Under the pieces are notes generated by a model. The model made no database searches. It was given only the letters and a program-made list of their open reading frames with translations, and was not told the origin of the DNA. A stretch of 64,000 bases of DNA, from contig NZ_JAXIVS010000002.1 of NCBI RefSeq assembly GCF_034259325.1, positions 558,001 to 622,000 of the forward strand, in the 5' to 3' direction. Below are positions 1 to 64,000 of this stretch, piece by piece. How positions within the stretch are numbered: the first letter of the stretch is position 1; the number at the start of each line of letters is the position of its first letter. This stretch comes from Hyalangium ruber. Lineage in GTDB: Bacteria > Myxococcota > Myxococcia > Myxococcales > Myxococcaceae. The position numbers and the translations under genes were made by a program.

Positions 1-334
1 AGGAAGGTGCCGTTGGTGGAGTTGAGGTCCACCAGCAGGTAGCCGCGCTCGGTGTACTGAATCTCGAAGTGGTGGCGGCTGGCGGTGCGGTCCTCCACGA
101 GGACCAGGTCGTTCTGCGGGTGGGCGCCCACGCGCAGCCGCTCCTTGTCCGTCACGAGCTGGCGCCCCTCGTCCGGGCCGGACGAGACGTGCAGACGGCA
201 CTTGTGCAGCTTGACGGTGGTGCGGTGGTCCATCACCAGCGTGTGGCTGGGGGCTTGCGGCACGCTGCCCAGGTCGACGCCGACGTCTCCTGGGTTGGTG
301 CCAATGTCGTCCGGGTGCGGTCCGTGGGGGCTCA
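1..334 (-). CDS. FHA-domain regulator, probably sigma-54 activator (N-terminal part; cut by window edge)
   Basis: The first 111 codons of a gene that runs off the left edge. The start is the ATG at 334, facing away from the rimK-like gene. Residues about 40-111 form a forkhead-associated (FHA) domain, which binds phosphothreonine: the motif RVGAHPQNDLVL is followed by SRHHFEI and then DLNSTNGTF, the hallmark FHA pattern. In myxobacteria an N-terminal FHA domain preceded by a short disordered head is most often joined to a sigma-54 (NtrC-type) AAA+ domain and a helix-turn-helix, so that is the best guess. The rest of the protein is outside the window, so the effector domain is inference. Confidence 0.8.
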
Positions 335-413
335 TCCGCCCCGGAGGATAGCAAACGGAGCCGTCAAGGCTGCTCGGCTGCTGCCCTGCTCGTGCTAGGC
401 TTCGCCGCCCTCC

Positions 414-1430
414 ATGCCCCCCCGCAAGGCGAAGACGAAGAAGGCGCGAGCTCCGGCTCGCCCCGAGACGCCCGAGAGCGCTGTCGCGCCCGAGCCCCGC
501 CCTGCCCGCCGCCGCGCGAAGAAGACCGTGGTCATCCTCTCGCGCAAGCGCGCGCTGTACTCCACGCGCAGGCTGGTGGAGGCCATCAAGCAGCATGGGC
601 ACCGGCCGCTGGTGCTCGACACGCTGCGCTGCAGCATGATCCTCGCCAAGAGCCAGCCGCGGATGATGTATCGCGGGGTGGAGATCCGCGGCGTGGACGT
701 GGTGATTCCGCGGATCGGCGCCTCCATCACCGCCTACGGGCTGGCGGTGGTGACGCACTTCGACATGATGGGCATACCGGTGGTGAACGGGGCGCAGTCC
801 ATCGCCCGGAGCCGGGACAAGCTGCGGTGCCTGCAGCACCTCACGCGCGCGGGGCTGGACATGCCGCGCACGGTGATGGCGCATGACCGCAGCAACGTGC
901 GCAAGCTGGTCGAGGAGGTAGGAGGGCTGCCCCTCATCATCAAGCTCATCCGGGGCACGCAAGGCGTGGGAGTGATGATCGCCCACACGCTGCCGGAGGT
1001 GCAGACCATCGTCGACACCTTCTGGGACCTGGGCCAGGAGATCGTGCTCCAGGAGTTCGTCGCCGAGAGCAAGGGCCGAGACGTGCGCGCCCTGGTGGTG
1101 GGGGAGCGGGTGGTGGGGGCGATGCGGCGACAAGCACAGAAGGAAGGCGAGTTCCGCTCGAACATCCACCGGGGCGGAGAGGGACAGCCCATCCGGCTGC
1201 CTCCTTCCTATGTAGAAGCGGCAGTGACAGCGGCCCGCACCATCGGTCTGGGTATCGCGGGGGTGGACATGCTGGAGGGCAACGCCGGCCCGCGCCTGAT
1301 GGAGATCAACTCCAGCCCGGGTTTCGAGGGGCTGGAGAAGGCCACGGGGCAGGACATCGCCGGTTTCATGGTGGAGTACGCGCTGGCCTTCTCGGAGGGC
1401 AAGCAGGTCAGCACGGTGAGCGGCAGGTAA
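414..1430 (+). CDS. rimK: RimK-like ATP-grasp ligase
   Basis: A 338-residue ATP-grasp enzyme of the RimK family, which joins glutamate to the C-terminus of ribosomal protein S6 or makes similar amide bonds. Visible: a RimK-type N-terminal domain from about residue 38 (VVILSRKRALYSTRRLVEA), the SRDKLRCLQHL segment, the nucleotide-binding KLIRGTQGVGVM loop, and the metal-binding LMEINSSPGFEG motif near the end. The first 37 residues are an added Lys/Arg/Pro/Ala-rich tail not found in Escherichia coli RimK. It stands alone, divergent from the FHA gene across 79 bp. No small peptide gene lies next to it, so a role in RiPP modification is unlikely; the exact substrate is not shown by the sequence. 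Confidence 0.85.
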   Translation: MPPRKAKTKKARAPARPETPESAVAPEPRPARRRAKKTVVILSRKRALYSTRRLVEAIKQHGHRPLVLDTLRCSMILAKSQPRMMYRGVEIRGVDVVIPRIGASITAYGLAVVTHFDMMGIPVVNGAQSIARSRDKLRCLQHLTRAGLDMPRTVMAHDRSNVRKLVEEVGGLPLIIKLIRGTQGVGVMIAHTLPEVQTIVDTFWDLGQEIVLQEFVAESKGRDVRALVVGERVVGAMRRQAQKEGEFRSNIHRGGEGQPIRLPPSYVEAAVTAARTIGLGIAGVDMLEGNAGPRLMEINSSPGFEGLEKATGQDIAGFMVEYALAFSEGKQVSTVSGR

Positions 1431-1562
1431 GCAGCGGTGTGGTGAGGGGTTACCGGGCGTACGAGCCCTCCACTTGGTGGATCCTGCGGGAATGAGCGTA
1501 GCGATCCCTTTGTCAGGGGGATTGGCAGTTGGGATCCGCCCCTCTAATCTGGGCGCCTCCGA

Positions 1563-2240
1563 ATGAGAGCCCTGCTGCCAAAGCCGCTGCAGATCACCGT
1601 CTACCAGGATGTGCTGTGCGCCTGGTGTTACCTCGCCGACCTGCGCCTGGACACCCTCCGGCACGAGTTTGGCGACGCCGTTCGCTGGCGCGTGCGCCCC
1701 TATCCGCTGCGTATCCAGGACACGCTGCCCACGGAGCGCGAGCTACGTGGGCTGTCCGAGGAAGTGCAACGGGCCAAGGGCGAGCCAGAGACCCTGGCGC
1801 GACAGCTGTCCACGGACTTGTGGTTGGCGGGAGATCCGCCCCGCTCGAGTCTGCCAGGACTGGCGGCGCTGGAAGCGGCGCGACTCCAAGGCCCCCAGGC
1901 GCGAGTGTTCCTCGCGCGGGCCATGCAACGCGCGGCGCTGGAGCAAGGCGTGAACGTGTCGCGCACCGACGTGGTGTTCGAGCTGGCCAGCCGCGTGGGG
2001 TTGTCGATGAACGACTTCTCCGCGGCGTACCACTCGGAAGAGACACGGCGGCTCATCCTCGATGAGCACCGGCTGGCCGCGAGCCGGGGCGTGCGCGGCG
2101 TGCCCACGCTGGTCATCGGCGGCCGGTGGATGGTGTGCGGCCTGCGCGATGTGTCCGAGTACCGCGAGCACATCCTCACCTGCCTGGGCAAGCTGGCCGC
2201 GCCCCGCTCGGGTGGCTCGTCCGAGCGGTTGGTACACTGA
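1563..2240 (+). CDS. DsbA-family thioredoxin-fold oxidoreductase
   Basis: 225 residues of the DsbA/FrnE/HCCA-isomerase superfamily. A CAWC redox motif (CxxC) sits at about residues 16-19 within QDVLCAWCYLADLRL, as in FrnE-type proteins, and the fold closes with RGVRGVPTLVIGGRWMVCG, which contains the cis-proline (GVPT) next to the active site. There is no signal peptide, so it probably acts in the cytoplasm on thiols or glutathione conjugates. It stands alone and ends in a strong hairpin (2252-2271). A FrnE-like role is the best guess; the substrate is unknown. Confidence 0.8.
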   Translation: MRALLPKPLQITVYQDVLCAWCYLADLRLDTLRHEFGDAVRWRVRPYPLRIQDTLPTERELRGLSEEVQRAKGEPETLARQLSTDLWLAGDPPRSSLPGLAALEAARLQGPQARVFLARAMQRAALEQGVNVSRTDVVFELASRVGLSMNDFSAAYHSEETRRLILDEHRLAASRGVRGVPTLVIGGRWMVCGLRDVSEYREHILTCLGKLAAPRSGGSSERLVH

Positions 2241-2251
2241 AGCCAGCGAGG

Positions 2252-2271
2252 GGGGCGCGCCTTCGCGCCCC
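2252..2271. terminator. hairpin between convergent genes
   Basis: A perfect 8-bp stem GGGGCGCG/CGCGCCCC with a CCTT loop lies 12 bases past the stop of the DsbA-family gene and 16 bases past the stop of the convergent membrane-protein gene. There is no T-run, but position and symmetry fit a bidirectional terminator in a GC-rich genome. Confidence 0.6.
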
Positions 2272-2286
2272 GCCTCCGCGCTCACC

Positions 2287-3216
2287 TCAACGCTCGACGT
2301 TCTCCCCGGTGCTGAGCGCCAGGTAGAGGCCCGCCGTCAGCAGGTAGGCCATCCCCGACGCGGGGATGGCGCCGACGCAGCAGGCGAGGACGCCGGCCAG
2401 AACGACCAGGCCCTGCACGAACATGACGCCGAAGATGGAGGGGCGCTCGCCTTGCGCGTAGGCGTAGCAGCGGCGCAGCAGCTCCATGGGCGATGGCGCG
2501 TCATCCCGCATGGCCATCTCTGGCTGGAGAAACACGAGCGGCAGCAAGAAGTAGATCAGCGGAATGAGGACCAGCACACCGGCGCCAATGGCGATGAAGG
2601 GCGCCGCCTCCGAGCCGACGAAGTAGATGATCCCGGCGACAATGCCCGCGATGGCTCCGATGGGGACGATGGAGATGAGGACCACGAGCAACGTGGTCAG
2701 CAGATAGGTCCACACCTTGTGGAACTGGCTGAACAGCCGCTCGATGTTCGCGCGTTGCCCCTGCAGTACTTCTATCAGCATCCGCATGAGGCCCAGCCCC
2801 AGCAGGCCCTGCACCACGGTCTGGACGATGGCCGCCGCGATGGAGAGGACGACGGTGAGCACCTGACTTTCCAGCAGGGTGCCGACGGCCGGGAGGAGCT
2901 GCGCCATCATCTGGACGACGAAGCTGATGCCTCCAAAGATGAGGACCGCCGCGGAGATCATCAGCCAGTCGCGCTTGAAGACCTCGAAGCAGTAGTTCCA
3001 CAGCGCGCTGAAGTTCCAGTTCTCCCGCGTCAGCGGGAAGGCCGACCCGGCCCCCATGCGCTGCTGGCAGGTGGGGCAGACGGACTGGGCGCCCTCCTGG
3101 GTACACTGCGCGCACATGAAGTTGCCACACCGGGTGCAAGTCCCCGCGGCCGGCTGATCCGGGTGCAGGGCGCAGTGCGCGCCGTAGCCGGTACCCCCAA
3201 AGTCCGTCTGCGCCAT
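2287..3216 (-). CDS. zinc-ribbon/B-box polytopic membrane protein
   Basis: 309 residues from the ATG at 3216; the frame stays open upstream, but the extension is Pro/Gly-rich without a conserved look. Residues 15-50 carry a cysteine/histidine array (C15, H18, C27, C30, C35, C38, C47, C50) resembling a B-box-type zinc-binding domain. The rest has about six hydrophobic segments separated by a basic loop, similar in look to the glycerophosphodiesterase membrane-domain/DUF975-type proteins common in myxobacteria. The zinc domain should face the cytoplasm. Function unknown. Confidence 0.7.
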   Translation of the reverse strand: MAQTDFGGTGYGAHCALHPDQPAAGTCTRCGNFMCAQCTQEGAQSVCPTCQQRMGAGSAFPLTRENWNFSALWNYCFEVFKRDWLMISAAVLIFGGISFVVQMMAQLLPAVGTLLESQVLTVVLSIAAAIVQTVVQGLLGLGLMRMLIEVLQGQRANIERLFSQFHKVWTYLLTTLLVVLISIVPIGAIAGIVAGIIYFVGSEAAPFIAIGAGVLVLIPLIYFLLPLVFLQPEMAMRDDAPSPMELLRRCYAYAQGERPSIFGVMFVQGLVVLAGVLACCVGAIPASGMAYLLTAGLYLALSTGENVER

Positions 3217-3410
3217 CGTCCCTCTCCTGGCTAAAGCCCCTATATCCCAGGGTTTGGAGCCCCCTCCAAGCAAGAGACCGCCCGTGTAGGCGCCCGCGGT
3301 ACACCCAGACCTGGGGACAGGCCCCCGGGGACTTGAATTTCCCCCCGATCTGCTCGTCTGCTCGGGTGTCATCAGCGGGCCGGAAGTTCCTGGCCTGGGA
3401 GAACCCTCAA

Positions 3411-4595
3411 ATGCCTCGCCTACTCGCACTGCTCGCGCCGTTGGCCCTGGTCGCAGGTACCGGCTGCGTCGTCACGCCGTACCACGGCCACACCCGGACC
3501 ACCTCCTATCGCACGGTCGAGGTCGTCCAGTACCACTATGCCGGTGCCCACCCCATTACCGGCGGGGGCGGTTGGTGCGTTGATGACTACGCCCACGTCC
3601 ACGACTACGCGCCGGAGCATCAGCACTACGTCCACACGAACAACGTGTACACGTACCGGGGCCCGCGGACAGTGTGGTACCTGGACTACCACCCGAACGA
3701 GTCGGGCGGGTACTGCAACCACAACGGCCGGCACTACCACGACTACTACCCGCGCCAGGGCAACGGCTGGACGTACGCGTGGGACCGCAGCCGCGAGGTC
3801 TACGTCTACAACACGCCCCGCGGTACGCATGGCGCCTCGCCCGCTCCGGGCTACTCCTCCTCGCGCCCGAACTACCCCGCGCCCAGCCAGCCGGCGCCTC
3901 CGCCGAACAACGGCGGTGGTTGGAACCGGCCTCCTCCGAGCGGCGTCGGCCACGGCTCTCCGTCGCGCCCGCCGGGTGGTGGCTGGGGCAACCCCTCGCC
4001 CCCGAGCGGTGGCGGCAGCTACCCGACGCCTCCTCCCCCGAGCGGCGGCGGCAACAACGGTGGCGGCTACAACGGCGGTAACGGCGGCGGCAACAACGGC
4101 GGTGGCTGGGGCAGCCCTCCTCCTGGCAACGGCAACGGCGGCGGCAACAACGGTGGCGGCAACAACGGCGGTGGCTACGGCGGCGGTAACGGCGGTGGCA
4201 ACAACGGCGGTGGTAACGGCGGCGGCAATGGCGGCGGCAACGGTGGTGGTAACAACGGCGGCGGCTACGGCGGTGGTAACGGCGGCGGCAACAACGGCGG
4301 CGGCAACGGTGGTGGCAACAACGGCGGCGGCAACGGCGGTGGCTGGGGCAACCCGGGTGGTGGCAACGGCAACGGGAACGGCAACGGCAACGGCGGCAAT
4401 GGGAATGGCAACGGGAACGGCAACGGCAACCACGGCGGTGGCTGGGGCAACCCGGGTAACGGTGGCGGCGGCGGCAACAACCCCGGCAACAGCAACGGCA
4501 ACAGCAACGGCAACGGCGGCCGGGGTGGTAGCTGGGGCGGCGGGAGCCGGGGCAAGTCGTCCTCCTCCTCGTCGGGTTCCAACAGCCGCTGGTAG
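3411..4595 (+). CDS. secreted Gly/Asn-rich protein, probable lipoprotein
   Basis: 394 residues from the ATG at 3411. A signal peptide (MPRLLALLAPLALVAGTGC) ends in a cysteine, but the lipobox is weak because Gly is at -3. Residues about 20-140 are rich in Tyr and His (repeated HDY, HYH and YHNY-like motifs), which could bind metal. From about residue 160 to the end the protein is low complexity: Pro/Ser-rich blocks, then GGGNNGGGN and GNGNGN repeats, and a C-terminal serine run. Two hairpins follow the gene. It is likely surface-exposed or part of the extracellular matrix; that is inferred from composition only. No family was recognised. Confidence 0.7.
   Translation: MPRLLALLAPLALVAGTGCVVTPYHGHTRTTSYRTVEVVQYHYAGAHPITGGGGWCVDDYAHVHDYAPEHQHYVHTNNVYTYRGPRTVWYLDYHPNESGGYCNHNGRHYHDYYPRQGNGWTYAWDRSREVYVYNTPRGTHGASPAPGYSSSRPNYPAPSQPAPPPNNGGGWNRPPPSGVGHGSPSRPPGGGWGNPSPPSGGGSYPTPPPPSGGGNNGGGYNGGNGGGNNGGGWGSPPPGNGNGGGNNGGGNNGGGYGGGNGGGNNGGGNGGGNGGGNGGGNNGGGYGGGNGGGNNGGGNGGGNNGGGNGGGWGNPGGGNGNGNGNGNGGNGNGNGNGNGNHGGGWGNPGNGGGGGNNPGNSNGNSNGNGGRGGSWGGGSRGKSSSSSSGSNSRW
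4035..4530. repeat. GGC/AAC short tandem repeat tract
   Basis: Degenerate 3- to 12-base units built from GGC, GGT and AAC codons encode the Gly/Asn tail of the preceding secreted protein. Units such as GGCGGCAACAAC recur many times. Such tracts can change length by slippage in multiples of three without breaking the frame. Confidence 0.85.
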
Positions 4596-4597
4596 TT

Positions 4598-4645
4598 GAC
4601 CGTCCGCAACGGGACGGTCGCTGGCGGGGTGGATTGCCACCCCGC
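4598..4645 (+). terminator. double hairpin after the Gly/Asn-rich protein gene
   Basis: Two perfect stems follow the stop codon. The first is GACCGTCC/GGACGGTC (4598-4605 with 4612-4619). The second is GCGGGGTGG/CCACCCCGC with an ATTG loop (4624-4632 with 4637-4645). They end 28 bases before the next start, so they could also lie in that gene's leader. Termination is the simplest reading. Confidence 0.6.
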
Positions 4646-4673
4646 TGGCGCGTGAGAATCTTGGCGGGCAGTC

Positions 4674-5531
4674 ATGAAGCAACCGTGCCTGCTCGCTTGC
4701 TGTGCCCTCCTCGGACTGAGCCTGACCGCCTGTGGCGGCGACTCCATGCCGGACCCGGGTACGCGCACCGAAGACGCCCAGACCGTCGATCTGGAGAGCC
4801 TCTTCATCACCGTGCGCGGTCGGGTGGACCTGCTCCCTGAAGCCGCGCGACTCCTGGCGGATCAGGGCCAGCCCCCGCCAACGCTCGGCGGTCTTCCCCT
4901 CTCCATCGAAGAGCCGTTGCGTGTGGGGGTGAACGATCCGGCCGCCACGTTTGGCACCGGCACGCTCGCCGAGGACGGTGGGTTCTCCGTCCGCGACGTT
5001 CCGGTGAAGGACATCCACCTGAGCCTCGCGGCCCGCTTCGCGCACGAGGGCTTCGTGCCGAGCTCCACCATCGTCTTCGACACGGCCTTCAGCGGCTCAC
5101 GGCCGCGCACCGACATCATCGACGCTCGCGCTTGGGCGCTGCCCTGGGCCTTCCATGACGCGCTCTCGGGCGCGGTGGGCGAGGAAGCCCTGAGGCTCCA
5201 GACCGAGGGCCGGGCGCGTACGCTCCTCGAGGCCGGCTTCCTGCTGGGCCGCGTGGTGGACGCCTCGGGCCAGCCCATCGCCGGCGTCCGCGTACGGATG
5301 GATCAGGGAGCGCTGTCCGACCGGCTCTACTACCCCTCCGAGGACCTGTCCCGCGTGGGGCAAGAGGGAACCAGCGCCAACGGGCTGTTCCTCTATGTCC
5401 ACTCGGGCGGGGACGCGGAGACGTTCCGCCTGAGCGTTCATGGCACGGAGGCGTACCTGTGGCGCAACGCGGGTGCCACGCCGGGGCTCGGCCTGGTGCT
5501 CACCCTCTACCCGGGGACCTACGCTCCCTGA
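4674..5531 (+). CDS. lipoprotein with carboxypeptidase-regulatory-like domain
   Basis: 285 residues with a clean lipoprotein signal (LSLTAC, cysteine 20). The mature part looks like a beta-sandwich protein. The segment LGRVVDASGQPIAGVRVRMD (about residues 190-210) is typical of carboxypeptidase-regulatory-like/transthyretin-type domains, which are found in many myxobacterial surface lipoproteins and are thought to bind partner proteins or glycans. It follows the Gly/Asn-rich secreted protein in the same direction, 78 bp apart but separated by two hairpins, so co-transcription is doubtful. No catalytic residues seen; function unknown. Confidence 0.7.
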   Translation: MKQPCLLACCALLGLSLTACGGDSMPDPGTRTEDAQTVDLESLFITVRGRVDLLPEAARLLADQGQPPPTLGGLPLSIEEPLRVGVNDPAATFGTGTLAEDGGFSVRDVPVKDIHLSLAARFAHEGFVPSSTIVFDTAFSGSRPRTDIIDARAWALPWAFHDALSGAVGEEALRLQTEGRARTLLEAGFLLGRVVDASGQPIAGVRVRMDQGALSDRLYYPSEDLSRVGQEGTSANGLFLYVHSGGDAETFRLSVHGTEAYLWRNAGATPGLGLVLTLYPGTYAP

Positions 5532-5585
5532 GCGGTCCCTTCCGGGGGTATGACCGTGCGCACGAGCGCCCCGTGAGCCCCGCGC

Positions 5586-6695
5586 TCAGCGGGACGCGAA
5601 CCACCGGGGCAGCCAGTCCGGGCCCTTCGCCGTGGTGAGGCGCGTCTGCCCGCTGCCATCGGCGCGCATCAGCCACAGGTCCACGTCGTTCTGTCGCTCG
5701 GCCACGAACACCAGGTACTTGCCGTCCGGACTCCACGCCGGCGAGTCGTCCCGGCTCTTGCCGTCCGTGAGCGCCACCGGCTCGCCGCCTTCCACGCTGG
5801 CCACCCAGATGCGGCTCTTGCTGGCCGGCAGGCGCTCCACGAAGGCCACCTTCTGGCTGTCGGGGCTCCACACCAGCTCGCGCTCCTCGCCCTGGACGGT
5901 CTTGCCGGACAGCACGCGCAGCTGCGTCCCATCCGGCCGCACCACGTAGTAACGGTCCCGGCCCTCGCGGTTGCTGATGAACGAGAGCCACTTGCCGTCC
6001 GGGCTCCAGCGCGGCTCGCGGTCCTCCTGGAAGAAGGCGGTGATGCGGCGCTCGTTCGTGCCGTCCGCGCGCATCACGTAAATCTCCGGGTCGCCCTCCT
6101 TGCTGCACACGAAGGCGATCTCCGTCCCGTCCGGAGAGACGGACGGCTCGAAGCACCCCTGGGGCGCCGTCGTCAGCCGCTGCTCCTGCGCGTCCGGCTT
6201 CGCCTCGATGCGCACCAGGTCGCTGAAGTTCTGCGCGTCCGACTCGGCCACCAGCCAGCGCCCATCCGGCGACCAGCTCGGGTTGCGCGCGCGCGCCCGA
6301 GGCGCGTTGAGCGGCACCGGCGCCGCCGAGCCATCCAGCGGCTGCAGGCGCATCTGCTCCAGGTGCAGCCCGTCCACGGTACGCGAGGCGATGACCAGCA
6401 GCGTCTTGCCGTCCGGAGACGGTGCCACCGGGAAGTCATCCTCCTCGGGGCTCTTGGTGAGCTGCGTCTCCTCACCCGTCGGCTTCACCAGCCAGACGTC
6501 CTTCTGCGTCGCCCGCTCCGAAATGAAGGAGATGACGCCGGGGATGGCCCGCCGCTCCTCCTCGGTGAGCGGACCGACGCCGGTCGCCCCGCGGCCACAC
6601 GAGCCCGCGCGACAACCGGCGCCAAGCAGGGCGAGCGCGGCAACCCACCGCGCCCACCCACGCCAGGGACGAGAGGTATCGAAGCCCTGGCTCAT
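5586..6695 (-). CDS. TolB-like beta-propeller protein
   Basis: About 369 residues from the ATG at 6695 (a GTG at 6698 is also possible). An N-terminal hydrophobic signal ends in LLGAGC, a possible but weak lipobox. The body is a row of WD40-like/TolB propeller blades, shown by the recurring SPDGK, SPDGT and W(S/A)PD motifs, at least six times. Such proteins act as periplasmic or surface scaffolds. The start lies within 5 bases of the stop of the amidase gene, so the two form an operon and may work together at the cell wall. No enzyme motif is visible. Confidence 0.75.
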   Translation of the reverse strand: MSQGFDTSRPWRGWARWVAALALLGAGCRAGSCGRGATGVGPLTEEERRAIPGVISFISERATQKDVWLVKPTGEETQLTKSPEEDDFPVAPSPDGKTLLVIASRTVDGLHLEQMRLQPLDGSAAPVPLNAPRARARNPSWSPDGRWLVAESDAQNFSDLVRIEAKPDAQEQRLTTAPQGCFEPSVSPDGTEIAFVCSKEGDPEIYVMRADGTNERRITAFFQEDREPRWSPDGKWLSFISNREGRDRYYVVRPDGTQLRVLSGKTVQGEERELVWSPDSQKVAFVERLPASKSRIWVASVEGGEPVALTDGKSRDDSPAWSPDGKYLVFVAERQNDVDLWLMRADGSGQTRLTTAKGPDWLPRWFASR

Positions 6696-6699
6696 CACG

Positions 6700-8298
6700 C
6701 TAGCGAACGCGGATGGCGTCGGCGATGACGTAGGAGCCCGCGCCCGTCCAGCGGCTCAGCTGCACCTTGTTCCAGCCGGCCGGGAAGCTCCAGGCGCCCA
6801 GCGTGTTCCAGGTGCCGCCGCCCGTCTGCTGGTTCACGTTCACCGTGGCCAGCTTCGTGCCCGCCGCGTTCCAGATGATGAACGGAGCCGTCGTGGAGCG
6901 GTCCGTGGCCGAGGTCCACCACGCGTCGATGGTCTTGGTCGCCGGGGCCGACAGGTAGAAGTAGAAGGTCGCCGGATCCGACACCGCCTCGGTGGGCGCC
7001 GCGTAGTAGCCCGAGCCGTAGTAGCCACCCACGTTCGTGGACGAGGTCCAGTTCGCGGAGACCTCGACGTAGCCCGCCGCCGTGTTGTTGTTGGCGTTGT
7101 TGCTGTCGATCACCAGGCCCGTGGTGGTCGTGCCGCAGAAGGAGTTGATCTTGCTGATGTAGGTCGACCACGGCCAGTTGGGACCCGGGTCCGTGCGGGT
7201 GGCCGGCTGCAGCCGCCCGTGCGCCACGATGTGGTAGCTGTCGCGCAGGATGCCCCGGTCACGCGAGATGTCGCACGAGAGCCGGGCCGAGGCGTCGATC
7301 TGCCCCGTGGGGAAGGACGTCTGGCTGGCGAAGCCAGCGTGCTCGATGCCCACCGAGAAGTTGTTCACCGACACGCCGTTGAGCCCGCAGTCCTTGCTGC
7401 CGTTGAGGCTGCAGTCATACGAGGCGCCGATGTGCCAGCCACGGTTGGCCTCGCCCACCAGCTGCGAGATCTCGCTACCGGTCTCGTTCACCACGTAGTG
7501 GGCGCTCACGCCCGAGGCGGAGTTGGCCAGCCAGCTCCAGCAGCTCGAGTAGCTGCCTTCGCAGGTGTGGATGATGATCATCGAGATGTCGGTGCCCGTG
7601 GGGCGCGCGTTGTAGTTGGGCGAGGGGCGCCAGATGGACGCCGCGTAGTCGGGGCCCGAGGCCATGGCGCGCGCGGCGGGCAGCTCGAACTTCGCCTCCA
7701 CCTGCGCGGGCATGATGGACGCCAGCACCTGGCCATCCAGACCCTCGGCCACCACGCCATTGCGCAGCGTGGCGTACACTTCCTTGTGGATGTACTCGGC
7801 CTGCGCCTCGGCGAGGGTGATGCCGCTGAAGCCGGCCACCGCGGGGGCCCAGGCGCCCACGTCCGCGCGGTCCAGCTTCAGCTCGTCCGCGTGCGCCGAC
7901 AGCAGCGCCGCGCCAGCGCGGATGTTGGCCCGCGCGTCGCTCTTGGCCTGCGCCACCGACACCCCGGCGAGCGCAGCACCCCGCTCCAGCCGCTCACCGC
8001 GCAGCGCCATCACGCCGAAGGCGGCCGGCATGCCGTCGAACTCCTCCTCACCGCTCACCATCTGCCAACGCGTCTCCGTGAAGGAGATGGCCTTGAGCAG
8101 GTCGGCCGGCACGTTGAAGTCGCGCGCGGCCTCGTCGAACAGCGGATCCAGCTGGCCTTCGGTGCCACGGCCAGCGGCGTCCTTGGCCGCATCGGCGATG
8201 GCGGAGGGGTTCTGCGACTCCGGGCTCTGCTGGGGATCGCATGCAGCCAGGGAAAGGGCCGCGGCAGCGGTCGCGAGCGCGTTGCGCAACGTGTACAT
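6700..8298 (-). CDS. N-acetylmuramoyl-L-alanine amidase, multidomain lipoprotein
   Basis: 532 residues with a good lipobox (LSLAAC). Residues about 50-190 resemble the helical lytic-transglycosylase-like domain ([18 protein letters not shown], with the Glu of the SLT fold), although the catalytic set cannot be confirmed. Residues about 230-390 are an Amidase_2 (PGRP-like) zinc amidase: [27 protein letters not shown] and [16 protein letters not shown] give the zinc-binding histidines. The C-terminal 140 residues (DSNNANN, then [16 protein letters not shown], ending VIADAIRVR) match the golvesin/xanthan-lyase-type CBD seen in myxobacterial secreted enzymes. It should cut the stem peptide from peptidoglycan at the outer membrane or in prey. 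First gene of an operon with the TolB-like gene. Confidence 0.88.
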
Positions 8299-8395
8299 GG
8301 AGACTCCTTGGGGGGGGATAAACTCGGCGGGACCTCTTTAGCACCAGTCGTGCCAAACATGCTTCCCTCGGAAACCCCGCCTATCTATGGCCCAA

Positions 8396-8415
8396 GTGGA
8401 GCATCCATGCTCCAC
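8396..8415. promoter_or_regulatory. perfect palindrome in the amidase/phosphoesterase divergent region
   Basis: Arms GTGGAGCAT and ATGCTCCAC with a CC centre form a perfect 20-bp inverted repeat. An A+T-richer patch follows (about 8424-8460) with a second pair of arms, CCTGTTT and AAACAGG, 17 bases apart. The position, about 100 bases from each start, fits a promoter/operator region. No known binding protein is assigned. Confidence 0.4.
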
Positions 8416-8526
8416 CTACCTGTCCTGTTTTCATACAATCACCGTGTAAACAGGTTTTAACCCCTTCGTCTCCCTGCGGCTTTTCCCACGTTTCTCTTGG
8501 TGGAGGGCTTGGGTATGAGGGGTGGC

Positions 8527-9264
8527 ATGCGCCTCTTCGCCATCGGCGACACCCACCTGCCCTCCACCCGGAACAAGGACATGCACCGCTTTGGTTGGGC
8601 GGAGCACCCGCTGCCGCTGCAGCGCGCGTGGGACGAGAAGGTGCGCCCCGAGGACGTGGTCATCGTCGCGGGAGACATCTCCTGGGCCACGCGGGCCACG
8701 GAGGTGCTGGACGACTTGAAGTGGCTGGATGAGCGGCCGGGGCGCAAGGTGCTGGTGCGCGGCAACCATGACTACTGGTGGGGCGACTCGGCCTCGAAGC
8801 TGCGCAAGCTGCTCGAGCCCTTCAAGACGCTGGAGAACTTCCTGCACAACAGCGCGGTGGTGATGGGGCCGTGGCTCATCGCCGGCACGCGGCTGTGGAC
8901 GGCGCCCGAGGCTCCCCCCATGCCCGGAGGAGAGATGGGGGATGAGCCGGCGGACCTGGCCTACGTGGAGCGCGAGACGCGCCGGCTGTCGGTCTCCATC
9001 GAGGATGCGCTGAAGAAGGAGAAGGCGAGCCCCACGCCGCTGACGCGGGTGGTGGCGGTGCATTTCCCTCCGCTGTACGCCAACCAGAAGCCCACCGCCT
9101 TCAGCGCTCCCATCGAGGCCTTCCACCCCAAGGTCTGTGTCTATGGGCACCTGCACGCCGAGGGCATCGCCGCGGGCTTCACCGGCGAGCGCGCGGGCGT
9201 GCGCTACGTGCTGGCCTCCTGTGACGCGGCGAAGTTCTCACCCGTGCTGCTCGACGAGGTGTGA
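8527..9264 (+). CDS. calcineurin-like metallophosphoesterase
   Basis: 245 residues. The start is the ATG at 8527 because the protein should open with MRLFAIGDTHLP. All five dimetal motifs are visible: GDTH (D-x-H), GDISW (GD), GNHDYWW (GNHD), VAVHFPP (H) and YGHLH (GHxH). This is the family of predicted cytoplasmic phosphohydrolases, close to bacterial YkuE-like and unknown-substrate enzymes. There is no signal peptide. It stands between the amidase gene and the graspetide locus with no sign that it belongs to either. Substrate unknown. Confidence 0.85.
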   Translation: MRLFAIGDTHLPSTRNKDMHRFGWAEHPLPLQRAWDEKVRPEDVVIVAGDISWATRATEVLDDLKWLDERPGRKVLVRGNHDYWWGDSASKLRKLLEPFKTLENFLHNSAVVMGPWLIAGTRLWTAPEAPPMPGGEMGDEPADLAYVERETRRLSVSIEDALKKEKASPTPLTRVVAVHFPPLYANQKPTAFSAPIEAFHPKVCVYGHLHAEGIAAGFTGERAGVRYVLASCDAAKFSPVLLDEV

Positions 9265-9276
9265 GCCGGGTCGGCT

Positions 9277-9495
9277 TCACCCCTGGCTGTTGCCCTCCTC
9301 GCCCAACGCCATCGTGGTGACGATGCCTGGGGTGGAACCGCCCCCCCCCTCCTCCCCCACGGCCAGCGTCGTCACCGGCCGGGGCTTGCCCTTGCCTGCC
9401 TGCTCCCCGGGAATCGACGGCGCCGCGGGCTTGCCGCCGATCCAATCGGGCAGCTCGTAGTCAATAAAGGACGCGCCCTTGTGGTGTCGGGTCAT
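9277..9495 (-). CDS. graspetide (omega-ester peptide) precursor, plesiocin-like
   Basis: 72 residues from the ATG at 9495, with a strong AGGAGG site 5 bases upstream. The N-terminal half (residues 1-40, including FIDYELPDWIGG) looks like a leader. The C-terminal part holds two near-identical cores, VTTLAVGEEG (41-50) and VTTMALGEEG (59-68), joined by a GGGSTPGI linker. Both fit the TTxxxxEE pattern of plesiocin-type (group 2) graspetides, in which an ATP-grasp ligase joins Thr side-chain hydroxyls to Glu side chains to make hairpin-like macrocycles. The gene lies back to back with an ATP-grasp ligase gene, the usual context. Core and family are read from the sequence; the product itself is inference. 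Confidence 0.83.
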   Translation of the reverse strand: MTRHHKGASFIDYELPDWIGGKPAAPSIPGEQAGKGKPRPVTTLAVGEEGGGGSTPGIVTTMALGEEGNSQG

Positions 9496-9612
9496 GTTGC
9501 CTCCTGGAAGCGCGGTGGGTGAGAGGGCTTGTCGCCTACCCACCCTTACGTGTGAAGGTGGGTCTTGCTTGCACGGGGGGGAAGTCTCCGCCTCGGGGGG
9601 GAGTGAAGCACG
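9496..9612. promoter_or_regulatory. divergent promoter region of the graspetide locus
   Basis: The 117 bases between the precursor start (9495) and the ligase start (9613) must hold both promoters. Ribosome-binding sites are visible on each side: AGGAGG for the precursor and GGGGAG for the ligase. G-tracts occur at 9577-9601. No -10/-35 could be assigned with confidence. Confidence 0.5.
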
Positions 9613-10566
9613 ATGCGAATCGGTATCTTCGGCGATGGCGCGGACCCACAGTGCGCCGCGGTGGCCCGTGAGGCGAAGGCGCTCGGCGTGGACACCCTGT
9701 ACGTGGACAGTGGCTCGCTGGAGAAGGGCCGGCCGCTCTCCATGCTCGACGGGCGCACCTTCTACCTGGGTGAATCCGTGGACGATGTGCGGGGCTTCTA
9801 CCTGCGCTCCATTCCCGCGCCCTACGTCTCGGCGATGAAGAAGGATGAGTCGCTGGTGCTCTACGAGGACTGGTTCACCACCTTCACCCAGACCCGTGAG
9901 CGGGCGGCGTACTTCGTCGCGTGGCTGCTGCAGCTGGCGCACCGGGGCGCCACGCTGGTCAACGGCCCGCACGCGGCGAGCGTGATGCAGTACAAGCCCT
10001 ACCAGCTCCACGCGCTGCGCAGCCTGGGGGCGAAGGTGCCGCGCACGCTCATCTCGAATGATCCGGAGGCCATCCGCGCCTTCCATGCCGAGGTGAAGGA
10101 CGTCATCTACAAGCCCATCCTGGGCGGCGCCATCACACGGGTGCTGGATGCCGAGGCGCTGGAGCGGCTGGACGCGGTGACGGCCTCGCCCGTCATCTTC
10201 CAGGAGCGCGCGCCGGGGGACGACCTCCGGGTGATGTTGGTGGGAGACGAGATCGTCTCCTGCGTGGCCATCGTGACGCCGGAGCAGCACCTGGACTTCA
10301 GGGATGACCCTGTCTACAGCAGCGGAGAGGCCGTATACCGCGAGGTGGTGCTGCCCGAGCCGGTGCAGCGCTTCTGCCGCTCGGCGGCGAAGGCGTGCGG
10401 GCTGACGTTCGCGGGCATCGACATCAAGCAGCGGGGCAACGACTTCGTGTTCCTGGAGCTCAACAGCTCGCCCATCTACATGGACGTGGAGCTGAAGCTG
10501 GGCCACCCCATCAGCCGGGCCATCGCGCGCCGCGTGGTGGAGGGCGCGCGCGCCGCCATGCGCTAG
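9613..10566 (+). CDS. ATP-grasp peptide ligase (graspetide synthetase)
   Basis: 317 residues resembling the RimK-like ligases that modify graspetide precursors (MvdD/MvdC, PsnB type). Visible: the KPYQLHALRSLGAKVPRT segment followed by SNDP, which is characteristic of this subfamily, the ATP-binding IYKPILGGA loop, IFQER for adenine contact, and the C-terminal metal motif FLELNSSPIYMD. It should use ATP to activate Glu side chains of the neighbouring precursor and form ester bonds to Thr. It overlaps nothing, but its stop codon abuts that of kup. No transporter or protease gene is adjacent, so export would rely on genes elsewhere. Confidence 0.85.
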   Translation: MRIGIFGDGADPQCAAVAREAKALGVDTLYVDSGSLEKGRPLSMLDGRTFYLGESVDDVRGFYLRSIPAPYVSAMKKDESLVLYEDWFTTFTQTRERAAYFVAWLLQLAHRGATLVNGPHAASVMQYKPYQLHALRSLGAKVPRTLISNDPEAIRAFHAEVKDVIYKPILGGAITRVLDAEALERLDAVTASPVIFQERAPGDDLRVMLVGDEIVSCVAIVTPEQHLDFRDDPVYSSGEAVYREVVLPEPVQRFCRSAAKACGLTFAGIDIKQRGNDFVFLELNSSPIYMDVELKLGHPISRAIARRVVEGARAAMR

Positions 10567-12489
10567 CTACAACTCCACCTGCGTGCCCAGCTCCACCACG
10601 CGGTTGGGCGGAATCCGGAAGAACGCCGTGGCGCTGCGTGCGTTGCGGCTCATCCACGAGAACAGCGCCTCGCGCCACATCGCCATCCCCGGCTTCTTCG
10701 ACGGAATCAGCGTCTCCCGTCCCAGGAAGAACGAGGTGCTCATCAACTGGAACTGCAACCCCTTCTCCCGCCCTCGCTTGAGGATGTCCGGGATGCTCGG
10801 GTTCTCCATGAAGCCGTAGCGCGCAATCACTCGCACGAAGCCCCGCTCCAGCGGCTGGACCTCCACCCGCTCCTCCGGCAGCACGTGCGGCACGTCCTCC
10901 GAGAGAATCGTCAGCAGCACCACCTGCTCGTGCAGCACCTTGTTGTGCTTCAGGTTGTGCAACAGCGCCGGCGGCGAGCCCTCCGGGTTGCCCGTCATGA
11001 ACACCGCCGTGCCCGGCACCCGCAACGGCGCGTGCTCCCCGTCGAAGCTCGACATCAGGTCCTTCAGGTCCATGCTCGCCTCGCGCAGCTTGGCCCCGAG
11101 AATCTCCCGGCCCCGCTTCCACGTCGTCATCAGCGTGAAGAGCACCACCGCCAACGCCAGCGGGAACCAGCCCCCTTCCGGAATCTTCACCGCGTTGGCG
11201 CTGAAGAACGCCAGCTCCACCCCCAGGAACAGCCCCGCCACCGGCAGCGCCACCGCCCGGCTCACCTCCCACCGCTCCCGCGCGACGATGTAGGCCATGC
11301 ACGTCGTCATCAGCATCGCCGTCGCCACCGCGATGCCGTACGCCCCCGCCAGCGCGCTCGAGGAGCGGAACCCCAACACCAGCGCCACCACCCCCACCAG
11401 GAGGATGAGGTTGAGCCCCGGCAGGTAGATCTGCCCCTTCTCCTCCGCCGAGGTATGCACCACCTCCATGCGCGGGCAGTAGCCCAGCTGCATCGCCTGC
11501 CGCGTATTCGAGAACGCCCCCGAGATGACCGCCTGCGAGGCGATGGCCGCCGCCCCCGTGCCCAGAATCACCATCGGGTAGATCGCCCAGTCAGGCGCCA
11601 GCAGGTAGAACGGGTTGCGCGCCGCCGAAGGGTCCCTCAACAGCAGCACCCCCTGCCCCAAGTAGTTGAGCATCAGCGACGGCAGCACCAGCCCGAACCA
11701 AGCCCACCGGATGGGCCCTCGGCCGAAGTGCCCCATGTCCGTGTAGAGCGCCTCTCCGCCCGTCACCACCAGGAACACCGCCCCCAGCACCAGGAAGCCG
11801 TGCGTCCCGTTGCGCATGAAGAACGAGGCGCCATGCACCGGTGACAGCGACACCAGCACCCCGGGGTTGTGTACCAGCTCCTTCACCCCCAGCACCGCCA
11901 GCGCGATGAACCACACGCACATGAAGGGCCCGAACACGTTGCCGATGCCGCCCGTGCCGTGCCGCTGCACCAGGAACAACCCCAGCAGGATGACCAACGC
12001 GATGGGCAGGAGGTAGGGCTCGAAGATGGGCGTGGCCACGCTCAGGCCCTCCACCGCGCTCAGCACCGAGATGGCCGGGGTGATGATGCCGTCTCCGTAC
12101 AACAGCGCCGCGCCGAAGATGCCCATGAGCAACAGCTTGGCCCGCGCCGCGTTCGGCGGCGCGCTGCCCCGGTGCCGCTGCGACACCAGCGCCATCAACG
12201 CCAGGATTCCGCCCTCGCCCCGGTTGTCCGCCCGCAGCACGAAGGCCAGGTACTTCACCGACACGGTGACGATGAGCGACCAGAAGATGAGCGAGAGCAC
12301 CCCCAGCACATTCTCCGGCGACGGCGTGATTCCGTGCGGCCCGCTGAAGCACTCGCGCAGCGCGTACAGCGGGCTGGTGCCGATGTCGCCGTAGACGACG
12401 CCGATCGCCCCCATGGCCAACAGCGCCGTGCGCTTCAGGGGCTCCGGCGCCTCGGCCTGAGGCCCCGGTGCTTCCGTGGTCTGGTTCAC
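10567..12489 (-). CDS. kup: Kup-family potassium uptake protein
   Basis: 640 residues, the usual Kup/HAK/KT length. The N-terminal signature GVVYGDIGTSPLYALRE, then about twelve transmembrane segments (including NRGEGGILALMALVS and YGDGIITPAISVLSA) and a hydrophilic C-terminal domain from about residue 455 all match. It imports K+ with protons across the inner membrane. It is monocistronic and convergent with the ligase gene; its upstream side faces a histidine kinase gene across about 200 bp. Confidence 0.95.
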   Translation of the reverse strand: MNQTTEAPGPQAEAPEPLKRTALLAMGAIGVVYGDIGTSPLYALRECFSGPHGITPSPENVLGVLSLIFWSLIVTVSVKYLAFVLRADNRGEGGILALMALVSQRHRGSAPPNAARAKLLLMGIFGAALLYGDGIITPAISVLSAVEGLSVATPIFEPYLLPIALVILLGLFLVQRHGTGGIGNVFGPFMCVWFIALAVLGVKELVHNPGVLVSLSPVHGASFFMRNGTHGFLVLGAVFLVVTGGEALYTDMGHFGRGPIRWAWFGLVLPSLMLNYLGQGVLLLRDPSAARNPFYLLAPDWAIYPMVILGTGAAAIASQAVISGAFSNTRQAMQLGYCPRMEVVHTSAEEKGQIYLPGLNLILLVGVVALVLGFRSSSALAGAYGIAVATAMLMTTCMAYIVARERWEVSRAVALPVAGLFLGVELAFFSANAVKIPEGGWFPLALAVVLFTLMTTWKRGREILGAKLREASMDLKDLMSSFDGEHAPLRVPGTAVFMTGNPEGSPPALLHNLKHNKVLHEQVVLLTILSEDVPHVLPEERVEVQPLERGFVRVIARYGFMENPSIPDILKRGREKGLQFQLMSTSFFLGRETLIPSKKPGMAMWREALFSWMSRNARSATAFFRIPPNRVVELGTQVEL

Positions 12490-12692
12490 GGCCCCGCTTT
12501 AGCTGAACCCCGGCCAGGAGCAATCGGCCGATGCACCGTGTGCTGGCACATTCCAGTTGCAGCGGAAGGCTTCTTTTCGCTAGCGGATGCACTGGGGAGT
12601 GCGCGCATGTGCGCTCGGGGGGCGGGTGTTTTCGGGCCTTTGCGTTCTGTGCTGACATGCCCTTCCCCCTTTTCGAGAAGCGAGGAGACGCC

Positions 12693-15600
12693 ATGGGTCC
12701 GGCAAGAGCCAGCCAGCCACAGCACTCCTCCGCGGTTCCGCTGGGGGTGGAAGAGAGGCTGGAGTTGCTGGCCGAGGCCTCGCGCATCCTGACGGACGCG
12801 AGCCTGGAGCCGCCCGCGGTGCTCGAGCGGCTGTGCTCGCTGGTGGTGCCCGCGCTCGGCCAGGCGTGCGCCTTGCGCCTGCTGTCCCCGGATGGCGAGT
12901 GGCTGCTGCCCATGGGCTCGGCGCATGTGGATCCCGGCTCCCGAGAGTCCTTCCAGGCGCTCATGTCGGGCCCGCAGCGCGCGGACGAGGGGCTGTCAGC
13001 GCTCGTGGTGCGCAAGGGCGAGGCGCTCTGCCTGTCGTCCCTGTCGCCCGAGGTGCTGCACCGGGTCGCCGCCCCCGCTCTCAAGGCCGTGGTCGAGCAC
13101 TTCATCATCCACGACCTGCTCATCCTCCCGCTGCGCGCGCGCGGACGCGTGCTGGGCACCCTGTCCGTCGCCCGAGGGCTGAACGGGCGCGCCTTCGAGG
13201 ATGCCGAGCGCACGCTGCTCCAGGAGCTGGCGGACCGCGCGGCGGTGGCGCTGGAGGTGGCGCACGCCTACATCGCCGAGCGACGGGAGCGACAGTCCGC
13301 CGAGCAGTCCGCGGACCGCAGCCTGCGCCTGCAGCGCGCCGCCGCCGCGCTGTCGGAGGCCGTGACGCCGTCGGATGTGGCCGGAGTGATGATGCGCGAG
13401 GCCATGGATGCGCTGGGCGCCGACCAGGGCGTCGTCTCCGTGGCCAGCGAGGACCCCTCCTGGATGGAGATCCTCGGCAGCCGCAACCTGCCTCCCGGCA
13501 GCCTGGAGCGCCTGTCCCGCTTCCCCGCCGATGCGCCCCTGCCCGCCGCCGAGGTGTACCGCGGCGGCACGCCCCTGTGGATGGAGACGCCCGAGGTGCT
13601 GACAGCGCGCTTTCCCACGGTGCTGCAGCGCCCGGAGATCATGACGCAGGCAGTGGCGAGCCTTCCCCTGCGCACGCGGGGCCGCACGCTGGGCTGCTGC
13701 TCGCTGGGCTTCCTGGCGCCGAGGACCTTCACCGAGGGCGAGCGCGCCTTCCTGCTGGAGCTGGCGGGGCAGACGGCCCAGGCGCTGGAGCGGGCCCGGC
13801 TCTACGTGGCCGAGCAGCTCGCGCGCACCCGCGCCCAGCGCGCCGCCGAGCGCACCACGCGGCTCCAGGCCGTCATCGCCGAGCTGTCTCCCGCATATAC
13901 CGCCGCGCGCGTGGCCGAGGTGGTGGTGGACCATGGCGTGTCGGCCGTGGGCGCGCGCACCGGCGGGCTGTGGCTACTGGAGCCGGACGGCACCCACGCG
14001 CGGCTGGTGCGCTCCATCGGCCACTCGCAGGAGGTGGTGGAGCGCTTCCACCGCCTGCCGCTGAGCCTGGACGCGCCGCTCATGGAGGCGCTGCGCAAGG
14101 GCCGCCCCGTCTGGGTGGAGGCTCCCGAGGCCGCCGTCCAGGGCGCCACCGCTTCCTCCCAGCCCCGAGGCAAGGGGGGCTCGGCGCTGACGCCCTCCCT
14201 GGCGTGCCTGCCGCTGCGGGCCGAGGAGCGCACGCTGGGCGCGCTGGTGCTGGGCTTCGCCGAGTCGCGCCGCTTCGACGCGGACGAGCGCGCCTTCCTG
14301 GAGCTGCTCGTCCACCCTGCCGCCGAGGCGCTGGCCCGGGCCCGACTGCTGGAGCAGCAGCAGGCGGCGCAGGTGGCGCTGCGCGAGGCGCACCAGACGA
14401 TGCTCTCCATCTTCCAGGCCTCGCCCGCCGCCATCGTGCTGATGGATCCGGACGGCACGGTGCGCCTGTGGAACGCCGCCGCCGCGCACATCTTCGGCTG
14501 GGCCCAGGAGGAGGTGCTCGGACGGGTGCTGCCCGTGGTTCCCCCGGACAAGCTCGAGGAGGCCCGCCAGAACCTGGCGCGCACCGTGCGGGGTGAGCCG
14601 GTGCTCGGTTTCGAGACGCGGCGCCAGCGCAAGGATGGCACCCTCATCGACGTGGCGATGTGGGCCTCGGCGGTGCGCCATGGCAGTGGCGAGGTGCAGT
14701 GCGCCTTCATCATCACCGATATCACCGAGCGCAAGCGCTCCGAGGACGCCCAGCGCTTCCTGGCGCGCGCCGGCAGCGAGCTCGCCAGCAGCCTGGATGA
14801 CGAGGCGACGCTGGAGCGCATGGCGCACCTGGCCGTCCCCGATTGGGCGGACACCTGCTCCATCCACCTGCGCGAGGGCAACCAGCTGCGCTGCGTGGCC
14901 ACCGCGTACGCGGGCCCCGTGCCGCTGGCGGCGCGCGAGGAGCCCGAGTCCTCCGCCGTGGCGCGCGTGCTCGCCTCCGGCATGCCCGAGCTGCGCGCGG
15001 AGGCGGGGCCGCCTCCCCAGGCATGGCTGCGCGTGCCGCTGGTGGTGCGCCACCACGTCGTCGGCGTGCTGTCCTTCACCCGGGCCCGACGCGCCTATGA
15101 CGCGCGGGACCTGGCGCTCGCGCAGGAGTTGGGCCGCCAGGCGGCGCTCACCTTCGACAACGCCCGGCTCTATCAGGAGGCCCAGCAGGCCATCCGCCTG
15201 CGCGAGGAGTTCCTCTCCGTCGCCAGCCACGAGCTGAAGACGCCCATCAGCGCGCTCCAGCTCCAGGTGCAGAGCCTGCTGTCCACCTTGTCCCGCTCTC
15301 CCTCGGGCCCCACCCCGGAGCGGCTGCGTCGCAGCCTGGAGACGGTGCAGCGCCAGGTGCATCGGCAGACCCAGCTCATCAACGAGCTGCTGGATGTCTC
15401 TCGCATCAGCGCCGGCCGGCTGCAGCTCCAGATCGAAGCCCTGGAGCTGTCGGCCCTGGCGCGCGAGGTCGCTGAGCGCTTCGAGCCCGAGCTGACGCGC
15501 GCTGGCTCGGCCCTGCGGCTCCAGCTCGCCGCGGACACGGCGGGGCAGTGGGACCGGCTGCGGCTGGACCAGGTGGTGACCAACCTGCTGTCCAACGCGG

Positions 15601-15884
15601 TGAAGTACGGGCGGGGCAACCCCATCCAGCTCACCACCGAGGTGACCGGCTCGCACGTGCGGCTCACCCTCCAGGACGGAGGCATCGGCATCGCGGCGGA
15701 GGACCTCACGCGCCTCTTCAACCGCTTCGAGCGGGCCGTGTCCGAGCGCAACTACGGCGGCTTCGGGCTGGGCCTGTGGATCGCCCGGCAGAGCGTCGAG
15801 GCGATGGGGGGCCACATCCACGTGACCAGCGAGCTGGGCGTGGGCTCCACCTTCACCGTGGAGCTGCCTCGCGCCCAGGGTTGA
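12693..15884 (+). CDS. multi-GAF/PAS sensor histidine kinase
   Basis: 1063 residues from the ATG at 12693, chosen because GAGGAG lies just upstream; ATGs at 12531 and 12657 would add 54 or 12 residues. Order of domains: three GAF domains (about 20-195, 205-380, 385-560), a PAS domain (about 565-690, ending TDITERKR), another GAF (about 695-830), then HisKA with the phospho-accepting His846 in SVASHELKTPISAL, and a HATPase with NAVKYG, DGGIGI and GGFGLGLWIA. There are no membrane segments, so it is a soluble sensor. No response regulator gene is adjacent (orphan kinase). The ligand is unknown. Confidence 0.9.
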   Translation: MGPARASQPQHSSAVPLGVEERLELLAEASRILTDASLEPPAVLERLCSLVVPALGQACALRLLSPDGEWLLPMGSAHVDPGSRESFQALMSGPQRADEGLSALVVRKGEALCLSSLSPEVLHRVAAPALKAVVEHFIIHDLLILPLRARGRVLGTLSVARGLNGRAFEDAERTLLQELADRAAVALEVAHAYIAERRERQSAEQSADRSLRLQRAAAALSEAVTPSDVAGVMMREAMDALGADQGVVSVASEDPSWMEILGSRNLPPGSLERLSRFPADAPLPAAEVYRGGTPLWMETPEVLTARFPTVLQRPEIMTQAVASLPLRTRGRTLGCCSLGFLAPRTFTEGERAFLLELAGQTAQALERARLYVAEQLARTRAQRAAERTTRLQAVIAELSPAYTAARVAEVVVDHGVSAVGARTGGLWLLEPDGTHARLVRSIGHSQEVVERFHRLPLSLDAPLMEALRKGRPVWVEAPEAAVQGATASSQPRGKGGSALTPSLACLPLRAEERTLGALVLGFAESRRFDADERAFLELLVHPAAEALARARLLEQQQAAQVALREAHQTMLSIFQASPAAIVLMDPDGTVRLWNAAAAHIFGWAQEEVLGRVLPVVPPDKLEEARQNLARTVRGEPVLGFETRRQRKDGTLIDVAMWASAVRHGSGEVQCAFIITDITERKRSEDAQRFLARAGSELASSLDDEATLERMAHLAVPDWADTCSIHLREGNQLRCVATAYAGPVPLAAREEPESSAVARVLASGMPELRAEAGPPPQAWLRVPLVVRHHVVGVLSFTRARRAYDARDLALAQELGRQAALTFDNARLYQEAQQAIRLREEFLSVASHELKTPISALQLQVQSLLSTLSRSPSGPTPERLRRSLETVQRQVHRQTQLINELLDVSRISAGRLQLQIEALELSALAREVAERFEPELTRAGSALRLQLAADTAGQWDRLRLDQVVTNLLSNAVKYGRGNPIQLTTEVTGSHVRLTLQDGGIGIAAEDLTRLFNRFERAVSERNYGGFGLGLWIARQSVEAMGGHIHVTSELGVGSTFTVELPRAQG

Positions 15885-15939
15885 AGCAGGCAGGCGAGCG
15901 AGCCCCTGTAAGGCCGCTTGCCGACCGAGCGTGTTCGGA

Positions 15940-16476
15940 TCAACCCAGCGACAGCAGCAACAGCGCCACCTGCTCGGCGGGGGTGAGCTCCTGGAACACC
16001 TCGGGCAGCGTCACCTCCGTGGGTGGTGCGAAGACCCGATCGCAGCTGCGCGGACCGATATACGTCCCCTCGGTGTTCTTCAGCCGGTAGGTACACCCGC
16101 CCACGTACACGTAGAGCTCCATGGGGCTGAGGCGTACCTCGGCTGGCCGGCCGAGGAACCCTCCCTCTCCGCGCAGCGTGTCGCCCTGGGAGGAGACCTT
16201 CAGGTTCACCAGCCCGCCGCCGATGGTCCCCTTCACCTCGTCCTCCTTCAAGGAGAGGACCGTGGAGGCATCGAACGCCCGGCCCCGCAGCTCCTTCCGG
16301 GAGTGGTGGAGCTGGAGGTGCGGTGACACAATGTCATTGCCGGTGAGTCGCACGTTGTAGGACGCCTGGGGCAGCTTCACCGAGATGGCGGGCTCGCTCG
16401 GTGCCCCCACGGCCATCCCGCCAGCGAGCACCCCCAGCAGGCCCAGCGCGTAGTGAACAAGGCGTGGCGTCTTCAT
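15940..16476 (-). CDS. secreted hypothetical protein
   Basis: 178 residues with a Sec signal peptide (LLGVLAGGMAVGA). The mature protein looks mainly beta: SVKLPQASYNVRLTG, GTIGGGLVNLKV, VRLSPMELYVYVGG. It carries two cysteines (GGCTY, SCDRV) that could pair in the periplasm. I recognise no family. The C-terminal half is more helical (TPAEQVALLLLSLG). It is convergent with the upstream kinase gene and divergent from the Sel1 gene. Function unknown. Confidence 0.6.
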   Translation of the reverse strand: MKTPRLVHYALGLLGVLAGGMAVGAPSEPAISVKLPQASYNVRLTGNDIVSPHLQLHHSRKELRGRAFDASTVLSLKEDEVKGTIGGGLVNLKVSSQGDTLRGEGGFLGRPAEVRLSPMELYVYVGGCTYRLKNTEGTYIGPRSCDRVFAPPTEVTLPEVFQELTPAEQVALLLLSLG

Positions 16477-16610
16477 GTCGTGAAGATAGCCACCACCGCG
16501 TCTGGGGCTCCACCCCTCGGAGAGGCGGGAATTTCGCCGGCGGACGCCTGTCTTCCCAGACTGGCCGGTGATTTGCAGTCACCCCGGCGACGGACACTGA
16601 GCAGCGACGG

Positions 16611-17522
16611 ATGCGACCCCACGGCTCCAAGACACGGCTCGCCGACGCGGCGATGGAACGAGCATGGGCGCTCGAAGAGGCGCCCGTGCGCGATGCCGAG
16701 GCGCTCTTCCACGCCTACCTCGTGGCCGCGCGCGCGGGCAACGTGGACGCGATGAACAACGTGGGGCTCCACTACGCCTACGGCGACGGGGTGCGCCGGG
16801 ACGCGGCGCTGGGCGCGCGGTGGCTGCGCCGGGCCGCGCTCAAGGGCGACGCGCTGGCGGCCTTCAACCTCGGCCTCTTCTACGCACAGGGGCGCGGCCT
16901 GCGGAAGAACCCGGCCATGGCCCGAAAGTGGTACTGGCGCTCGCTGTCCAGCGGGAACCTCGACGCCGCCGCGAACCTGGCGGACCTGCTCTTCGCCAGC
17001 AAGGATCCGAAGGACTGGCCCCAGGCGGTGGCGCTGTACCGCCAGTCCATGAAGCGGGGCAACACGGCGGCCCGGTACAACCTCGGCCTGGCCTACGAGC
17101 AGGGCAAGGGCACCCGGCGCAATCGGAAGAAGGCCCTGCAGCTCTACCGCGAGGCGGCCGAGGCGGGCGACGTGGACGCGCAGCTCGCGCTGGGCTGGTG
17201 CTACCTCAACGGCGTGGGCGGCCCCCAGGACTCGCTGGCGGCCTTCCGCTGGTACGAGCAGGCCGCGAGGCAGCGTGAGCCCCGCGCCCTGTTCAGCCTG
17301 GGGGAGATGTTCCTCGAGGGACTGGGCATTCCCCCTTCCCAGGAGCGGGCCCTGCGCTACCTGCGCGCCGCCGCGGAGCTGGGGCATGCCCGGTCTCGGC
17401 GGTGGCTCAAGCACCTGGAGCGGGAGCCCGCCCCCGACACGAAGCCGGAGGCAGGCACCACTTCGAATCCCGAGCCGAGCGCCGAGCCGAGCCCGGGCCC
17501 CGAGACGCCCGGCCCGGCGTAG
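16611..17522 (+). CDS. Sel1-repeat (SEL1-like TPR) protein
   Basis: 303 residues containing about six Sel1-like repeats, each with the pattern A-x-x-x-L-G-x-x-Y-x-x-G-x-G and an A-x-x-W-Y/L-x-x-A-A partner helix: NNVGLHYAYGDGV, FNLGLFYAQGRGL, YNLGLAYEQGKGT, LALGWCYLNGVG, FSLGEMFLEGLGI. Such solenoids bind other proteins and often scaffold signalling. The C-terminal 45 residues are Pro/Glu/Ser-rich and disordered. There is no signal peptide. The partner is unknown. The start is not supported by a clear ribosome site; the ATG at 16653 is an alternative. Confidence 0.8.
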   Translation: MRPHGSKTRLADAAMERAWALEEAPVRDAEALFHAYLVAARAGNVDAMNNVGLHYAYGDGVRRDAALGARWLRRAALKGDALAAFNLGLFYAQGRGLRKNPAMARKWYWRSLSSGNLDAAANLADLLFASKDPKDWPQAVALYRQSMKRGNTAARYNLGLAYEQGKGTRRNRKKALQLYREAAEAGDVDAQLALGWCYLNGVGGPQDSLAAFRWYEQAARQREPRALFSLGEMFLEGLGIPPSQERALRYLRAAAELGHARSRRWLKHLEREPAPDTKPEAGTTSNPEPSAEPSPGPETPGPA

Positions 17523-17531
17523 GCGCGGGCG

Positions 17532-19520
17532 CTACGGCTTCGAGCCCGAGCCGCCCGCGGCCGGCGCCGGCGTGCCCAGGTGCTTCTCGAGGAACATGAG
17601 CGCCGTCATCGTCGCGTAGTCGCGGTTGGGCTTCTTGCCGAAGCCGTGCCCCTCGTCGAGCGCCAGCATGTACCAGACGTCGGCGCCCTTGGCGCGCACC
17701 GCCTTGACGATCTGCTCGGCCTCCGACTGCGGCACGCGCGGGTCGTTCTTGCCCTGCTGCACGTAGAGCGCCGCGCGGATGCGGTCCACCGCGCCCAGCG
17801 GAGAGATGCGCTCCTGCACCTTGCGCACCGCGGGGTCGCGCTCGTCGCCGTACTCGGCGCGGCGCAGGTCCTGCCGGTAGGCCTGCGTGTTCTGCAGGAA
17901 GGAGGGCAGCGAGGAGATGCCCACCACGTCCACCACGGCCTTGATGCGCTCGGGGTAGAAGGTCGCCGTGGCCAGCACCATGTAACCGCCGTACGAGCCT
18001 CCGTAGACGCCCACGCGCGAGGCATCCAGGTCCTTCTGCGAGGCGATGAAATCCAGCGTGGCGCCGATGTCCTTGAGGCTCTGCTCGCGCTTCACCCCGT
18101 CATCCATGGCCCGGTAGGCCTTGCCGTACCCTTCCGAGCCGCGCACGTTGGGCAGCAGCACCGCCATCTTCATCTCGGTGGCGAGGAACTGGATCAACGC
18201 GCTGAAGTACGGCTGGCTCTGGCCCTCGGGGCCGCCGTGGAAGATGACCACCACGGGCACCTTGCCGCTCGCGCCTCGCGGCCGGTACAGGAAGGCGGGC
18301 ACCTTCACGCCGTCGGTGGAGTCGTAGCGCACCAGCTCCGGCTCGACCAAGGCCTCGGTGTTGAGGCCGCCCAGCTCCGAGCGCGTCCAGCGCGTCGTCT
18401 TCTTCGTGCGCAAGTCCACCTGCCACACATCGGTGGGCGAGCGCGAGGTGATGAGCGACAGGAACAGCGTGTCCGAGCGCTTGCGGGGGAACGTGAGCCC
18501 CGTCAGTACACCCTGGGGCAGGCTCACCTGCGAGAGCGTGTTGCCGCGCGTGTCCAGGAGGTACAGCCGGCTGATGCCATCCTCGTTGATGTCCAGCGCG
18601 AGCTGACGGCCGTCCGGGGACAGCTCGAGCCCCTGCACGTTCCAGCGGATGGACTTCGTCAGCGACGGCGGCGCGGCCGTGTACGGCGCCTTGTCGAGCT
18701 CCAGCCGGTACAGCTCCGAGAAGTCGCTGTAGCGGTCGGTGATGAGGTAGATGCCCTTCCCATCCGGGGTGAAGCGAGCGTCGACGACGCTGCCCATCCC
18801 CTCCTTCGGGGTGAGCTGGCGGCGCTCGCCCGTCTTCAGATCCACCACGTGCAGATCCGCGTCGGCCACGGAGCGGAACTGCTGGACGAGCAGCTTCGCG
18901 CCGTCCGCGGAGAAGTCGACGGGGTACCAGGTGCCTTCGAGCTCGGTGACGCGGCGGGCCTGGCGCGGATTGTCCGTGGGCGCGACGTAGATGTCCGTGT
19001 CCTTCCCGTTGCGCGCGGTGTTGGCGTAGGTCAGCCACTTGCCGTCCCGGGAGACGCCCAGCCCCTCGTGGCGGCTCTTGCCGTCGGTGAGGAGCTCCGC
19101 GCGGCCCGTGCTCCGGTCGAACCGGTACACCTGATAGAACTCTCCGCCGCCCACGTCCTGCAGGTAGAAGAGGACGTTCGCGGAGCCCGGCAGGAAGCGC
19201 GCCTGCGCGATGGGCTCGGGCGTGAAGGTGAGCTGGGTGCGCGCGCCCATGGGCATCTCCACCAAGTGAAGCTGCGCCACGTCCGCGAAGCGCGTGGAGA
19301 TGAGCACCTGCTTGCCGTCATCCGTCACGTCCACGAGTTGGGCGTTGCGGGACTCCAGGTACTGATGCACGCGGCGCTCCAGCTCGGGAGGCACCGCGGG
19401 CACGCCGCTGATCAGCACATTGGGCAGGCCCGGCAGCGGGGCAGTATTGGCTACCGCGGAGGGAGCCGTGGGCTGCGCGGTGAGCAAGGACACCAGGAGC
19501 GGTAGGGTTCCAAGGTTCAT
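17532..19520 (-). CDS. S9-family prolyl oligopeptidase/acylaminoacyl peptidase
   Basis: 662 residues from the ATG at 19520, the start that gives a signal peptide (MNLGTLPLLVSLLTAQPTA). An N-terminal beta-propeller (repeated SPDGR, TPDGK and SRDGK blades) is followed by an alpha/beta-hydrolase domain with FHGGPEGQ (oxyanion), the nucleophile Ser509 in YGGSYGGYM, Asp in GKNDPRVP and His in DEGHGF: a full catalytic triad. It should cut short peptides in the periplasm or outside the cell. Stand-alone gene. A related but separate S9 enzyme lies at 44403-46427. Confidence 0.9.
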   Translation of the reverse strand: MNLGTLPLLVSLLTAQPTAPSAVANTAPLPGLPNVLISGVPAVPPELERRVHQYLESRNAQLVDVTDDGKQVLISTRFADVAQLHLVEMPMGARTQLTFTPEPIAQARFLPGSANVLFYLQDVGGGEFYQVYRFDRSTGRAELLTDGKSRHEGLGVSRDGKWLTYANTARNGKDTDIYVAPTDNPRQARRVTELEGTWYPVDFSADGAKLLVQQFRSVADADLHVVDLKTGERRQLTPKEGMGSVVDARFTPDGKGIYLITDRYSDFSELYRLELDKAPYTAAPPSLTKSIRWNVQGLELSPDGRQLALDINEDGISRLYLLDTRGNTLSQVSLPQGVLTGLTFPRKRSDTLFLSLITSRSPTDVWQVDLRTKKTTRWTRSELGGLNTEALVEPELVRYDSTDGVKVPAFLYRPRGASGKVPVVVIFHGGPEGQSQPYFSALIQFLATEMKMAVLLPNVRGSEGYGKAYRAMDDGVKREQSLKDIGATLDFIASQKDLDASRVGVYGGSYGGYMVLATATFYPERIKAVVDVVGISSLPSFLQNTQAYRQDLRRAEYGDERDPAVRKVQERISPLGAVDRIRAALYVQQGKNDPRVPQSEAEQIVKAVRAKGADVWYMLALDEGHGFGKKPNRDYATMTALMFLEKHLGTPAPAAGGSGSKP

Positions 19521-19599
19521 GGCGGGCGACCCTACCAGTGAGTCCACCCTTGTGATGCGGGTTCCCAGTGCTCCAGCGCCCGCGCGTCCAGGAAATTCT

Positions 19600-20220
19600 T
19601 CAATAGATGACGTCGTCGAGGAGCGCGAGCGTTGCCTTGATCGCTTCCTCCGTGGTCTCGAACTGCTTTGCGAGGACCGTGGCGGATCGGGTGAGCGCTT
19701 CGGTGGTTGCGGGTATATCGGTGAACCCGCTCATGGCCACCGAGAGCTGCCCAGGCCATGGGAGCGCCGCCAGCTCACGCGCCCGCTTGTAGGGATGGAG
19801 CAGGGTGAACCAAGGCCAGCGCGGAAACTTCAACGTGGAGACGTCACACCCGATGAACCGGCACCCGTGGAGTTGTGCTCGAGAGAAATCGCAATCCTCG
19901 ACCCTGCCCATGTCTCTGTCGGGCAAGGCAGGGTTCGGGTAATACCCGAAGTCGTTTCCCGTCAGCTTGCCCGTGAAGCGGCAGCCCCTCAGAGATGCCG
20001 TGTACCAGGGAAGGTTCTTCAGCTCGGTCTTCACCTCGATCGTGCAATCCATGAGCTGAGGTCCCGCCAGAAGCAGGCGTCTGGCAGGCACCTGGAGAAC
20101 GAGGGTGCAGTGGCGAAGTGTGAGCTTGGGCCCAAGGTAATAGAGCGCATCCTTCGCTGTGAGCTCCAGCCGCTCATTCTCGATGACCTTGTCCTCGAAG
20201 ATGACGTTGTTGAGCCACAT
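19600..20220 (-). CDS. presumed immunity protein for the SitA-like toxin
   Basis: 206 residues that I do not recognise as a named family. It contains a run of short beta-like strands (LRHCTLVLQV, MDCTIEVKTEL, LRGCRFTGKLTG, EDCDFSRAQLHGCRFIGCDV) that resembles a right-handed beta-helix or irregular pentapeptide repeat. A cytoplasmic location fits, as no signal is seen. It starts 12 bases after the stop of the lipoprotein toxin, in the same operon. That is the standard place for an immunity gene, so the role is inferred from position. Its base composition looks less GC-rich than its neighbours. Confidence 0.55.
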   Translation of the reverse strand: MWLNNVIFEDKVIENERLELTAKDALYYLGPKLTLRHCTLVLQVPARRLLLAGPQLMDCTIEVKTELKNLPWYTASLRGCRFTGKLTGNDFGYYPNPALPDRDMGRVEDCDFSRAQLHGCRFIGCDVSTLKFPRWPWFTLLHPYKRARELAALPWPGQLSVAMSGFTDIPATTEALTRSATVLAKQFETTEEAIKATLALLDDVIY

Positions 20221-20232
20221 GCCGGGTACCCG

Positions 20233-21717
20233 TCAGAAGGAGATCATCCGGAAGAACTCCTCGGCCATGCGGCGACCGTGCCGCTCCAGGTTGGAGTTCG
20301 TCCCGGTGAGAAGCTCGTATCTGTAGCCCGTCCTGGGATCAACCGCGTCGATTCCCTTGGCGCTCCACCGCAGGCTCGGGAACTGGCGTTCCAGGACACG
20401 ATGCACGAAGCGCCCTCTCGCCTCCCGCTCCAGGAGGTTGCCCAACCAATGCTCCCCGTGAGCGCGGGCTTTGTCGATGGCTACCTTCTCCGCGTCGCTG
20501 AGTGCCTCTCGACTCCAATGCAGAGTGACGCGCTCAGCGGCTGCTTGGAGCTCATCGCCCACGGGGTCCGTCTTGGGAATGTCCTTCACTGACTTGTGCC
20601 TGGGCACGTTCCAGCGCTGGCCGTTGACCAGCACCTGACGGTTGCCGGCCTGGTGGCGAATGAGCGTGAGCGCTTGCCGCTCACCGGAGGAGGCACTGCC
20701 GGCCCCGCGCCGGGCGCTCATGCGCAGAATCGAGAAGGAGCGCTCAGCGGAGAAGCCCACCGACTCGACCTGTGCCGCCGCCGTGGACAGTTCGACTCCC
20801 ACCCGCGCCTCGGCCTGCACCGCCGCCCGCGCGAAACCCGGCACCTGCGGCAGCCGCGTCACCAGTTTGCCGGCCCCACCGCCCAGCGCCGCTGCCACCA
20901 CCAGCACCAGCACTCGTGCCGCGTTTCGGCCCATCACCTGGCCATAGCGCTCTCCTGCCTGGCGCACCTGCTCGAAGCTGCTGGCCCGGTCCACCTGTCC
21001 CACCATGTCCACCCACCCCATCAGCAGGCTGCCCACCGTCTCCGCTCCCAACCACGCCAGCAACGCCAGCGTTGTCACCGCCGCCAATGCCTTGGTGAGC
21101 GGCTCGGGTATCACCCACAACAACAAGTAGGTGGTGGCTGCCCACAACACCGTGGACAGCAAGGCGCGCCAGTCGGCCAGCTCCCGCAGAGACTGCTTCA
21201 TCTCCCCCAACACCGAGCCCAGCGCCAACCCCATGCCCAGCGCGTAGAAGTCCTCCCCCTCCAGCAGCGGCCCATCCTTGAGCAGCCCCAGGCAGTCGCT
21301 CTCCCCATGCTCTTTCAGACAGAGCGACTGGTAATCGCGTGTCATGCGCGCCACGTCGCGCTTCACCCCAATGGGCCTCTCGGGCAGAGGCACCGCCCAC
21401 ACCACCTGCCCCTCTCGCACCTCGGCGGCGAAGCGCACCTCGCGCTCGCTTGGGAACAGCACCTGAGCCCCTTCCCGAGGCTGAGGCCAGGCATGTACCA
21501 GGCGCACCAGATTCCCCAGGGCACGCTCAAACTCCGCTCCCCCTACCTCCACGCGCTCCTCTGGGCTGGCGTAGGCGGCCCACACGCGCAGCTCGTACCG
21601 TGCCGCCTCCAGTTCTCGCTCAGAGGCATCTGTCGGCTCTGGCCACGGCCGCGGGGTGCTGGCGCAAGCCCCCATCACCAGCGCCAGCATCAGCGCTCCT
21701 GCTCTGCGCCCTCTCAT
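20233..21717 (-). CDS. SitA-like polymorphic lipoprotein toxin
   Basis: 494 residues with a strong AAGGAGG ribosome site and a lipoprotein signal (ALMLALVMGAC). Residues 40-180 hold a conserved-looking globular part (VPLPERPIGVKRDV, YQSLCLKEHGESDCLGLL), followed by hydrophobic helices (about 195-245 and 265-290). A variable C-terminal domain (about 365-494) ends with IDAVDPRTGYRYELLTG and the EEFFRMISF tail. This layout matches the SitA family of Myxococcus, lipoprotein toxins passed between kin by TraA/B outer-membrane exchange. The C-terminal Asp/Glu pattern hints at a nuclease fold but is not diagnostic. No sitB-like helper gene lies upstream. SitA membership is moderate confidence; toxin activity is inference. 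Confidence 0.6.
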   Translation of the reverse strand: MRGRRAGALMLALVMGACASTPRPWPEPTDASERELEAARYELRVWAAYASPEERVEVGGAEFERALGNLVRLVHAWPQPREGAQVLFPSEREVRFAAEVREGQVVWAVPLPERPIGVKRDVARMTRDYQSLCLKEHGESDCLGLLKDGPLLEGEDFYALGMGLALGSVLGEMKQSLRELADWRALLSTVLWAATTYLLLWVIPEPLTKALAAVTTLALLAWLGAETVGSLLMGWVDMVGQVDRASSFEQVRQAGERYGQVMGRNAARVLVLVVAAALGGGAGKLVTRLPQVPGFARAAVQAEARVGVELSTAAAQVESVGFSAERSFSILRMSARRGAGSASSGERQALTLIRHQAGNRQVLVNGQRWNVPRHKSVKDIPKTDPVGDELQAAAERVTLHWSREALSDAEKVAIDKARAHGEHWLGNLLEREARGRFVHRVLERQFPSLRWSAKGIDAVDPRTGYRYELLTGTNSNLERHGRRMAEEFFRMISF

Positions 21718-21900
21718 GGCCGCCTCCTTCTGCGCGAAGCTCGCAGGTTAGGGCCCTATGCCGGGCTGGCGTAAGCGGCACCACGATGCCGCGGATCAAG
21801 CAGCGAAGTAGCCGCTCTCCATTGCCATGCGTCACCTGCCCCAGAGCTCCGCCCGAGGCGGAGACAGTGGGGTGCCGAGCGTCTTCCGCGTTGACGGTGG

Positions 21901-21921
21901 ACTGTCCACGCCGTGGACAGT
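21901..21921. promoter_or_regulatory. 21-bp perfect palindrome upstream of the desaturase gene
   Basis: Arms ACTGTCCACG and CGTGGACAGT around a single C form a perfect inverted repeat 94 bases before the desaturase start at 22016. It does not match the LexA box, where CTGT and ACAG are 8 apart; here they are 11 apart. It is a good candidate operator for a dimeric repressor of fatty-acid desaturation. Confidence 0.45.
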
Positions 21922-22015
21922 GCCGCCGCTCCGGGCCCGCAAGCGCCCGGAATGAGGGCCGCCCTGGGCTGGCAGGACACTTGCGATGGACTCCCCTCGA
22001 AAGGAGCCGGAGGCC

Positions 22016-22951
22016 ATGGACGATGCGAGAGGCTGGGGAGAGACGAGGCTGAACCGGAGCAAGGTGCTGCGCTGGGCGCTGCTGCACGCGGCGGCGCTCG
22101 TGGGTGGCGCGCTCTTCTTCTCGTGGAGCGCGGTGGCGGTGGCGGCCGCGCTGCTCGGGGTGACGATGTGCCTGGGCGTCTCGGTGGGCATCCACCGCGG
22201 CCTCATCCACCGCGCCTTCCAGACGTCGCGCCCCGTGGAGGCCGTGCTCGCGGTGCTGGGCACGCTGGCGGGCCTGGGCGGCGTGCTCGGCATGAGCCGC
22301 ATGCACCACATGCGCGACTACCACCAGAACCAGCCGGACTGCCCGCCCTACTTCGGCTACCGGGGCGGCTTCCTGGAGACGATGGCCTATGCGCTCTTCT
22401 TCGACTACCGCGCGCCGGATGCCTCCATCTACCCGCCGGTGGAGCCGCGCGTGGCGGCCCGGCCCCTCTTCCAGCACCTGGAGCGCGCGGGGCTGTGGCT
22501 CCAGGTGCCGCTGGCGCTGGCCCTGTACGCGGTGGGCGGCCCCGCCTTCGTCGCGTGGGGCATCTTCATCCGGCTGGCGCTCACGCAGGACGGCTTCTGG
22601 GCCATCCACTACGTGAGCCACGTGGCGGGCGAGCAGCCCTACGAGCTGGTGGGCGCCGCGGAGCAGGGCCGCAACGCCGGGTGGCTGGCGCTGCTGAGCA
22701 TGGGCGAGGCCTGGCACAATACGCACCACGCCTACCCTGCCTCGGCGCAGATGGGCGTCGGCTGGAGGCAGCCGGATCCGGGCTTCTGGGCCGTGCGCGC
22801 GCTGGAGGCGCTGGGGCTGGTGTGGGGCGTGCGGACGGTGGCGGACCTGCCGCTGCGCGAAGGTGCGAGACGCGTACACGCCCGGAGCCCGCGACACGCC
22901 CGACGCACCCGTGTGCAGCGGCCTGCACAGCTGGTAGCCCCGACGCGCTGA
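22016..22951 (+). CDS. membrane acyl (fatty acid) desaturase
   Basis: 311 residues from the ATG at 22016, preceded by AAGGAGCCGGAGG; the ATG at 21986 would add 10 residues. It carries the three histidine boxes of delta-9-type desaturases: HRGLIH, HHMRDYH and HNTHH, with hydrophobic helices between them. It should insert a double bond into acyl-CoA or phospholipid acyl chains, using a di-iron centre in the inner membrane. The C-terminal 35 residues are Arg-rich and not conserved in look. Stand-alone; a perfect palindrome upstream (21901-21921) suggests control by a repressor. Confidence 0.88.
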   Translation: MDDARGWGETRLNRSKVLRWALLHAAALVGGALFFSWSAVAVAAALLGVTMCLGVSVGIHRGLIHRAFQTSRPVEAVLAVLGTLAGLGGVLGMSRMHHMRDYHQNQPDCPPYFGYRGGFLETMAYALFFDYRAPDASIYPPVEPRVAARPLFQHLERAGLWLQVPLALALYAVGGPAFVAWGIFIRLALTQDGFWAIHYVSHVAGEQPYELVGAAEQGRNAGWLALLSMGEAWHNTHHAYPASAQMGVGWRQPDPGFWAVRALEALGLVWGVRTVADLPLREGARRVHARSPRHARRTRVQRPAQLVAPTR

Positions 22952-23028
22952 CGCACAGCACCATCGCCGAGGAGCCCTTTCCTCGGCATCCATGATGCAG
23001 GGATGATGTGCGCACAGGAGCTTCCCCC

Positions 23029-24192
23029 ATGCGCGCCATCGCCCTCTTGCTGTGCCTCATCGCGGCCTCCGCGCGCGCGCAGCAGTCCGGAGAGCCTCCC
23101 CTTCCTCCGGAGGAGTCCCTCACCCCTCCGCCCATCACCCTCGCGCCCCACGAGGAGCCGCCCTCGGCCCCTCCAGTCGGCGCCGCGCCCGAGGATGAGT
23201 TCCTCCCCCTGCCTTCTGCTTCCTCCCCGCGCGCAGCGCCACCGCCTCCCGCTGTCACGCCCGCGCCTCCGCCTCCGCCTCGCGCCACCGCCGCGCCTCC
23301 CTCCAAGGCCATCGGCCCCGTCGAGCCCGTGAGCCAGCGGGCCGCGCGCTACAGCCTCTACTCCGCGGGCGCGGGGGGCTCGATGTTCGCGCTCACCGAG
23401 GGCCTCGTCGGCGTCGTCACCGGCGCCATGCTGGGCTCGGCCTTCGACGTCGCCAGCCAGCAGCGGGACAGCGACGGCTACACGGGCGCCATCCTCGGAG
23501 GGCTCACGCTCGGCGCCGCCGCCACCTTCTACCAGTACTTCGTCCCCGTGGGCCGCCGCGAGGCGCTGCTCGCCGCCGGTGCCGCCAGCACCGGGCTCAT
23601 GGCCAGCCTCACCCTGGCCCACTCCGAGAACATGAGCGCCAAGGACCGCGCCCTGCTCTCCTTCACCGGCACGCAGGCGAGCATCCTCGCCGTGCTACTG
23701 CTCACCGCCGGCGGCCAGGACGTGAGCGCTGGTGACGCGGGGCTCGTGGGCGCCACCTCCCTCTATGCCTTCATCGTCACCGGCTTCGTCGAGTACATCC
23801 ACGCCCGGCAGACGGATCAGTCCTTCAACTTCGTGCCCCTGCTCCTCGCCCCCGCCGTCGGCATGGCCGTTGGCGGGCTGCTCGCCCTGCCCCTGGAGCT
23901 GTCCTCCACCAGCGTCTTCGAGCTGACCACCTTCCCGCTCGGCACCGGCGCGCTGGCGCTCCTCGTCGGCACGCAGCTGGCCGATGGCGTCACCGTCGCC
24001 AAGACGGTGCTCGGCACCATGGCGGGCACCTTCTTCCTCGTCGCGTTGATCCACGGGCTGTCGGGCCAGGCCGTCGAGCCCGAGCAGAGGTCCGTCAGCT
24101 CCGTCCAGGCCATGCCCGTGCCGGTGCTCGTGGCCGCAGGCCGGCGCAACGAAGGAATCGCCGCCGGTCCGGGGCTCTTCCTGCGATTCTGA
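23029..24192 (+). CDS. tandem paralog 1: exported Pro-rich/multi-helix protein
   Basis: 387 residues from the ATG at 23029, with a Sec signal peptide (LLLCLIAASARAQ). A Pro/Ala-rich linker (about 20-95) leads to a conserved body: RAARYSLYSAGAGGS, then several Gly/Ala-rich hydrophobic helices (GYTGAILGGLTLGAAATFYQY), VPVGRREALLAAGAA, and a C-terminal signature, VQAMPVPVLVAAGRR...AAGPGLFLRF. The two following genes repeat the same plan. The final aromatic residue recalls outer-membrane beta-barrels, but the body looks alpha-helical, so its location is unsure. I recognise no family. First of three genes in one direction with gaps of 21 and 58 bp (to the next ORFs' starts about 96 bp). Confidence 0.7.
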   Translation: MRAIALLLCLIAASARAQQSGEPPLPPEESLTPPPITLAPHEEPPSAPPVGAAPEDEFLPLPSASSPRAAPPPPAVTPAPPPPPRATAAPPSKAIGPVEPVSQRAARYSLYSAGAGGSMFALTEGLVGVVTGAMLGSAFDVASQQRDSDGYTGAILGGLTLGAAATFYQYFVPVGRREALLAAGAASTGLMASLTLAHSENMSAKDRALLSFTGTQASILAVLLLTAGGQDVSAGDAGLVGATSLYAFIVTGFVEYIHARQTDQSFNFVPLLLAPAVGMAVGGLLALPLELSSTSVFELTTFPLGTGALALLVGTQLADGVTVAKTVLGTMAGTFFLVALIHGLSGQAVEPEQRSVSSVQAMPVPVLVAAGRRNEGIAAGPGLFLRF

Positions 24193-24213
24193 GCCCTTCT
24201 CCCCGAGGCCCCC

Positions 24214-25230
24214 ATGCGGCTGCTCCTCTTCCTGCTGTGCCTCACCGCCACCGCGGCCAGCGCACAAGCCCCCCGGCGCTTCTCCGCCCAGGCCGAGCCC
24301 TCGGCCAGCCCCTCTCCGGACGAGCCCGAGTGGGCGCGGACTCCGCCTCCCGCCATCGGCCCCGCCGAGTCCACGGGCACGCGCGCGCAGCGCTACAGCC
24401 GCTTCTCCGCCGGCCCCGGGGGGCCCTCCGTCGTGGTGGCCGAGGTGCTCCTGGGCCTGAGCGGAGGCGCCCTGCTGGGAAACGCCTATGACGCCGAGGG
24501 GTCGACGAGCAACGCCTACTTCGGAGCGATGATGGGCGGGCTGGCGCTCGGCACCGCCGGCACCTTCTACCAATACTTCGTCCCCGTGGGGCGCCGCGAG
24601 TCCGTGCTGGCCACGCTCGCCTCGGTGACGTGGATGATGGGGGGCATCGGCTTCGCCAACGGCAGTGACGTGAGCGACCACGGCCGAGGCATCATCGCCC
24701 TGGTGTCCTCCCAGGCTGGCCTGTTCGGCGCGCTGCTGCTCACCGCTGGCGGCGAGGACGTGAGCGGCTCGGACATGGGGCTCATGGGCATGAGCTCCCT
24801 CTATGCCTTCCTCGTCACCAGCCTCGTGGAGTTCATCAACGACGCGGAGAGCAGCGGCGGCTACAACTTCACGCCCATGCTCATCGCCCCCGCCGTGGGC
24901 CTGGCCCTCGGGGGGCTGCTCTCCATTCCCCTGGAGCTGAGCCCGCTGCGGCTGGCGGCCATCACCTTCCTACCGCTCATCCCCACCGGCATGTCGATTG
25001 CCCTGGCGGCGCCGCTGTCCGGCAACGCGACCACGGGCCGCGTGGTGCTCACCACCCTGAGCGCCTCCTTCATCCTCACCACGCTGGTGGCCGTCTTCAC
25101 CTACGAGCCGCCTCCCCAGGAGCGGGCCTCCGCCAGCACCGTGCGCCTCTCCCCCGTCCCCGTGGTGATGGCCGCCGGCCGGCGCAACTCCTCCCTCGCC
25201 GCGGGGCCCGGTTTGAGGATCCAATTCTGA
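24214..25230 (+). CDS. tandem paralog 2: exported multi-helix protein
   Basis: 338 residues with a signal peptide (LLLFLLCLTATAASAQ), the shortest Pro-rich linker of the three, and the shared motifs IGPAESTGTRAQRYSRFSAG, GTFYQYFVPVGRRES, GLMGMSSLYAFLVT and the terminal SPVPVVMAAGRRN...AAGPGLRIQF. It begins 21 bases after paralog 1, so co-transcription is likely. It differs from paralogs 1 and 3 in ending IQF rather than LRF or MRF. Function unknown. Confidence 0.7.
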   Translation: MRLLLFLLCLTATAASAQAPRRFSAQAEPSASPSPDEPEWARTPPPAIGPAESTGTRAQRYSRFSAGPGGPSVVVAEVLLGLSGGALLGNAYDAEGSTSNAYFGAMMGGLALGTAGTFYQYFVPVGRRESVLATLASVTWMMGGIGFANGSDVSDHGRGIIALVSSQAGLFGALLLTAGGEDVSGSDMGLMGMSSLYAFLVTSLVEFINDAESSGGYNFTPMLIAPAVGLALGGLLSIPLELSPLRLAAITFLPLIPTGMSIALAAPLSGNATTGRVVLTTLSASFILTTLVAVFTYEPPPQERASASTVRLSPVPVVMAAGRRNSSLAAGPGLRIQF

Positions 25231-25288
25231 GTCCTCGTGTCAACAGGAGTGTCGGACAGTGGAAAACCTGAAGGAGAGGAGCACCTAC

Positions 25289-26365
25289 ATGCGGTCCTTC
25301 GCCGTCCTGCTCAGCCTCGTCGCCACCGTGGCCAGTGCCCAGCAGCCCCGCGCTCCCGCCACGCCGCCGCCTTCCGCCGAAGCCGCGCCGGCCGAGCCCA
25401 CGCCGCCCCCCCTCTCTCCCGCGCAGGCGGACCCCTCCGCGCCTCCGCTGCCCCCTGCCGCCACGCCGCCCCCAGCCATCGGTCCCGCCGAGTCCACGGG
25501 CGAGCGCGCGGTGCGCTACAGCCGCTTCTCCGCCGGCCCGGGCGGCCCGCTGCTCGCCTTCACCCAGGTCATCAGCGGCATCGTCAGCGGCGCGATGATT
25601 GGCTCCACCTATAACGATGAGAACAGCGACGAGGGCCGCAACCACGGCTACACGGGCGCGATGCTGGGCGGCCTGACGCTGGGCACCATCGGCACGCTCT
25701 ACCAGTACGCCGTGCCGGTGGAGCGCAACGAGTCGTTCCTCGTCGCGGGCGCGGCCACCACGGGCTTCATCGCCGGCATCGGCCTGGCCAACAGTGACGA
25801 CGCCTCCGACCGCGCGCGCGGGTGGATGGGACTGGCCGCCACGCAGGTCGGCATCGTCAGCGTGCTCGCCATCACCCAGGGCGGCGGAGACGTGAGCAAC
25901 GGGGACGCGGCGCTGGTGGGCATGACGTCCCTCTACGCCTTCACCCTCACGCTGCTCACCCAGAGCATCATGGAGGAGAGCGGCAGCGGGGACACGGACT
26001 TCACGCCCACGCTGCTGGCCCCCGCCATCGGCATGGCCCTGGGCGGGCTGCTCGCGCTGCCGCTGGAGCTGGAGGCCTCGCGGGTGGTGAAGCTCACGCT
26101 GCTGCCCCTGGGCGTGGGCCTGGGCATGCTGTGGCTCGGCTCCGCGCTGGCCGATGGCACCACCGTGCCGCTCACGGCCATCGCGGGCATCGCCACCACC
26201 TTCGCGCTCACGGTGCTGCTCACCTCGGACCCGGGCGTGCCCACGGAGAAGGACAGCCCGCGCCGTGTCTCCTCCGTGCAGGCCATGCCCGTGCCGGTGG
26301 TGATGGCGGCGGGCCGCGACAACAGCTCCCTGGCCGCCGGCCCGGGCCTGTTCATGCGCTTCTGA
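25289..26365 (+). CDS. tandem paralog 3: exported multi-helix protein
   Basis: 358 residues from the ATG at 25289, preceded by AAGGAGAGGAG; a GTG at 25259 in frame is less likely because it would bury the signal peptide. Signal peptide LLSLVATVASAQ, Pro-rich linker (about 15-70), then the shared body IGPAESTGERAVRYSRFSAG, GYTGAMLGGLTLGTIGTLYQY, VPVERNES and the ending VQAMPVPVVMAAGRDN...AAGPGLFMRF. Its last 14 bases overlap the convergent hydrolase gene. The linker lengths differ among the three copies while the body is kept, as expected after duplication. Confidence 0.7.
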   Translation: MRSFAVLLSLVATVASAQQPRAPATPPPSAEAAPAEPTPPPLSPAQADPSAPPLPPAATPPPAIGPAESTGERAVRYSRFSAGPGGPLLAFTQVISGIVSGAMIGSTYNDENSDEGRNHGYTGAMLGGLTLGTIGTLYQYAVPVERNESFLVAGAATTGFIAGIGLANSDDASDRARGWMGLAATQVGIVSVLAITQGGGDVSNGDAALVGMTSLYAFTLTLLTQSIMEESGSGDTDFTPTLLAPAIGMALGGLLALPLELEASRVVKLTLLPLGVGLGMLWLGSALADGTTVPLTAIAGIATTFALTVLLTSDPGVPTEKDSPRRVSSVQAMPVPVVMAAGRDNSSLAAGPGLFMRF

Positions 26366-27245
26366 GCGAGGGGGTGGCGGCGGCCTCGGCCAGGGGCGCC
26401 GTCACCAGCGGCCACGCGTCCCGGGGGCGGCTCTCGGTGATGAACGCCACCGCCTCCGAGACGACGGCCGGCGTATAGAGGATGCGGTAGTGCCCCAGGC
26501 CCTGGGTGCGCACCAGCCGCGCCCCCGGCCAGGCCTGGGCGATGGCCTCGCCCGACTCCACCCGCACCTCCTCGTCTCCCACGTCGTGGAAGATGCGCAC
26601 CGGCGTCTTCAGCGCGGGCGCGAAGCGCGGCACCACGTAGTCCTCCAGCCGCCCCAGGCGCGCCTCGAGCCGCGCCACCATCCGCTTTACGGCGTGCCCC
26701 GGCAGCGCCACCTCGCGCGAGAAGAAGGCCACCGCCTTGCGCGGATCCGACGGCGGCGACAGCAACACCGCCCGCTCCACCTCCAGCCCTTGATGGAGCG
26801 CCAGCGCGCTGGCCGCCGCGCCGATGGAGTGCGCCACCAACGCATGCGGCCCCCCGGTGGCGTGCGCCACCGCCCGAATCACCCGCGCCAGCTCCGGCAA
26901 CGAGGAGCGGCTGCCGGACGACAGGCCGTGCCCCGGCGCGTCGAACGTCACCACCGAGAAGCCCGCGGCCACCAGCGGCGCGACGAAGGCGGTGAGCTGG
27001 CCGCCGTAGCCGCTCCACCCGTGTACCAGCAGCACGCGCGGGCCCTCGCCCCAGCTCCACACCGCCACCCGCTCACCGCACAGCTCCAGGAAGCGCTGCT
27101 GCCCCTGCGCCAGCACCGCCCGCGCCGTGCGCGAAGGCGCCGTCCGCTGCGGCGTGCAGAACAGCCGCTCCCCCCACTGGGCCGCCCACTCCGGCGCCAG
27201 CGTGCCCAGCGTGCGGCCCGTGAGGCGCAGCGCCAACCGGGCCAT
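26352..27245 (-). CDS. alpha/beta hydrolase, TetR-controlled
   Basis: 297 residues from the ATG at 27245. An in-frame ATG at 27278 would add 11 residues but would place a palindromic TetR-type site inside the coding region, so the shorter form is preferred. Motifs: VHGWSGYGGQ (oxyanion region), DAPGHGLS, nucleophile Ser in VAHSIGAA (G/A-x-S-x-G variant), Asp in FHDVGDEEV and His in GLGHYRILY. Family: serine hydrolases of the lysophospholipase/esterase kind; substrate unknown. It lies downstream of the TetR gene in one operon. Confidence 0.8.
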   Translation of the reverse strand: MARLALRLTGRTLGTLAPEWAAQWGERLFCTPQRTAPSRTARAVLAQGQQRFLELCGERVAVWSWGEGPRVLLVHGWSGYGGQLTAFVAPLVAAGFSVVTFDAPGHGLSSGSRSSLPELARVIRAVAHATGGPHALVAHSIGAAASALALHQGLEVERAVLLSPPSDPRKAVAFFSREVALPGHAVKRMVARLEARLGRLEDYVVPRFAPALKTPVRIFHDVGDEEVRVESGEAIAQAWPGARLVRTQGLGHYRILYTPAVVSEAVAFITESRPRDAWPLVTAPLAEAAATPSLRSA

Positions 27246-27251
27246 CTTCTT

Positions 27252-27269
27252 ACGAACGTTCGTGCTATT
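27252..27269. promoter_or_regulatory. TetR-type operator at the hydrolase start
   Basis: ACGAACGTTCGT (27252-27263) is a perfect 12-bp palindrome. On the minus strand the wider site reads AATAGCACGAACGTT (27255-27269), which shares AATAGnACGnnCGTT with the site upstream of the TetR gene. Two copies of one motif beside a TetR gene make a specific operator likely. Confidence 0.55.
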
Positions 27270-27314
27270 TTTTGCCATGACGAGGACTCCAACGAGACGG
27301 CAGGGAAGAAAGCT

Positions 27315-27914
27315 TCAGGAGGAAAGGGCGCGGGAGGCGTTCAGCAGCGATTCGAAGGCGCGGCGGGAGCGCTGCTCCGCCTGAGGGTCTCTCATCAGCC
27401 GGGCCGCGTGGTGGTGGACGAGCATGATGCCGTACAGCTCGAAGGCGAACTGCTCCGGGTCCACGTCCGGTCGGAAGTGGCGCTCGTTGATGGCGGTGCG
27501 CGCCGTCTGGGCCAGGCAGTCCATCCAGTCCCGCTGGCTCTGCACCAGGGCGTCGCGGGCCGGGCCCGGGGTGTCATCCAGCTCCGCGGCGGCGGCCACG
27601 AAGATGCAGCCCCCCTCCATGGCGGCGCTGCGGCCCCAGTCCAGCCAGCGCTCGAAGAGGGCGCGGATGCGCGCCTCGCCCCGGGGCCGGGCCAGGGCCG
27701 GGCGAATCACCACCTCGGTGAACAGGGTGGTGGCCGCCTCCAGCACCTCCACCTCCAGCGAGGCCTTGGAGCGGAAGTGGGCGAACAGGCCGCTCTTGGA
27801 CAGCTGCAGCTCGTCCGCCAGCCCGCCGATGGTCAGCCCCTGCAAGCCCACACGGCTGGCCAGGCGCACCGCGCGCTCGAGGATGGCCTGCCGGGTGAGT
27901 TCGCCCTTTCTCAT
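27315..27914 (-). CDS. TetR/AcrR-family transcriptional regulator
   Basis: 199 residues. The N-terminal helix-turn-helix is clear: TRQAILERAVRLASRVG, LTIGGLADELQLSKSGLFAHF and RSKASLEVEVLEAA. The C-terminal ligand domain includes GGCIFVAAAAELDDTPGPAR, typical of the AcrR/QacR-like regulators with a TetR_C_16/33-type core. It likely represses itself and the hydrolase; a 24-bp near-palindrome lies 10 bases upstream of its start. Ligand unknown. Confidence 0.9.
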   Translation of the reverse strand: MRKGELTRQAILERAVRLASRVGLQGLTIGGLADELQLSKSGLFAHFRSKASLEVEVLEAATTLFTEVVIRPALARPRGEARIRALFERWLDWGRSAAMEGGCIFVAAAAELDDTPGPARDALVQSQRDWMDCLAQTARTAINERHFRPDVDPEQFAFELYGIMLVHHHAARLMRDPQAEQRSRRAFESLLNASRALSS

Positions 27915-27923
27915 CGCCCTTCA

Positions 27924-27947
27924 AGAATAGAACGGTCGTTTTATTCT
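27924..27947. promoter_or_regulatory. TetR autoregulatory operator
   Basis: A near-perfect palindrome whose outer arms are AGAATA and TATTCT and inner arms AACG and CGTT, around a GT centre. It sits 10 bases upstream of the TetR start, in an A+T-rich patch that should hold the promoter, and shares AATAGnACGnnCGTT with the site at 27255-27269. Confidence 0.6.
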
Positions 27948-28030
27948 CGCAACCGATTCGTTCAGTCCCCGCCAGGTGGGCACCATCCGCCTACTGAGGG
28001 CTTCCGTTCCGGGATAAGGATTTCGCCCCT

Positions 28031-28825
28031 GTGGCAACTGATCCTTCTCCGCCCGCGGCTGGGGCACCCTCGCTCGCTTCTTCTGCCCCGAACCGAACCG
28101 ACCCCGAGGCCTCGATGGGGCTGCAGGTCCTCTATGTCGAGGACGACATCGACATCCAGGACGCGCTCCGGGAAATCCTGGAGTCGGCCGGGTATCGCGT
28201 CACGGTGGCGTCGACGGCCACGGAGGGCCTGGCGCTCCTGGGCTCGCAGAAGTTCCACCTGGTCATCAGCGACTACAACCTGCCCGATACCAGCGGGGCG
28301 AAGATGCTCTCGCAGGCGGCGGCGACGGGGCTGCTCAACTGTGAGTCGCTCATCCTGACGGGCGCCTCGCGGCTGGACGACGTGGCGGGCTACCGGGTCA
28401 TCCGCAAGCCGGTGGACGTGGACAAGTTCCTGGCGAAGCTGAATGAAATCCTGGCGCCAGTGCGCGACGAGGAGCTGGCCCGGGCCAAGGCCCACCTCGA
28501 GGTGGCGATGGAGCGCAAGGCGCAGGGCGACAGCCTCAAGCGCATCCGCTTCGTCCTCTACGTCAGCGAGGCCTCCACCACCTCGCTGCGCGCCTTGCGA
28601 AACCTGCAGACGCTGCTGAAGGACTACGAGGCGACCCAGGTCGACCTGCAGGTGGTGGACCTCTCCAAGGACAGGCCGACCTCCTTCGATGAGGACCGCG
28701 TCACCTTCACGCCCACGCTGGTGCGCCGGATGCCCGACCCGCGCGTGTACCTGCTGGGGACCCTCGAGAACATCCAGACGGTCGTTGACCTGCTCAATGA
28801 CGCGAAAGTCGAGCGCAAGCGATGA
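28031..28825 (+). CDS. response-regulator receiver fused to a KaiB-like domain
   Basis: 264 residues from the GTG at 28031 (AAGGA upstream); the ATG at 28115 would start just before the receiver domain and is a real alternative. Residues 32-145 are a receiver domain with the acidic pair E38/D39, phospho-acceptor D81 (VISDYNLPDTSG), T110 and K126 (RKPVD). Residues 171-255 are KaiB-like: IRFVLYVSEASTTSLRALRN, VDLQVVDLSKDRP and TPTLVRRMPDPRVYLLG match the KaiB thioredoxin-like fold. KaiB binds the KaiC hexamer in cyanobacterial clocks. The gene overlaps the kaiC-like gene by 4 bases, so the two should be co-translated. The phosphorylation-gated KaiB reading is inference. Confidence 0.88.
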   Translation: MATDPSPPAAGAPSLASSAPNRTDPEASMGLQVLYVEDDIDIQDALREILESAGYRVTVASTATEGLALLGSQKFHLVISDYNLPDTSGAKMLSQAAATGLLNCESLILTGASRLDDVAGYRVIRKPVDVDKFLAKLNEILAPVRDEELARAKAHLEVAMERKAQGDSLKRIRFVLYVSEASTTSLRALRNLQTLLKDYEATQVDLQVVDLSKDRPTSFDEDRVTFTPTLVRRMPDPRVYLLGTLENIQTVVDLLNDAKVERKR

Positions 28826-30228
28826 GTCCAGTGGTGAAGGTGGCGACGGGAATCTCCGGGTTGGATCGCATCACCCAGGGAGGACTGCCCAAGGGACGCA
28901 CCACCCTCATCACCGGCAAGAGCGGCGCGGCCAAGAGCGTGCTGGCCCTGCAGCTGGCCGGCCACTTCGCCCGCTCGGGGATGAAGACGGTGGTGTTCGC
29001 GGTGGAGGAGACGCCCTCGGACCTGATCGAGTCCGGAGACAGCCTGGGCTTCGGGCTGTCGGAGCTGGTGGCCCAGGGTCAGCTGCGGTTCGCCGACCTG
29101 ACGCACCCGGCGGACAGCGCCACCGTCGTCACGGGCGACTATGACATCACCGCGATGCTCCACCGCGTGGAGGCGGCGGCCAAGGAGTTCGGCGCCCAGG
29201 CGCTCATCCTCGACTCGGCCACGGCGCTGTTCAGCCCGAAGCCTTCCGAGGAGCGGCTGCGCAGCCACTTCTTCCATCTCATCGACTCGTTCCGGAAGTA
29301 CCAGCTCACGGCGGTGGTGACCGCCGAGGCGCCCGACGACTACGGCCCGCGCACCACGCTGGGGGTGGAGGACTTCGTCTGCGACGTGGTGCTCGTGCTG
29401 CGCAACCTCATCGACAGCGAGCGCCGGCGACGCACCATCGAGGTCCACAAGTACCGGCGCAGCGGTCACCAGAAGGGCGAATACCCCTGCACCGTCAGCG
29501 CGCGGGGGCTCATGGTGTTCCCCTTCGGCGCGCCGGCGTCCCAGGAGCGGCTGCAGAACGAGCGGTTCTCCAGCGGGTTCGAGGGCCTGGACTCGATGAT
29601 GAACGGCGGCTGGCTGCGCGACTCCATCACCATGCTGAGGGGCCCTGCCGGCAGCGGGAAGACGACGATGGCGGGCATGTACGCGCGGGCCGGCGCGCAG
29701 CGTGGCGAGCGCGTGGCGTACTACGGCTTCGAGGAGACCAAGCCGATGCTGATGCGCAACTTCTCCAACATCGGCATGCCCATGGAGGAGTTCACGCAGG
29801 CGGGCACGCTCCTGCTGGAGTGCCGCTACCCGGAGGCCACCAGCCCAGAGGACCTGCTGGTGGAGCTGCGCCAGAGCCTGGAGGAGTTCCGGCCCTCGCT
29901 CATCGTCCTGGACAGCATCTCCTCGGTGGCGCACTCCACCTCCACGCGAGGCTTCCGCCAGTTCATGGTCGGCTTCGCCTCGCTGGTGCGCGAGCACAAC
30001 CGCAGTGCGCTGCTCACGCAGACCATCAATGACGTGAAGGAGGACGAGCGCACCGCGCCCTTCCTCTCCACCATCGCCGACGCCATCATCTCGCTCGACT
30101 ACCACCGCCACGGCAAGAAGCTCGAGCGGACCATCAACGTGACGAAGATGCGCGGCTCGGCCCACTCGGATGATGCCTTCCGGCTGATGATCCGCCCGGG
30201 AGGGCTGGGCGTCTCCGAGCTGGAGTGA
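28822..30228 (+). CDS. kaiC: KaiC-like double RecA-fold ATPase/kinase
   Basis: 468 residues with two RecA-like halves. The first Walker A (residues 32-39) reads GKSGAAKS: the usual last Gly before Lys is Ala. The second (274-281) is canonical, GPAGSGKT. Catalytic glutamates are seen in FAVEETP and YGFEETKP. Near the end, T411, S416 and T417 line up with cyanobacterial KaiC T426, S431 and T432, and KMRGS follows, so autophosphorylation could be kept. It is 4 bases overlapped with the receiver-KaiB gene. No kaiA is present, as in most non-cyanobacterial KaiBC loci. The role could be clock-like timing or stress signalling; unknown in myxobacteria from this sequence. Confidence 0.9.
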   Translation: MSPVVKVATGISGLDRITQGGLPKGRTTLITGKSGAAKSVLALQLAGHFARSGMKTVVFAVEETPSDLIESGDSLGFGLSELVAQGQLRFADLTHPADSATVVTGDYDITAMLHRVEAAAKEFGAQALILDSATALFSPKPSEERLRSHFFHLIDSFRKYQLTAVVTAEAPDDYGPRTTLGVEDFVCDVVLVLRNLIDSERRRRTIEVHKYRRSGHQKGEYPCTVSARGLMVFPFGAPASQERLQNERFSSGFEGLDSMMNGGWLRDSITMLRGPAGSGKTTMAGMYARAGAQRGERVAYYGFEETKPMLMRNFSNIGMPMEEFTQAGTLLLECRYPEATSPEDLLVELRQSLEEFRPSLIVLDSISSVAHSTSTRGFRQFMVGFASLVREHNRSALLTQTINDVKEDERTAPFLSTIADAIISLDYHRHGKKLERTINVTKMRGSAHSDDAFRLMIRPGGLGVSELE

Positions 30229-30260
30229 GCCCGCGGCCGGTTTTCCGTAGACTGGGGGCC

Positions 30261-32129
30261 ATGCGCCCACCCCGCATCCTGGCCCTGCTCTTGCTCGCGC
30301 TGTTGTTCGCCCCGCTGGAGGCCAGACCCCAGGGTGCGCCCCTGCTCACGCCCGAGCAGCAGCTCCCCGGCGCTCAACTGCCCGTCGAGCTCAACCGCCT
30401 GTCCGCGGCCTTCGATGGCACGAACTTCCTGCTCGTCTGGTCCGACGTGCGCGGCAGCGATCCGGACATCTATGGCGCGCGCATCAGCGTCGCGGGGGAG
30501 CTGCTCGCGCCGGGGGCCTTCCCCATCTCCACCGCGCCGGGCGAGCAGAGCTTCCCGGACGTGGCCTTCAACGGCACGAACTTCCTGGTCACCTGGAACG
30601 ACTCCCGCACCGGGGATGCCTCGAACATCTATGGGGTGCTCGTCTCCACCGCGGGCGCGATCCGGGACCCGGGACAGTTCAAGCTGTCCACGGGCCCCTC
30701 GGGGACGGAGAAGTACGTGCCCTCGGTGGACTGCGTGGGCTCGGAGTGCCTCGTCATCTGGAGCGAGCGCCGCGCCACCACCTCGTGGGACATCCTCGGG
30801 GTGACGGTGAACGCCAGCGGCACGGTGACGAGCGCCGGAGACCAGGTCATCTCCGGGGTGAACCGGGGGCAGTACGTCCCGGAGGTGGTCCGCGCGGGCC
30901 CAGGCTACGTCGCCGCCTGGAGCGACCAGCGCGACGCCTCCGCCTACGGCATCTACGGCGTCGAGGTGTCGGCCACGGCACAGCCGGCGACCGCCACGGG
31001 TACGGACATCGAGGCTCAGGCGAGCAGCACCTATGAGCGGCCCGCCCTGGTCTGGGATGGGACGAGCACGTGGGCGGCGTGGACCAACACGCTGCTCAAC
31101 CCGAGCGCACCCGCAATCCACCTGCGCGGCACTCCCAGCTCGACGCAGGCGGTGACGTTTGGCGAAGTCACCCGGAACCCGGCGCTGGCCTTCGACGGCC
31201 ACTGGCTGTGGGTGGCGTACGAGTTCGAGCTGCCCAACGCGGAGCACGGGGTGAACGCGCGCCGCTTCGACCGCAACGGGCTGGCGGTGGAGACGGCACC
31301 CTTCCCCTTGTCGGGGACGGATCCGGGGGCGAGCGTGCCGCACCTGGCCAGCGATGGGCAGGGGCACGTGCTGGTGGTCTACGCGAGCCACGACCTCGCC
31401 GCGCCGCATGCCACGACGGACCGCCTCATCTACCGGGTGGCGACCTCGCTGGCGCCCGGGGCGGTGTGCGGCGGGGACGCGGAGTGCTCCACCGGCACGT
31501 GCGCGGATGGGCGGTGCTGTGACCGGCGCTGCGACGGGGTCTGTGAGACGTGCCGGCTCGCGGAAGGCGCCTCGGCGGATGGGGTGTGTGGACTGGCCAC
31601 GGCGCGGGTCTGCCGGCCGGCGGCCTCCACGTGCGATGTGGCGGAGCGCTGCGATGGAAATCAGAAGGGCTGTCCGGCGGACGTGTTGGCGGCGGATGAG
31701 ACGAGCTGCGGCACGGAGGCGGTGTGCCGCGCCGGCGGTTGCCAGTTCCTGCCGCCTCGCTTCCTCGCGCTCTCGCGCGCCCAGGCCGTCTGCGGGCAGG
31801 CGGCGCGGTACGAGGGAGACACTCCGCCCACGGTGGCCGGCGCGGGCCCGTACACCTTCTCGGTGGAGGGAGGGCCCGAGGGCCTGACGGTGGAGCCCAG
31901 CACGGGCGCGCTGCGGTGGGTGCCGGAGCGCGCGGCGAAGGGGAGCCACAGCGCCGCGCTGCGCGTCACCGGCCCTGGAGGCTCGGCGGTGGAGACGCTG
32001 TCCATCACCGTGGAGTGCCCCGAGCCGCATGACCTGCGGGTGGCGTGTGGCTGCACCGGAGGGGGCGAGGGCCCGTGGCTGCTGGCGTTGTCCGGCCTGC
32101 TCGCGGGGGCCTGGCGGCGCCGGCGCTAG
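30261..32129 (+). CDS. secreted propeller-like protein with MYXO-CTERM-like tail
   Basis: 622 residues from the ATG at 30261, giving a signal peptide (ILALLLLALLFAPLEA). Residues about 45-400 have repeated blade-like motifs (FDGTNFLLVWSD, FNGTNFLVTWND, WIS-type strands). A cysteine-rich stretch follows (CGGDAECSTGTCADGRCC and related, about 405-490), common in myxobacterial surface proteins. Residues about 510-600 resemble an Ig-like/cadherin-type repeat. The end is a Cys-Gly-Cys motif, a hydrophobic helix (WLLALSGLLAGAW) and RRRR, which fits the MYXO-CTERM signal of proteins displayed on the cell surface. Its stop overlaps that of the haemoglobin gene on the other strand. Confidence 0.78.
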   Translation: MRPPRILALLLLALLFAPLEARPQGAPLLTPEQQLPGAQLPVELNRLSAAFDGTNFLLVWSDVRGSDPDIYGARISVAGELLAPGAFPISTAPGEQSFPDVAFNGTNFLVTWNDSRTGDASNIYGVLVSTAGAIRDPGQFKLSTGPSGTEKYVPSVDCVGSECLVIWSERRATTSWDILGVTVNASGTVTSAGDQVISGVNRGQYVPEVVRAGPGYVAAWSDQRDASAYGIYGVEVSATAQPATATGTDIEAQASSTYERPALVWDGTSTWAAWTNTLLNPSAPAIHLRGTPSSTQAVTFGEVTRNPALAFDGHWLWVAYEFELPNAEHGVNARRFDRNGLAVETAPFPLSGTDPGASVPHLASDGQGHVLVVYASHDLAAPHATTDRLIYRVATSLAPGAVCGGDAECSTGTCADGRCCDRRCDGVCETCRLAEGASADGVCGLATARVCRPAASTCDVAERCDGNQKGCPADVLAADETSCGTEAVCRAGGCQFLPPRFLALSRAQAVCGQAARYEGDTPPTVAGAGPYTFSVEGGPEGLTVEPSTGALRWVPERAAKGSHSAALRVTGPGGSAVETLSITVECPEPHDLRVACGCTGGGEGPWLLALSGLLAGAWRRRR

Positions 32130-32566
32130 CCCTCGGTGTTGCGGAGGAAGTCGGCGGTCTGGTTGAAGCGCTCCTCGAGGAAGCGACGCAGCCCGCCCGT
32201 CACGCCGCGCGCATCCAACGCCCGCTGCATGGAGCGCAGCCACGCATCACGCGCGCCCGTGTCCACGGGGACATGGCCGTGGCGCATGCGCAGGCGCGGA
32301 TGGCCGTGGCGCTCGCTGTAGTGCTGGGGGCCGCCCAGCCAGCCGATGAGGAACAGGCCGAAGCGCTCGCGCGTGCCGCGATCCACCTTGCCGTCCGCAT
32401 CCAGCACGTGCAGGCGAGCGAGCGCGGGCTCGTGTGCATCCATGGCGTCGTAGAAAGCCCCCACGAGGGCATGCACGGCCTCCTCGCCTCCGATGCGCTG
32501 GAAGGGGGTGTCCTCCAGCGAGGGGAGCCAGTCGTCCGAGGGAGGTGTCTTGAGCTGAGTGGACAT
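32126..32566 (-). CDS. group II truncated haemoglobin
   Basis: 146 residues from the ATG at 32566; longer starts (to 32683) add a Ser/Pro-rich stretch overlapping the exonuclease gene. Motifs of 2-on-2 globins: FQRIGGEEAVHALVGAFYDAM, the FLIGWLGGPQHYSERHGHPRLRMRH stretch containing the proximal His, and ARDAWLRSMQRAL, which mark group II (TrHbO-type). It binds haem and probably O2 or NO and peroxide. It lies 37 bases downstream of the exonuclease gene in the same direction, so the two may share a transcript. Confidence 0.88.
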   Translation of the reverse strand: MSTQLKTPPSDDWLPSLEDTPFQRIGGEEAVHALVGAFYDAMDAHEPALARLHVLDADGKVDRGTRERFGLFLIGWLGGPQHYSERHGHPRLRMRHGHVPVDTGARDAWLRSMQRALDARGVTGGLRRFLEERFNQTADFLRNTEG

Positions 32567-32603
32567 GAAAGGGTTCAACCCGGAGGGAGCCAGCGGCATT
32601 CTC

Positions 32604-33485
32604 TCAGACAGCGGCCCAGCGCTTGGGGCGGGACTTGAGGGTGGTGAGCCCGAGGCGGTCGCACATGGCCTCGAAGGGAGCACGCGGGACGCCGGCCCAC
32701 TCGAGATCCTCCAGGGACTCCTTCAAGGGCGCATCCGTCACCACGGTGGCGAGCTTGCGGTACAGCAGGGCGTCCTTGCGGTGCTCGCGCAAGGTGGCCG
32801 CCAGCTTGTCCGCGCCGCGTGGGCGCACCGTCCACTTGGCGGCATCCTCGGGGATGGCCTCCAGATGGCCGTAGGCGGCGAGCAGCGCCGAGGCGCCCTT
32901 CTCACCGAAGCCGTGCAGGCCTGGAATCCCATCCGCGTCATCGCCCACCAGCGCCAGCAGGTCCGGGATGCTCTTCGGCGGCACTCCGAACTTGGCGCGG
33001 ACGCCGTCCTCGTCGATCTCCTTCTCCTGGCGCCGGTCCACCTGAACGACCTTCTTGCCGCGCACGCACTGGCCCAGGTCCTTGTCCGGGGTGAGCAGCC
33101 GCACCTGCTGGACCTTGGAGGCCCAGCGCGCGGCGGCGGTGGACAGGGCGTCGTCGGCCTCGTGGTTCTTCATGGACCAGACGGTGACGCCGAGCGCGCG
33201 CACGGCTTCCTCGGCCAGATCGAACTGGGCGAGCAGCTCCGGGGGGACGCCCTCCTCGGTCTTGTAGCCCGCGAAGAGGTCGTTGCGGAACGAGCGGATG
33301 GGGTTGTCGAAGGCGACGGCGAGGTGGCTCACCGCCTCGTCCTTGTCGTGCAGCAGGGCGAGCAGCGAGGACATGATTCCCGCTGTCGCCTTCACGTCCT
33401 GCCCGTCCGGAGCGTTGTGGCCCGGGCGGGGGGAGAAGTGGGCGCGGAACAGCTCATAGGTACCGTCGACGAGGTGCAGGCGCAT
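32604..33485 (-). CDS. 5'-3' exonuclease (Pol I N-domain/flap-nuclease type)
   Basis: 293 residues from the ATG at 33485, opening with MRLHLVDGTYELFRAHF, the usual first strand with its metal-binding Asp. Other family motifs: LAVAFDNPIRSFRNDLF, KNHEADDALSTAAARWA, LLTPDKDLGQCV and LLALVGDDADGIPGLHGFGEKGA, with the helix-hairpin-helix. It is a stand-alone version of the polA 5'-nuclease domain, so it should trim flaps or 5' ends in DNA repair. First of two genes with the haemoglobin. Confidence 0.9.
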   Translation of the reverse strand: MRLHLVDGTYELFRAHFSPRPGHNAPDGQDVKATAGIMSSLLALLHDKDEAVSHLAVAFDNPIRSFRNDLFAGYKTEEGVPPELLAQFDLAEEAVRALGVTVWSMKNHEADDALSTAAARWASKVQQVRLLTPDKDLGQCVRGKKVVQVDRRQEKEIDEDGVRAKFGVPPKSIPDLLALVGDDADGIPGLHGFGEKGASALLAAYGHLEAIPEDAAKWTVRPRGADKLAATLREHRKDALLYRKLATVVTDAPLKESLEDLEWAGVPRAPFEAMCDRLGLTTLKSRPKRWAAV

Positions 33486-33537
33486 GGCGCGCCCAGGTGT
33501 ACCGCTCTGGCTCGCGCCGCGCCACCGGATGTGTGCT

Positions 33538-34512
33538 CTATGGCTGCTCCGAGGTACTCGGACGCTGAGCGGCAATGACTGGCACGTAGCAGCCGCCAAG
33601 CCATTCGTAGGCATACTCTGGACAGTCCGGCGCGCGGGCCTCCATCTTTCCCCAGCATCCTCCCCGGATCTCGACATCTCCTTTCGAGCATGGAGCCCTG
33701 CGCTGCCCTTTGAACGGCTTGGGCGGCATGTCCAGGTGAACCCCTCTTCCATGCGTTGGAGGCGTCGTTGCCGCGACGTACGGGGGCAGTGCGTCGTCGC
33801 CCAAGGCCGTGGTGCCACCATCCTCCTGCGCCACCATGAAGGCCTCCCTGGAGCGTTGATGCTCCATCCACCAGATTCCCAGGATCATCAGCGTGCCCAC
33901 GGCGAGTGCGCTGAGCCGAGGTCTCCAGGGAGGGTTGGTTGCTCGAGTCGAGCCCCGTTCGGTGCGGGCCTGGTGCTCGAGTTCGAGCTGCTCCGCGGAG
34001 TCCCTCTGCTCAGACAGGCGCGCTACCTGCCTGTCGCGTCGGCGTGCGCGCTGGTGCAGGCCCACGGCGATGGCGACATCCTCTGGACTCCATGAAGCGG
34101 GCGAGAGCGCCGCCCAGGCGAAGAGAGGATGATCGGCCTCGGAGCCCGCCTGCTCCGCAGCCTCTTCGAGCGAGAGTGGCTTTCCCTGGACCCACTGCAT
34201 TGCGTAGTAGGGATGCACCGCGCCGGAAGGATGCCGCCACCCCCCGTGGCCGAGGAGGCGTGGGACATTCGGGTGGCTCAGGCCAGACAGCAGCTTCACC
34301 TCCCGCTCGAAGAGCGGATCCTCCGGCTCCAAGGCGAGCTTGAGCGCTACGCAGCCCGCCTCCTCGTTTCCCACATACACCGCGCGATACACGACGCCGT
34401 AGGTGCCACAGCCACCCCAGCCCTCGACACGCCAGGGCCCTATCCGCGTTCCTGCCGGAAGCGAGGCTGGGTCCAGTTCTGGCGCGGCAGCTCTCTTCAT
34501 CGGTGCCCTCAT
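33538..34512 (-). CDS. Ser/Thr-kinase-like protein lacking its catalytic core
   Basis: 324 residues. Residues 22-110 form a kinase N-lobe: glycine loop GWGGCGTYGVVY, Lys58 in VALKLALE, Glu71 of helix C and the hinge YYAMQWVQG. After residue 112 it jumps to KPLSLEEAAEQAGSEADHPLF without the HRD, DFG and APE motifs, so the C-lobe is missing. What follows resembles the tail of myxobacterial kinases (WSPEDVAIAVGLHQ, an Arg-rich segment and a membrane helix at about 200-216), ending in CSKGDVEIRGGCWGK. The reading frame is intact, which suggests an in-frame internal deletion or a pseudokinase. Compare with full-length homologs to tell which. Confidence 0.6.
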   Translation of the reverse strand: MRAPMKRAAAPELDPASLPAGTRIGPWRVEGWGGCGTYGVVYRAVYVGNEEAGCVALKLALEPEDPLFEREVKLLSGLSHPNVPRLLGHGGWRHPSGAVHPYYAMQWVQGKPLSLEEAAEQAGSEADHPLFAWAALSPASWSPEDVAIAVGLHQRARRRDRQVARLSEQRDSAEQLELEHQARTERGSTRATNPPWRPRLSALAVGTLMILGIWWMEHQRSREAFMVAQEDGGTTALGDDALPPYVAATTPPTHGRGVHLDMPPKPFKGQRRAPCSKGDVEIRGGCWGKMEARAPDCPEYAYEWLGGCYVPVIAAQRPSTSEQP

Positions 34513-34696
34513 GGCTTCCGCGGCAATTCCCGCTGGCTGCTGCTCTTCATCCTACCTCAGAGGTGGTCACCGAGGCACCCGCCTACGACATCGGAACAGG
34601 CGCGGCCCTCTGCGGAGCGCGCTGGCTGAACCTGTATGGTTGTCAGACAGGTTTGCCCGGCGCGCTGATGTCAGGAGCCTTGGTGTAACGCGTTCC

Positions 34697-36085
34697 TCAC
34701 GGTGCGCTATCCGCAGCAAGCGGCAGGGCATACTCCGCGAGCTTCGCGTCGTGAGGAGCTAGAAGCGCCTCTTCCTCGTTGAGCACTTGCAAGGAGAACC
34801 CCTCCGCAGTGGGAGGAGTAAGGGGAGCGGGCCAAGCCCCTCTCTCAGCGCGGGATATGTCCACCTCTACAAGCACCATCAGGGCGGCGAGCTGGACATC
34901 CTGCGGTGCGAGCAATTCCCATTGGCGGTGATACTCCAAGGCATGCACCGCATTTGGGAAGTCGGACAGGAGCGTGTGGGCGGCGTCGATACGCGCGAAT
35001 GCCTGGTGACGCTCACCCTGCGGCAGGTCCGCTGCCGCCGCCATGGCATCGAACATGGAGACGTTTCTGCGCCATAGGTACCGCCTCAGCATCGGATGGC
35101 CGATCCGAGACGTGAAGAAGAACCAACCGCTATGAGCGTTGACGAGCGTGCGACCCGCAGGCGGCAAGCGGGAGAGGGCCTCTGGTGGGAGGAAGTCCGG
35201 GCCAAAGGTCGTCAGTTGGTGGAAAACAGACTCCTCGCGCAGGACGGCGGAGAACGAGGGCCTGCCCTCGCGCAGCCGGCCAATCTGCACCAGGGCTTGC
35301 CGCTTCCGCTCCACGCTCGCCTTGTCGAGAGCCTCCGCACAGGGGCGATACGTAAGAGCCTGACTGCTGGCGGAGAGCTGACTGCCGTGGAGAGCACCTC
35401 CGAGACTCAGTTCCCGACTCACCGCGAGCGAATCAAGGCAGACGTCCACGGCCTCCTGTGCATGGCCCTCCGCTACCAATAGCCGAGTCTCCAGCGCAGC
35501 CAGTTCCACAACTCGCTCCAAAGCGCGCATGCCGCTCGGCTCTCGGGAAAAAGAGGGCCGGCTGAGGCTACCCGCACCTGCTGGCAAGCCCCCGACTTCC
35601 GCATGGGTAGCGGCGAGGACGCGGCGCATCACCTGCCGGCCTTGATCCAGCGCTTTTCGACAAGGCGCCGGCATCTTCTCAAGCGAGAGCTTGCCGACGG
35701 TGACATCCAGGCACTGCTCGCGCAGCGCTTGGAAAGCCTTGGACCAAGCCTCGGAGGCGACTTCATCCTCCCCCTCGGGCCGAGACATGGAGTCAGGCTC
35801 GGGCTCGGGTAACTCGCGAGCTTCGGCCAGGAGGGGTTCTACGGCTCGAGCGAAGGTGCCCGTGGTGGGCGTGCCAATGTGCGGTGGACGCGGATGAAGA
35901 GCGCCCTCGAAGTCATTGGCCTCACGCACCACACGCTCGATGCGAGGGCCGGTACGCATCAGCAGTCCAGCGAGCGCTCCAGCACAGGCGAGGATGAGCA
36001 CGAACACTCCACATCCGACGGCTCGGAGTGAGCGCCTCGCCGCCGTGGCCCTGCTCTCCTGGGAGAAACTGCTCGACTCAAGCAC
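34697..36085 (-). CDS. membrane-anchored hypothetical protein
   Basis: 462 residues with one membrane helix near the N-terminus (VGCGVFVLILACAGALAGLLM), so most of the protein should be outside the cytoplasm. The rest is helical and Leu/Ala/Glu-rich, without recognisable enzyme motifs; conserved-looking patches include GWFFFTSRIGHPMLRRY and a His/Trp segment. It is 184 bp upstream of the kinase-like gene in the same direction, and both look less GC-rich than the surroundings. No family recognised; function unknown. Confidence 0.55.
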   Translation of the reverse strand: MLESSSFSQESRATAARRSLRAVGCGVFVLILACAGALAGLLMRTGPRIERVVREANDFEGALHPRPPHIGTPTTGTFARAVEPLLAEARELPEPEPDSMSRPEGEDEVASEAWSKAFQALREQCLDVTVGKLSLEKMPAPCRKALDQGRQVMRRVLAATHAEVGGLPAGAGSLSRPSFSREPSGMRALERVVELAALETRLLVAEGHAQEAVDVCLDSLAVSRELSLGGALHGSQLSASSQALTYRPCAEALDKASVERKRQALVQIGRLREGRPSFSAVLREESVFHQLTTFGPDFLPPEALSRLPPAGRTLVNAHSGWFFFTSRIGHPMLRRYLWRRNVSMFDAMAAAADLPQGERHQAFARIDAAHTLLSDFPNAVHALEYHRQWELLAPQDVQLAALMVLVEVDISRAERGAWPAPLTPPTAEGFSLQVLNEEEALLAPHDAKLAEYALPLAADSAP

Positions 36086-36312
36086 TGGGTGTCATCTCCA
36101 GAGCCCATCATCCTAAACACGGGGGTTGGAAGTGTCGCCCCGCACGAGGCCGTCTCGACAACTTCATTGAGGGCCACGCTGGGGTTCATCGCGTCCGCTC
36201 CTGCGTGGGACGAGCGCCAACGCCTCCGGAGCAGAGGGCTCGGATAGGGAGCAGGCAAGCGCGGACCCGGGGTGCTCTGCTAGCGTCACGAGGCCAGCCT
36301 GGCGCCCCGCGG

Positions 36313-37845
36313 ATGCTCTTCAACTCCCACGTCTTCCTCTTCGCCTTCCTGCCCCTGGCGCTGCTCGTCTATTTCGGGCTGGGGCACCGGGGCCACACGC
36401 GCGGCGCCCTGTTCTCGCTGATGGCCGCCTCGCTCGTCTTCTACGGGTGGTGGAGCGCGGGCTACGTGCTGCTGCTGGTGGCCTCGCTGTCCTTCGACTA
36501 CCTGCTGGGCGCACGCATCGCCCGGCTGGCCGCCGTGGACAAGCCCCGCGCGCGGCGGTTGCTGATCGTCGGCCTCACCATCGACCTGGGGCTGCTGGCC
36601 TACTTCAAATACTCGGGCTTCCTGGTGGAGAACGTCCAAGCGCTGCTCGGCACGCACTGGCACTACACGCCTCCCGTGCTGCCGCTGGCCATCTCCTTCT
36701 ATACCTTCCAGCAGGTCGCCTATCTGGTGGACTGCTACCGCACCGCCGAGCGCGAGCCGAGCCCTCTGCGCTATGGGCTGTTCGTCACCTTCTTTCCGCA
36801 TGAGATCGCCGGCCCCCTGGTGAACCACCGGGAGATGCTGCCCCAGTTCGCCGAGCCGGACGTGGCGCGCGCTCGCACTGAGCGCATCACCGTAGGGCTC
36901 ATCTGCTTCTTCCGCGGACTCTTCAAGAAGGTGGCGGTGGCCGACGTCGTCGCCCAGTTCGCCAACCCCGTCTTCGCCGCCGCCGGCCGGGGCGAGGCCA
37001 TCGGCTTGGTGGATGGCTGGGTGGGCGCCGTCGCCTACTCGCTGCAGCTCTACTTCGACTTCTCCGGCTACTCGGACATGGCCATCGGCCTGGCGTGGAT
37101 GTTCAACATCCGCCTGCCGCTCAACTTCGACACGCCCTACCGCTCGGCGAGCATCGTCGAGTTCTGGCGCCGCTGGCACATCTCACTCTCGCGCTTCCTG
37201 CGCGACTACCTCTATGTGGCGCTGGGCGGCAACCGGAAGGGGCGCGTCCGCCGCTACGTCAACCTGATGCTCACCATGGTGCTGGGCGGGCTGTGGCACG
37301 GCGCCGGGTGGAACTTCCTGCTCTGGGGTGCGCTGCACGGCAGCTACCTCGTGCTCACCCATGCGTGGACCGCCGCGCGTGAACGGCTGGACCTCGCCCC
37401 GCTCGGGCAGGAGGGCCGGTGGACGCGGCCGCTCTCCATCGCGGCCACCTATGTGGCGGTGGTGGTGGCTTGGGTCTTCTTCCGCGCGGAGACCTTGGAT
37501 GGAGCGCTCGGCGTGCTCAAGGGCATGGCGGGCCTGTCGAGCCATGCCTCCTCGGGGCTCGCCTTCCGCGCGGTGTGGAACGATGACCTGTCCAGCTTCT
37601 TCCGGGCAGCGACGAAGACGGCCATCCTCTTCGCGGCGCTGCCCGTGGTGTTCCTGTCCACCGGCCTGCACCGCTGGATGGGGCCGTACAACCCCGCGCT
37701 CATCGGGGAGTCCGCCCAGCCGCTCCCGGCGATACGCTGGGGCTGGCAACCCTCGCCCGGACAGGTGCTCGCCTGCGCCGCGATGGCCGCGGTGGCCATC
37801 CTGCGCCTGAGCGAAGTGAGCGAGTTCATCTATTACAACTTCTAG
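36313..37845 (+). CDS. MBOAT O-acyltransferase (AlgI-like)
   Basis: 510 residues from the ATG at 36313 (MLFNSHVFLFAFLPL is the typical start). About eleven membrane helices, with SFYTFQQVAYLVDCYR, YFDFSGYSDMAIGLAWMFNIRLP, FWRRWHISLSRFLRDYLY and GGLWHGAGWNFLLWGALHG. The last contains the MBOAT His. This is the AlgI/DltB-type family that moves acyl (usually acetyl) groups across the membrane onto extracellular polysaccharide. The gene 13 bases downstream is a matching SGNH-like partner. Confidence 0.9.
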   Translation: MLFNSHVFLFAFLPLALLVYFGLGHRGHTRGALFSLMAASLVFYGWWSAGYVLLLVASLSFDYLLGARIARLAAVDKPRARRLLIVGLTIDLGLLAYFKYSGFLVENVQALLGTHWHYTPPVLPLAISFYTFQQVAYLVDCYRTAEREPSPLRYGLFVTFFPHEIAGPLVNHREMLPQFAEPDVARARTERITVGLICFFRGLFKKVAVADVVAQFANPVFAAAGRGEAIGLVDGWVGAVAYSLQLYFDFSGYSDMAIGLAWMFNIRLPLNFDTPYRSASIVEFWRRWHISLSRFLRDYLYVALGGNRKGRVRRYVNLMLTMVLGGLWHGAGWNFLLWGALHGSYLVLTHAWTAARERLDLAPLGQEGRWTRPLSIAATYVAVVVAWVFFRAETLDGALGVLKGMAGLSSHASSGLAFRAVWNDDLSSFFRAATKTAILFAALPVVFLSTGLHRWMGPYNPALIGESAQPLPAIRWGWQPSPGQVLACAAMAAVAILRLSEVSEFIYYNF

Positions 37846-37858
37846 CCCGCACGCGCGC

Positions 37859-38875
37859 ATGGACAGGTACCTCAAGCACTGGGCGGTGGCGACGGCGGCG
37901 CTGGTGTTGGGCGTGCTCGCGCTCAACATGCTCGTGGATCCGCTCTGGTACGGCCGTGGCAACCGCCTCACCCGGCGCAACTACGAGTTCAACGAGCGCG
38001 TCTCCAAGCCCAACCTGTTCCTCCAGGAGCCGTCCCGTTACGACTGCATCATCCTGGGCAGCTCTACCTCCACCATCATCCATCCCTCGCTGCTGGAGCC
38101 GCACCGCTGCTTCAACTTCGCCTTTAGCGCCGGCAAGGTGAGCGAGTTCATCGCCTATGCGCACTGGCTGCGCGCCCAGGGTGCGCGACCCTCGCTCGTC
38201 ATCGTCGGCACGGACTACGTGAACTTCGATCCGCGTGCGGACACGCTGGTGGATGTGCCGGACTTCATTGCCAAGAAAGAGGCTCCGCCGCCGCGCTGGA
38301 AGAGCTACCTGTCGCTGGACGCGTTCCTGTGGTCGGTGCTGGCGGCGGCGGGCCAGTCGCCCTACCCCAAGTTCTATGACGAGCGCTTCGAGGTGGTGGT
38401 CCACCCCGACGCCGGCACCTTCAACCCCGATGCCCTGAAGCTCGGGCCGCGCACGCTGGACCCCGCACGCGCCTCCCGATTCGCGGAACTGCGCGCCGTG
38501 TTCCCCGAGGCACACTGGGTCGGGTGGATGCCTCCGGTCTCCGCGTGGCACATCTCCGAGCTGGAGCGCACGGGCACGCTGCCGGGCTACCTGCGGAGCC
38601 TGCACGCGGTGAGCTCGGTGCTCGATGAGGTCTACGACTTCGCCGTACCCTCGGAGGTGACCGCCGAGCCCGAGAACACCTACGACGGGCGGCACTACCA
38701 CAACGCGGTGAACGCGCGCGTCACTGGCCGGCTCGCGGGAAAAGAGGACACGTTCGGCGTGCGCGTGAGCGGGCTGACGTTCGAGGCCTACGAGGCCCTC
38801 TATCAAGAGCGCTTGCGGGCCTTCCGGGAAGGCGCGAGCCCTCCGGTTCCGGTGAGCGGCCCCTCAACGCCCTGA
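37859..38875 (+). CDS. SGNH-like partner of the MBOAT acyltransferase
   Basis: 338 residues with one N-terminal membrane helix (AVATAALVLGVLALNMLV). The motif IILGSSTSTIIHPSLL carries the likely catalytic Ser of an SGNH/GDSL-like fold and YDGRHYHNAV could give the Asp-His pair. Similar proteins (AlgJ/AlgX, DltD, WssH-I partners) take the acyl group from the MBOAT protein and transfer it to a periplasmic polysaccharide. The start is 13 bases after the MBOAT stop, consistent with an operon. The family fit is moderate; the substrate is unknown. Confidence 0.65.
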   Translation: MDRYLKHWAVATAALVLGVLALNMLVDPLWYGRGNRLTRRNYEFNERVSKPNLFLQEPSRYDCIILGSSTSTIIHPSLLEPHRCFNFAFSAGKVSEFIAYAHWLRAQGARPSLVIVGTDYVNFDPRADTLVDVPDFIAKKEAPPPRWKSYLSLDAFLWSVLAAAGQSPYPKFYDERFEVVVHPDAGTFNPDALKLGPRTLDPARASRFAELRAVFPEAHWVGWMPPVSAWHISELERTGTLPGYLRSLHAVSSVLDEVYDFAVPSEVTAEPENTYDGRHYHNAVNARVTGRLAGKEDTFGVRVSGLTFEAYEALYQERLRAFREGASPPVPVSGPSTP

Positions 38876-39036
38876 TGAAGTTCGTCCCCCTGGACGCGTC
38901 TACGAGCCGACCACCAACGAGTTCCGTCCCATGGAGCTTCCGCTCAATACGGGTGCATGACGTTGACGGAGAGCCTGCCCTCTCTCAGAGTGAAAGTGAT
39001 TGCCAGGATGAGCCTGGCATTGAGCAGGGAGGAACG

Positions 39037-39369
39037 ATGATCAACTCAGCAAAATCTCTCATGGTGGCTGCATTCTTCGCGAGCACGGTTGTCCTGACGG
39101 GCTGTGGAGTCGAGACAATCCCTGCCGATGAGCCACAACCTCAGGTGGAGGCCACGTCGTCCGAGATCGTCGCGATGACGGCGTGCGCCTCGAACTTGGA
39201 CTGTACGTCCCCCAATCAGCTGTGCTGCGGGCCCCGCTCTGGCCCAGGCACCTACCAATGCACGGGTTGGGCCCAGCCTTGCCAGGTGGACACGGACTGT
39301 CCCGGCGGCTACCACTGCTCTCTCCCCAAGCAGCGGTGCTGGAACCCCACCTATTACAGCTGCATGTAA
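39037..39369 (+). CDS. small cysteine-rich lipoprotein
   Basis: 110 residues from the ATG at 39037, preceded by GGGAGGAA; longer starts upstream add a non-conserved stretch. The signal ends in VVLTGC (lipobox). The mature part has ten cysteines in motifs such as CASNLDCTSPNQLCCG and CQVDTDCPGGYHCS, a pattern of small disulphide-rich domains found in myxobacterial outer-membrane lipoproteins. Function unknown. A strong hairpin follows (39383-39420). Confidence 0.7.
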   Translation: MINSAKSLMVAAFFASTVVLTGCGVETIPADEPQPQVEATSSEIVAMTACASNLDCTSPNQLCCGPRSGPGTYQCTGWAQPCQVDTDCPGGYHCSLPKQRCWNPTYYSCM

Positions 39370-39382
39370 AGCTTCGAGCGCC

Positions 39383-39420
39383 CCTCCCGAGCACGGCTGA
39401 GCCGCGAGTTGCTCGGGAGG
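39383..39420. terminator. bidirectional terminator hairpin
   Basis: An 11-bp stem, CCTCCCGAGCA (39383-39393) with TGCTCGGGAGG (39410-39420), and a 16-base loop. It lies 14 bases after the lipoprotein stop and before the convergent antiporter stop, so it can end both transcripts. Confidence 0.7.
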
Positions 39421-39433
39421 AGCGTGCTCCTCC

Positions 39434-41041
39434 TCACGCCCCGGACACCTTCGGCTCGGAGGATGCGTCCTCCAAGGGGACGTGCGCCTCCGCGCTCTTG
39501 GCCTGCGCGAGCCGCTCATCCAGCTCCGCGCACAGGTGCTCGAAGGCCTCCTTGCCGATGGCTCCCTTCTGGTACGAGGCGAAGAGCGAGTCCTTCTCCA
39601 CGATGAGCATGCGCCGCACCACCTCCTGGTGCTCCTCCTCGTGGAAGCGCGCCGACTGCTGCTTGAGGTCGGTGAGCTCCTTCTCCACCGTGGCCGCCTT
39701 CTGCTGGTAGTCCCGCTCCAGCGGCTCCAGCACGTCGATGGGGATGTCGCGCACGCGGCGCATGCTCTCCAGCGACGTCAGCGCGGCGTGGATCGCCCCC
39801 AGCCGGCCTCGCGCCAGCTCGTACTGCTCCTGGTAGACGTCCTTCTGGCCGGTGATGCCCAGCCACTTCAGGAAGGGCGCCATGGTGAGCCCCTGGACGA
39901 TGATGGAGAGCACCACCACTCCGAACGTCATGTTCACCAGCAGCTCGCGGAACGGAAAGTCCGCCGGCAAGCCCAGCACCAGCACCATGGAGATGGCCCC
40001 GCGCAATCCGCTCCAGGTGAGCACCGCGCTCCAGCTCCAGGGCACGCGCTCGGACGTGAGGCGCAGCAGCGCCGATACGCCGTAGACCACCACCGCGCGC
40101 CCCACCAGCACCGCCACGTACGCCAGGAGGATCGGCTTCCACGAGGCCAGCAGCGAGCCCACCTTCACCTCCAACCCGATGAGCAGGAACACCACCGAGT
40201 TGAGCGCGAAGGCCAGGTACTCCCAGAAGCTCTCCACCGCCACGCGCGTGGTGGGGCTCATGCCCAGGTGCGCCGCCCAGTTGCCACACAACATCCCCGC
40301 CACCACCGTGGCGATAACGCCCGAGAAGTGGAAGTGCTCGGCCACCACGAAGGAGCCGTAGGCGGCGATGACCGTGAGGGTGATCTCCACCATCGCGTCG
40401 TCCACCCGCTGGATGACCTGGGCCACGGCGAAGCCCACCACCCCGCCGATGAGCGCGCCCATGCCCGCTACCTGGATGAAGTTCCACGTCGCCCCGCCCA
40501 CCGTGAACTGGCCGCCAGAGGCCACCGCCACCATGAGCGTGAAGAGCACCACGGCGGTTCCGTCATTGAGCAGGCTCTCGCCCTCCACGAGGATCGCCAG
40601 CCGCTTGGGCGCACCCAGCGCCTTGAAGAGCCCCACCACCGCGATGGGGTCCGTCGAGACGATGACCGAGGCGAACACCATCGCGTGGATGAAGCCAAAG
40701 CCCTGCACGAACTCCAACCCCTGCACCCCAGGGGAGAGGATGAGCGCCGTCAGCGCCCCCGAGGCCGCCACCCCGGGAATCGCCATCGAGTGGATGGCCA
40801 GCTTGTTCTTCCAGAACTTGCGGAACTCGACGTGGAAGGCCGCCTCGAACAGCAGCCCCGGCAGGATGATGGCGAACAGCAGCTCCTTGGTGAGATGGGG
40901 AGGCTCGAAGGCGTGAACCATGCCGAGCATGAGTCCCGCCAGCACCAGGGCCACCGTGTAGGGGAATTTGAAGTAGCGCGCCGCGATCGCCACCGCCGTC
41001 GCGATGGAGAAGATCAGCACGAAGGCCAGTTCGAAGTGCAT
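39434..41041 (-). CDS. Na+/H+ antiporter, CPA1 family (NhaP/NHE-like)
   Basis: 535 residues, about twelve membrane helices followed by a charged C-terminal tail of about 150 residues. Family motifs: ASVIVSTDPIAVVGLF and VEGESLLNDGTAVVLF, both of which carry the conserved Asp/Asn and Glu residues of CPA1 exchangers. The tail is rich in Glu, Lys and Arg and should form coiled coils in the cytoplasm. It exchanges Na+ or K+ for H+ across the inner membrane. It is convergent with the small lipoprotein gene. Confidence 0.92.
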   Translation of the reverse strand: MHFELAFVLIFSIATAVAIAARYFKFPYTVALVLAGLMLGMVHAFEPPHLTKELLFAIILPGLLFEAAFHVEFRKFWKNKLAIHSMAIPGVAASGALTALILSPGVQGLEFVQGFGFIHAMVFASVIVSTDPIAVVGLFKALGAPKRLAILVEGESLLNDGTAVVLFTLMVAVASGGQFTVGGATWNFIQVAGMGALIGGVVGFAVAQVIQRVDDAMVEITLTVIAAYGSFVVAEHFHFSGVIATVVAGMLCGNWAAHLGMSPTTRVAVESFWEYLAFALNSVVFLLIGLEVKVGSLLASWKPILLAYVAVLVGRAVVVYGVSALLRLTSERVPWSWSAVLTWSGLRGAISMVLVLGLPADFPFRELLVNMTFGVVVLSIIVQGLTMAPFLKWLGITGQKDVYQEQYELARGRLGAIHAALTSLESMRRVRDIPIDVLEPLERDYQQKAATVEKELTDLKQQSARFHEEEHQEVVRRMLIVEKDSLFASYQKGAIGKEAFEHLCAELDERLAQAKSAEAHVPLEDASSEPKVSGA

Positions 41042-41234
41042 CGCTCTCCTACTTGTTTGTCCTCAAACAGAGGGAGCGTAACCTAGCTGGGCTCTCGCCA
41101 ACGACGTGAATCCGCCTGCCTGCTTGTCAGACAGCCTCGCGCGAGGCGGATTGCCGGCCTGCCCTGACGTACACACCTCTGCCCGAGGCGATGGCCGGCG
41201 CTTTCTCCGGCCTCGTTCGGCTCGGAGGTGGACG

Positions 41235-41597
41235 ATGCGAAAGACGCTCCTCACCGTGGCCCTGGCGCTGATGGCCTCGGGGTGCGCCGCGAAGCGAATC
41301 TCGGCGGAGGTGCCCGCGGCCCGCCGGGCGGAGTCCCATGCAGCCATCCGCGCGGCGGAGCAGAGCGGCGCGGGGCAGGTGCCCGAGGCGGCCACCTACC
41401 TCGCCTTCGCCCAGCAGCAGGCGGCCGAGGCCGAGCGGCTGATCAGCCAGGGCCACAACGACGCGGCGGAGCTCCAGCTGCGCCAAGCGTCCGCGGACGC
41501 GCAGCTGGCGCTGATGCTGGCCCGCGCGGTGCCGCTGGAGAACGAGGCCCGGAGGCTGACGGACCAGGCCAATGCCCTGCGGCGCAGCCCGCGGTGA
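41235..41597 (+). CDS. DUF4398-like lipoprotein
   Basis: 120 residues from the ATG at 41235 (GGAGGTGGACG upstream). Lipoprotein signal LALMASGCAAK. The mature part is one long helical stretch (AESHAAIRAAEQSGAGQVPEAATYLAFAQQQA, then AERLISQGHNDAAELQLRQA), which matches the small DUF4398-type helical domain. In myxobacteria such proteins often come just before an OmpA-family lipoprotein, as here (gap 21 bp). It is probably a structural envelope component. Confidence 0.75.
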   Translation: MRKTLLTVALALMASGCAAKRISAEVPAARRAESHAAIRAAEQSGAGQVPEAATYLAFAQQQAAEAERLISQGHNDAAELQLRQASADAQLALMLARAVPLENEARRLTDQANALRRSPR

Positions 41598-41618
41598 GTC
41601 GATAGGAGGAGGCACGTC

Positions 41619-42704
41619 ATGCATCGGTGGAAGCAGCGCATGTGGGGCCTGGGTGCGGCGGCGGCGCTCCTGGCGGGGTGTGCCGCCCATGGCCCACCGC
41701 CCCGGGAGCTGCTCGACGCACGCGCGGCCTACCAGCGCGTGTCGACGAGCACGGCGGTGCGCACGGAGAGCTCGAACGAGGTGACGGAGGCGTGGCACGC
41801 CCTGCTCGAGGCCGAGCGCGAGTACGACCGGAACAAGGACTCGGCGAGGACGCGCTCGCTGGCCTATATCGCCCTGCGCAAGGCGCAGCTCGCCGAGGCG
41901 CGCGCGAGCATCGCCGTGGCCGAGCGGCAGCGGGCCCTGGCCGCCCAGGCCCTGCGCGAGACGCAAGAGGCCCAGCGTCAACGCGCCCTGGGGGAGCTGG
42001 AGGCCGCCCAGCAGCAGCTCGCCGAGGCGCGGCGGATGAGGGATGAGGCGGCGCGGCTGGCCCAGGCGCGACAGCTCCAGGCGGAGGCGGCCCGACTCCA
42101 GGCGGAGGCCCGTCGCCAGCAGGAGGAGACGGAGCGGCTGGCGGCCGAGGAGCGCCAACGCCAGGAGGCGCAGCAGCGGCTGGCCCAGGCCGAGACCCAG
42201 TTGGAGGCCGAGCGACGCGCGCGGGAGGAGGCGGAGGCTCGCGCTTCCGAGGCGCTCACCGAGCTGGCTCGCGCGGGCGAGGTGCAGGTGCAGGAGGACG
42301 CGCGCGGCACGGTGCTCACGCTCTCCGGCAGCGTGCTCTTCGCCTCGGGTGCGGCGGAGCTGCTGCCCTCGGCGCGTAACCGGCTCTCCGAGGTGGCCGA
42401 TGCGCTGAAGCAGTCGGACAACCAGCTCACCATCGAGGGCCATACGGACGCGCAGGGTCCGGACGGCTTCAATGAGGAGCTGTCCCTGCGGCGCGCGGAG
42501 CGGGTGCGCGACTACCTCGTCTCCCAGGGCGTCTCCTCGGACCGCGTCTCGGTGCGCGGGCTGGGTGAGTACCGCCCGGTGGCGAGCAACTCCACCGCCG
42601 AGGGCCGCGCGAACAACCGCCGGGTGGAGATCGTCCTCCAGCGCGCTCCTGGGGATGACGCCCCCACGGGCATCGGCGGCAGTGGCAAGGTGCGGGAGCG
42701 CTGA
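41619..42704 (+). CDS. OmpA-family lipoprotein with coiled coil
   Basis: 361 residues. Lipobox LLAGC, a short DUF4398-like helical start (RELLDARAAYQRVS), a long Glu/Ala/Arg/Gln coiled coil (about 80-215), then an OmpA peptidoglycan-binding domain (about 240-355) with FASGAAELLPSARNRL, EGHTDAQGPDGFNEELS and ANNRRVEIVL. The lipid anchors it in the outer membrane and the OmpA domain grips peptidoglycan, so it links the two layers. Same operon as the preceding lipoprotein; a hairpin follows (42712-42730). Confidence 0.9.
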   Translation: MHRWKQRMWGLGAAAALLAGCAAHGPPPRELLDARAAYQRVSTSTAVRTESSNEVTEAWHALLEAEREYDRNKDSARTRSLAYIALRKAQLAEARASIAVAERQRALAAQALRETQEAQRQRALGELEAAQQQLAEARRMRDEAARLAQARQLQAEAARLQAEARRQQEETERLAAEERQRQEAQQRLAQAETQLEAERRAREEAEARASEALTELARAGEVQVQEDARGTVLTLSGSVLFASGAAELLPSARNRLSEVADALKQSDNQLTIEGHTDAQGPDGFNEELSLRRAERVRDYLVSQGVSSDRVSVRGLGEYRPVASNSTAEGRANNRRVEIVLQRAPGDDAPTGIGGSGKVRER

Positions 42705-42711
42705 GCCAGGC

Positions 42712-42730
42712 CTTCCAGCCTGGCTGGAAG
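42712..42730 (+). terminator. hairpin after the OmpA lipoprotein gene
   Basis: Perfect stem CTTCCAGC/GCTGGAAG with a CTG loop, 8 bases after the stop codon. It is compact and in the right place for a terminator; no T-run follows. Confidence 0.6.
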
Positions 42731-42780
42731 CACAAGGGGCTCTCCGACCGACTGGGACGCGCTAGGCTTGGCGCGTTTCC

Positions 42781-43374
42781 ATGTCCACCGACACGACTCC
42801 CGTCCTGCTGACGACCGATCGGCTGCACCTGGCGATGCTGCCGCCGGATGCGGCCGGGCGCGTGCTGGCCTACCACCAGGTCAACGAGGAGCACCTGGGC
42901 CCCGTCTCCCCCGCGCGTCCGCCTACCTTCTTCACGCTGATGTACTGGCGGACGCGGCTGGCGCAGGACCGGGAGGACCTGCGCAATGACCTGGCGCTGC
43001 GGCTGTACCTGCTGCCGCGCGAGCAGCCGCTGAGCTCGGCGCCGATCATCGGCACGGTGAGCTTCACCAATATCCGCCGGGGTCCGCTGCAGGCGTGCGA
43101 GCTGGGCTACGGGCTCGACTTCCGCTACGAGGGCAAGGGGATGATGACGGAGGCGCTGCGCACAGCGTGCGCCCATGTCTTCAGCGCCATGGGGATGCAC
43201 CGCATCCAGGCCAACCACCTGCCGGAGAACCTGCGCAGCGCAGCGGTGCTGCGCCGGCTGAACTTCGCCGTGGAGGGCTACGCCCGCGACTACCTGATGA
43301 TCAACGGGCAATGGAGGGACCACGTCCTCACATCGCTCGTGGCCCCCAGGGACTCGGACCCAAGCGGGGAGTAG
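42781..43374 (+). CDS. GNAT N-acetyltransferase (RimJ/RimL type)
   Basis: 197 residues. RimJ-like layout: an N-terminal TTDRLHLAMLPPDAAGRVLAY, the central VSFTNIRRGPLQACELGYGLD, then the acetyl-CoA loop DFRYEGKGMMTEALRTACAHVF and the C-terminal ANHLPENLRSAAVLRRLNF. It should move an acetyl group from acetyl-CoA to the N-terminus of a protein or to an amine. The papain-like toxin gene starts 6 bases after its stop, but no functional link is implied. Confidence 0.9.
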   Translation: MSTDTTPVLLTTDRLHLAMLPPDAAGRVLAYHQVNEEHLGPVSPARPPTFFTLMYWRTRLAQDREDLRNDLALRLYLLPREQPLSSAPIIGTVSFTNIRRGPLQACELGYGLDFRYEGKGMMTEALRTACAHVFSAMGMHRIQANHLPENLRSAAVLRRLNFAVEGYARDYLMINGQWRDHVLTSLVAPRDSDPSGE

Positions 43375-43380
43375 AGGCGT

Positions 43381-44016
43381 ATGAACTCTCGGCTCGTGAC
43401 GATGCTGGTCCTGGCTCTTTCACTCCAGGGCATCTCGGGGACGGCTTGGGCGGGCGCGGAGCGGGCATCGCTCCCCACGGTGGTGACATCCACCACCCAG
43501 GCGGTGCATCCAGCATCCCCCTTCACTCAGGCCATTCTCGCGCTTCCCGCTCCGGGTGAGGAGTCGATCCGCTCGAAGCTCAAGGCCTGCCTGCTCACGG
43601 GCGATCTGTCCTGCGTCCTTACGCAATGGATGGCACTGACGGGCACCAGCAAGCTCCCCGATTGGCTGCTGCAGTTCCAAAATGCATTCGCCGCCGCCAA
43701 TCGTCAGGCCGGCAAGTGCGTGGAGGTTGCAAAGGCCATCCATCGAGGGCTGAGCAGCCTGGGCCAACATCCATCGTTTGTTCGCTTCACCGTCCAGGGC
43801 GACGGTCAACTGATAGGCTTCGATGAGATCGCCAACGGGAAGCTCGTCAGAACCCACCAGGTTTCAGACAACGGTCTCCACTTCGCCGTAAAGCTTCAAG
43901 GGCGAATCATCGACGCATACACCGGCCTGGCGGGACTGCCTGAAGAGGAGTACCTGAAGCGATTGGTGCCCTATCCCGGGTCAAAGTTGATCACTGAAGC
44001 AGTGGAGCACTTATGA
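43381..44016 (+). CDS. secreted papain-fold protein, candidate toxin
   Basis: 211 residues. A Sec signal peptide (LVLALSLQGISGTAWA) is followed by a variable linker (about 26-100) and a C-terminal domain with the order Cys113 (QAGKCVEVAKAI), His167 (NGLHFAVKL) and Asp178 (RIIDAYTG), as in papain-like cysteine proteases and the papain-fold toxins of polymorphic systems. The next gene overlaps by 4 bases and encodes a small soluble protein, the usual position for an immunity gene. Both look less GC-rich than the neighbours. The catalytic triad is read from order and spacing; toxin activity is inference. Confidence 0.6.
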   Translation: MNSRLVTMLVLALSLQGISGTAWAGAERASLPTVVTSTTQAVHPASPFTQAILALPAPGEESIRSKLKACLLTGDLSCVLTQWMALTGTSKLPDWLLQFQNAFAAANRQAGKCVEVAKAIHRGLSSLGQHPSFVRFTVQGDGQLIGFDEIANGKLVRTHQVSDNGLHFAVKLQGRIIDAYTGLAGLPEEEYLKRLVPYPGSKLITEAVEHL

Positions 44017-44393
44017 GCACAGGCGGAGAGACGGCCTTCCCCGAAGCCTGGCGCGGACGCAGGGTTGGCGTGCTGGATGCTCTTCTCTACTTTCGCGGGC
44101 AGCTGAAACAAGGAAGGGGCCTCTGGTTCCTCACAGGCGGCACCACGGTCGATGCACTCCGATCCTTCATCCTTGGCTGGTGCGCGAACACCCAGTTCAA
44201 CGGCGGAAGCGAGCCTCAGTGGCAGGAGTTCGTCACCTGGCTTCGAGACGTGAAGGGCGAGTTTCCGGGTGAAGGCTGGCACGTGAAGTACTTGCGTGAT
44301 TGCGATGGGGATCATGAGCGCGCGGCCCTGAAGTTCCTCGACTTCGTCGAGGAGTTCGTCTCCAGGCCGCCCTCCACACCACCACCGGGTTGA
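44013..44393 (+). CDS. presumed immunity protein for the papain-fold toxin
   Basis: 126 residues, soluble and acidic, with aromatic patches (LLYFRGQLKQGRGLWFL, WQEFVTWLRDVKGEF). It matches no family I can name. Its ATG overlaps the toxin stop by 4 bases, so the two are translated together. A short, co-translated cytoplasmic protein directly after a secreted toxin candidate is typical of an antidote; this is inferred from position only. Confidence 0.55.
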   Translation: MSTGGETAFPEAWRGRRVGVLDALLYFRGQLKQGRGLWFLTGGTTVDALRSFILGWCANTQFNGGSEPQWQEFVTWLRDVKGEFPGEGWHVKYLRDCDGDHERAALKFLDFVEEFVSRPPSTPPPG

Positions 44394-44402
44394 ATCAATC
44401 GA

Positions 44403-46427
44403 CTACCGCGTCGGTGCCGTCACCTTCGGCGCGGCCACGGGCGCCAGGTGCGTGTCGAACCACTCCGCCGTGCGCCGCAGCCGATCCCGCTGATGCGCGG
44501 GCATGCGCAGGCCGTGGCCCTCGTCTTCGTACACCACGAACTGCGTCTTCACCCCTTGCGCCTTGAGCCCCTTGAAGAACTCGCGGCCCTGCGAGGCGGG
44601 GATCTCCGCGTCCCGCTCGCCATGCACCACCAGCGTGGGCGTGCGCACCTGCTGGATGAAGTTCATCGGCGAACTGCGCGCGTAGAGCTCCGGCGCGTCG
44701 TACACCGACGCTCCGAAGTACGGCACCATCCACATGTCGATGAGGTTCGTACCGTAGTAGCTCTGCCAGTTGGAGATGCCCGCGCCCGCCACCGCCGCCC
44801 CGAAGCGCCGCGTCTGCGTCACCGCCCACATCGTCATGAAGCCCCCGTAGCTCCACCCCATGATGCCCAGCCGCTCGCCGTCCACCAGCTCGCTCGCCAG
44901 CACCGCGTCCACCCCCGCCAGGATGTCTCGCAGGTCCCCGTGGCCGAAGTCCTTCCGGTTCGCCTCCACGAAGGCCGCCCCCCGCCCGAAGCTGCCGCGC
45001 GGGTTGGGCATGAACACGTAGTACCCCTGGCTCGCCAGCAGCAACGGCTGCACGTGGAAGCCCTGCGTGAAGACCCCCGCCGGGCCCCCGTGGACCACCG
45101 TCACCATCGGCGCCCGCGTCCCCGCCGGCACCAAGGGAGGCGCCAGCAGCCAGCCTTGAATCTCCCACCCGTCGCTCTTCCACGTGAGGCTGCGCGCGCT
45201 TCCCGCCGGACTCTTCACCTCCACGTTTCGGCGGCTCAGCGCCTTCCACTCCCCGATGGGCCCCACATGGACCTCCGGTGGCTGGAAGAACGACTCGCGC
45301 ACCACGGCGCTCATCGCCCCATCGCGTGACAGGGACAGGCCCACGTTCTTCGAGCCGTCGGAGATGCGATCCACGCCGCGCCACAACACCGAGACCGTGC
45401 CCCCTCGCGGATCCACCGCGGACACCGCCGCCTCGCCTCCCACCACCGCGCTGAACACCAGCCGACCCGGCTCCTGCCAGTGGAGGTGCGCCGCGGAGGC
45501 CTCGAGCCCCTGCGTCACGCTGCGCGCCTTGCCTCCCCGCGCCGGGACGATGAAGACATCGCCCCCGTTGATGCCCTCATCGCTCATCAACCCCTCGAGG
45601 AACGCCACCTCCTTTCCGTCCGGGCTCCACGTGGGCTCCGCCACCTGGAACGTGGGCTTGTGGAGCACCCGAGCCACACCGGTATCCGCCGCCACCAGAT
45701 AGAGCTGCGCCACCCACCAGTTGGCATCCCCCGGCGGCGGCGCGGCGGTGACGGCGAAGCGCTTCCCCTCCGGGCTCCACGCGTACTCATAGATGAAGAG
45801 GTCCGCGGGAGAGACGACGCGCAGCTTGCCCTCGGCGACATTCACCACCGCCAGCCGCTTCGAGACGTGGGACTCCTGCACCACGCCCGTCTCGCGCGGG
45901 GCGGGCCCCACCGGGCCCTTGGCGTCCAAGGTCCCTTCCATCACCAGCAGCGCGATCGACCGGCCATCCGGCGACCATTGGGGCTGGCTCACCATCCCCG
46001 AGAGAGAGGTGAGCTTGCGCGCCTGGCCGCTCGTCACATCCACCACGTAGAGCTGCGCCTGCCCCTTCTTCTCCGCGTCGGAGAGGAACGCCAGCTGTCG
46101 CCCATCCGGGCTCCACGCCAGCTCGCGCTCATCCGGCAGCACACCATCCGACGCGGCGGTGATGCGCCGGGGCGCGGCTTCCGGAGCGGCGCGCTCCATC
46201 ATCTGAATCCGCGGCTTGTCCGGCGAGAGCCCCTGAGGATCCGCCACGGTCTCGACCCACGCGACCCGGGAGCCGTCCGGCGAGAGCGCCACCTGCTTGA
46301 AGCGCACCACCCGCTGCATCACGTCGATGACCGTCTCCCGGGAAGGCCGGGCCGCCCGTGCCTGCCCGAGCGAGGACAGCACCGCCAACATCACCCCCAC
46401 CCCGGTGATCCGCCACACCGCTCGCAT
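44403..46427 (-). CDS. S9-family prolyl oligopeptidase, second copy
   Basis: 674 residues with a signal peptide (ITGVGVMLAVLSSLGQARA). The N-terminal propeller repeats SPDG blades (about 55-400). The catalytic domain has HGGPAGVFTQG, Ser526 in MGWSYGGFM, Asp in GERDAEIP and His in DEGHGL. It belongs to the same family as the gene at 17532-19520 but is clearly a different lineage. Likely a periplasmic or secreted peptidase. It is convergent with the toxin/immunity pair (9 bases between stops) and divergent from the next kinase gene. Confidence 0.9.
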   Translation of the reverse strand: MRAVWRITGVGVMLAVLSSLGQARAARPSRETVIDVMQRVVRFKQVALSPDGSRVAWVETVADPQGLSPDKPRIQMMERAAPEAAPRRITAASDGVLPDERELAWSPDGRQLAFLSDAEKKGQAQLYVVDVTSGQARKLTSLSGMVSQPQWSPDGRSIALLVMEGTLDAKGPVGPAPRETGVVQESHVSKRLAVVNVAEGKLRVVSPADLFIYEYAWSPEGKRFAVTAAPPPGDANWWVAQLYLVAADTGVARVLHKPTFQVAEPTWSPDGKEVAFLEGLMSDEGINGGDVFIVPARGGKARSVTQGLEASAAHLHWQEPGRLVFSAVVGGEAAVSAVDPRGGTVSVLWRGVDRISDGSKNVGLSLSRDGAMSAVVRESFFQPPEVHVGPIGEWKALSRRNVEVKSPAGSARSLTWKSDGWEIQGWLLAPPLVPAGTRAPMVTVVHGGPAGVFTQGFHVQPLLLASQGYYVFMPNPRGSFGRGAAFVEANRKDFGHGDLRDILAGVDAVLASELVDGERLGIMGWSYGGFMTMWAVTQTRRFGAAVAGAGISNWQSYYGTNLIDMWMVPYFGASVYDAPELYARSSPMNFIQQVRTPTLVVHGERDAEIPASQGREFFKGLKAQGVKTQFVVYEDEGHGLRMPAHQRDRLRRTAEWFDTHLAPVAAPKVTAPTR

Positions 46428-46727
46428 CGCGCCTCCTCGAGAGTGACTCCGAGCCTATCCGCAGCCAGGACCGCCAGTGCTTCCCACCCCGCCCTCCTCC
46501 CCCACCCCCACGCCGCGCCCCCTCCCCTCAAGGGCTATTTGAAGGGTGGCGAACAGTCCAGGCCCCCTCGGCCCCCCGGCAGCGGCAGGCAAGACGGCGG
46601 GCGGCTACGCGCTCTCTGGCTCACTGCCTTCCGAAAAACGCGGGCGTGCCGGATTTCACGCGGACGGGTTCCGACGAGGCGGGCCAGGACGGTATCGTTC
46701 GCGGCGCGGCACCGTGGAACCCGAGAC
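46428..46727. other. 300-bp divergent intergenic region
   Basis: This lies between the S9 peptidase start (46427) and the histidine kinase start (46728). It contains a C-rich stretch (about 46480-46530) followed by a slightly less GC-rich patch, GGCTATTTGAAGGG. Open frames run through it on both strands but start without ribosome sites and are unlikely to be genes. It should hold both promoters, but none could be assigned. Confidence 0.4.
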
Positions 46728-49388
46728 ATGGCTCCCCAGCGATCCCCAACCCTCCAGCAGCAGCAGAGCGCCTCCGTCGCTCATGCCTCCGCCTCCGCTT
46801 CCCCGGAGCGCTCGCTCCTGGAAGAAGAGCTGGAGTCCAGCCGGCGCATGCTGCACGCCCTCACCCAGGTACACGCCGACCTGGTGAGCCAGGGCGACCC
46901 CCAGGTCCTCTTCGAGCAGCTGCTCGCCCTGGTGCTCGAGCTGACGCGCAGCCAGTACGGCTTCATCGGCGAGGTGCTCCGCTCCCCCGAGGGCACCCCC
47001 TACCTGCGCGCCCACGCCATCATCCACATCACCCCCTCGGGCGAGCTGCGCACGCACCTGGCCGCCAGCCCCGAGGAGGCACGCGCGGTGTATGACCTCC
47101 AGACACTCCCAGGCACGGTGCTCACCTCGGGCCAGCCCGTGCGCGCCAACGGGCTCGCCCTGGAGCCGCACCCCCAGGGCTTCCCCGTCGACTACCCGCT
47201 GCTCCAGTCCTTCCTGGGGCTGCCCTTCAAGGCCTTCGGCGAGCTGGTGGGCATGGTGGGCATCGCCAACCGCGACGAGGGCTACCCCGAGTCCCTCATC
47301 GAGTTCCTCCAGCCGCTGCTCATCACCTGCGGCAACATCCTCCACGCCTGGCGCAACGACACGCGGCGCCAGGAGGCCGAGCAGGCGCTGCGCCTCCAGC
47401 AGGAGAAGATGAAGAAGCTGGCCCTGGTGGCCGCCCGCACCAGCAACGCCGTCATCATCACCGACGCGCAGGGCCTCACCGAGTGGGTCAACGAGGGCTT
47501 CACCCGCACCACCGGCTACACGCTGGAGGAAGTCCGAGGCCGCCGGCCCGGCGATGTGCTCCAGGGGCCCGGCACCGAGGCGCGGGATGTCGAGACCATG
47601 CGCCAGGCCCTGCGCCGGGGCCAGGGTGTCTCCGTCGAGCTGCTCAACTACACCAAGGCGGGCGACCCGTACTGGAACCTCATCGAAATCCAGCCGGTAC
47701 ACGACGAGCAGGGCAAGCTGGTCCAGTTCGTCGCCATCGAGAGTGACGTCACCCCGCGCCGCCACCTCGAGCAGCAGGTGGCCCTGAGCGTGGAGCGGCT
47801 CCAGCTCGCCCTGGAGAGCGCCGAGGACGGGATGTGGGACTGGGACCTGCGCACCGGCCGGCTGACCGTCAGCCCTCGCTGGCTGAGCATGCTGGGCTAC
47901 GCCCTGGGCGAGCTGGACCCCAGCCCCGGCTTCCTGCGCGAGAAGCTGTGCCACCCCGAGGACCGGGCCGAGCTCGACCGGCGGATGCTGGAGCACCAGG
48001 AGGGCCGCAGCCCCATGTACGAGTTCGAGCACCGCCTGCGGCACAAGTCCGGCCGCTGGGTCTGGGTGCTGGGACGCGCCAAGGTGGTGCGCCGCGACAA
48101 GCAGGGCCAGCCGCTGCGAATCGTCGGCACCAACGTGGACATCACCTCGCGCAAGCATGCCCAGGAGCGGCTCAAGGCCTTCATCCAGGCCATCCCGGAC
48201 ATGATCTTCCAGGTGCGCGCCGACGGCACCTGCCTGGGCTTCAAGGCCTCCACGCTGGATGCGCCGCTGATGTCCCCCGAGCAGTTCATCGGCAAGAGCC
48301 TCTACACGCTGCCCCTGCCCGAGCCCGTGCTCGCCCAGCTTCGCCGGGGGCTCATCGGCGTGCTCACCGGCAGCCCGCTGGAGGTCTTCGAGTACGCCGT
48401 CGACACGCCCGCCGGCCCGCAGCACTACGAGGCGCGCATCGTCCGCAGCGACACGGACGAGGCCATGTGCATCGTGCGCAACATCACCGAGCGCAAGGCC
48501 ACCGAGGAGCAGCGGCGCCGCCACGCCGAGGAGCTGGAGGAGCGCGTCCGCCAGGCCACCCGCGAGCTGGAGTCGCGCCAGGCCCAGCTCATCCAGTCCG
48601 AGAAGCTCGCCTCGCTGGGGCAGATGGCCGCCAGCATCGCCCACGAAATCAACAACCCCGTCAGCTACGTCTCCAGCAACCTGGGCACCCTGGAGGACTA
48701 CATCTCCGTGCTGCGCCGGCTGCTGGCGCTCTACCTCCAGGTGGAGCAGGCCCTGGAGGCCCAGCCCCCCGAGGCCGTGGCCGGGCTGCTGCAACAGACG
48801 CGCGCCCTGCGCGAGCACGAGCGCCTGGAGGAGCTGCTGGGGGACCTGGATGACCTGCTGGGCGACGCCAAGGAGGGCACCACCCGCATCCGCGAGTTCA
48901 TCCAGGGCCTGAAGACGTTCGTGCGCGAGGAGTCCGGCGAGCCGCAGCTCTCGGACCTCAACAAGGGCGTGATGATGACCCTGCGCATGCTGCGCCACGA
49001 GTTCAAGCACAAGTGCGAGGTGCAGTGCGACCTGGCGCCGCTGCCGCTGCTGCGCTGCTTCCCCACCCAGCTCAATCAAGTGTTCATGAACCTGCTGCTC
49101 AACGCCGTGCAGGCCATCGAGCAGCGCGGGGAGATTCGCGTCTCCAGCCGGCAGGAGGGCAACGAGGCCGTGGTGCGCATCACCGACAACGGCCCGGGCA
49201 TGAGCGAGGAGACGCTCTCGCGCATCTTCACCCCCTTCTTCACCACCAAGCCCGCGGGCCAGGGCACCGGCCTGGGGCTGTCCATCTGCTACGCCATCAT
49301 CAACAGCCACAAGGGCCGAATCGAAGTGCGGAGCCAGCTCGGCCAGGGCACCACCTTCTCCGTCCACCTGCCCCTCATCACCGAGTAG
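46728..49388 (+). CDS. GAF/PAS sensor histidine kinase
   Basis: 886 residues from the ATG at 46728; the open frame reaches back to 45480 but that part is antisense to the S9 gene. Order: a short coiled coil, a GAF domain (about 45-220), PAS domains (about 240-355, 360-485 and a weaker one at 485-605; the ends read ESDVTPRRH, NVDITSRKH and NITERKA), a coiled coil, then HisKA with His639 in SIAHEINNPVSYV, and a HATPase with NLLLNAVQAI, DNGPGMSEE and GTGLGLSICYAI. No membrane segment; orphan kinase. Its end is 78 bases before the Ser/Thr kinase gene. Confidence 0.9.
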   Translation: MAPQRSPTLQQQQSASVAHASASASPERSLLEEELESSRRMLHALTQVHADLVSQGDPQVLFEQLLALVLELTRSQYGFIGEVLRSPEGTPYLRAHAIIHITPSGELRTHLAASPEEARAVYDLQTLPGTVLTSGQPVRANGLALEPHPQGFPVDYPLLQSFLGLPFKAFGELVGMVGIANRDEGYPESLIEFLQPLLITCGNILHAWRNDTRRQEAEQALRLQQEKMKKLALVAARTSNAVIITDAQGLTEWVNEGFTRTTGYTLEEVRGRRPGDVLQGPGTEARDVETMRQALRRGQGVSVELLNYTKAGDPYWNLIEIQPVHDEQGKLVQFVAIESDVTPRRHLEQQVALSVERLQLALESAEDGMWDWDLRTGRLTVSPRWLSMLGYALGELDPSPGFLREKLCHPEDRAELDRRMLEHQEGRSPMYEFEHRLRHKSGRWVWVLGRAKVVRRDKQGQPLRIVGTNVDITSRKHAQERLKAFIQAIPDMIFQVRADGTCLGFKASTLDAPLMSPEQFIGKSLYTLPLPEPVLAQLRRGLIGVLTGSPLEVFEYAVDTPAGPQHYEARIVRSDTDEAMCIVRNITERKATEEQRRRHAEELEERVRQATRELESRQAQLIQSEKLASLGQMAASIAHEINNPVSYVSSNLGTLEDYISVLRRLLALYLQVEQALEAQPPEAVAGLLQQTRALREHERLEELLGDLDDLLGDAKEGTTRIREFIQGLKTFVREESGEPQLSDLNKGVMMTLRMLRHEFKHKCEVQCDLAPLPLLRCFPTQLNQVFMNLLLNAVQAIEQRGEIRVSSRQEGNEAVVRITDNGPGMSEETLSRIFTPFFTTKPAGQGTGLGLSICYAIINSHKGRIEVRSQLGQGTTFSVHLPLITE

Positions 49389-49466
49389 CCGCGCGTGGGT
49401 AGAGGTTGACCCGGGGGCCGGGGGGCCCCTCAACCCCCTAGCGGATTTCCGGTAGCCTGATCCGAC

Positions 49467-53429
<3,963 letters not shown>

Positions 53430-53438
53430 GGGGCCCGC

Positions 53439-56400
53439 TCAGCGCGGGGGCTCCAGCGCGAGCACGCTCGGCACCCACTCCGGCGCGGATAGCCGCAGCA
53501 GGCCGTGGCCGATGCCCGCCAGTCCCATCAACAGGCCGGGGCTCTCACTGCCTCGGAGCAACCCGCAGCGCCACTCGCCCTGTTGGCCCTGGCGGAGGAC
53601 GGAGGTGGCACACCGCAGCGCCGCCTGCGTCCATCGCGGCTCGCCGAGCCGCTCGCCCGCCAGGTGCAGCACCTCCAGGTTGCCCACGTCGCCATGGCAC
53701 AGGCAGTGGCTGCCGCCGAAGCCGGTGCGCAGCGTCGTCTCCAACCCCGTCTCGAGCTCGGCGCGGACCTCGGGCCCATCCATGTGCCGCAGCGAGAGCA
53801 GCCGCCCGAGGGCAATCCCCCCGGCCCCATGGCACCACATGGCCATGAAGTGGCCCGCGGGGCCCGTGACCGTGCTGCCAGGGGCGCGCAGGTCCTTCCA
53901 GTTCCCCTGCTCCGGGACGAACAGCAAGCGCTCATAGGCCAGGCCTCGGTGAGCGAGCTCCGCGTAGCGCGCGTCTCCCGTGGCGGCGGCCAGCTCCAGC
54001 AGCGCCCAGCAGATGCCCGTCACGCCGTGGGAGAAGCCTCCCAGCGGCTGCTCTCCCACCTCGCACTTCCAGGCCACCACACCCTCCGAGAGGGTCACCG
54101 CCGTGGCCATGAGCCGCCGCCCACAGCGCTCCGCCACCTCCAGGTATCGCGGCTCCTTCGTCCGCTGGTACAGGCCCAGCAGCGCCACCGCGAGCCCCGC
54201 CGAGCCGCTCAGCAGATCCAAGCGCATGTCGGCGTCGATGAGCGGCTCCAGCGCGGACAGCCCGTCACGCACCTCGTCCAGCAGCGCGGGCTCGTTCCAG
54301 AGCGCCGCCAGGTGGCCGAGCACATAGACGGGAGCGCCCCGGCCCACGAACACGCCCATGCCCGAGCCGCTCTCCGGGCGTGGCTCGCGCCAGCTCTCGA
54401 GCACCGGCTCCGCCGCCGCGCGTGCCAGCGCCTCGAAGTCCGCGCGCCCCGTCCGCTTCGCGAGGCAGGCGAAGAACAGCGCCATGCCGCCCAGCCCCTC
54501 GTAGAGGTCCATGCCGACGGGCGACAGGCTCCAGCGCCACTGCTTCATGTCCTCCAGGTTCAGGCCAATCCAGCTGGCATCCGTCGCGCCCCGCACGGCC
54601 TTGGCCGCCAGCGCCTCGCCGATGGCGACCGCGCCCGCCAGGCACTCCTCCGCCGTGGCCTCGGGCAGGAGCGCCTGCGCCTCAGGAGTCGTGGCGGTCC
54701 GCGCCGGGCCCCGCCCCTTGTCGAGCGACACCATCGCCTTGCGGATGAAGGACACCTGGTTGGCGCAGTCCCGCTCCTCCAGGCCCTCGAGCCGCCGCAT
54801 CACGACGCTCAGGCTGTCGCGCGGGAAGTAGTCCGGGATGCACTCGCCGGTGCTGCTCCACAGGTGGCGCGCGCCGGGGCGGGCGGTGAAGAAGGGGATG
54901 TCTCCCAACCGCAGATCCTCATGCTCGAACGGCACGAGCCGCCGCATCGCGGGCAGGTGCCCGGCTTCCACCCACAGGTGGTCGAGCACCTTGTCCCGTT
55001 CCAGCCCGTCCCGCAGGAAGTCCGGGTGGTGGCTCTCGTGCAGGAGCAGCGCATAGCGCTGGGTGGCGCGGGCGATGTGGCGCACCTCCACGTCGGCGAA
55101 GGCGCGCAGGCGCGGCGCCAGCTCCTCGCGCCGGCTCGCCAGCAGCGCATACGTGTCCTGGAAGCCCTGGACGATGTCCTCGGTGAAGTCGGTGGGGTCC
55201 ACCGGCGCATCCCCGAGCTGGGGCCGGTTGTTCGAGCCCTCCATCGTCCCCTGGCGGCGCACCACGCGCATGGTGTCGCTCCAGAGGTCCTCCACCATCG
55301 CCACCCGCTGGGGCGACAGCTGCCCGGCCTCGCCGCCCAGCCCGCTCACGTCGAGCCCCGCCCTGCCCTCTCGGCCGTAGAGGAAGATGGGCAGCATGCC
55401 CACCGAGACGATCGACTGGTCCAGCATCGCCCAGGCACGCGCGCGGGCCCGCTCGCCCGGCTCCGGCGGCATTCGCGGGTGGAAGAGCGCCTCCAGGTCC
55501 ACGAGCACCGGGTGCTCGCCCGAGGCGATGAGGTTCTCCAGGTGGAAGTCCACCGCGGACAGCAGGTGGAGCAGCGCCAGGAAGCTGCCCTGCCTCCAAT
55601 AGAAGCGCTGGAGCGCCTCACGGGAGTCACACCCGGTACACGCCACGTACTCCACCCATCCGTGGTCCCCGCGGTCCACCACCGTGAGCACGCGGTGCGG
55701 GTGGCGCATGCCCTCCGCGTTGAGCCATTGCACGAGCTGCTGGAAGCGCACGTCCACCGCGAGGGACTTCGGCTTGTAGACGAGCCGCAGCCCCGAGCCG
55801 AACCGCAGCAGGAACACGCCCCGGCCTCCCCGGTGCATGTCCGAGACGCCTCCTTGAATCGCGACCAGGGGACCGAGCGCCCCGCCACCGAGGAACGTGC
55901 GGCCGAGCAGCTCGCGCTCCTCGGCGAGGTGACCCAGGAACTCCAGGCGGGTGTCGCACCAGCGCTCCAGCGAGGTGGCCATCAACCGGGCGAGCACCGG
56001 GTACTCCTCCAGGAGCGCCGCGCGTACGCCCGGCTCCTGGAGCCGCACCGTGGAGAAGTGGTGGAAGCGCTCGCGCGGCGTGCTCCCCGAGAGCTGATCC
56101 ATCATCCGAGCCACGTTGAGCTCCAGGATGAGGACCCGCGAGGCCAGCTCGTGGAGCCGCTGCATCAGCCCCTCCAGCAGCGTGGCCTCGAGCTCGGGCG
56201 CCACGAGGGGCTCTCCCGAAGCCTGCCGGGCCTGGAGCGCCGCCAGCCCCGCCCGGAGCCTCGCCGCCCCGAGCCGCAGGAACGGCTGGAAGAAGCCCGA
56301 GAACGGCAGCCCGGCCGCATTGGCGCTGACGGGAGCCTGGAGCGAGTCCGGCAGCGGCTCCCCGGCGTAGCGGTCCTCGAGCACCTCCTGGATGAGGCGC

Positions 56401-56720
56401 TCCCAGGGCTCGCCCGGGGCCGAGCCCTCCGCCTGCTCCTCGCTGGCGAGCACCCGCAGGAAGTCCTCTCGGCTCAGGCCGATGCTGCGCAGGCGCTCCT
56501 CGAGCACCGGCTCGTCCACGGACATCACCTGTCGCCAGGCGCTCGCGCGCTGCTCAGCCTGCTGGAGGGCGGCCTCGCTCTGGCGCTCGGAGCCGCCTGC
56601 CTCCGCCATCGCTCGCTCGTGGAGGAACGTCGCCTTCTTCCAGGGGAATACCGGTACGGGGGCTTGCATGCGTGCCTCTACGAAGAGCGGAGCGGAGCGG
56701 AGGGTGCCGGGAGCCGTCAC
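53439..56720 (-). CDS. lanM: class II lanthipeptide synthetase (LanM)
   Basis: 1093 residues from the GTG at 56720, which overlaps the precursor stop by 4 bases; the ATG at 56669 (GAGG upstream) is an alternative. The N-terminal two-thirds are a LanM dehydratase domain (LVYKPKSLAVDVRFQ, VDFHLENLIASG, LVDLEALFHPR), which phosphorylates and removes water from Ser/Thr. The C-terminal LanC-like cyclase keeps all zinc ligands: Cys963 (MWCHGAGG), Cys1008 and His1009 (CLCHGD). It should make Dha/Dhb and join them to Cys in the precursors just upstream. No LanT transporter/protease follows in the window. Confidence 0.93.
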   Translation of the reverse strand: MTAPGTLRSAPLFVEARMQAPVPVFPWKKATFLHERAMAEAGGSERQSEAALQQAEQRASAWRQVMSVDEPVLEERLRSIGLSREDFLRVLASEEQAEGSAPGEPWERLIQEVLEDRYAGEPLPDSLQAPVSANAAGLPFSGFFQPFLRLGAARLRAGLAALQARQASGEPLVAPELEATLLEGLMQRLHELASRVLILELNVARMMDQLSGSTPRERFHHFSTVRLQEPGVRAALLEEYPVLARLMATSLERWCDTRLEFLGHLAEERELLGRTFLGGGALGPLVAIQGGVSDMHRGGRGVFLLRFGSGLRLVYKPKSLAVDVRFQQLVQWLNAEGMRHPHRVLTVVDRGDHGWVEYVACTGCDSREALQRFYWRQGSFLALLHLLSAVDFHLENLIASGEHPVLVDLEALFHPRMPPEPGERARARAWAMLDQSIVSVGMLPIFLYGREGRAGLDVSGLGGEAGQLSPQRVAMVEDLWSDTMRVVRRQGTMEGSNNRPQLGDAPVDPTDFTEDIVQGFQDTYALLASRREELAPRLRAFADVEVRHIARATQRYALLLHESHHPDFLRDGLERDKVLDHLWVEAGHLPAMRRLVPFEHEDLRLGDIPFFTARPGARHLWSSTGECIPDYFPRDSLSVVMRRLEGLEERDCANQVSFIRKAMVSLDKGRGPARTATTPEAQALLPEATAEECLAGAVAIGEALAAKAVRGATDASWIGLNLEDMKQWRWSLSPVGMDLYEGLGGMALFFACLAKRTGRADFEALARAAAEPVLESWREPRPESGSGMGVFVGRGAPVYVLGHLAALWNEPALLDEVRDGLSALEPLIDADMRLDLLSGSAGLAVALLGLYQRTKEPRYLEVAERCGRRLMATAVTLSEGVVAWKCEVGEQPLGGFSHGVTGICWALLELAAATGDARYAELAHRGLAYERLLFVPEQGNWKDLRAPGSTVTGPAGHFMAMWCHGAGGIALGRLLSLRHMDGPEVRAELETGLETTLRTGFGGSHCLCHGDVGNLEVLHLAGERLGEPRWTQAALRCATSVLRQGQQGEWRCGLLRGSESPGLLMGLAGIGHGLLRLSAPEWVPSVLALEPPR

Positions 56721-56974
56721 GCCACTTCGGGGAAGAGGATCTTGATGTCGCAGTTGATGATGCCGCAGGTCTGCTTGGGCTCGCCGGTGCAGCCCGTGTT
56801 GGCGACGTCGATGGGAGCAGGACGCCCGCCGATGATGTCGCCGAGCTCTTCCTCACCCAGTTCGGTCAGCGGCCGGCCCGAGGGACACTCCGGAAGCGAC
56901 GCGCGCTGCTCGGGGGAGAGGCGGGCGCGGTACTCGGGGTTCTTCCAAGCCTGGATGATGTTGCGAGGGTCCAT
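56717..56974 (-). CDS. lanthipeptide precursor 1 (mersacidin/lichenicidin-like leader)
   Basis: 85 residues with AGGAGAATTCG before the ATG. The leader (1-50) has AWKNPEYRARLS and LPECPSG, and ends in the GG cleavage site DIIGG. The core (51-85) holds Cys62, Cys70 and Cys75, with Thr60, Thr63 and Thr69 as dehydration sites and no Ser, so up to three methyllanthionine rings are possible. It overlaps the lanM start by 4 bases, which suits tight coupling. A TCACAAA element lies 70 bases upstream of the start. Product inferred; not known to me as described. Confidence 0.88.
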   Translation of the reverse strand: MDPRNIIQAWKNPEYRARLSPEQRASLPECPSGRPLTELGEEELGDIIGGRPAPIDVANTGCTGEPKQTCGIINCDIKILFPEVA

Positions 56975-57043
56975 CGAATTCTCCTGTGGGGGTGGGCCGT
57001 GCCTTCACTGGCGCGGACATGAGGAGAGAGTTCGACGAGGCCG

Positions 57044-57050
57044 TTTGTGA
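57044..57050 (-). promoter_or_regulatory. TCACAAA element upstream of precursor 1
   Basis: Minus-strand TCACAAA, 70 bases from the precursor 1 start. Around it, CCGCC precedes and CCTCG follows, as upstream of precursor 2. Three precursor genes share this heptamer, so it is likely a promoter or regulator site. Confidence 0.5.
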
Positions 57051-57107
57051 TGGGGCGGGGTGAGCACCTCTCACGCGACTCGAGAGGGGCTCACCGTGCC
57101 CCAGACT

Positions 57108-57407
57108 TCAGAAGCCGCGCGTGTTCAGCACGGCCTTGTCGAGGACGACCGGGTTGACCAGCTCGAGCTGATTGATGCGCACGGAGGTGAACGTCTTGGT
57201 GGTGAAGGGCACCGTCCAGTCCGTGCACATGCACCCATCCTCGATGAAGAGGAGCGCCCCACCCACGGCGTCCGCCAGCTCCGCGTCATCCAGCTCGGTG
57301 AAGGCGGTACCAGCCGGGCATTCGGGAAGCGCCGAGCGCTCCTCGGGGGTGAGGCTCGCGCGGAACGCCGGGTCCTTCCAGGCCCGGACTACAGTCTCTC
57401 GCTTCAT
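57108..57407 (-). CDS. lanthipeptide precursor 2
   Basis: 99 residues from the ATG at 57407 (AAGGAGCAGGGAC upstream). The leader matches precursor 1 closely (RAWKDPAFRASLT, LPECPAG, ending VGG). The core is long, 49 residues: both cysteines (59 and 61, GCMC) come first, and the Thr/Ser residues (62, 65, 69, 70, 72, 74, 75, 96) all lie after them. Rings would therefore have to close with Cys on the N-terminal side, opposite to most lanthipeptides. It is in the same direction as precursor 1 and lanM and divergent from precursor 3. Confidence 0.85.
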   Translation of the reverse strand: MKRETVVRAWKDPAFRASLTPEERSALPECPAGTAFTELDDAELADAVGGALLFIEDGCMCTDWTVPFTTKTFTSVRINQLELVNPVVLDKAVLNTRGF

Positions 57408-57465
57408 GTCCCTGCTCCTTGCATTGCCCGTGAGTGGGCATTCGGAAGGAGTGAGCGCCGAGGGC

Positions 57466-57472
57466 TTTGTGA
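57466..57472 (-). promoter_or_regulatory. TCACAAA element upstream of precursor 2
   Basis: Minus-strand TCACAAA, with its 3' end 59 bases from the precursor 2 start. The flanks CCCGCC and CCTCG are shared with the site upstream of precursor 1. Confidence 0.5.
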
Positions 57473-57499
57473 CAGGCGGGCGCTGGCGGCCCGACTGCC

Positions 57500-57506
57500 T
57501 CACAAA
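57500..57506 (+). promoter_or_regulatory. TCACAAA element upstream of precursor 3
   Basis: Plus-strand TCACAAA, with its 3' end 59 bases from the precursor 3 start, the same distance as for precursor 2. The flanks differ. Because precursor 2 and 3 are divergent, this is not one shared site but two copies 27 bases apart. Confidence 0.5.
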
Positions 57507-57564
57507 TCACGACGGGGTCCTCTACCGGAGCAACCCCTCGCAGGGCCTCACCAGGAGATGCACC

Positions 57565-57837
57565 ATGAAGAGAGAGCTGATCATCCGCGCGTGGAAGGAT
57601 CCGGAGTTCCGCGCCCGTCTGTCCACCGAGGAGCGCGACGCGCTGCCCGAGTCGCCGGCGGGCTACGCCCTCAGCGAGCTGGACGAGAGCCACCTGGCCG
57701 ACGTCGTGGGAGGCCGCATCGGACCGGATCAGGACCTCGGCGACTTCCCGCCCTGGGTCACCCCGTACATCCGGGTCAACCCGTTCGGCTGGCAGGAGCG
57801 CGCGACCGCCTTCAAGTTCGCCGCGCAGCGCTTCTGA
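57565..57837 (+). CDS. cysteine-free precursor 3 with the same leader
   Basis: 90 residues on the opposite strand, with AGGAG before the ATG. The leader is nearly the same as in precursors 1 and 2 (RAWKDPEFRARLS, ending VVGG), but leader Cys30 is Ser, and the core (51-90, starting RIGPDQDLGD) has no Cys and no Ser, with Thr66 and Thr81 as the only residues LanM could dehydrate. A lanthionine cannot form. Possibilities: a linear dehydrated peptide, a decoy, or a different modification of an aromatic-rich core (WVTPYIRVNPFGW). Divergent from precursor 2 across 157 bp; a hairpin follows (57861-57886). Confidence 0.8.
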   Translation: MKRELIIRAWKDPEFRARLSTEERDALPESPAGYALSELDESHLADVVGGRIGPDQDLGDFPPWVTPYIRVNPFGWQERATAFKFAAQRF

Positions 57838-57860
57838 GCGAGCACCGCCGCAGGCCCCGA

Positions 57861-57886
57861 ACGCCGCGCCCGAGCGGGTGCGGCGT
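57861..57886. terminator. bidirectional terminator between precursor 3 and the VWA gene
   Basis: Outer arms ACGCCGC and GCGGCGT plus inner arms CCCG and CGGG, with one G-U pair between them, make a near-continuous 12-bp stem. It lies 23 bases after the precursor 3 stop and 21 bases beyond the convergent VWA stop. Confidence 0.65.
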
Positions 57887-57907
57887 CCGGGTCTCTGCTC
57901 CAACGGA

Positions 57908-59314
57908 CTACGGAGTCGGCAGCGTGCAGGTCGCGGCTTGCGTCTGCACGTTGCTGAGGATGCCCTGCAGCGCCAGCTGGAGGGTCGCCGCGCTGTCGGC
58001 CGAGTAGTAGAGGCCGCCGCCCACCGCCGCCGTGTTCTTCAGCAGGTTGCTCTGGATGCCGAAGCCCACCGTGTGGACGGTCACGCGCTGCAGGCCCGCG
58101 GTGTCGAACTCTCCCACCACCGACGGGGTATTGCGCTGCAGGTCCTGCTGGGACAGCAGCCTGGCCACGTCGTCCAGGTAGTAGTTCGGGTTGTCATCGG
58201 TGTAGCTGGTCGAGCTGGTGCCCTTGTCGCGCCCGCTGCTGCTGTTGTAGCCACACCACTCCGTGTCCGGGCAGTAGACGGGCCCACCATTGAGGGTGCG
58301 CAGCTTGGTGACGACCGTCGCGTTGAGCGAGTCGCTGGTGGGCTCTCCATCGGTGATGATGACGACGGCGGAGTGCTGGCACTGCCAGCACACGCTGCGG
58401 CTCGAGGAGGTGAGCAGCGGGTTCTGGAAGCCCAGCGGGTAGGTGTAGCCCGTGCCGAAGCCGAACACGTCCCGGTACACCCCGTTATCCGAGGTGAAGT
58501 AGTAGCCGATGTTGAGCAGCGAGCGCGCCAGCGGCGTGCTGGTGTTGTAGGTCAGCGCGTTGAGATCCTGGACATAGTTGATGCGGTGCGAGTCAAAGGC
58601 ATAGGGGTCCGCCCGAGCCGCATCGCACGTGGCGTTCTGTCCCCTGCCCATGACCGTGTTGGGCGCCGAGTTGGAGAAGTAGCTGTAGCCGACCCGCGTC
58701 TGCTGCAGGTTCTTGATGACCTTCTTGAGCACCGCCCGCATCGTCACGTACTTGGGCGGGTTGAAGTTGAGGAAGCGGCCCGAGAAGATGAAGTTGGGGT
58801 TGCTCAGGTCCCCGTTGTTGACGGCTTCGGCCTCGGGCACCTTGTAGTAGCCCTTGAGGTCCAGACAGCTCATGCACCGGTTGTAATCGTTCGTGCGCGT
58901 GGTGTTCCAGTCGGGCACCTGCGACTGGCAGGCCTGCTCCTTCGAGCTCCAATAGGGCGTGGGGTTGCTGCTGTCGAGCCAGGCCATGTAGCCGTAGAAC
59001 TTGCTGTCCTGGAACAGGTTGGGGAAACCCGTGTCCGTGCCCAGCCCCGTGCCCACGTCCGGCACGGCGTAGACGGTGTCCGGGTGCCAGCCACGGCTCT
59101 CTTGCGCCGCATCCAGGCGCGGGTTGAAGCAGCCGTTCGTCGTGTTGTTGAAGAACTCGATGTGGTCGCTGGCGACGACCTGCGGCAGCTCCCGCATCGA
59201 GCCCGAGGTGTCGACGAGGAAGTGGATGTTCGGGGGAGCGGTCTGGGCGGATGCGGTGCCGGCCAGGCCGAGCAGCGCCAGCCCGACACACAGTCGATGG
59301 GACATGAGGTTCAT
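57908..59314 (-). CDS. secreted VWA protein, short paralog of PilY1 N-terminal part
   Basis: 468 residues from the ATG at 59314 (AGGAGAATCC upstream). Signal peptide (LCVGLALLGLAGTASAQ), then a von Willebrand A domain with MIDAS motif DTSGSM, GEPTSDS and a long conserved insertion (PDVGTGLGTDTGFPNLFQDSK). The sequence closely follows residues 1-520 of the upstream PilY1 throughout, but stops where the PilY1 beta-propeller would begin, and ends at ATCTLPTP. It lies 26 bases downstream of that gene, so it looks like a tandem duplication that kept only the metal-dependent adhesion domain. Role in pilus or adhesion is inferred. Confidence 0.8.
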   Translation of the reverse strand: MNLMSHRLCVGLALLGLAGTASAQTAPPNIHFLVDTSGSMRELPQVVASDHIEFFNNTTNGCFNPRLDAAQESRGWHPDTVYAVPDVGTGLGTDTGFPNLFQDSKFYGYMAWLDSSNPTPYWSSKEQACQSQVPDWNTTRTNDYNRCMSCLDLKGYYKVPEAEAVNNGDLSNPNFIFSGRFLNFNPPKYVTMRAVLKKVIKNLQQTRVGYSYFSNSAPNTVMGRGQNATCDAARADPYAFDSHRINYVQDLNALTYNTSTPLARSLLNIGYYFTSDNGVYRDVFGFGTGYTYPLGFQNPLLTSSSRSVCWQCQHSAVVIITDGEPTSDSLNATVVTKLRTLNGGPVYCPDTEWCGYNSSSGRDKGTSSTSYTDDNPNYYLDDVARLLSQQDLQRNTPSVVGEFDTAGLQRVTVHTVGFGIQSNLLKNTAAVGGGLYYSADSAATLQLALQGILSNVQTQAATCTLPTP

Positions 59315-59340
59315 TCGGATTCTCCTCTTGGGGGTTTCGA

Positions 59341-62300
59341 CTACGGGCTCACGGACACGGGGACGGAGATGAGCGGCCCCTGGCTTCCATCGCTGAGGCT
59401 CCGCGTCCAGAGCGGCGCGCTCAGGGTGACGTTCGTCACGTTCTGACCATTGAAGCTCACCTGGCGCACCGCCGCCTCGGGCAGGCTCACCTGGGTCGCG
59501 AAGCTCAGGTAGCGGGCCCGGGTGCCGGTATACGCGGAGACGAAGCCGGAGGCGCAGCTGGCCTTCCCGCTCACGAAGTCCGCCTGGTAGAGGTTCGAGT
59601 GGCGGTTGCCCACCATGCACGCCCCGGTCGAGGCGTTGTTGGGCACGAACGAATTCCAGAGCACACACCCGTTCACCACGGTGGCGCTGGTGCTGGTGCG
59701 CTCGGAGCCCTGGGCATACTGGACATACCAGCCCATGCCATTCGCCGGCGCCTCCAGCTCTTCCAGCCCCACGTTGCCGCTCGCGTCGAACTGGCTCACG
59801 TTCTGAAGGTCCGCGTCCGTGAGCATCTGGCTGTCGAACATGTCCGCCTCCGCATCGGTATTGAACGTGCGGCCCGGGGTGCCTCCTCCATAGCTCCAGA
59901 CGCTATAGAAGCGCTGGGGGTACGGCGCCACCGACCCGTTGAGGGCGTACTTCGTCCGGCCGTCGGTCATCGCGCGGCAGAGCCAGGTGGAAGAGGTGCC
60001 ATCACACAGGTAGTCGAACGTCCCCACGTCGTTGCTCGAGCACGTGCCCCCGGAATCATGGTCCCAGTTCAGCCGCACCCGCGCGCTGGCACACGAGGCG
60101 CCCGAAGAGCCCTGGATCGCCGAACCGCTCCAGTAGCTGTAATTGAGGTAGGTGGCATTGGTCACCGACGTCGTGGAGCCGCCCCGGCTCACCTGGAGCG
60201 AGTTCTGTACGATGCAGCCCTGCTCCGCGCAGGCGCGCGGGTTGCCCAGCCGGCACGTCGTCCCCACCTCGTCCAGGTTCTGCCGGTCCCCGGTGCCCAC
60301 CAGGGTGCGAAGCGCCCCCGCCCACGGATGCACCACGTTGACGGCGATGGTGCTGAAGGGCCCGCGCAGGGCCTCGGGGCTGCCCGTCTGCCCCGGGTGG
60401 GCGACGCGGAAGGCCCGCGCCGCGTGCCAGTTGTCCACCCGCTGGCGGCTGGGGTTCCACGTGCCCGGCTGCCAGAAGCGCACCGTCCACAGCTGGCCGC
60501 CGTAGTCGCCCACCGTGGCGGTGTCGAACAGGCCGTCCGACTCGTTCACGCTATAGGTGTCGTTGCCCACGTCCGCCAGCGCCAGCCCCGCGCCGAGGGG
60601 GTAGCGCAGGAACTCGGAGCGGCTCTGCCCATCTCCGTGGAAGAAGCTCCACACGGTGTGGCCGGTGGCCACGTCCACCAGGGCCATGCCCCGGCCGCGG
60701 ACCTGGAGCGCGTCATAGCCGCCGTTGAGGCCCACCACCCAGCGCTCGCGCGCGGGCATCCCGCCCATGGACCAGGGCGTCTCGACCCCGCTGCCCCACT
60801 GCCCGTAGAGGTTGCGCAGGGCATCATCGGCCTCCGGCGACAGCGCCACCGGCCCCACCGGCGGCGGCTGGGGAGCGAAGTGGCTGGTGCTCTCGCCCAG
60901 CTGCAGGGCCAGCGGGTCGCACGGCTGCGGCCACATCCACAAGAAGTCGCCCGGAACGTTGGGCGAACGGACGTTGGACGGAATGTCCATGCCCACGCCC
61001 AGCAGGCGCGTGAGGTCCAGCGCGAAGCGATGCACCCCGCCCTTGCCCGTGCCCACCACGGCCACGGTGCGGAACTCGCCCGCCTGCTTCACCCCATCCG
61101 ACGGTCCGTCCACTCCGTCCAGCCACACCTCGCGCACCATGGCCGTGCCGTCCACGAAGGCGGCGTGCTTGCCCAGGTTGGGGCGCAGCTTGGGCAGCTG
61201 ATCCGGCGGCATGAAGGCCCACAGCTCCTCGCCCGTTCCCTCGTCGTACTGGAAGCGGCCTCCCGGGGTGACGACCCAGCCGGTGCTCTTGCCCCCGTGG
61301 AACGCGTGGAGCATGCCCCCGTTGGAGCCCACCAGGACGAGCTTGTCGCGATTCGACGCGCGGTAGACGTACTGCTCATAGGCGTCCCCCCACGGGCCAT
61401 TCGGGTAGAGCGGGCCCTGCTCATTCGGCGTCTGCCCGCTGAAGAGCGCGGGCAGGCACTGCCCGGAAGCCCCGCACTCGGCCTTCGGCATCGGCGGCTC
61501 CACGAGGATGGGCGCGGAGTGGAAGATGTCGCCGAGCAGGAACGGCCGGTCATAGTCGCGCAGGGCCGGATCCGGGTTGAGGGCGTCCGCGCCGCGGTAC
61601 CAGCGGATGACGAGGCGGGCACAGTCCAGGGGCGTCAGCGAGGACACCCCGAGCAGCACCGCCAGGTCGTTGCACACGGTCGGGTTCTGGCTGATGCCCA
61701 GCGAGTCCATCAGCAGCGAGGCATTGGCCTCCGTGAACGCCACGGGCGAGTCCCTCCGGTCCAGCTTCTGGTCCCCGTTGGTGTCCACGAGCGTGTAGAT
61801 GCGGCGCGTCTTCCATCGCATGGGAGAGGTCGCACCCGTTGGGCGCAGCTTCTGGCCCGCCTCCCAGTACGGCTGGGCGGGAACGTTGGGCGAGAACAGC
61901 TTCACGAAGCCCCCATCAGGGCTCTCGATGACCGGCTCCCCCGTGGCATCCACCAGGTGCGTGTCCTCACAATCGCCATCTCCGTTGAGATCGCCCATGC
62001 CGGGGCTGAGGGGATCACACCCCAGCTCCCGCTCCACGGCGGACTTGAAGCGGTAGAGGAACCCCTGCCAGGGATTGCTCCCCGGGGCGGTCTTCAGTCG
62101 GGGAATGAGGGCCGCGCTCAGGCCCGCCGCGGGCTGGAGCTCCACGGCCGGCGCCGCCAGGGCGACGGGCTGCGAAGGCGAACGCGTCACGCCGAGCAGT
62201 TCCAGCAGCGCCTGCTTGAGCGAGGCGCTGTCCTCGGCCGTGTAATACAAGCCGTTGCCCACCTGCGCCGTGTTCCGGAGCAGGTTGCTGTTGATGCCAA

Positions 62301-63660
62301 AGCCCACCGTGTGGATGGTCAGGCTCTGCCGGCCGGCGGTGTTGAAGTCGCCCACCACGGCAGGCGTGTTGCGCTGTAGATCCTGGGTGGCCAGCATCTT
62401 GGCCACGTCATCCAGGAGGTAGTTCGGGTTGTCGTCCGTGTAGCTGGCGAGATTGGTGCCCCGGTCGCGCCCAGTGGTGGAGTTGGAGCCGCACCACGCG
62501 GAGTCCGGGCAGTAGACGGGCCCACCATTGAGGATGCGCAGCTTGCTGACGACGGTGTTGTGGAGGTTGTCACCGGTGGGCTCGCCATCGGTGATGATGA
62601 CCACGGAGGTGGACTGGCATCCCCAGCACACGCTGCGGCCCGGCGAGGTGAGCGAGCCGTTTCGGAACGCGCTCGGGTACATGTAGCCCGTGCCGAAGCC
62701 GAACACGTCCCGGTACACCCCATCATCCGAGGTGAAGTAGTAGCCGATGTTGAGCAGCGAGCGCGCCAGGGGGGTGCCCGTGGTGAAACCCAGGCCGTTG
62801 ATGGCGTTGATGTAGCTGCCGCGGTAGGCATCGAAGGCGTTGGGGTTGAGGAGCGTCTGGTCGCAGGATGGGTTCTGACGCTGCCGCAGCTCGGTATTCG
62901 CAGTGGTGTTGCTGAAGATGCTGAAGCCGACGCGCGAGCCTTGGAGATCCTTGAGGACCTGCTTGAGCACCGCCCGCATCGTCACGTACTTGGGCGGGTT
63001 GAAGTTGAGGAAGCGGCCCCAGAGGATGAAGTCGAGATTGCTCACATCCCCGCTGTTGTTCGCATACGCCTCCGGCAGCTTGTAATAGCCCCGGGTGCTC
63101 AGGCAGCTCAGGCACCGGATGTAGTCAGTCGCGCGCGAGCTGTTCCAGTTGGGTATCCGCTCCTGGCATGCCTGCTCCTTCGAGGCCCAGTTCGGGGAGG
63201 GGTTCGAGCTGTCTCCCCAGGTCATGTACCCGTAGAACTTGCTGTCCTGGAACAGGTTGGGAAAGCCCGTGTCGGCGCCCAGGCCCGTCCCCACATCCGG
63301 CACGGGATAGAGAATTGCGGGGTCCCAGCCGCGACTGAGCTGGAAGGCATCCAGCTTCGGGTTGGAGCACCCGTTGATGGTGCTGTTGAAGAACGCGACG
63401 TGGTCAGCGTTGGTGACCTGCGGCAGCTCCCGCATCGACCCCGACGTGTCGACGAGGAAGTGGACGTTGGGCGGCGTGGCGGGAGTGACCAGCTGGCGCT
63501 CGTCCCCCGATGGCTCCTTGCTGGTGAGCACATCCTGAATGAGCGACGTGGTGAGCTGACAACAGGCCGCGCTGTTCTGGTTCGTACCGAGCTGCGCGGA
63601 GGCAACACCCGCCACCCCCAGCAGCACCAGCCCCAGGCAGACATTCCGCAGACGCTTCAT
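59341..63660 (-). CDS. pilY1: PilY1-type pilus tip/adhesion protein
   Basis: 1439 residues. Signal peptide (VCLGLVLLGVAGVASAQ); VWA domain (about 65-500) with DTSGSM and DGEPTGD; then the PilY1/PilC C-terminal beta-propeller with FLLGDIFHSAPILVEPP and NRDKLVLVGSNGGMLHAFHGG, the family hallmark. Two EF-hand-like calcium loops are visible: DLNGDGDCED (about 552-561) and DTNGDQKLDRRD (about 624-635). PilY1 sits on the tip of type IV pili and helps pilus assembly and surface adhesion, in a calcium-dependent way in Pseudomonas. Minor pilin genes, usually next to it in Myxococcus, are not in the window. First gene of an operon with the VWA paralog. Confidence 0.9.
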   Translation of the reverse strand: MKRLRNVCLGLVLLGVAGVASAQLGTNQNSAACCQLTTSLIQDVLTSKEPSGDERQLVTPATPPNVHFLVDTSGSMRELPQVTNADHVAFFNSTINGCSNPKLDAFQLSRGWDPAILYPVPDVGTGLGADTGFPNLFQDSKFYGYMTWGDSSNPSPNWASKEQACQERIPNWNSSRATDYIRCLSCLSTRGYYKLPEAYANNSGDVSNLDFILWGRFLNFNPPKYVTMRAVLKQVLKDLQGSRVGFSIFSNTTANTELRQRQNPSCDQTLLNPNAFDAYRGSYINAINGLGFTTGTPLARSLLNIGYYFTSDDGVYRDVFGFGTGYMYPSAFRNGSLTSPGRSVCWGCQSTSVVIITDGEPTGDNLHNTVVSKLRILNGGPVYCPDSAWCGSNSTTGRDRGTNLASYTDDNPNYLLDDVAKMLATQDLQRNTPAVVGDFNTAGRQSLTIHTVGFGINSNLLRNTAQVGNGLYYTAEDSASLKQALLELLGVTRSPSQPVALAAPAVELQPAAGLSAALIPRLKTAPGSNPWQGFLYRFKSAVERELGCDPLSPGMGDLNGDGDCEDTHLVDATGEPVIESPDGGFVKLFSPNVPAQPYWEAGQKLRPTGATSPMRWKTRRIYTLVDTNGDQKLDRRDSPVAFTEANASLLMDSLGISQNPTVCNDLAVLLGVSSLTPLDCARLVIRWYRGADALNPDPALRDYDRPFLLGDIFHSAPILVEPPMPKAECGASGQCLPALFSGQTPNEQGPLYPNGPWGDAYEQYVYRASNRDKLVLVGSNGGMLHAFHGGKSTGWVVTPGGRFQYDEGTGEELWAFMPPDQLPKLRPNLGKHAAFVDGTAMVREVWLDGVDGPSDGVKQAGEFRTVAVVGTGKGGVHRFALDLTRLLGVGMDIPSNVRSPNVPGDFLWMWPQPCDPLALQLGESTSHFAPQPPPVGPVALSPEADDALRNLYGQWGSGVETPWSMGGMPARERWVVGLNGGYDALQVRGRGMALVDVATGHTVWSFFHGDGQSRSEFLRYPLGAGLALADVGNDTYSVNESDGLFDTATVGDYGGQLWTVRFWQPGTWNPSRQRVDNWHAARAFRVAHPGQTGSPEALRGPFSTIAVNVVHPWAGALRTLVGTGDRQNLDEVGTTCRLGNPRACAEQGCIVQNSLQVSRGGSTTSVTNATYLNYSYWSGSAIQGSSGASCASARVRLNWDHDSGGTCSSNDVGTFDYLCDGTSSTWLCRAMTDGRTKYALNGSVAPYPQRFYSVWSYGGGTPGRTFNTDAEADMFDSQMLTDADLQNVSQFDASGNVGLEELEAPANGMGWYVQYAQGSERTSTSATVVNGCVLWNSFVPNNASTGACMVGNRHSNLYQADFVSGKASCASGFVSAYTGTRARYLSFATQVSLPEAAVRQVSFNGQNVTNVTLSAPLWTRSLSDGSQGPLISVPVSVSP

Positions 63661-63770
63661 CGAAGACCCCCAATGCCTTGAACGGAGTGCTAGGTCTCAC
63701 ACTCCCGTTAAGATGGGAATCCTGTTTTTACTGAGCTATCAGTGGATTCTGGCTTGACTGTGGGTCCGGA
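63661..63770. promoter_or_regulatory. A+T-richer region upstream of pilY1
   Basis: This 110-base gap contains a patch that stands out against the GC-rich surroundings (about 63702-63760, with GTTTTTACTGAGC), the likely place of the pilY1 promoter. No -10/-35 or sigma-54 site could be assigned with confidence. Confidence 0.35.
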
Positions 63771-64000
63771 TCAGCCTCCGCGCCTGGTCATGTCGAAGAG
63801 GGCGCGGGCCTGCGGGCCGAGGAAGCCATCGAAGCCGGCGGAGCGCTGGGCGATCTCGAAGTAGGCGTAGGGCCAGGTGCGAGTGCCGCCGCCCTTGAGC
63901 GCCACCGGCAGCGGCGCCGCGTGTGTGGCCGTCTGCCGCAGGGACGTACCCACGGCGCCTTCGATGTCGGCCTTCATCGGCACACCGGCCTCGCGCATGC
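63771..64000 (-). CDS. C-terminal end of an unknown protein (cut by window edge)
   Basis: The open frame enters from the right edge and stops at 63771. About 76 residues are visible, with no recognised motif (THAAPLPVALKGGG, YAYFEIAQRSAGFDGFLG). A Met at 63998 would be too close to the edge to call the start. It lies upstream of pilY1 in the same direction across 110 bp. Confidence 0.5.
   Translation of the reverse strand, partial: MREAGVPMKADIEGAVGTSLRQTATHAAPLPVALKGGGTRTWPYAYFEIAQRSAGFDGFLGPQARALFDMTRRGG

Follow-up and report, generated by a model that had tools for sequence, protein, structure and literature searches.

In Hyalangium ruber, a short open reading frame lies next to the gene of an ATP-grasp ligase, which raises the question of whether the two make up a graspetide locus and, if so, of what kind. 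The window, i.e. the whole stretch of 64,000 nucleotides that was analysed, belongs to a genome assembly of 10.77 Mb in 43 contigs. We consider it very probable that the pair is a two-gene cassette for a group-2-type graspetide with a plesiocin-type core. The precursor gene (9277..9495, minus strand) begins with an ATG, which follows an AGGAGG by four bases, and encodes a peptide of 72 aa (MTRHHKGASFIDYELPDWIGGKPAAPSIPGEQAGKGKPRPVTTLAVGEEGGGGSTPGIVTTMALGEEGNSQG). Its two repeats, VTTLAVGEEG and VTTMALGEEG, have their paired threonines at positions 42-43 and 60-61, so that core 1 (TTLAVGEE, residues 42-49; 9349..9372, minus strand) and core 2 (TTMALGEE, residues 60-67; 9295..9318, minus strand) are spaced by 18 residues. 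Both fit TTxxxxEE, which we take to be the defining motif of group 2 (the plesiocin group). The ligase, an ATP-grasp graspetide synthetase (macrocyclase) of 317 aa by similarity, fold, tree and orthologue alignment, is encoded at 9613..10566 on the plus strand. As the two start codons face apart across 117 bases, the pair is divergent. The shared intergenic region (9496..9612) contains both ribosome-binding sites. An alignment of five genomes shows a conserved block within it, at about 9548-9587, which may hold the divergent promoters, and a scan of the region for sigma-70 promoters and terminators found no sigma-70-type consensus.

Could such a precursor arise by chance? Across the six frames of the window, TTxxxxEE occurs three times, two of these being no more than 40 aa apart, and the longer TTxAxGEEG occurs twice, forming one pair. 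Sixty third-order Markov sequences of the window held on average 0.83 TTxxxxEE motifs, no pair and no TTxAxGEEG, and the absence of core pairs from all of these simulated windows ruled out a chance open reading frame as the precursor. Besides, when 96 genomes of the same family (Myxococcaceae, judging by named relatives) were searched at a threshold of E <= 1e-90, an orthologous ligase was present in 24, the window's included, across nine of 26 genera and at 25 loci, and a precursor of the same kind, with cores, lay within 1.5 kb of the ligase at 23 of these 25 loci, again counting the window. The gene pair is therefore not a product of chance. At one of the two remaining loci (L144), no precursor was found within 1.5 kb of the ligase, which counts against our reading, and the precursor of the other (L145) cannot be judged because the locus begins at a contig end. 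The precursor is divergent from the ligase at 22 of the 23 loci. The exception is L142 (locus L081, 8001-10972), where a 17-core precursor is flanked by two ligases, whose identity to that of the window is 59% and 33%, and sits downstream of the orthologous one and back to back with the second, 33% identical one.

Carriers among 30 loci include Hyalangium versicolor, Archangium lansinium, A. violaceum, Pyxidicoccus caerfyrddinensis and a Myxococcus, and the nearest ligases are 86-88% identical to that of the window. Such a pair is also found in a Cyanobium, a Synechococcaceae and a Sericytochromatia MAG, and in the Sericytochromatia MAG the two genes share a strand; within the order of the Cyanobium, two of 299 genomes carry it, both of them previously known carriers. 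In a Cyanobium MAG (L079, 6994-7914, minus strand), a two-core module continues in frame into an RTX-like, calcium-binding repeat tail that might hint at type I secretion, yet we do not build upon this fusion because the tail scores under the Pfam cut-off (E 7e-4) and the 38 codons before the leader contain no usual start codon. A small-ORF search for substrates beside further ligases (L050, L058, L059, L061, L149, L144 and L068) returned nothing convincing.

The initial annotation had described the locus as minimal, with no transporter and no second ligase nearby. Minimality is borne out by the comparison of 14 loci, none of which shows a third gene in a fixed place beside the pair. Open reading frames that recur at three or more of the 14 loci, leaving aside the pair and the frames antisense to it, comprise a histidine-kinase group (four loci) and a protein-kinase group (three loci), all at differing places, and a further group, at L074, L078 and L081, that matches nothing in Pfam. 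Since no other gene holds a fixed place, we regard the pair as a two-gene cassette in varied surroundings. The statement on transporters has to be amended, given that a Kup potassium transporter gene (10567-12489) directly follows the ligase gene; Kup was nevertheless rejected as a part of the system, together with a phosphoesterase, as among 15 loci, several of which span 1.5 kb only or end early, they lie beside the pair only at H. versicolor (L063) and on a MAG contig (L067). Likewise, there is a second ligase gene at 414-1430, 8.2 kb away from the first, but it is an ordinary RimK (rimK_fam 220.9 bits, over the cut-off, with a Rimk_N domain). The minus strand at 6700-8298 encodes an N-acetylmuramoyl-L-alanine amidase with a golvesin C-terminal domain.

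The ligase of the pair is of the graspetide kind, as had been proposed. Among NCBIfam models, TIGR04187 (111 bits), MvdC (76) and MvdD (65) outscore rimK_fam (48), with all four under their cut-offs, and the Pfam match is to RimK (42.8 bits, over the cut-off). By sequence, its best match in the PDB is PsnB (7drm; E 4.3e-42, 147 bits), followed by PruB of Streptomyces coelicolor (9bou, 71 bits), with RimK at about 28 bits. An AlphaFold2 model derived from 15 orthologues (poor at residues 71-85, mean pLDDT 80.9) retrieved PsnB as each of the top 15 Foldseek chains (TM 0.73-0.78 on the query), and these were followed by MdnC, AMdnB, a Chryseobacterium RiPP ligase and PruB, and then RimK. Identity to PsnB is about 30-41%, i.e. 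30-33% according to Foldseek and 41% in a genome search that covered residues 34-268 of the PsnB fragment. ATP-grasp residues including K128-P129, G171-G172 and L281-E-L-N284 are invariant across the 15 orthologues. An ordinary RimK was ruled out as the identity of this ligase by the NCBIfam ranking, the PDB scores and Foldseek.

No family model in Pfam or NCBIfam matched the precursor, which counts against a graspetide, and a sequence search of the PDB with it returned chance chains only. A comparison partner was reached through the precursors of PsnB orthologues, at weak E values of 0.3 and 1.1: the substrate in the PsnB crystal (chain 7drm_E), which the PDB entry itself names PsnA2, is PsnA2(14-38), LFIEDLGKVTGGKGGPYTTLAIGEE, and ends C-terminally in TTLAIGEE. 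Core 1 of the window precursor, TTLAVGEE, differs from this in one of eight residues. The precursor is thus linked to a ligase and has both a leader and repeated donor and acceptor residues. By analogy with LFIEDLG in the PsnA2 fragment of the crystal, the leader motif FIDYELP (residues 10-16; 9448..9468, minus strand) is the likely recognition site of the ligase, and its general form F-x-x-[YF]-[EA]-[LVTM]-P recurs in 20 of 23 family precursors, the exceptions being L131, L136 and L138. Counting against the parallel, 32 residues separate the leader Phe from the first core Thr in the window precursor, as opposed to 16 in the PsnA2 piece.

How close, then, is the locus to that of plesiocin from Plesiocystis pacifica? 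The same family contains PsnB orthologues at 27 places, 52-55% identical to PsnB. At 19 of the 26 such loci examined, a precursor with the leader LF[IV]x[DGE][LW] and one core was seen, and at the other seven our script found none. These orthologues share the TTxxxxEE core with the window lineage and co-occur with it in some genomes (e.g. G007, G027, G061 and G069), but their leader and their single core set them apart; the window precursor reads SFIDYELP instead. In the ligase tree, the window lineage forms one group (27 rows, 99/91) and the PsnB lineage another (17 rows, 97/89), with other ligases falling between them, and the window ligase does not nest with PsnB and its 52-55% identical relatives. 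A joint clade of both lineages was rejected (p-AU 0.0067; 0.0187 in the first tree), which counts against a plesiocin-type ligase, yet no longer so once the neighbour L050 was added (p-AU 0.104), and a grouping of RimK with the window lineage was not rejected (p-AU 0.255). Because the tree has long deep branches and does not fix the position of RimK, we claim two lineages and leave their order of branching aside. The window ligase is no PsnB orthologue; it represents a lineage of its own, whose precursors have another leader (FIxYELP). The initial annotation's label "plesiocin-like" holds for the core, and its expectation that the ligase would cluster with PsnB and MvdD types rather than with RimK was confirmed by similarity and left undecided by the tree alone. 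Of its remaining points, the 72-aa precursor with two VTTxAxGEEG repeats was found with exact coordinates, as was the back-to-back layout, and the proposed search against known precursors gave no match in Pfam or NCBIfam but a core that equals that of PsnA2 save for one residue.

The number of cores ranges from one to 18 within the ligase lineage, and the two cores of the window are one state within this range. Five of the 23 family loci have single-core precursors and five have two cores, namely the window, L132 (with the precursor of H. versicolor), L128, L134 and L135, although under a stricter core pattern the last three count one. At the other 13 loci there are five or more cores (at least 5, at least 6, at least 8, 10, 11, 12, 12, 14, 14, 15, 15, 17 and 18), the counts of L129, L130 and L133 being lower bounds owing to contig ends. 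Between low (one or two) and higher core number, at least two changes occurred on the family ligase tree of 23 rows, and three when three rows from outside the family join it. The long precursors reach 311 aa. Linkers of the KPGKP or KPP type connect their cores, which recur mostly every 15-22 residues, and every 11-20 in the precursor with 18 cores.

The 182 real cores, drawn from 26 loci, give the consensus [VMA]TT[LMKQ]A[VL]GEEGG; the figure excludes one spurious core of an original 183, taken from a wrong open reading frame of L077, and the true L077 precursor (two cores, one of them worn; identical to L046) was left out. Thr rather than Ser is used at core position 1 in 179 and at position 2 in 175 of the 182 cores, with Ala at position 4 in 173 and Gly at position 6 in 175; counts of Glu are no evidence, since the search pattern itself called for Thr/Ser and for the final Glu, and allowed five letters at position 6. 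Residue 3 varies chiefly among L, M, K and Q, being L and M in the window precursor, and is tied to residue 5: Lys or Arg goes with Leu in 34 cores as against Val in six, and Leu or Met with Val in 88 as against Leu in 20 (Fisher test on the 148 cores with these residues, whose p value is too small because related repeats were treated as independent). In the 15-core Pyxidicoccus precursor, residue 3 runs L-K-L-K-L-K-L-L-L-K-L-K-M-M-L. Some relatives have worn cores, such as TTMSLREE and TTMGLAEE.

By analogy with plesiocin, the ligase would bind the N-terminal leader around FIDYELP and, using ATP, would turn core Glu side chains into acyl phosphates. Attack by the Thr hydroxyls would then close two nested Thr-Glu esters per core, with the predicted connectivity T42-E49 and T43-E48 in core 1 and T60-E67 and T61-E66 in core 2, so that four dehydrations (-72 Da) would give two bicyclic hairpins on one chain. 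The calculated monoisotopic mass of the untagged peptide, Met1 included, would thereby drop from 7253.59 to 7181.55, and that of its C-terminal tryptic fragment (37 aa, starting at residue 36) from 3510.73 to 3438.68. Enzymes encoded elsewhere would remove the leader and export the product. In work on plesiocin, core residue 3 reportedly sets protease specificity, and with Leu and Met at this place the product would probably inhibit chymotrypsin-like or elastase-like serine proteases; that it is a serine protease inhibitor at all we assume with moderate confidence. Plesiocin is described as a serine protease inhibitor of the hairpin type with two esters per repeat (PMC12291112, PMC13097080). 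On the other hand, a group-2 member from Glaciecola underwent one dehydration only in E. coli (PMC9576775), which counts against our reading.

Across the lineage, the switching of residue 3 between Leu/Met and Lys suggests mixed-specificity inhibitors. We tentatively propose, while thinking it rather doubtful, that these loci form a natural series of multivalent inhibitors, in which one ligase family staples from one to at least 18 hairpins on a chain and in which Leu/Met cores (TTLAVGEE) and Lys cores (TTKALGEE) alternate within one molecule, with the window pair as a short, hydrophobic-only member. If true, one product would block chymotrypsin-like and trypsin-like proteases together. Valency (1, 2 or 10-18 predicted hairpins) and residue 3 vary across the lineage while ligase and core stay constant and, as the potency of plesiocin is reported to rise with the number of cyclised units (PMC13097080), this series would allow tests of valency, processivity and specificity with natural partners. 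If it can process as many as 18 cores, such a ligase could also be useful for peptide stapling.

The same chemistry might serve another purpose, i.e. stapled surface, matrix or signal polypeptides, in which the long forms would be stapled fibres and the two-core form a short relative. Precursor lengths of up to 311 aa and the periods of the cores fit such a role, as does the Cyanobium relative that seems to enter an RTX-like tail (below the cut-off), but a core nearly identical to that of plesiocin and a residue 3 that varies among L, M, K and Q, as the specificity residue of an inhibitor might, speak for an inhibitor, and we regard the structural role as the less likely, though a serious, alternative. 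A decayed locus, weakened or inactivated by the loss of cores, would be in line with the repeated changes between low and higher core number and with the worn cores of some relatives. Both genes are open and have ribosome-binding sites, however, the nearest ligases are 86-88% identical and both window cores are regular, which makes decay improbable.

Far less credible still is an ordinary RimK-family ligase that has some other protein target and merely neighbours a chance small ORF. The Pfam RimK match and the non-rejected grouping of RimK with the window lineage would point that way, yet they are outweighed by the PDB scores (147 bits for PsnB against 28 for RimK), by same-core precursors beside 23 of 25 orthologues and by the lack of core pairs in 60 simulated windows. 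Of the graspetide cassette, class, core and ligase type are already known.

With plesiocin (PsnA2/PsnB), it has in common a single ATP-grasp ligase, the fold of this ligase and tandem TTxxxxEE cores; it differs in its leader (FIDYELP versus LFIEDLG), its separate, about 30-41% identical ligase, and its two cores (1-18 in the lineage) as against four in plesiocin. A microviridin locus (MvdC/MvdD) likewise relies on ATP-grasp side-chain macrocyclisation, but has two ligases, a PFFARLL leader and a TLKYPSDSDE core. One locus of this type exists in the window's own genome (L158, G000:C12:232500-240500; 2941-5453, minus strand), with MvdD-like (423 bits) and MvdC-like (388) ligases under the cut-offs of 475 and 425 and a 61-aa peptide (5012-5194, minus strand) containing PFFARLL and TLKYPSDSDED. 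A further MvdC/MvdD-like stretch of about 183 bits (L159, G000:C11:174500-182000; 3445-4107, plus strand) had no recognisable precursor beside it. In the tree, the ligases of the microviridin locus group with TgmB, apart from the window lineage. Our literature search, whose scope did not extend to the mining papers of 2020 and 2021, found no paper on the window ligase lineage; antiSMASH "microviridin" clusters are already listed as conserved in Archangium and Cystobacter (PMC12766979) and may be other loci. Corallotide (group 15, Corallococcus) also derives from a myxobacterial multi-repeat precursor but has KxxxD isopeptide repeats and an oxygenase partner (PMC13097080), as opposed to the Thr-Glu cores of the window, where no partner was found. 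Its KxxxD repeats (PMC13097080) are called to mind by a 98-aa open reading frame (L060, 2483-2776, minus strand; G078) with five KIRADD repeats and KPGKP-type linkers near a 31% identical ligase.
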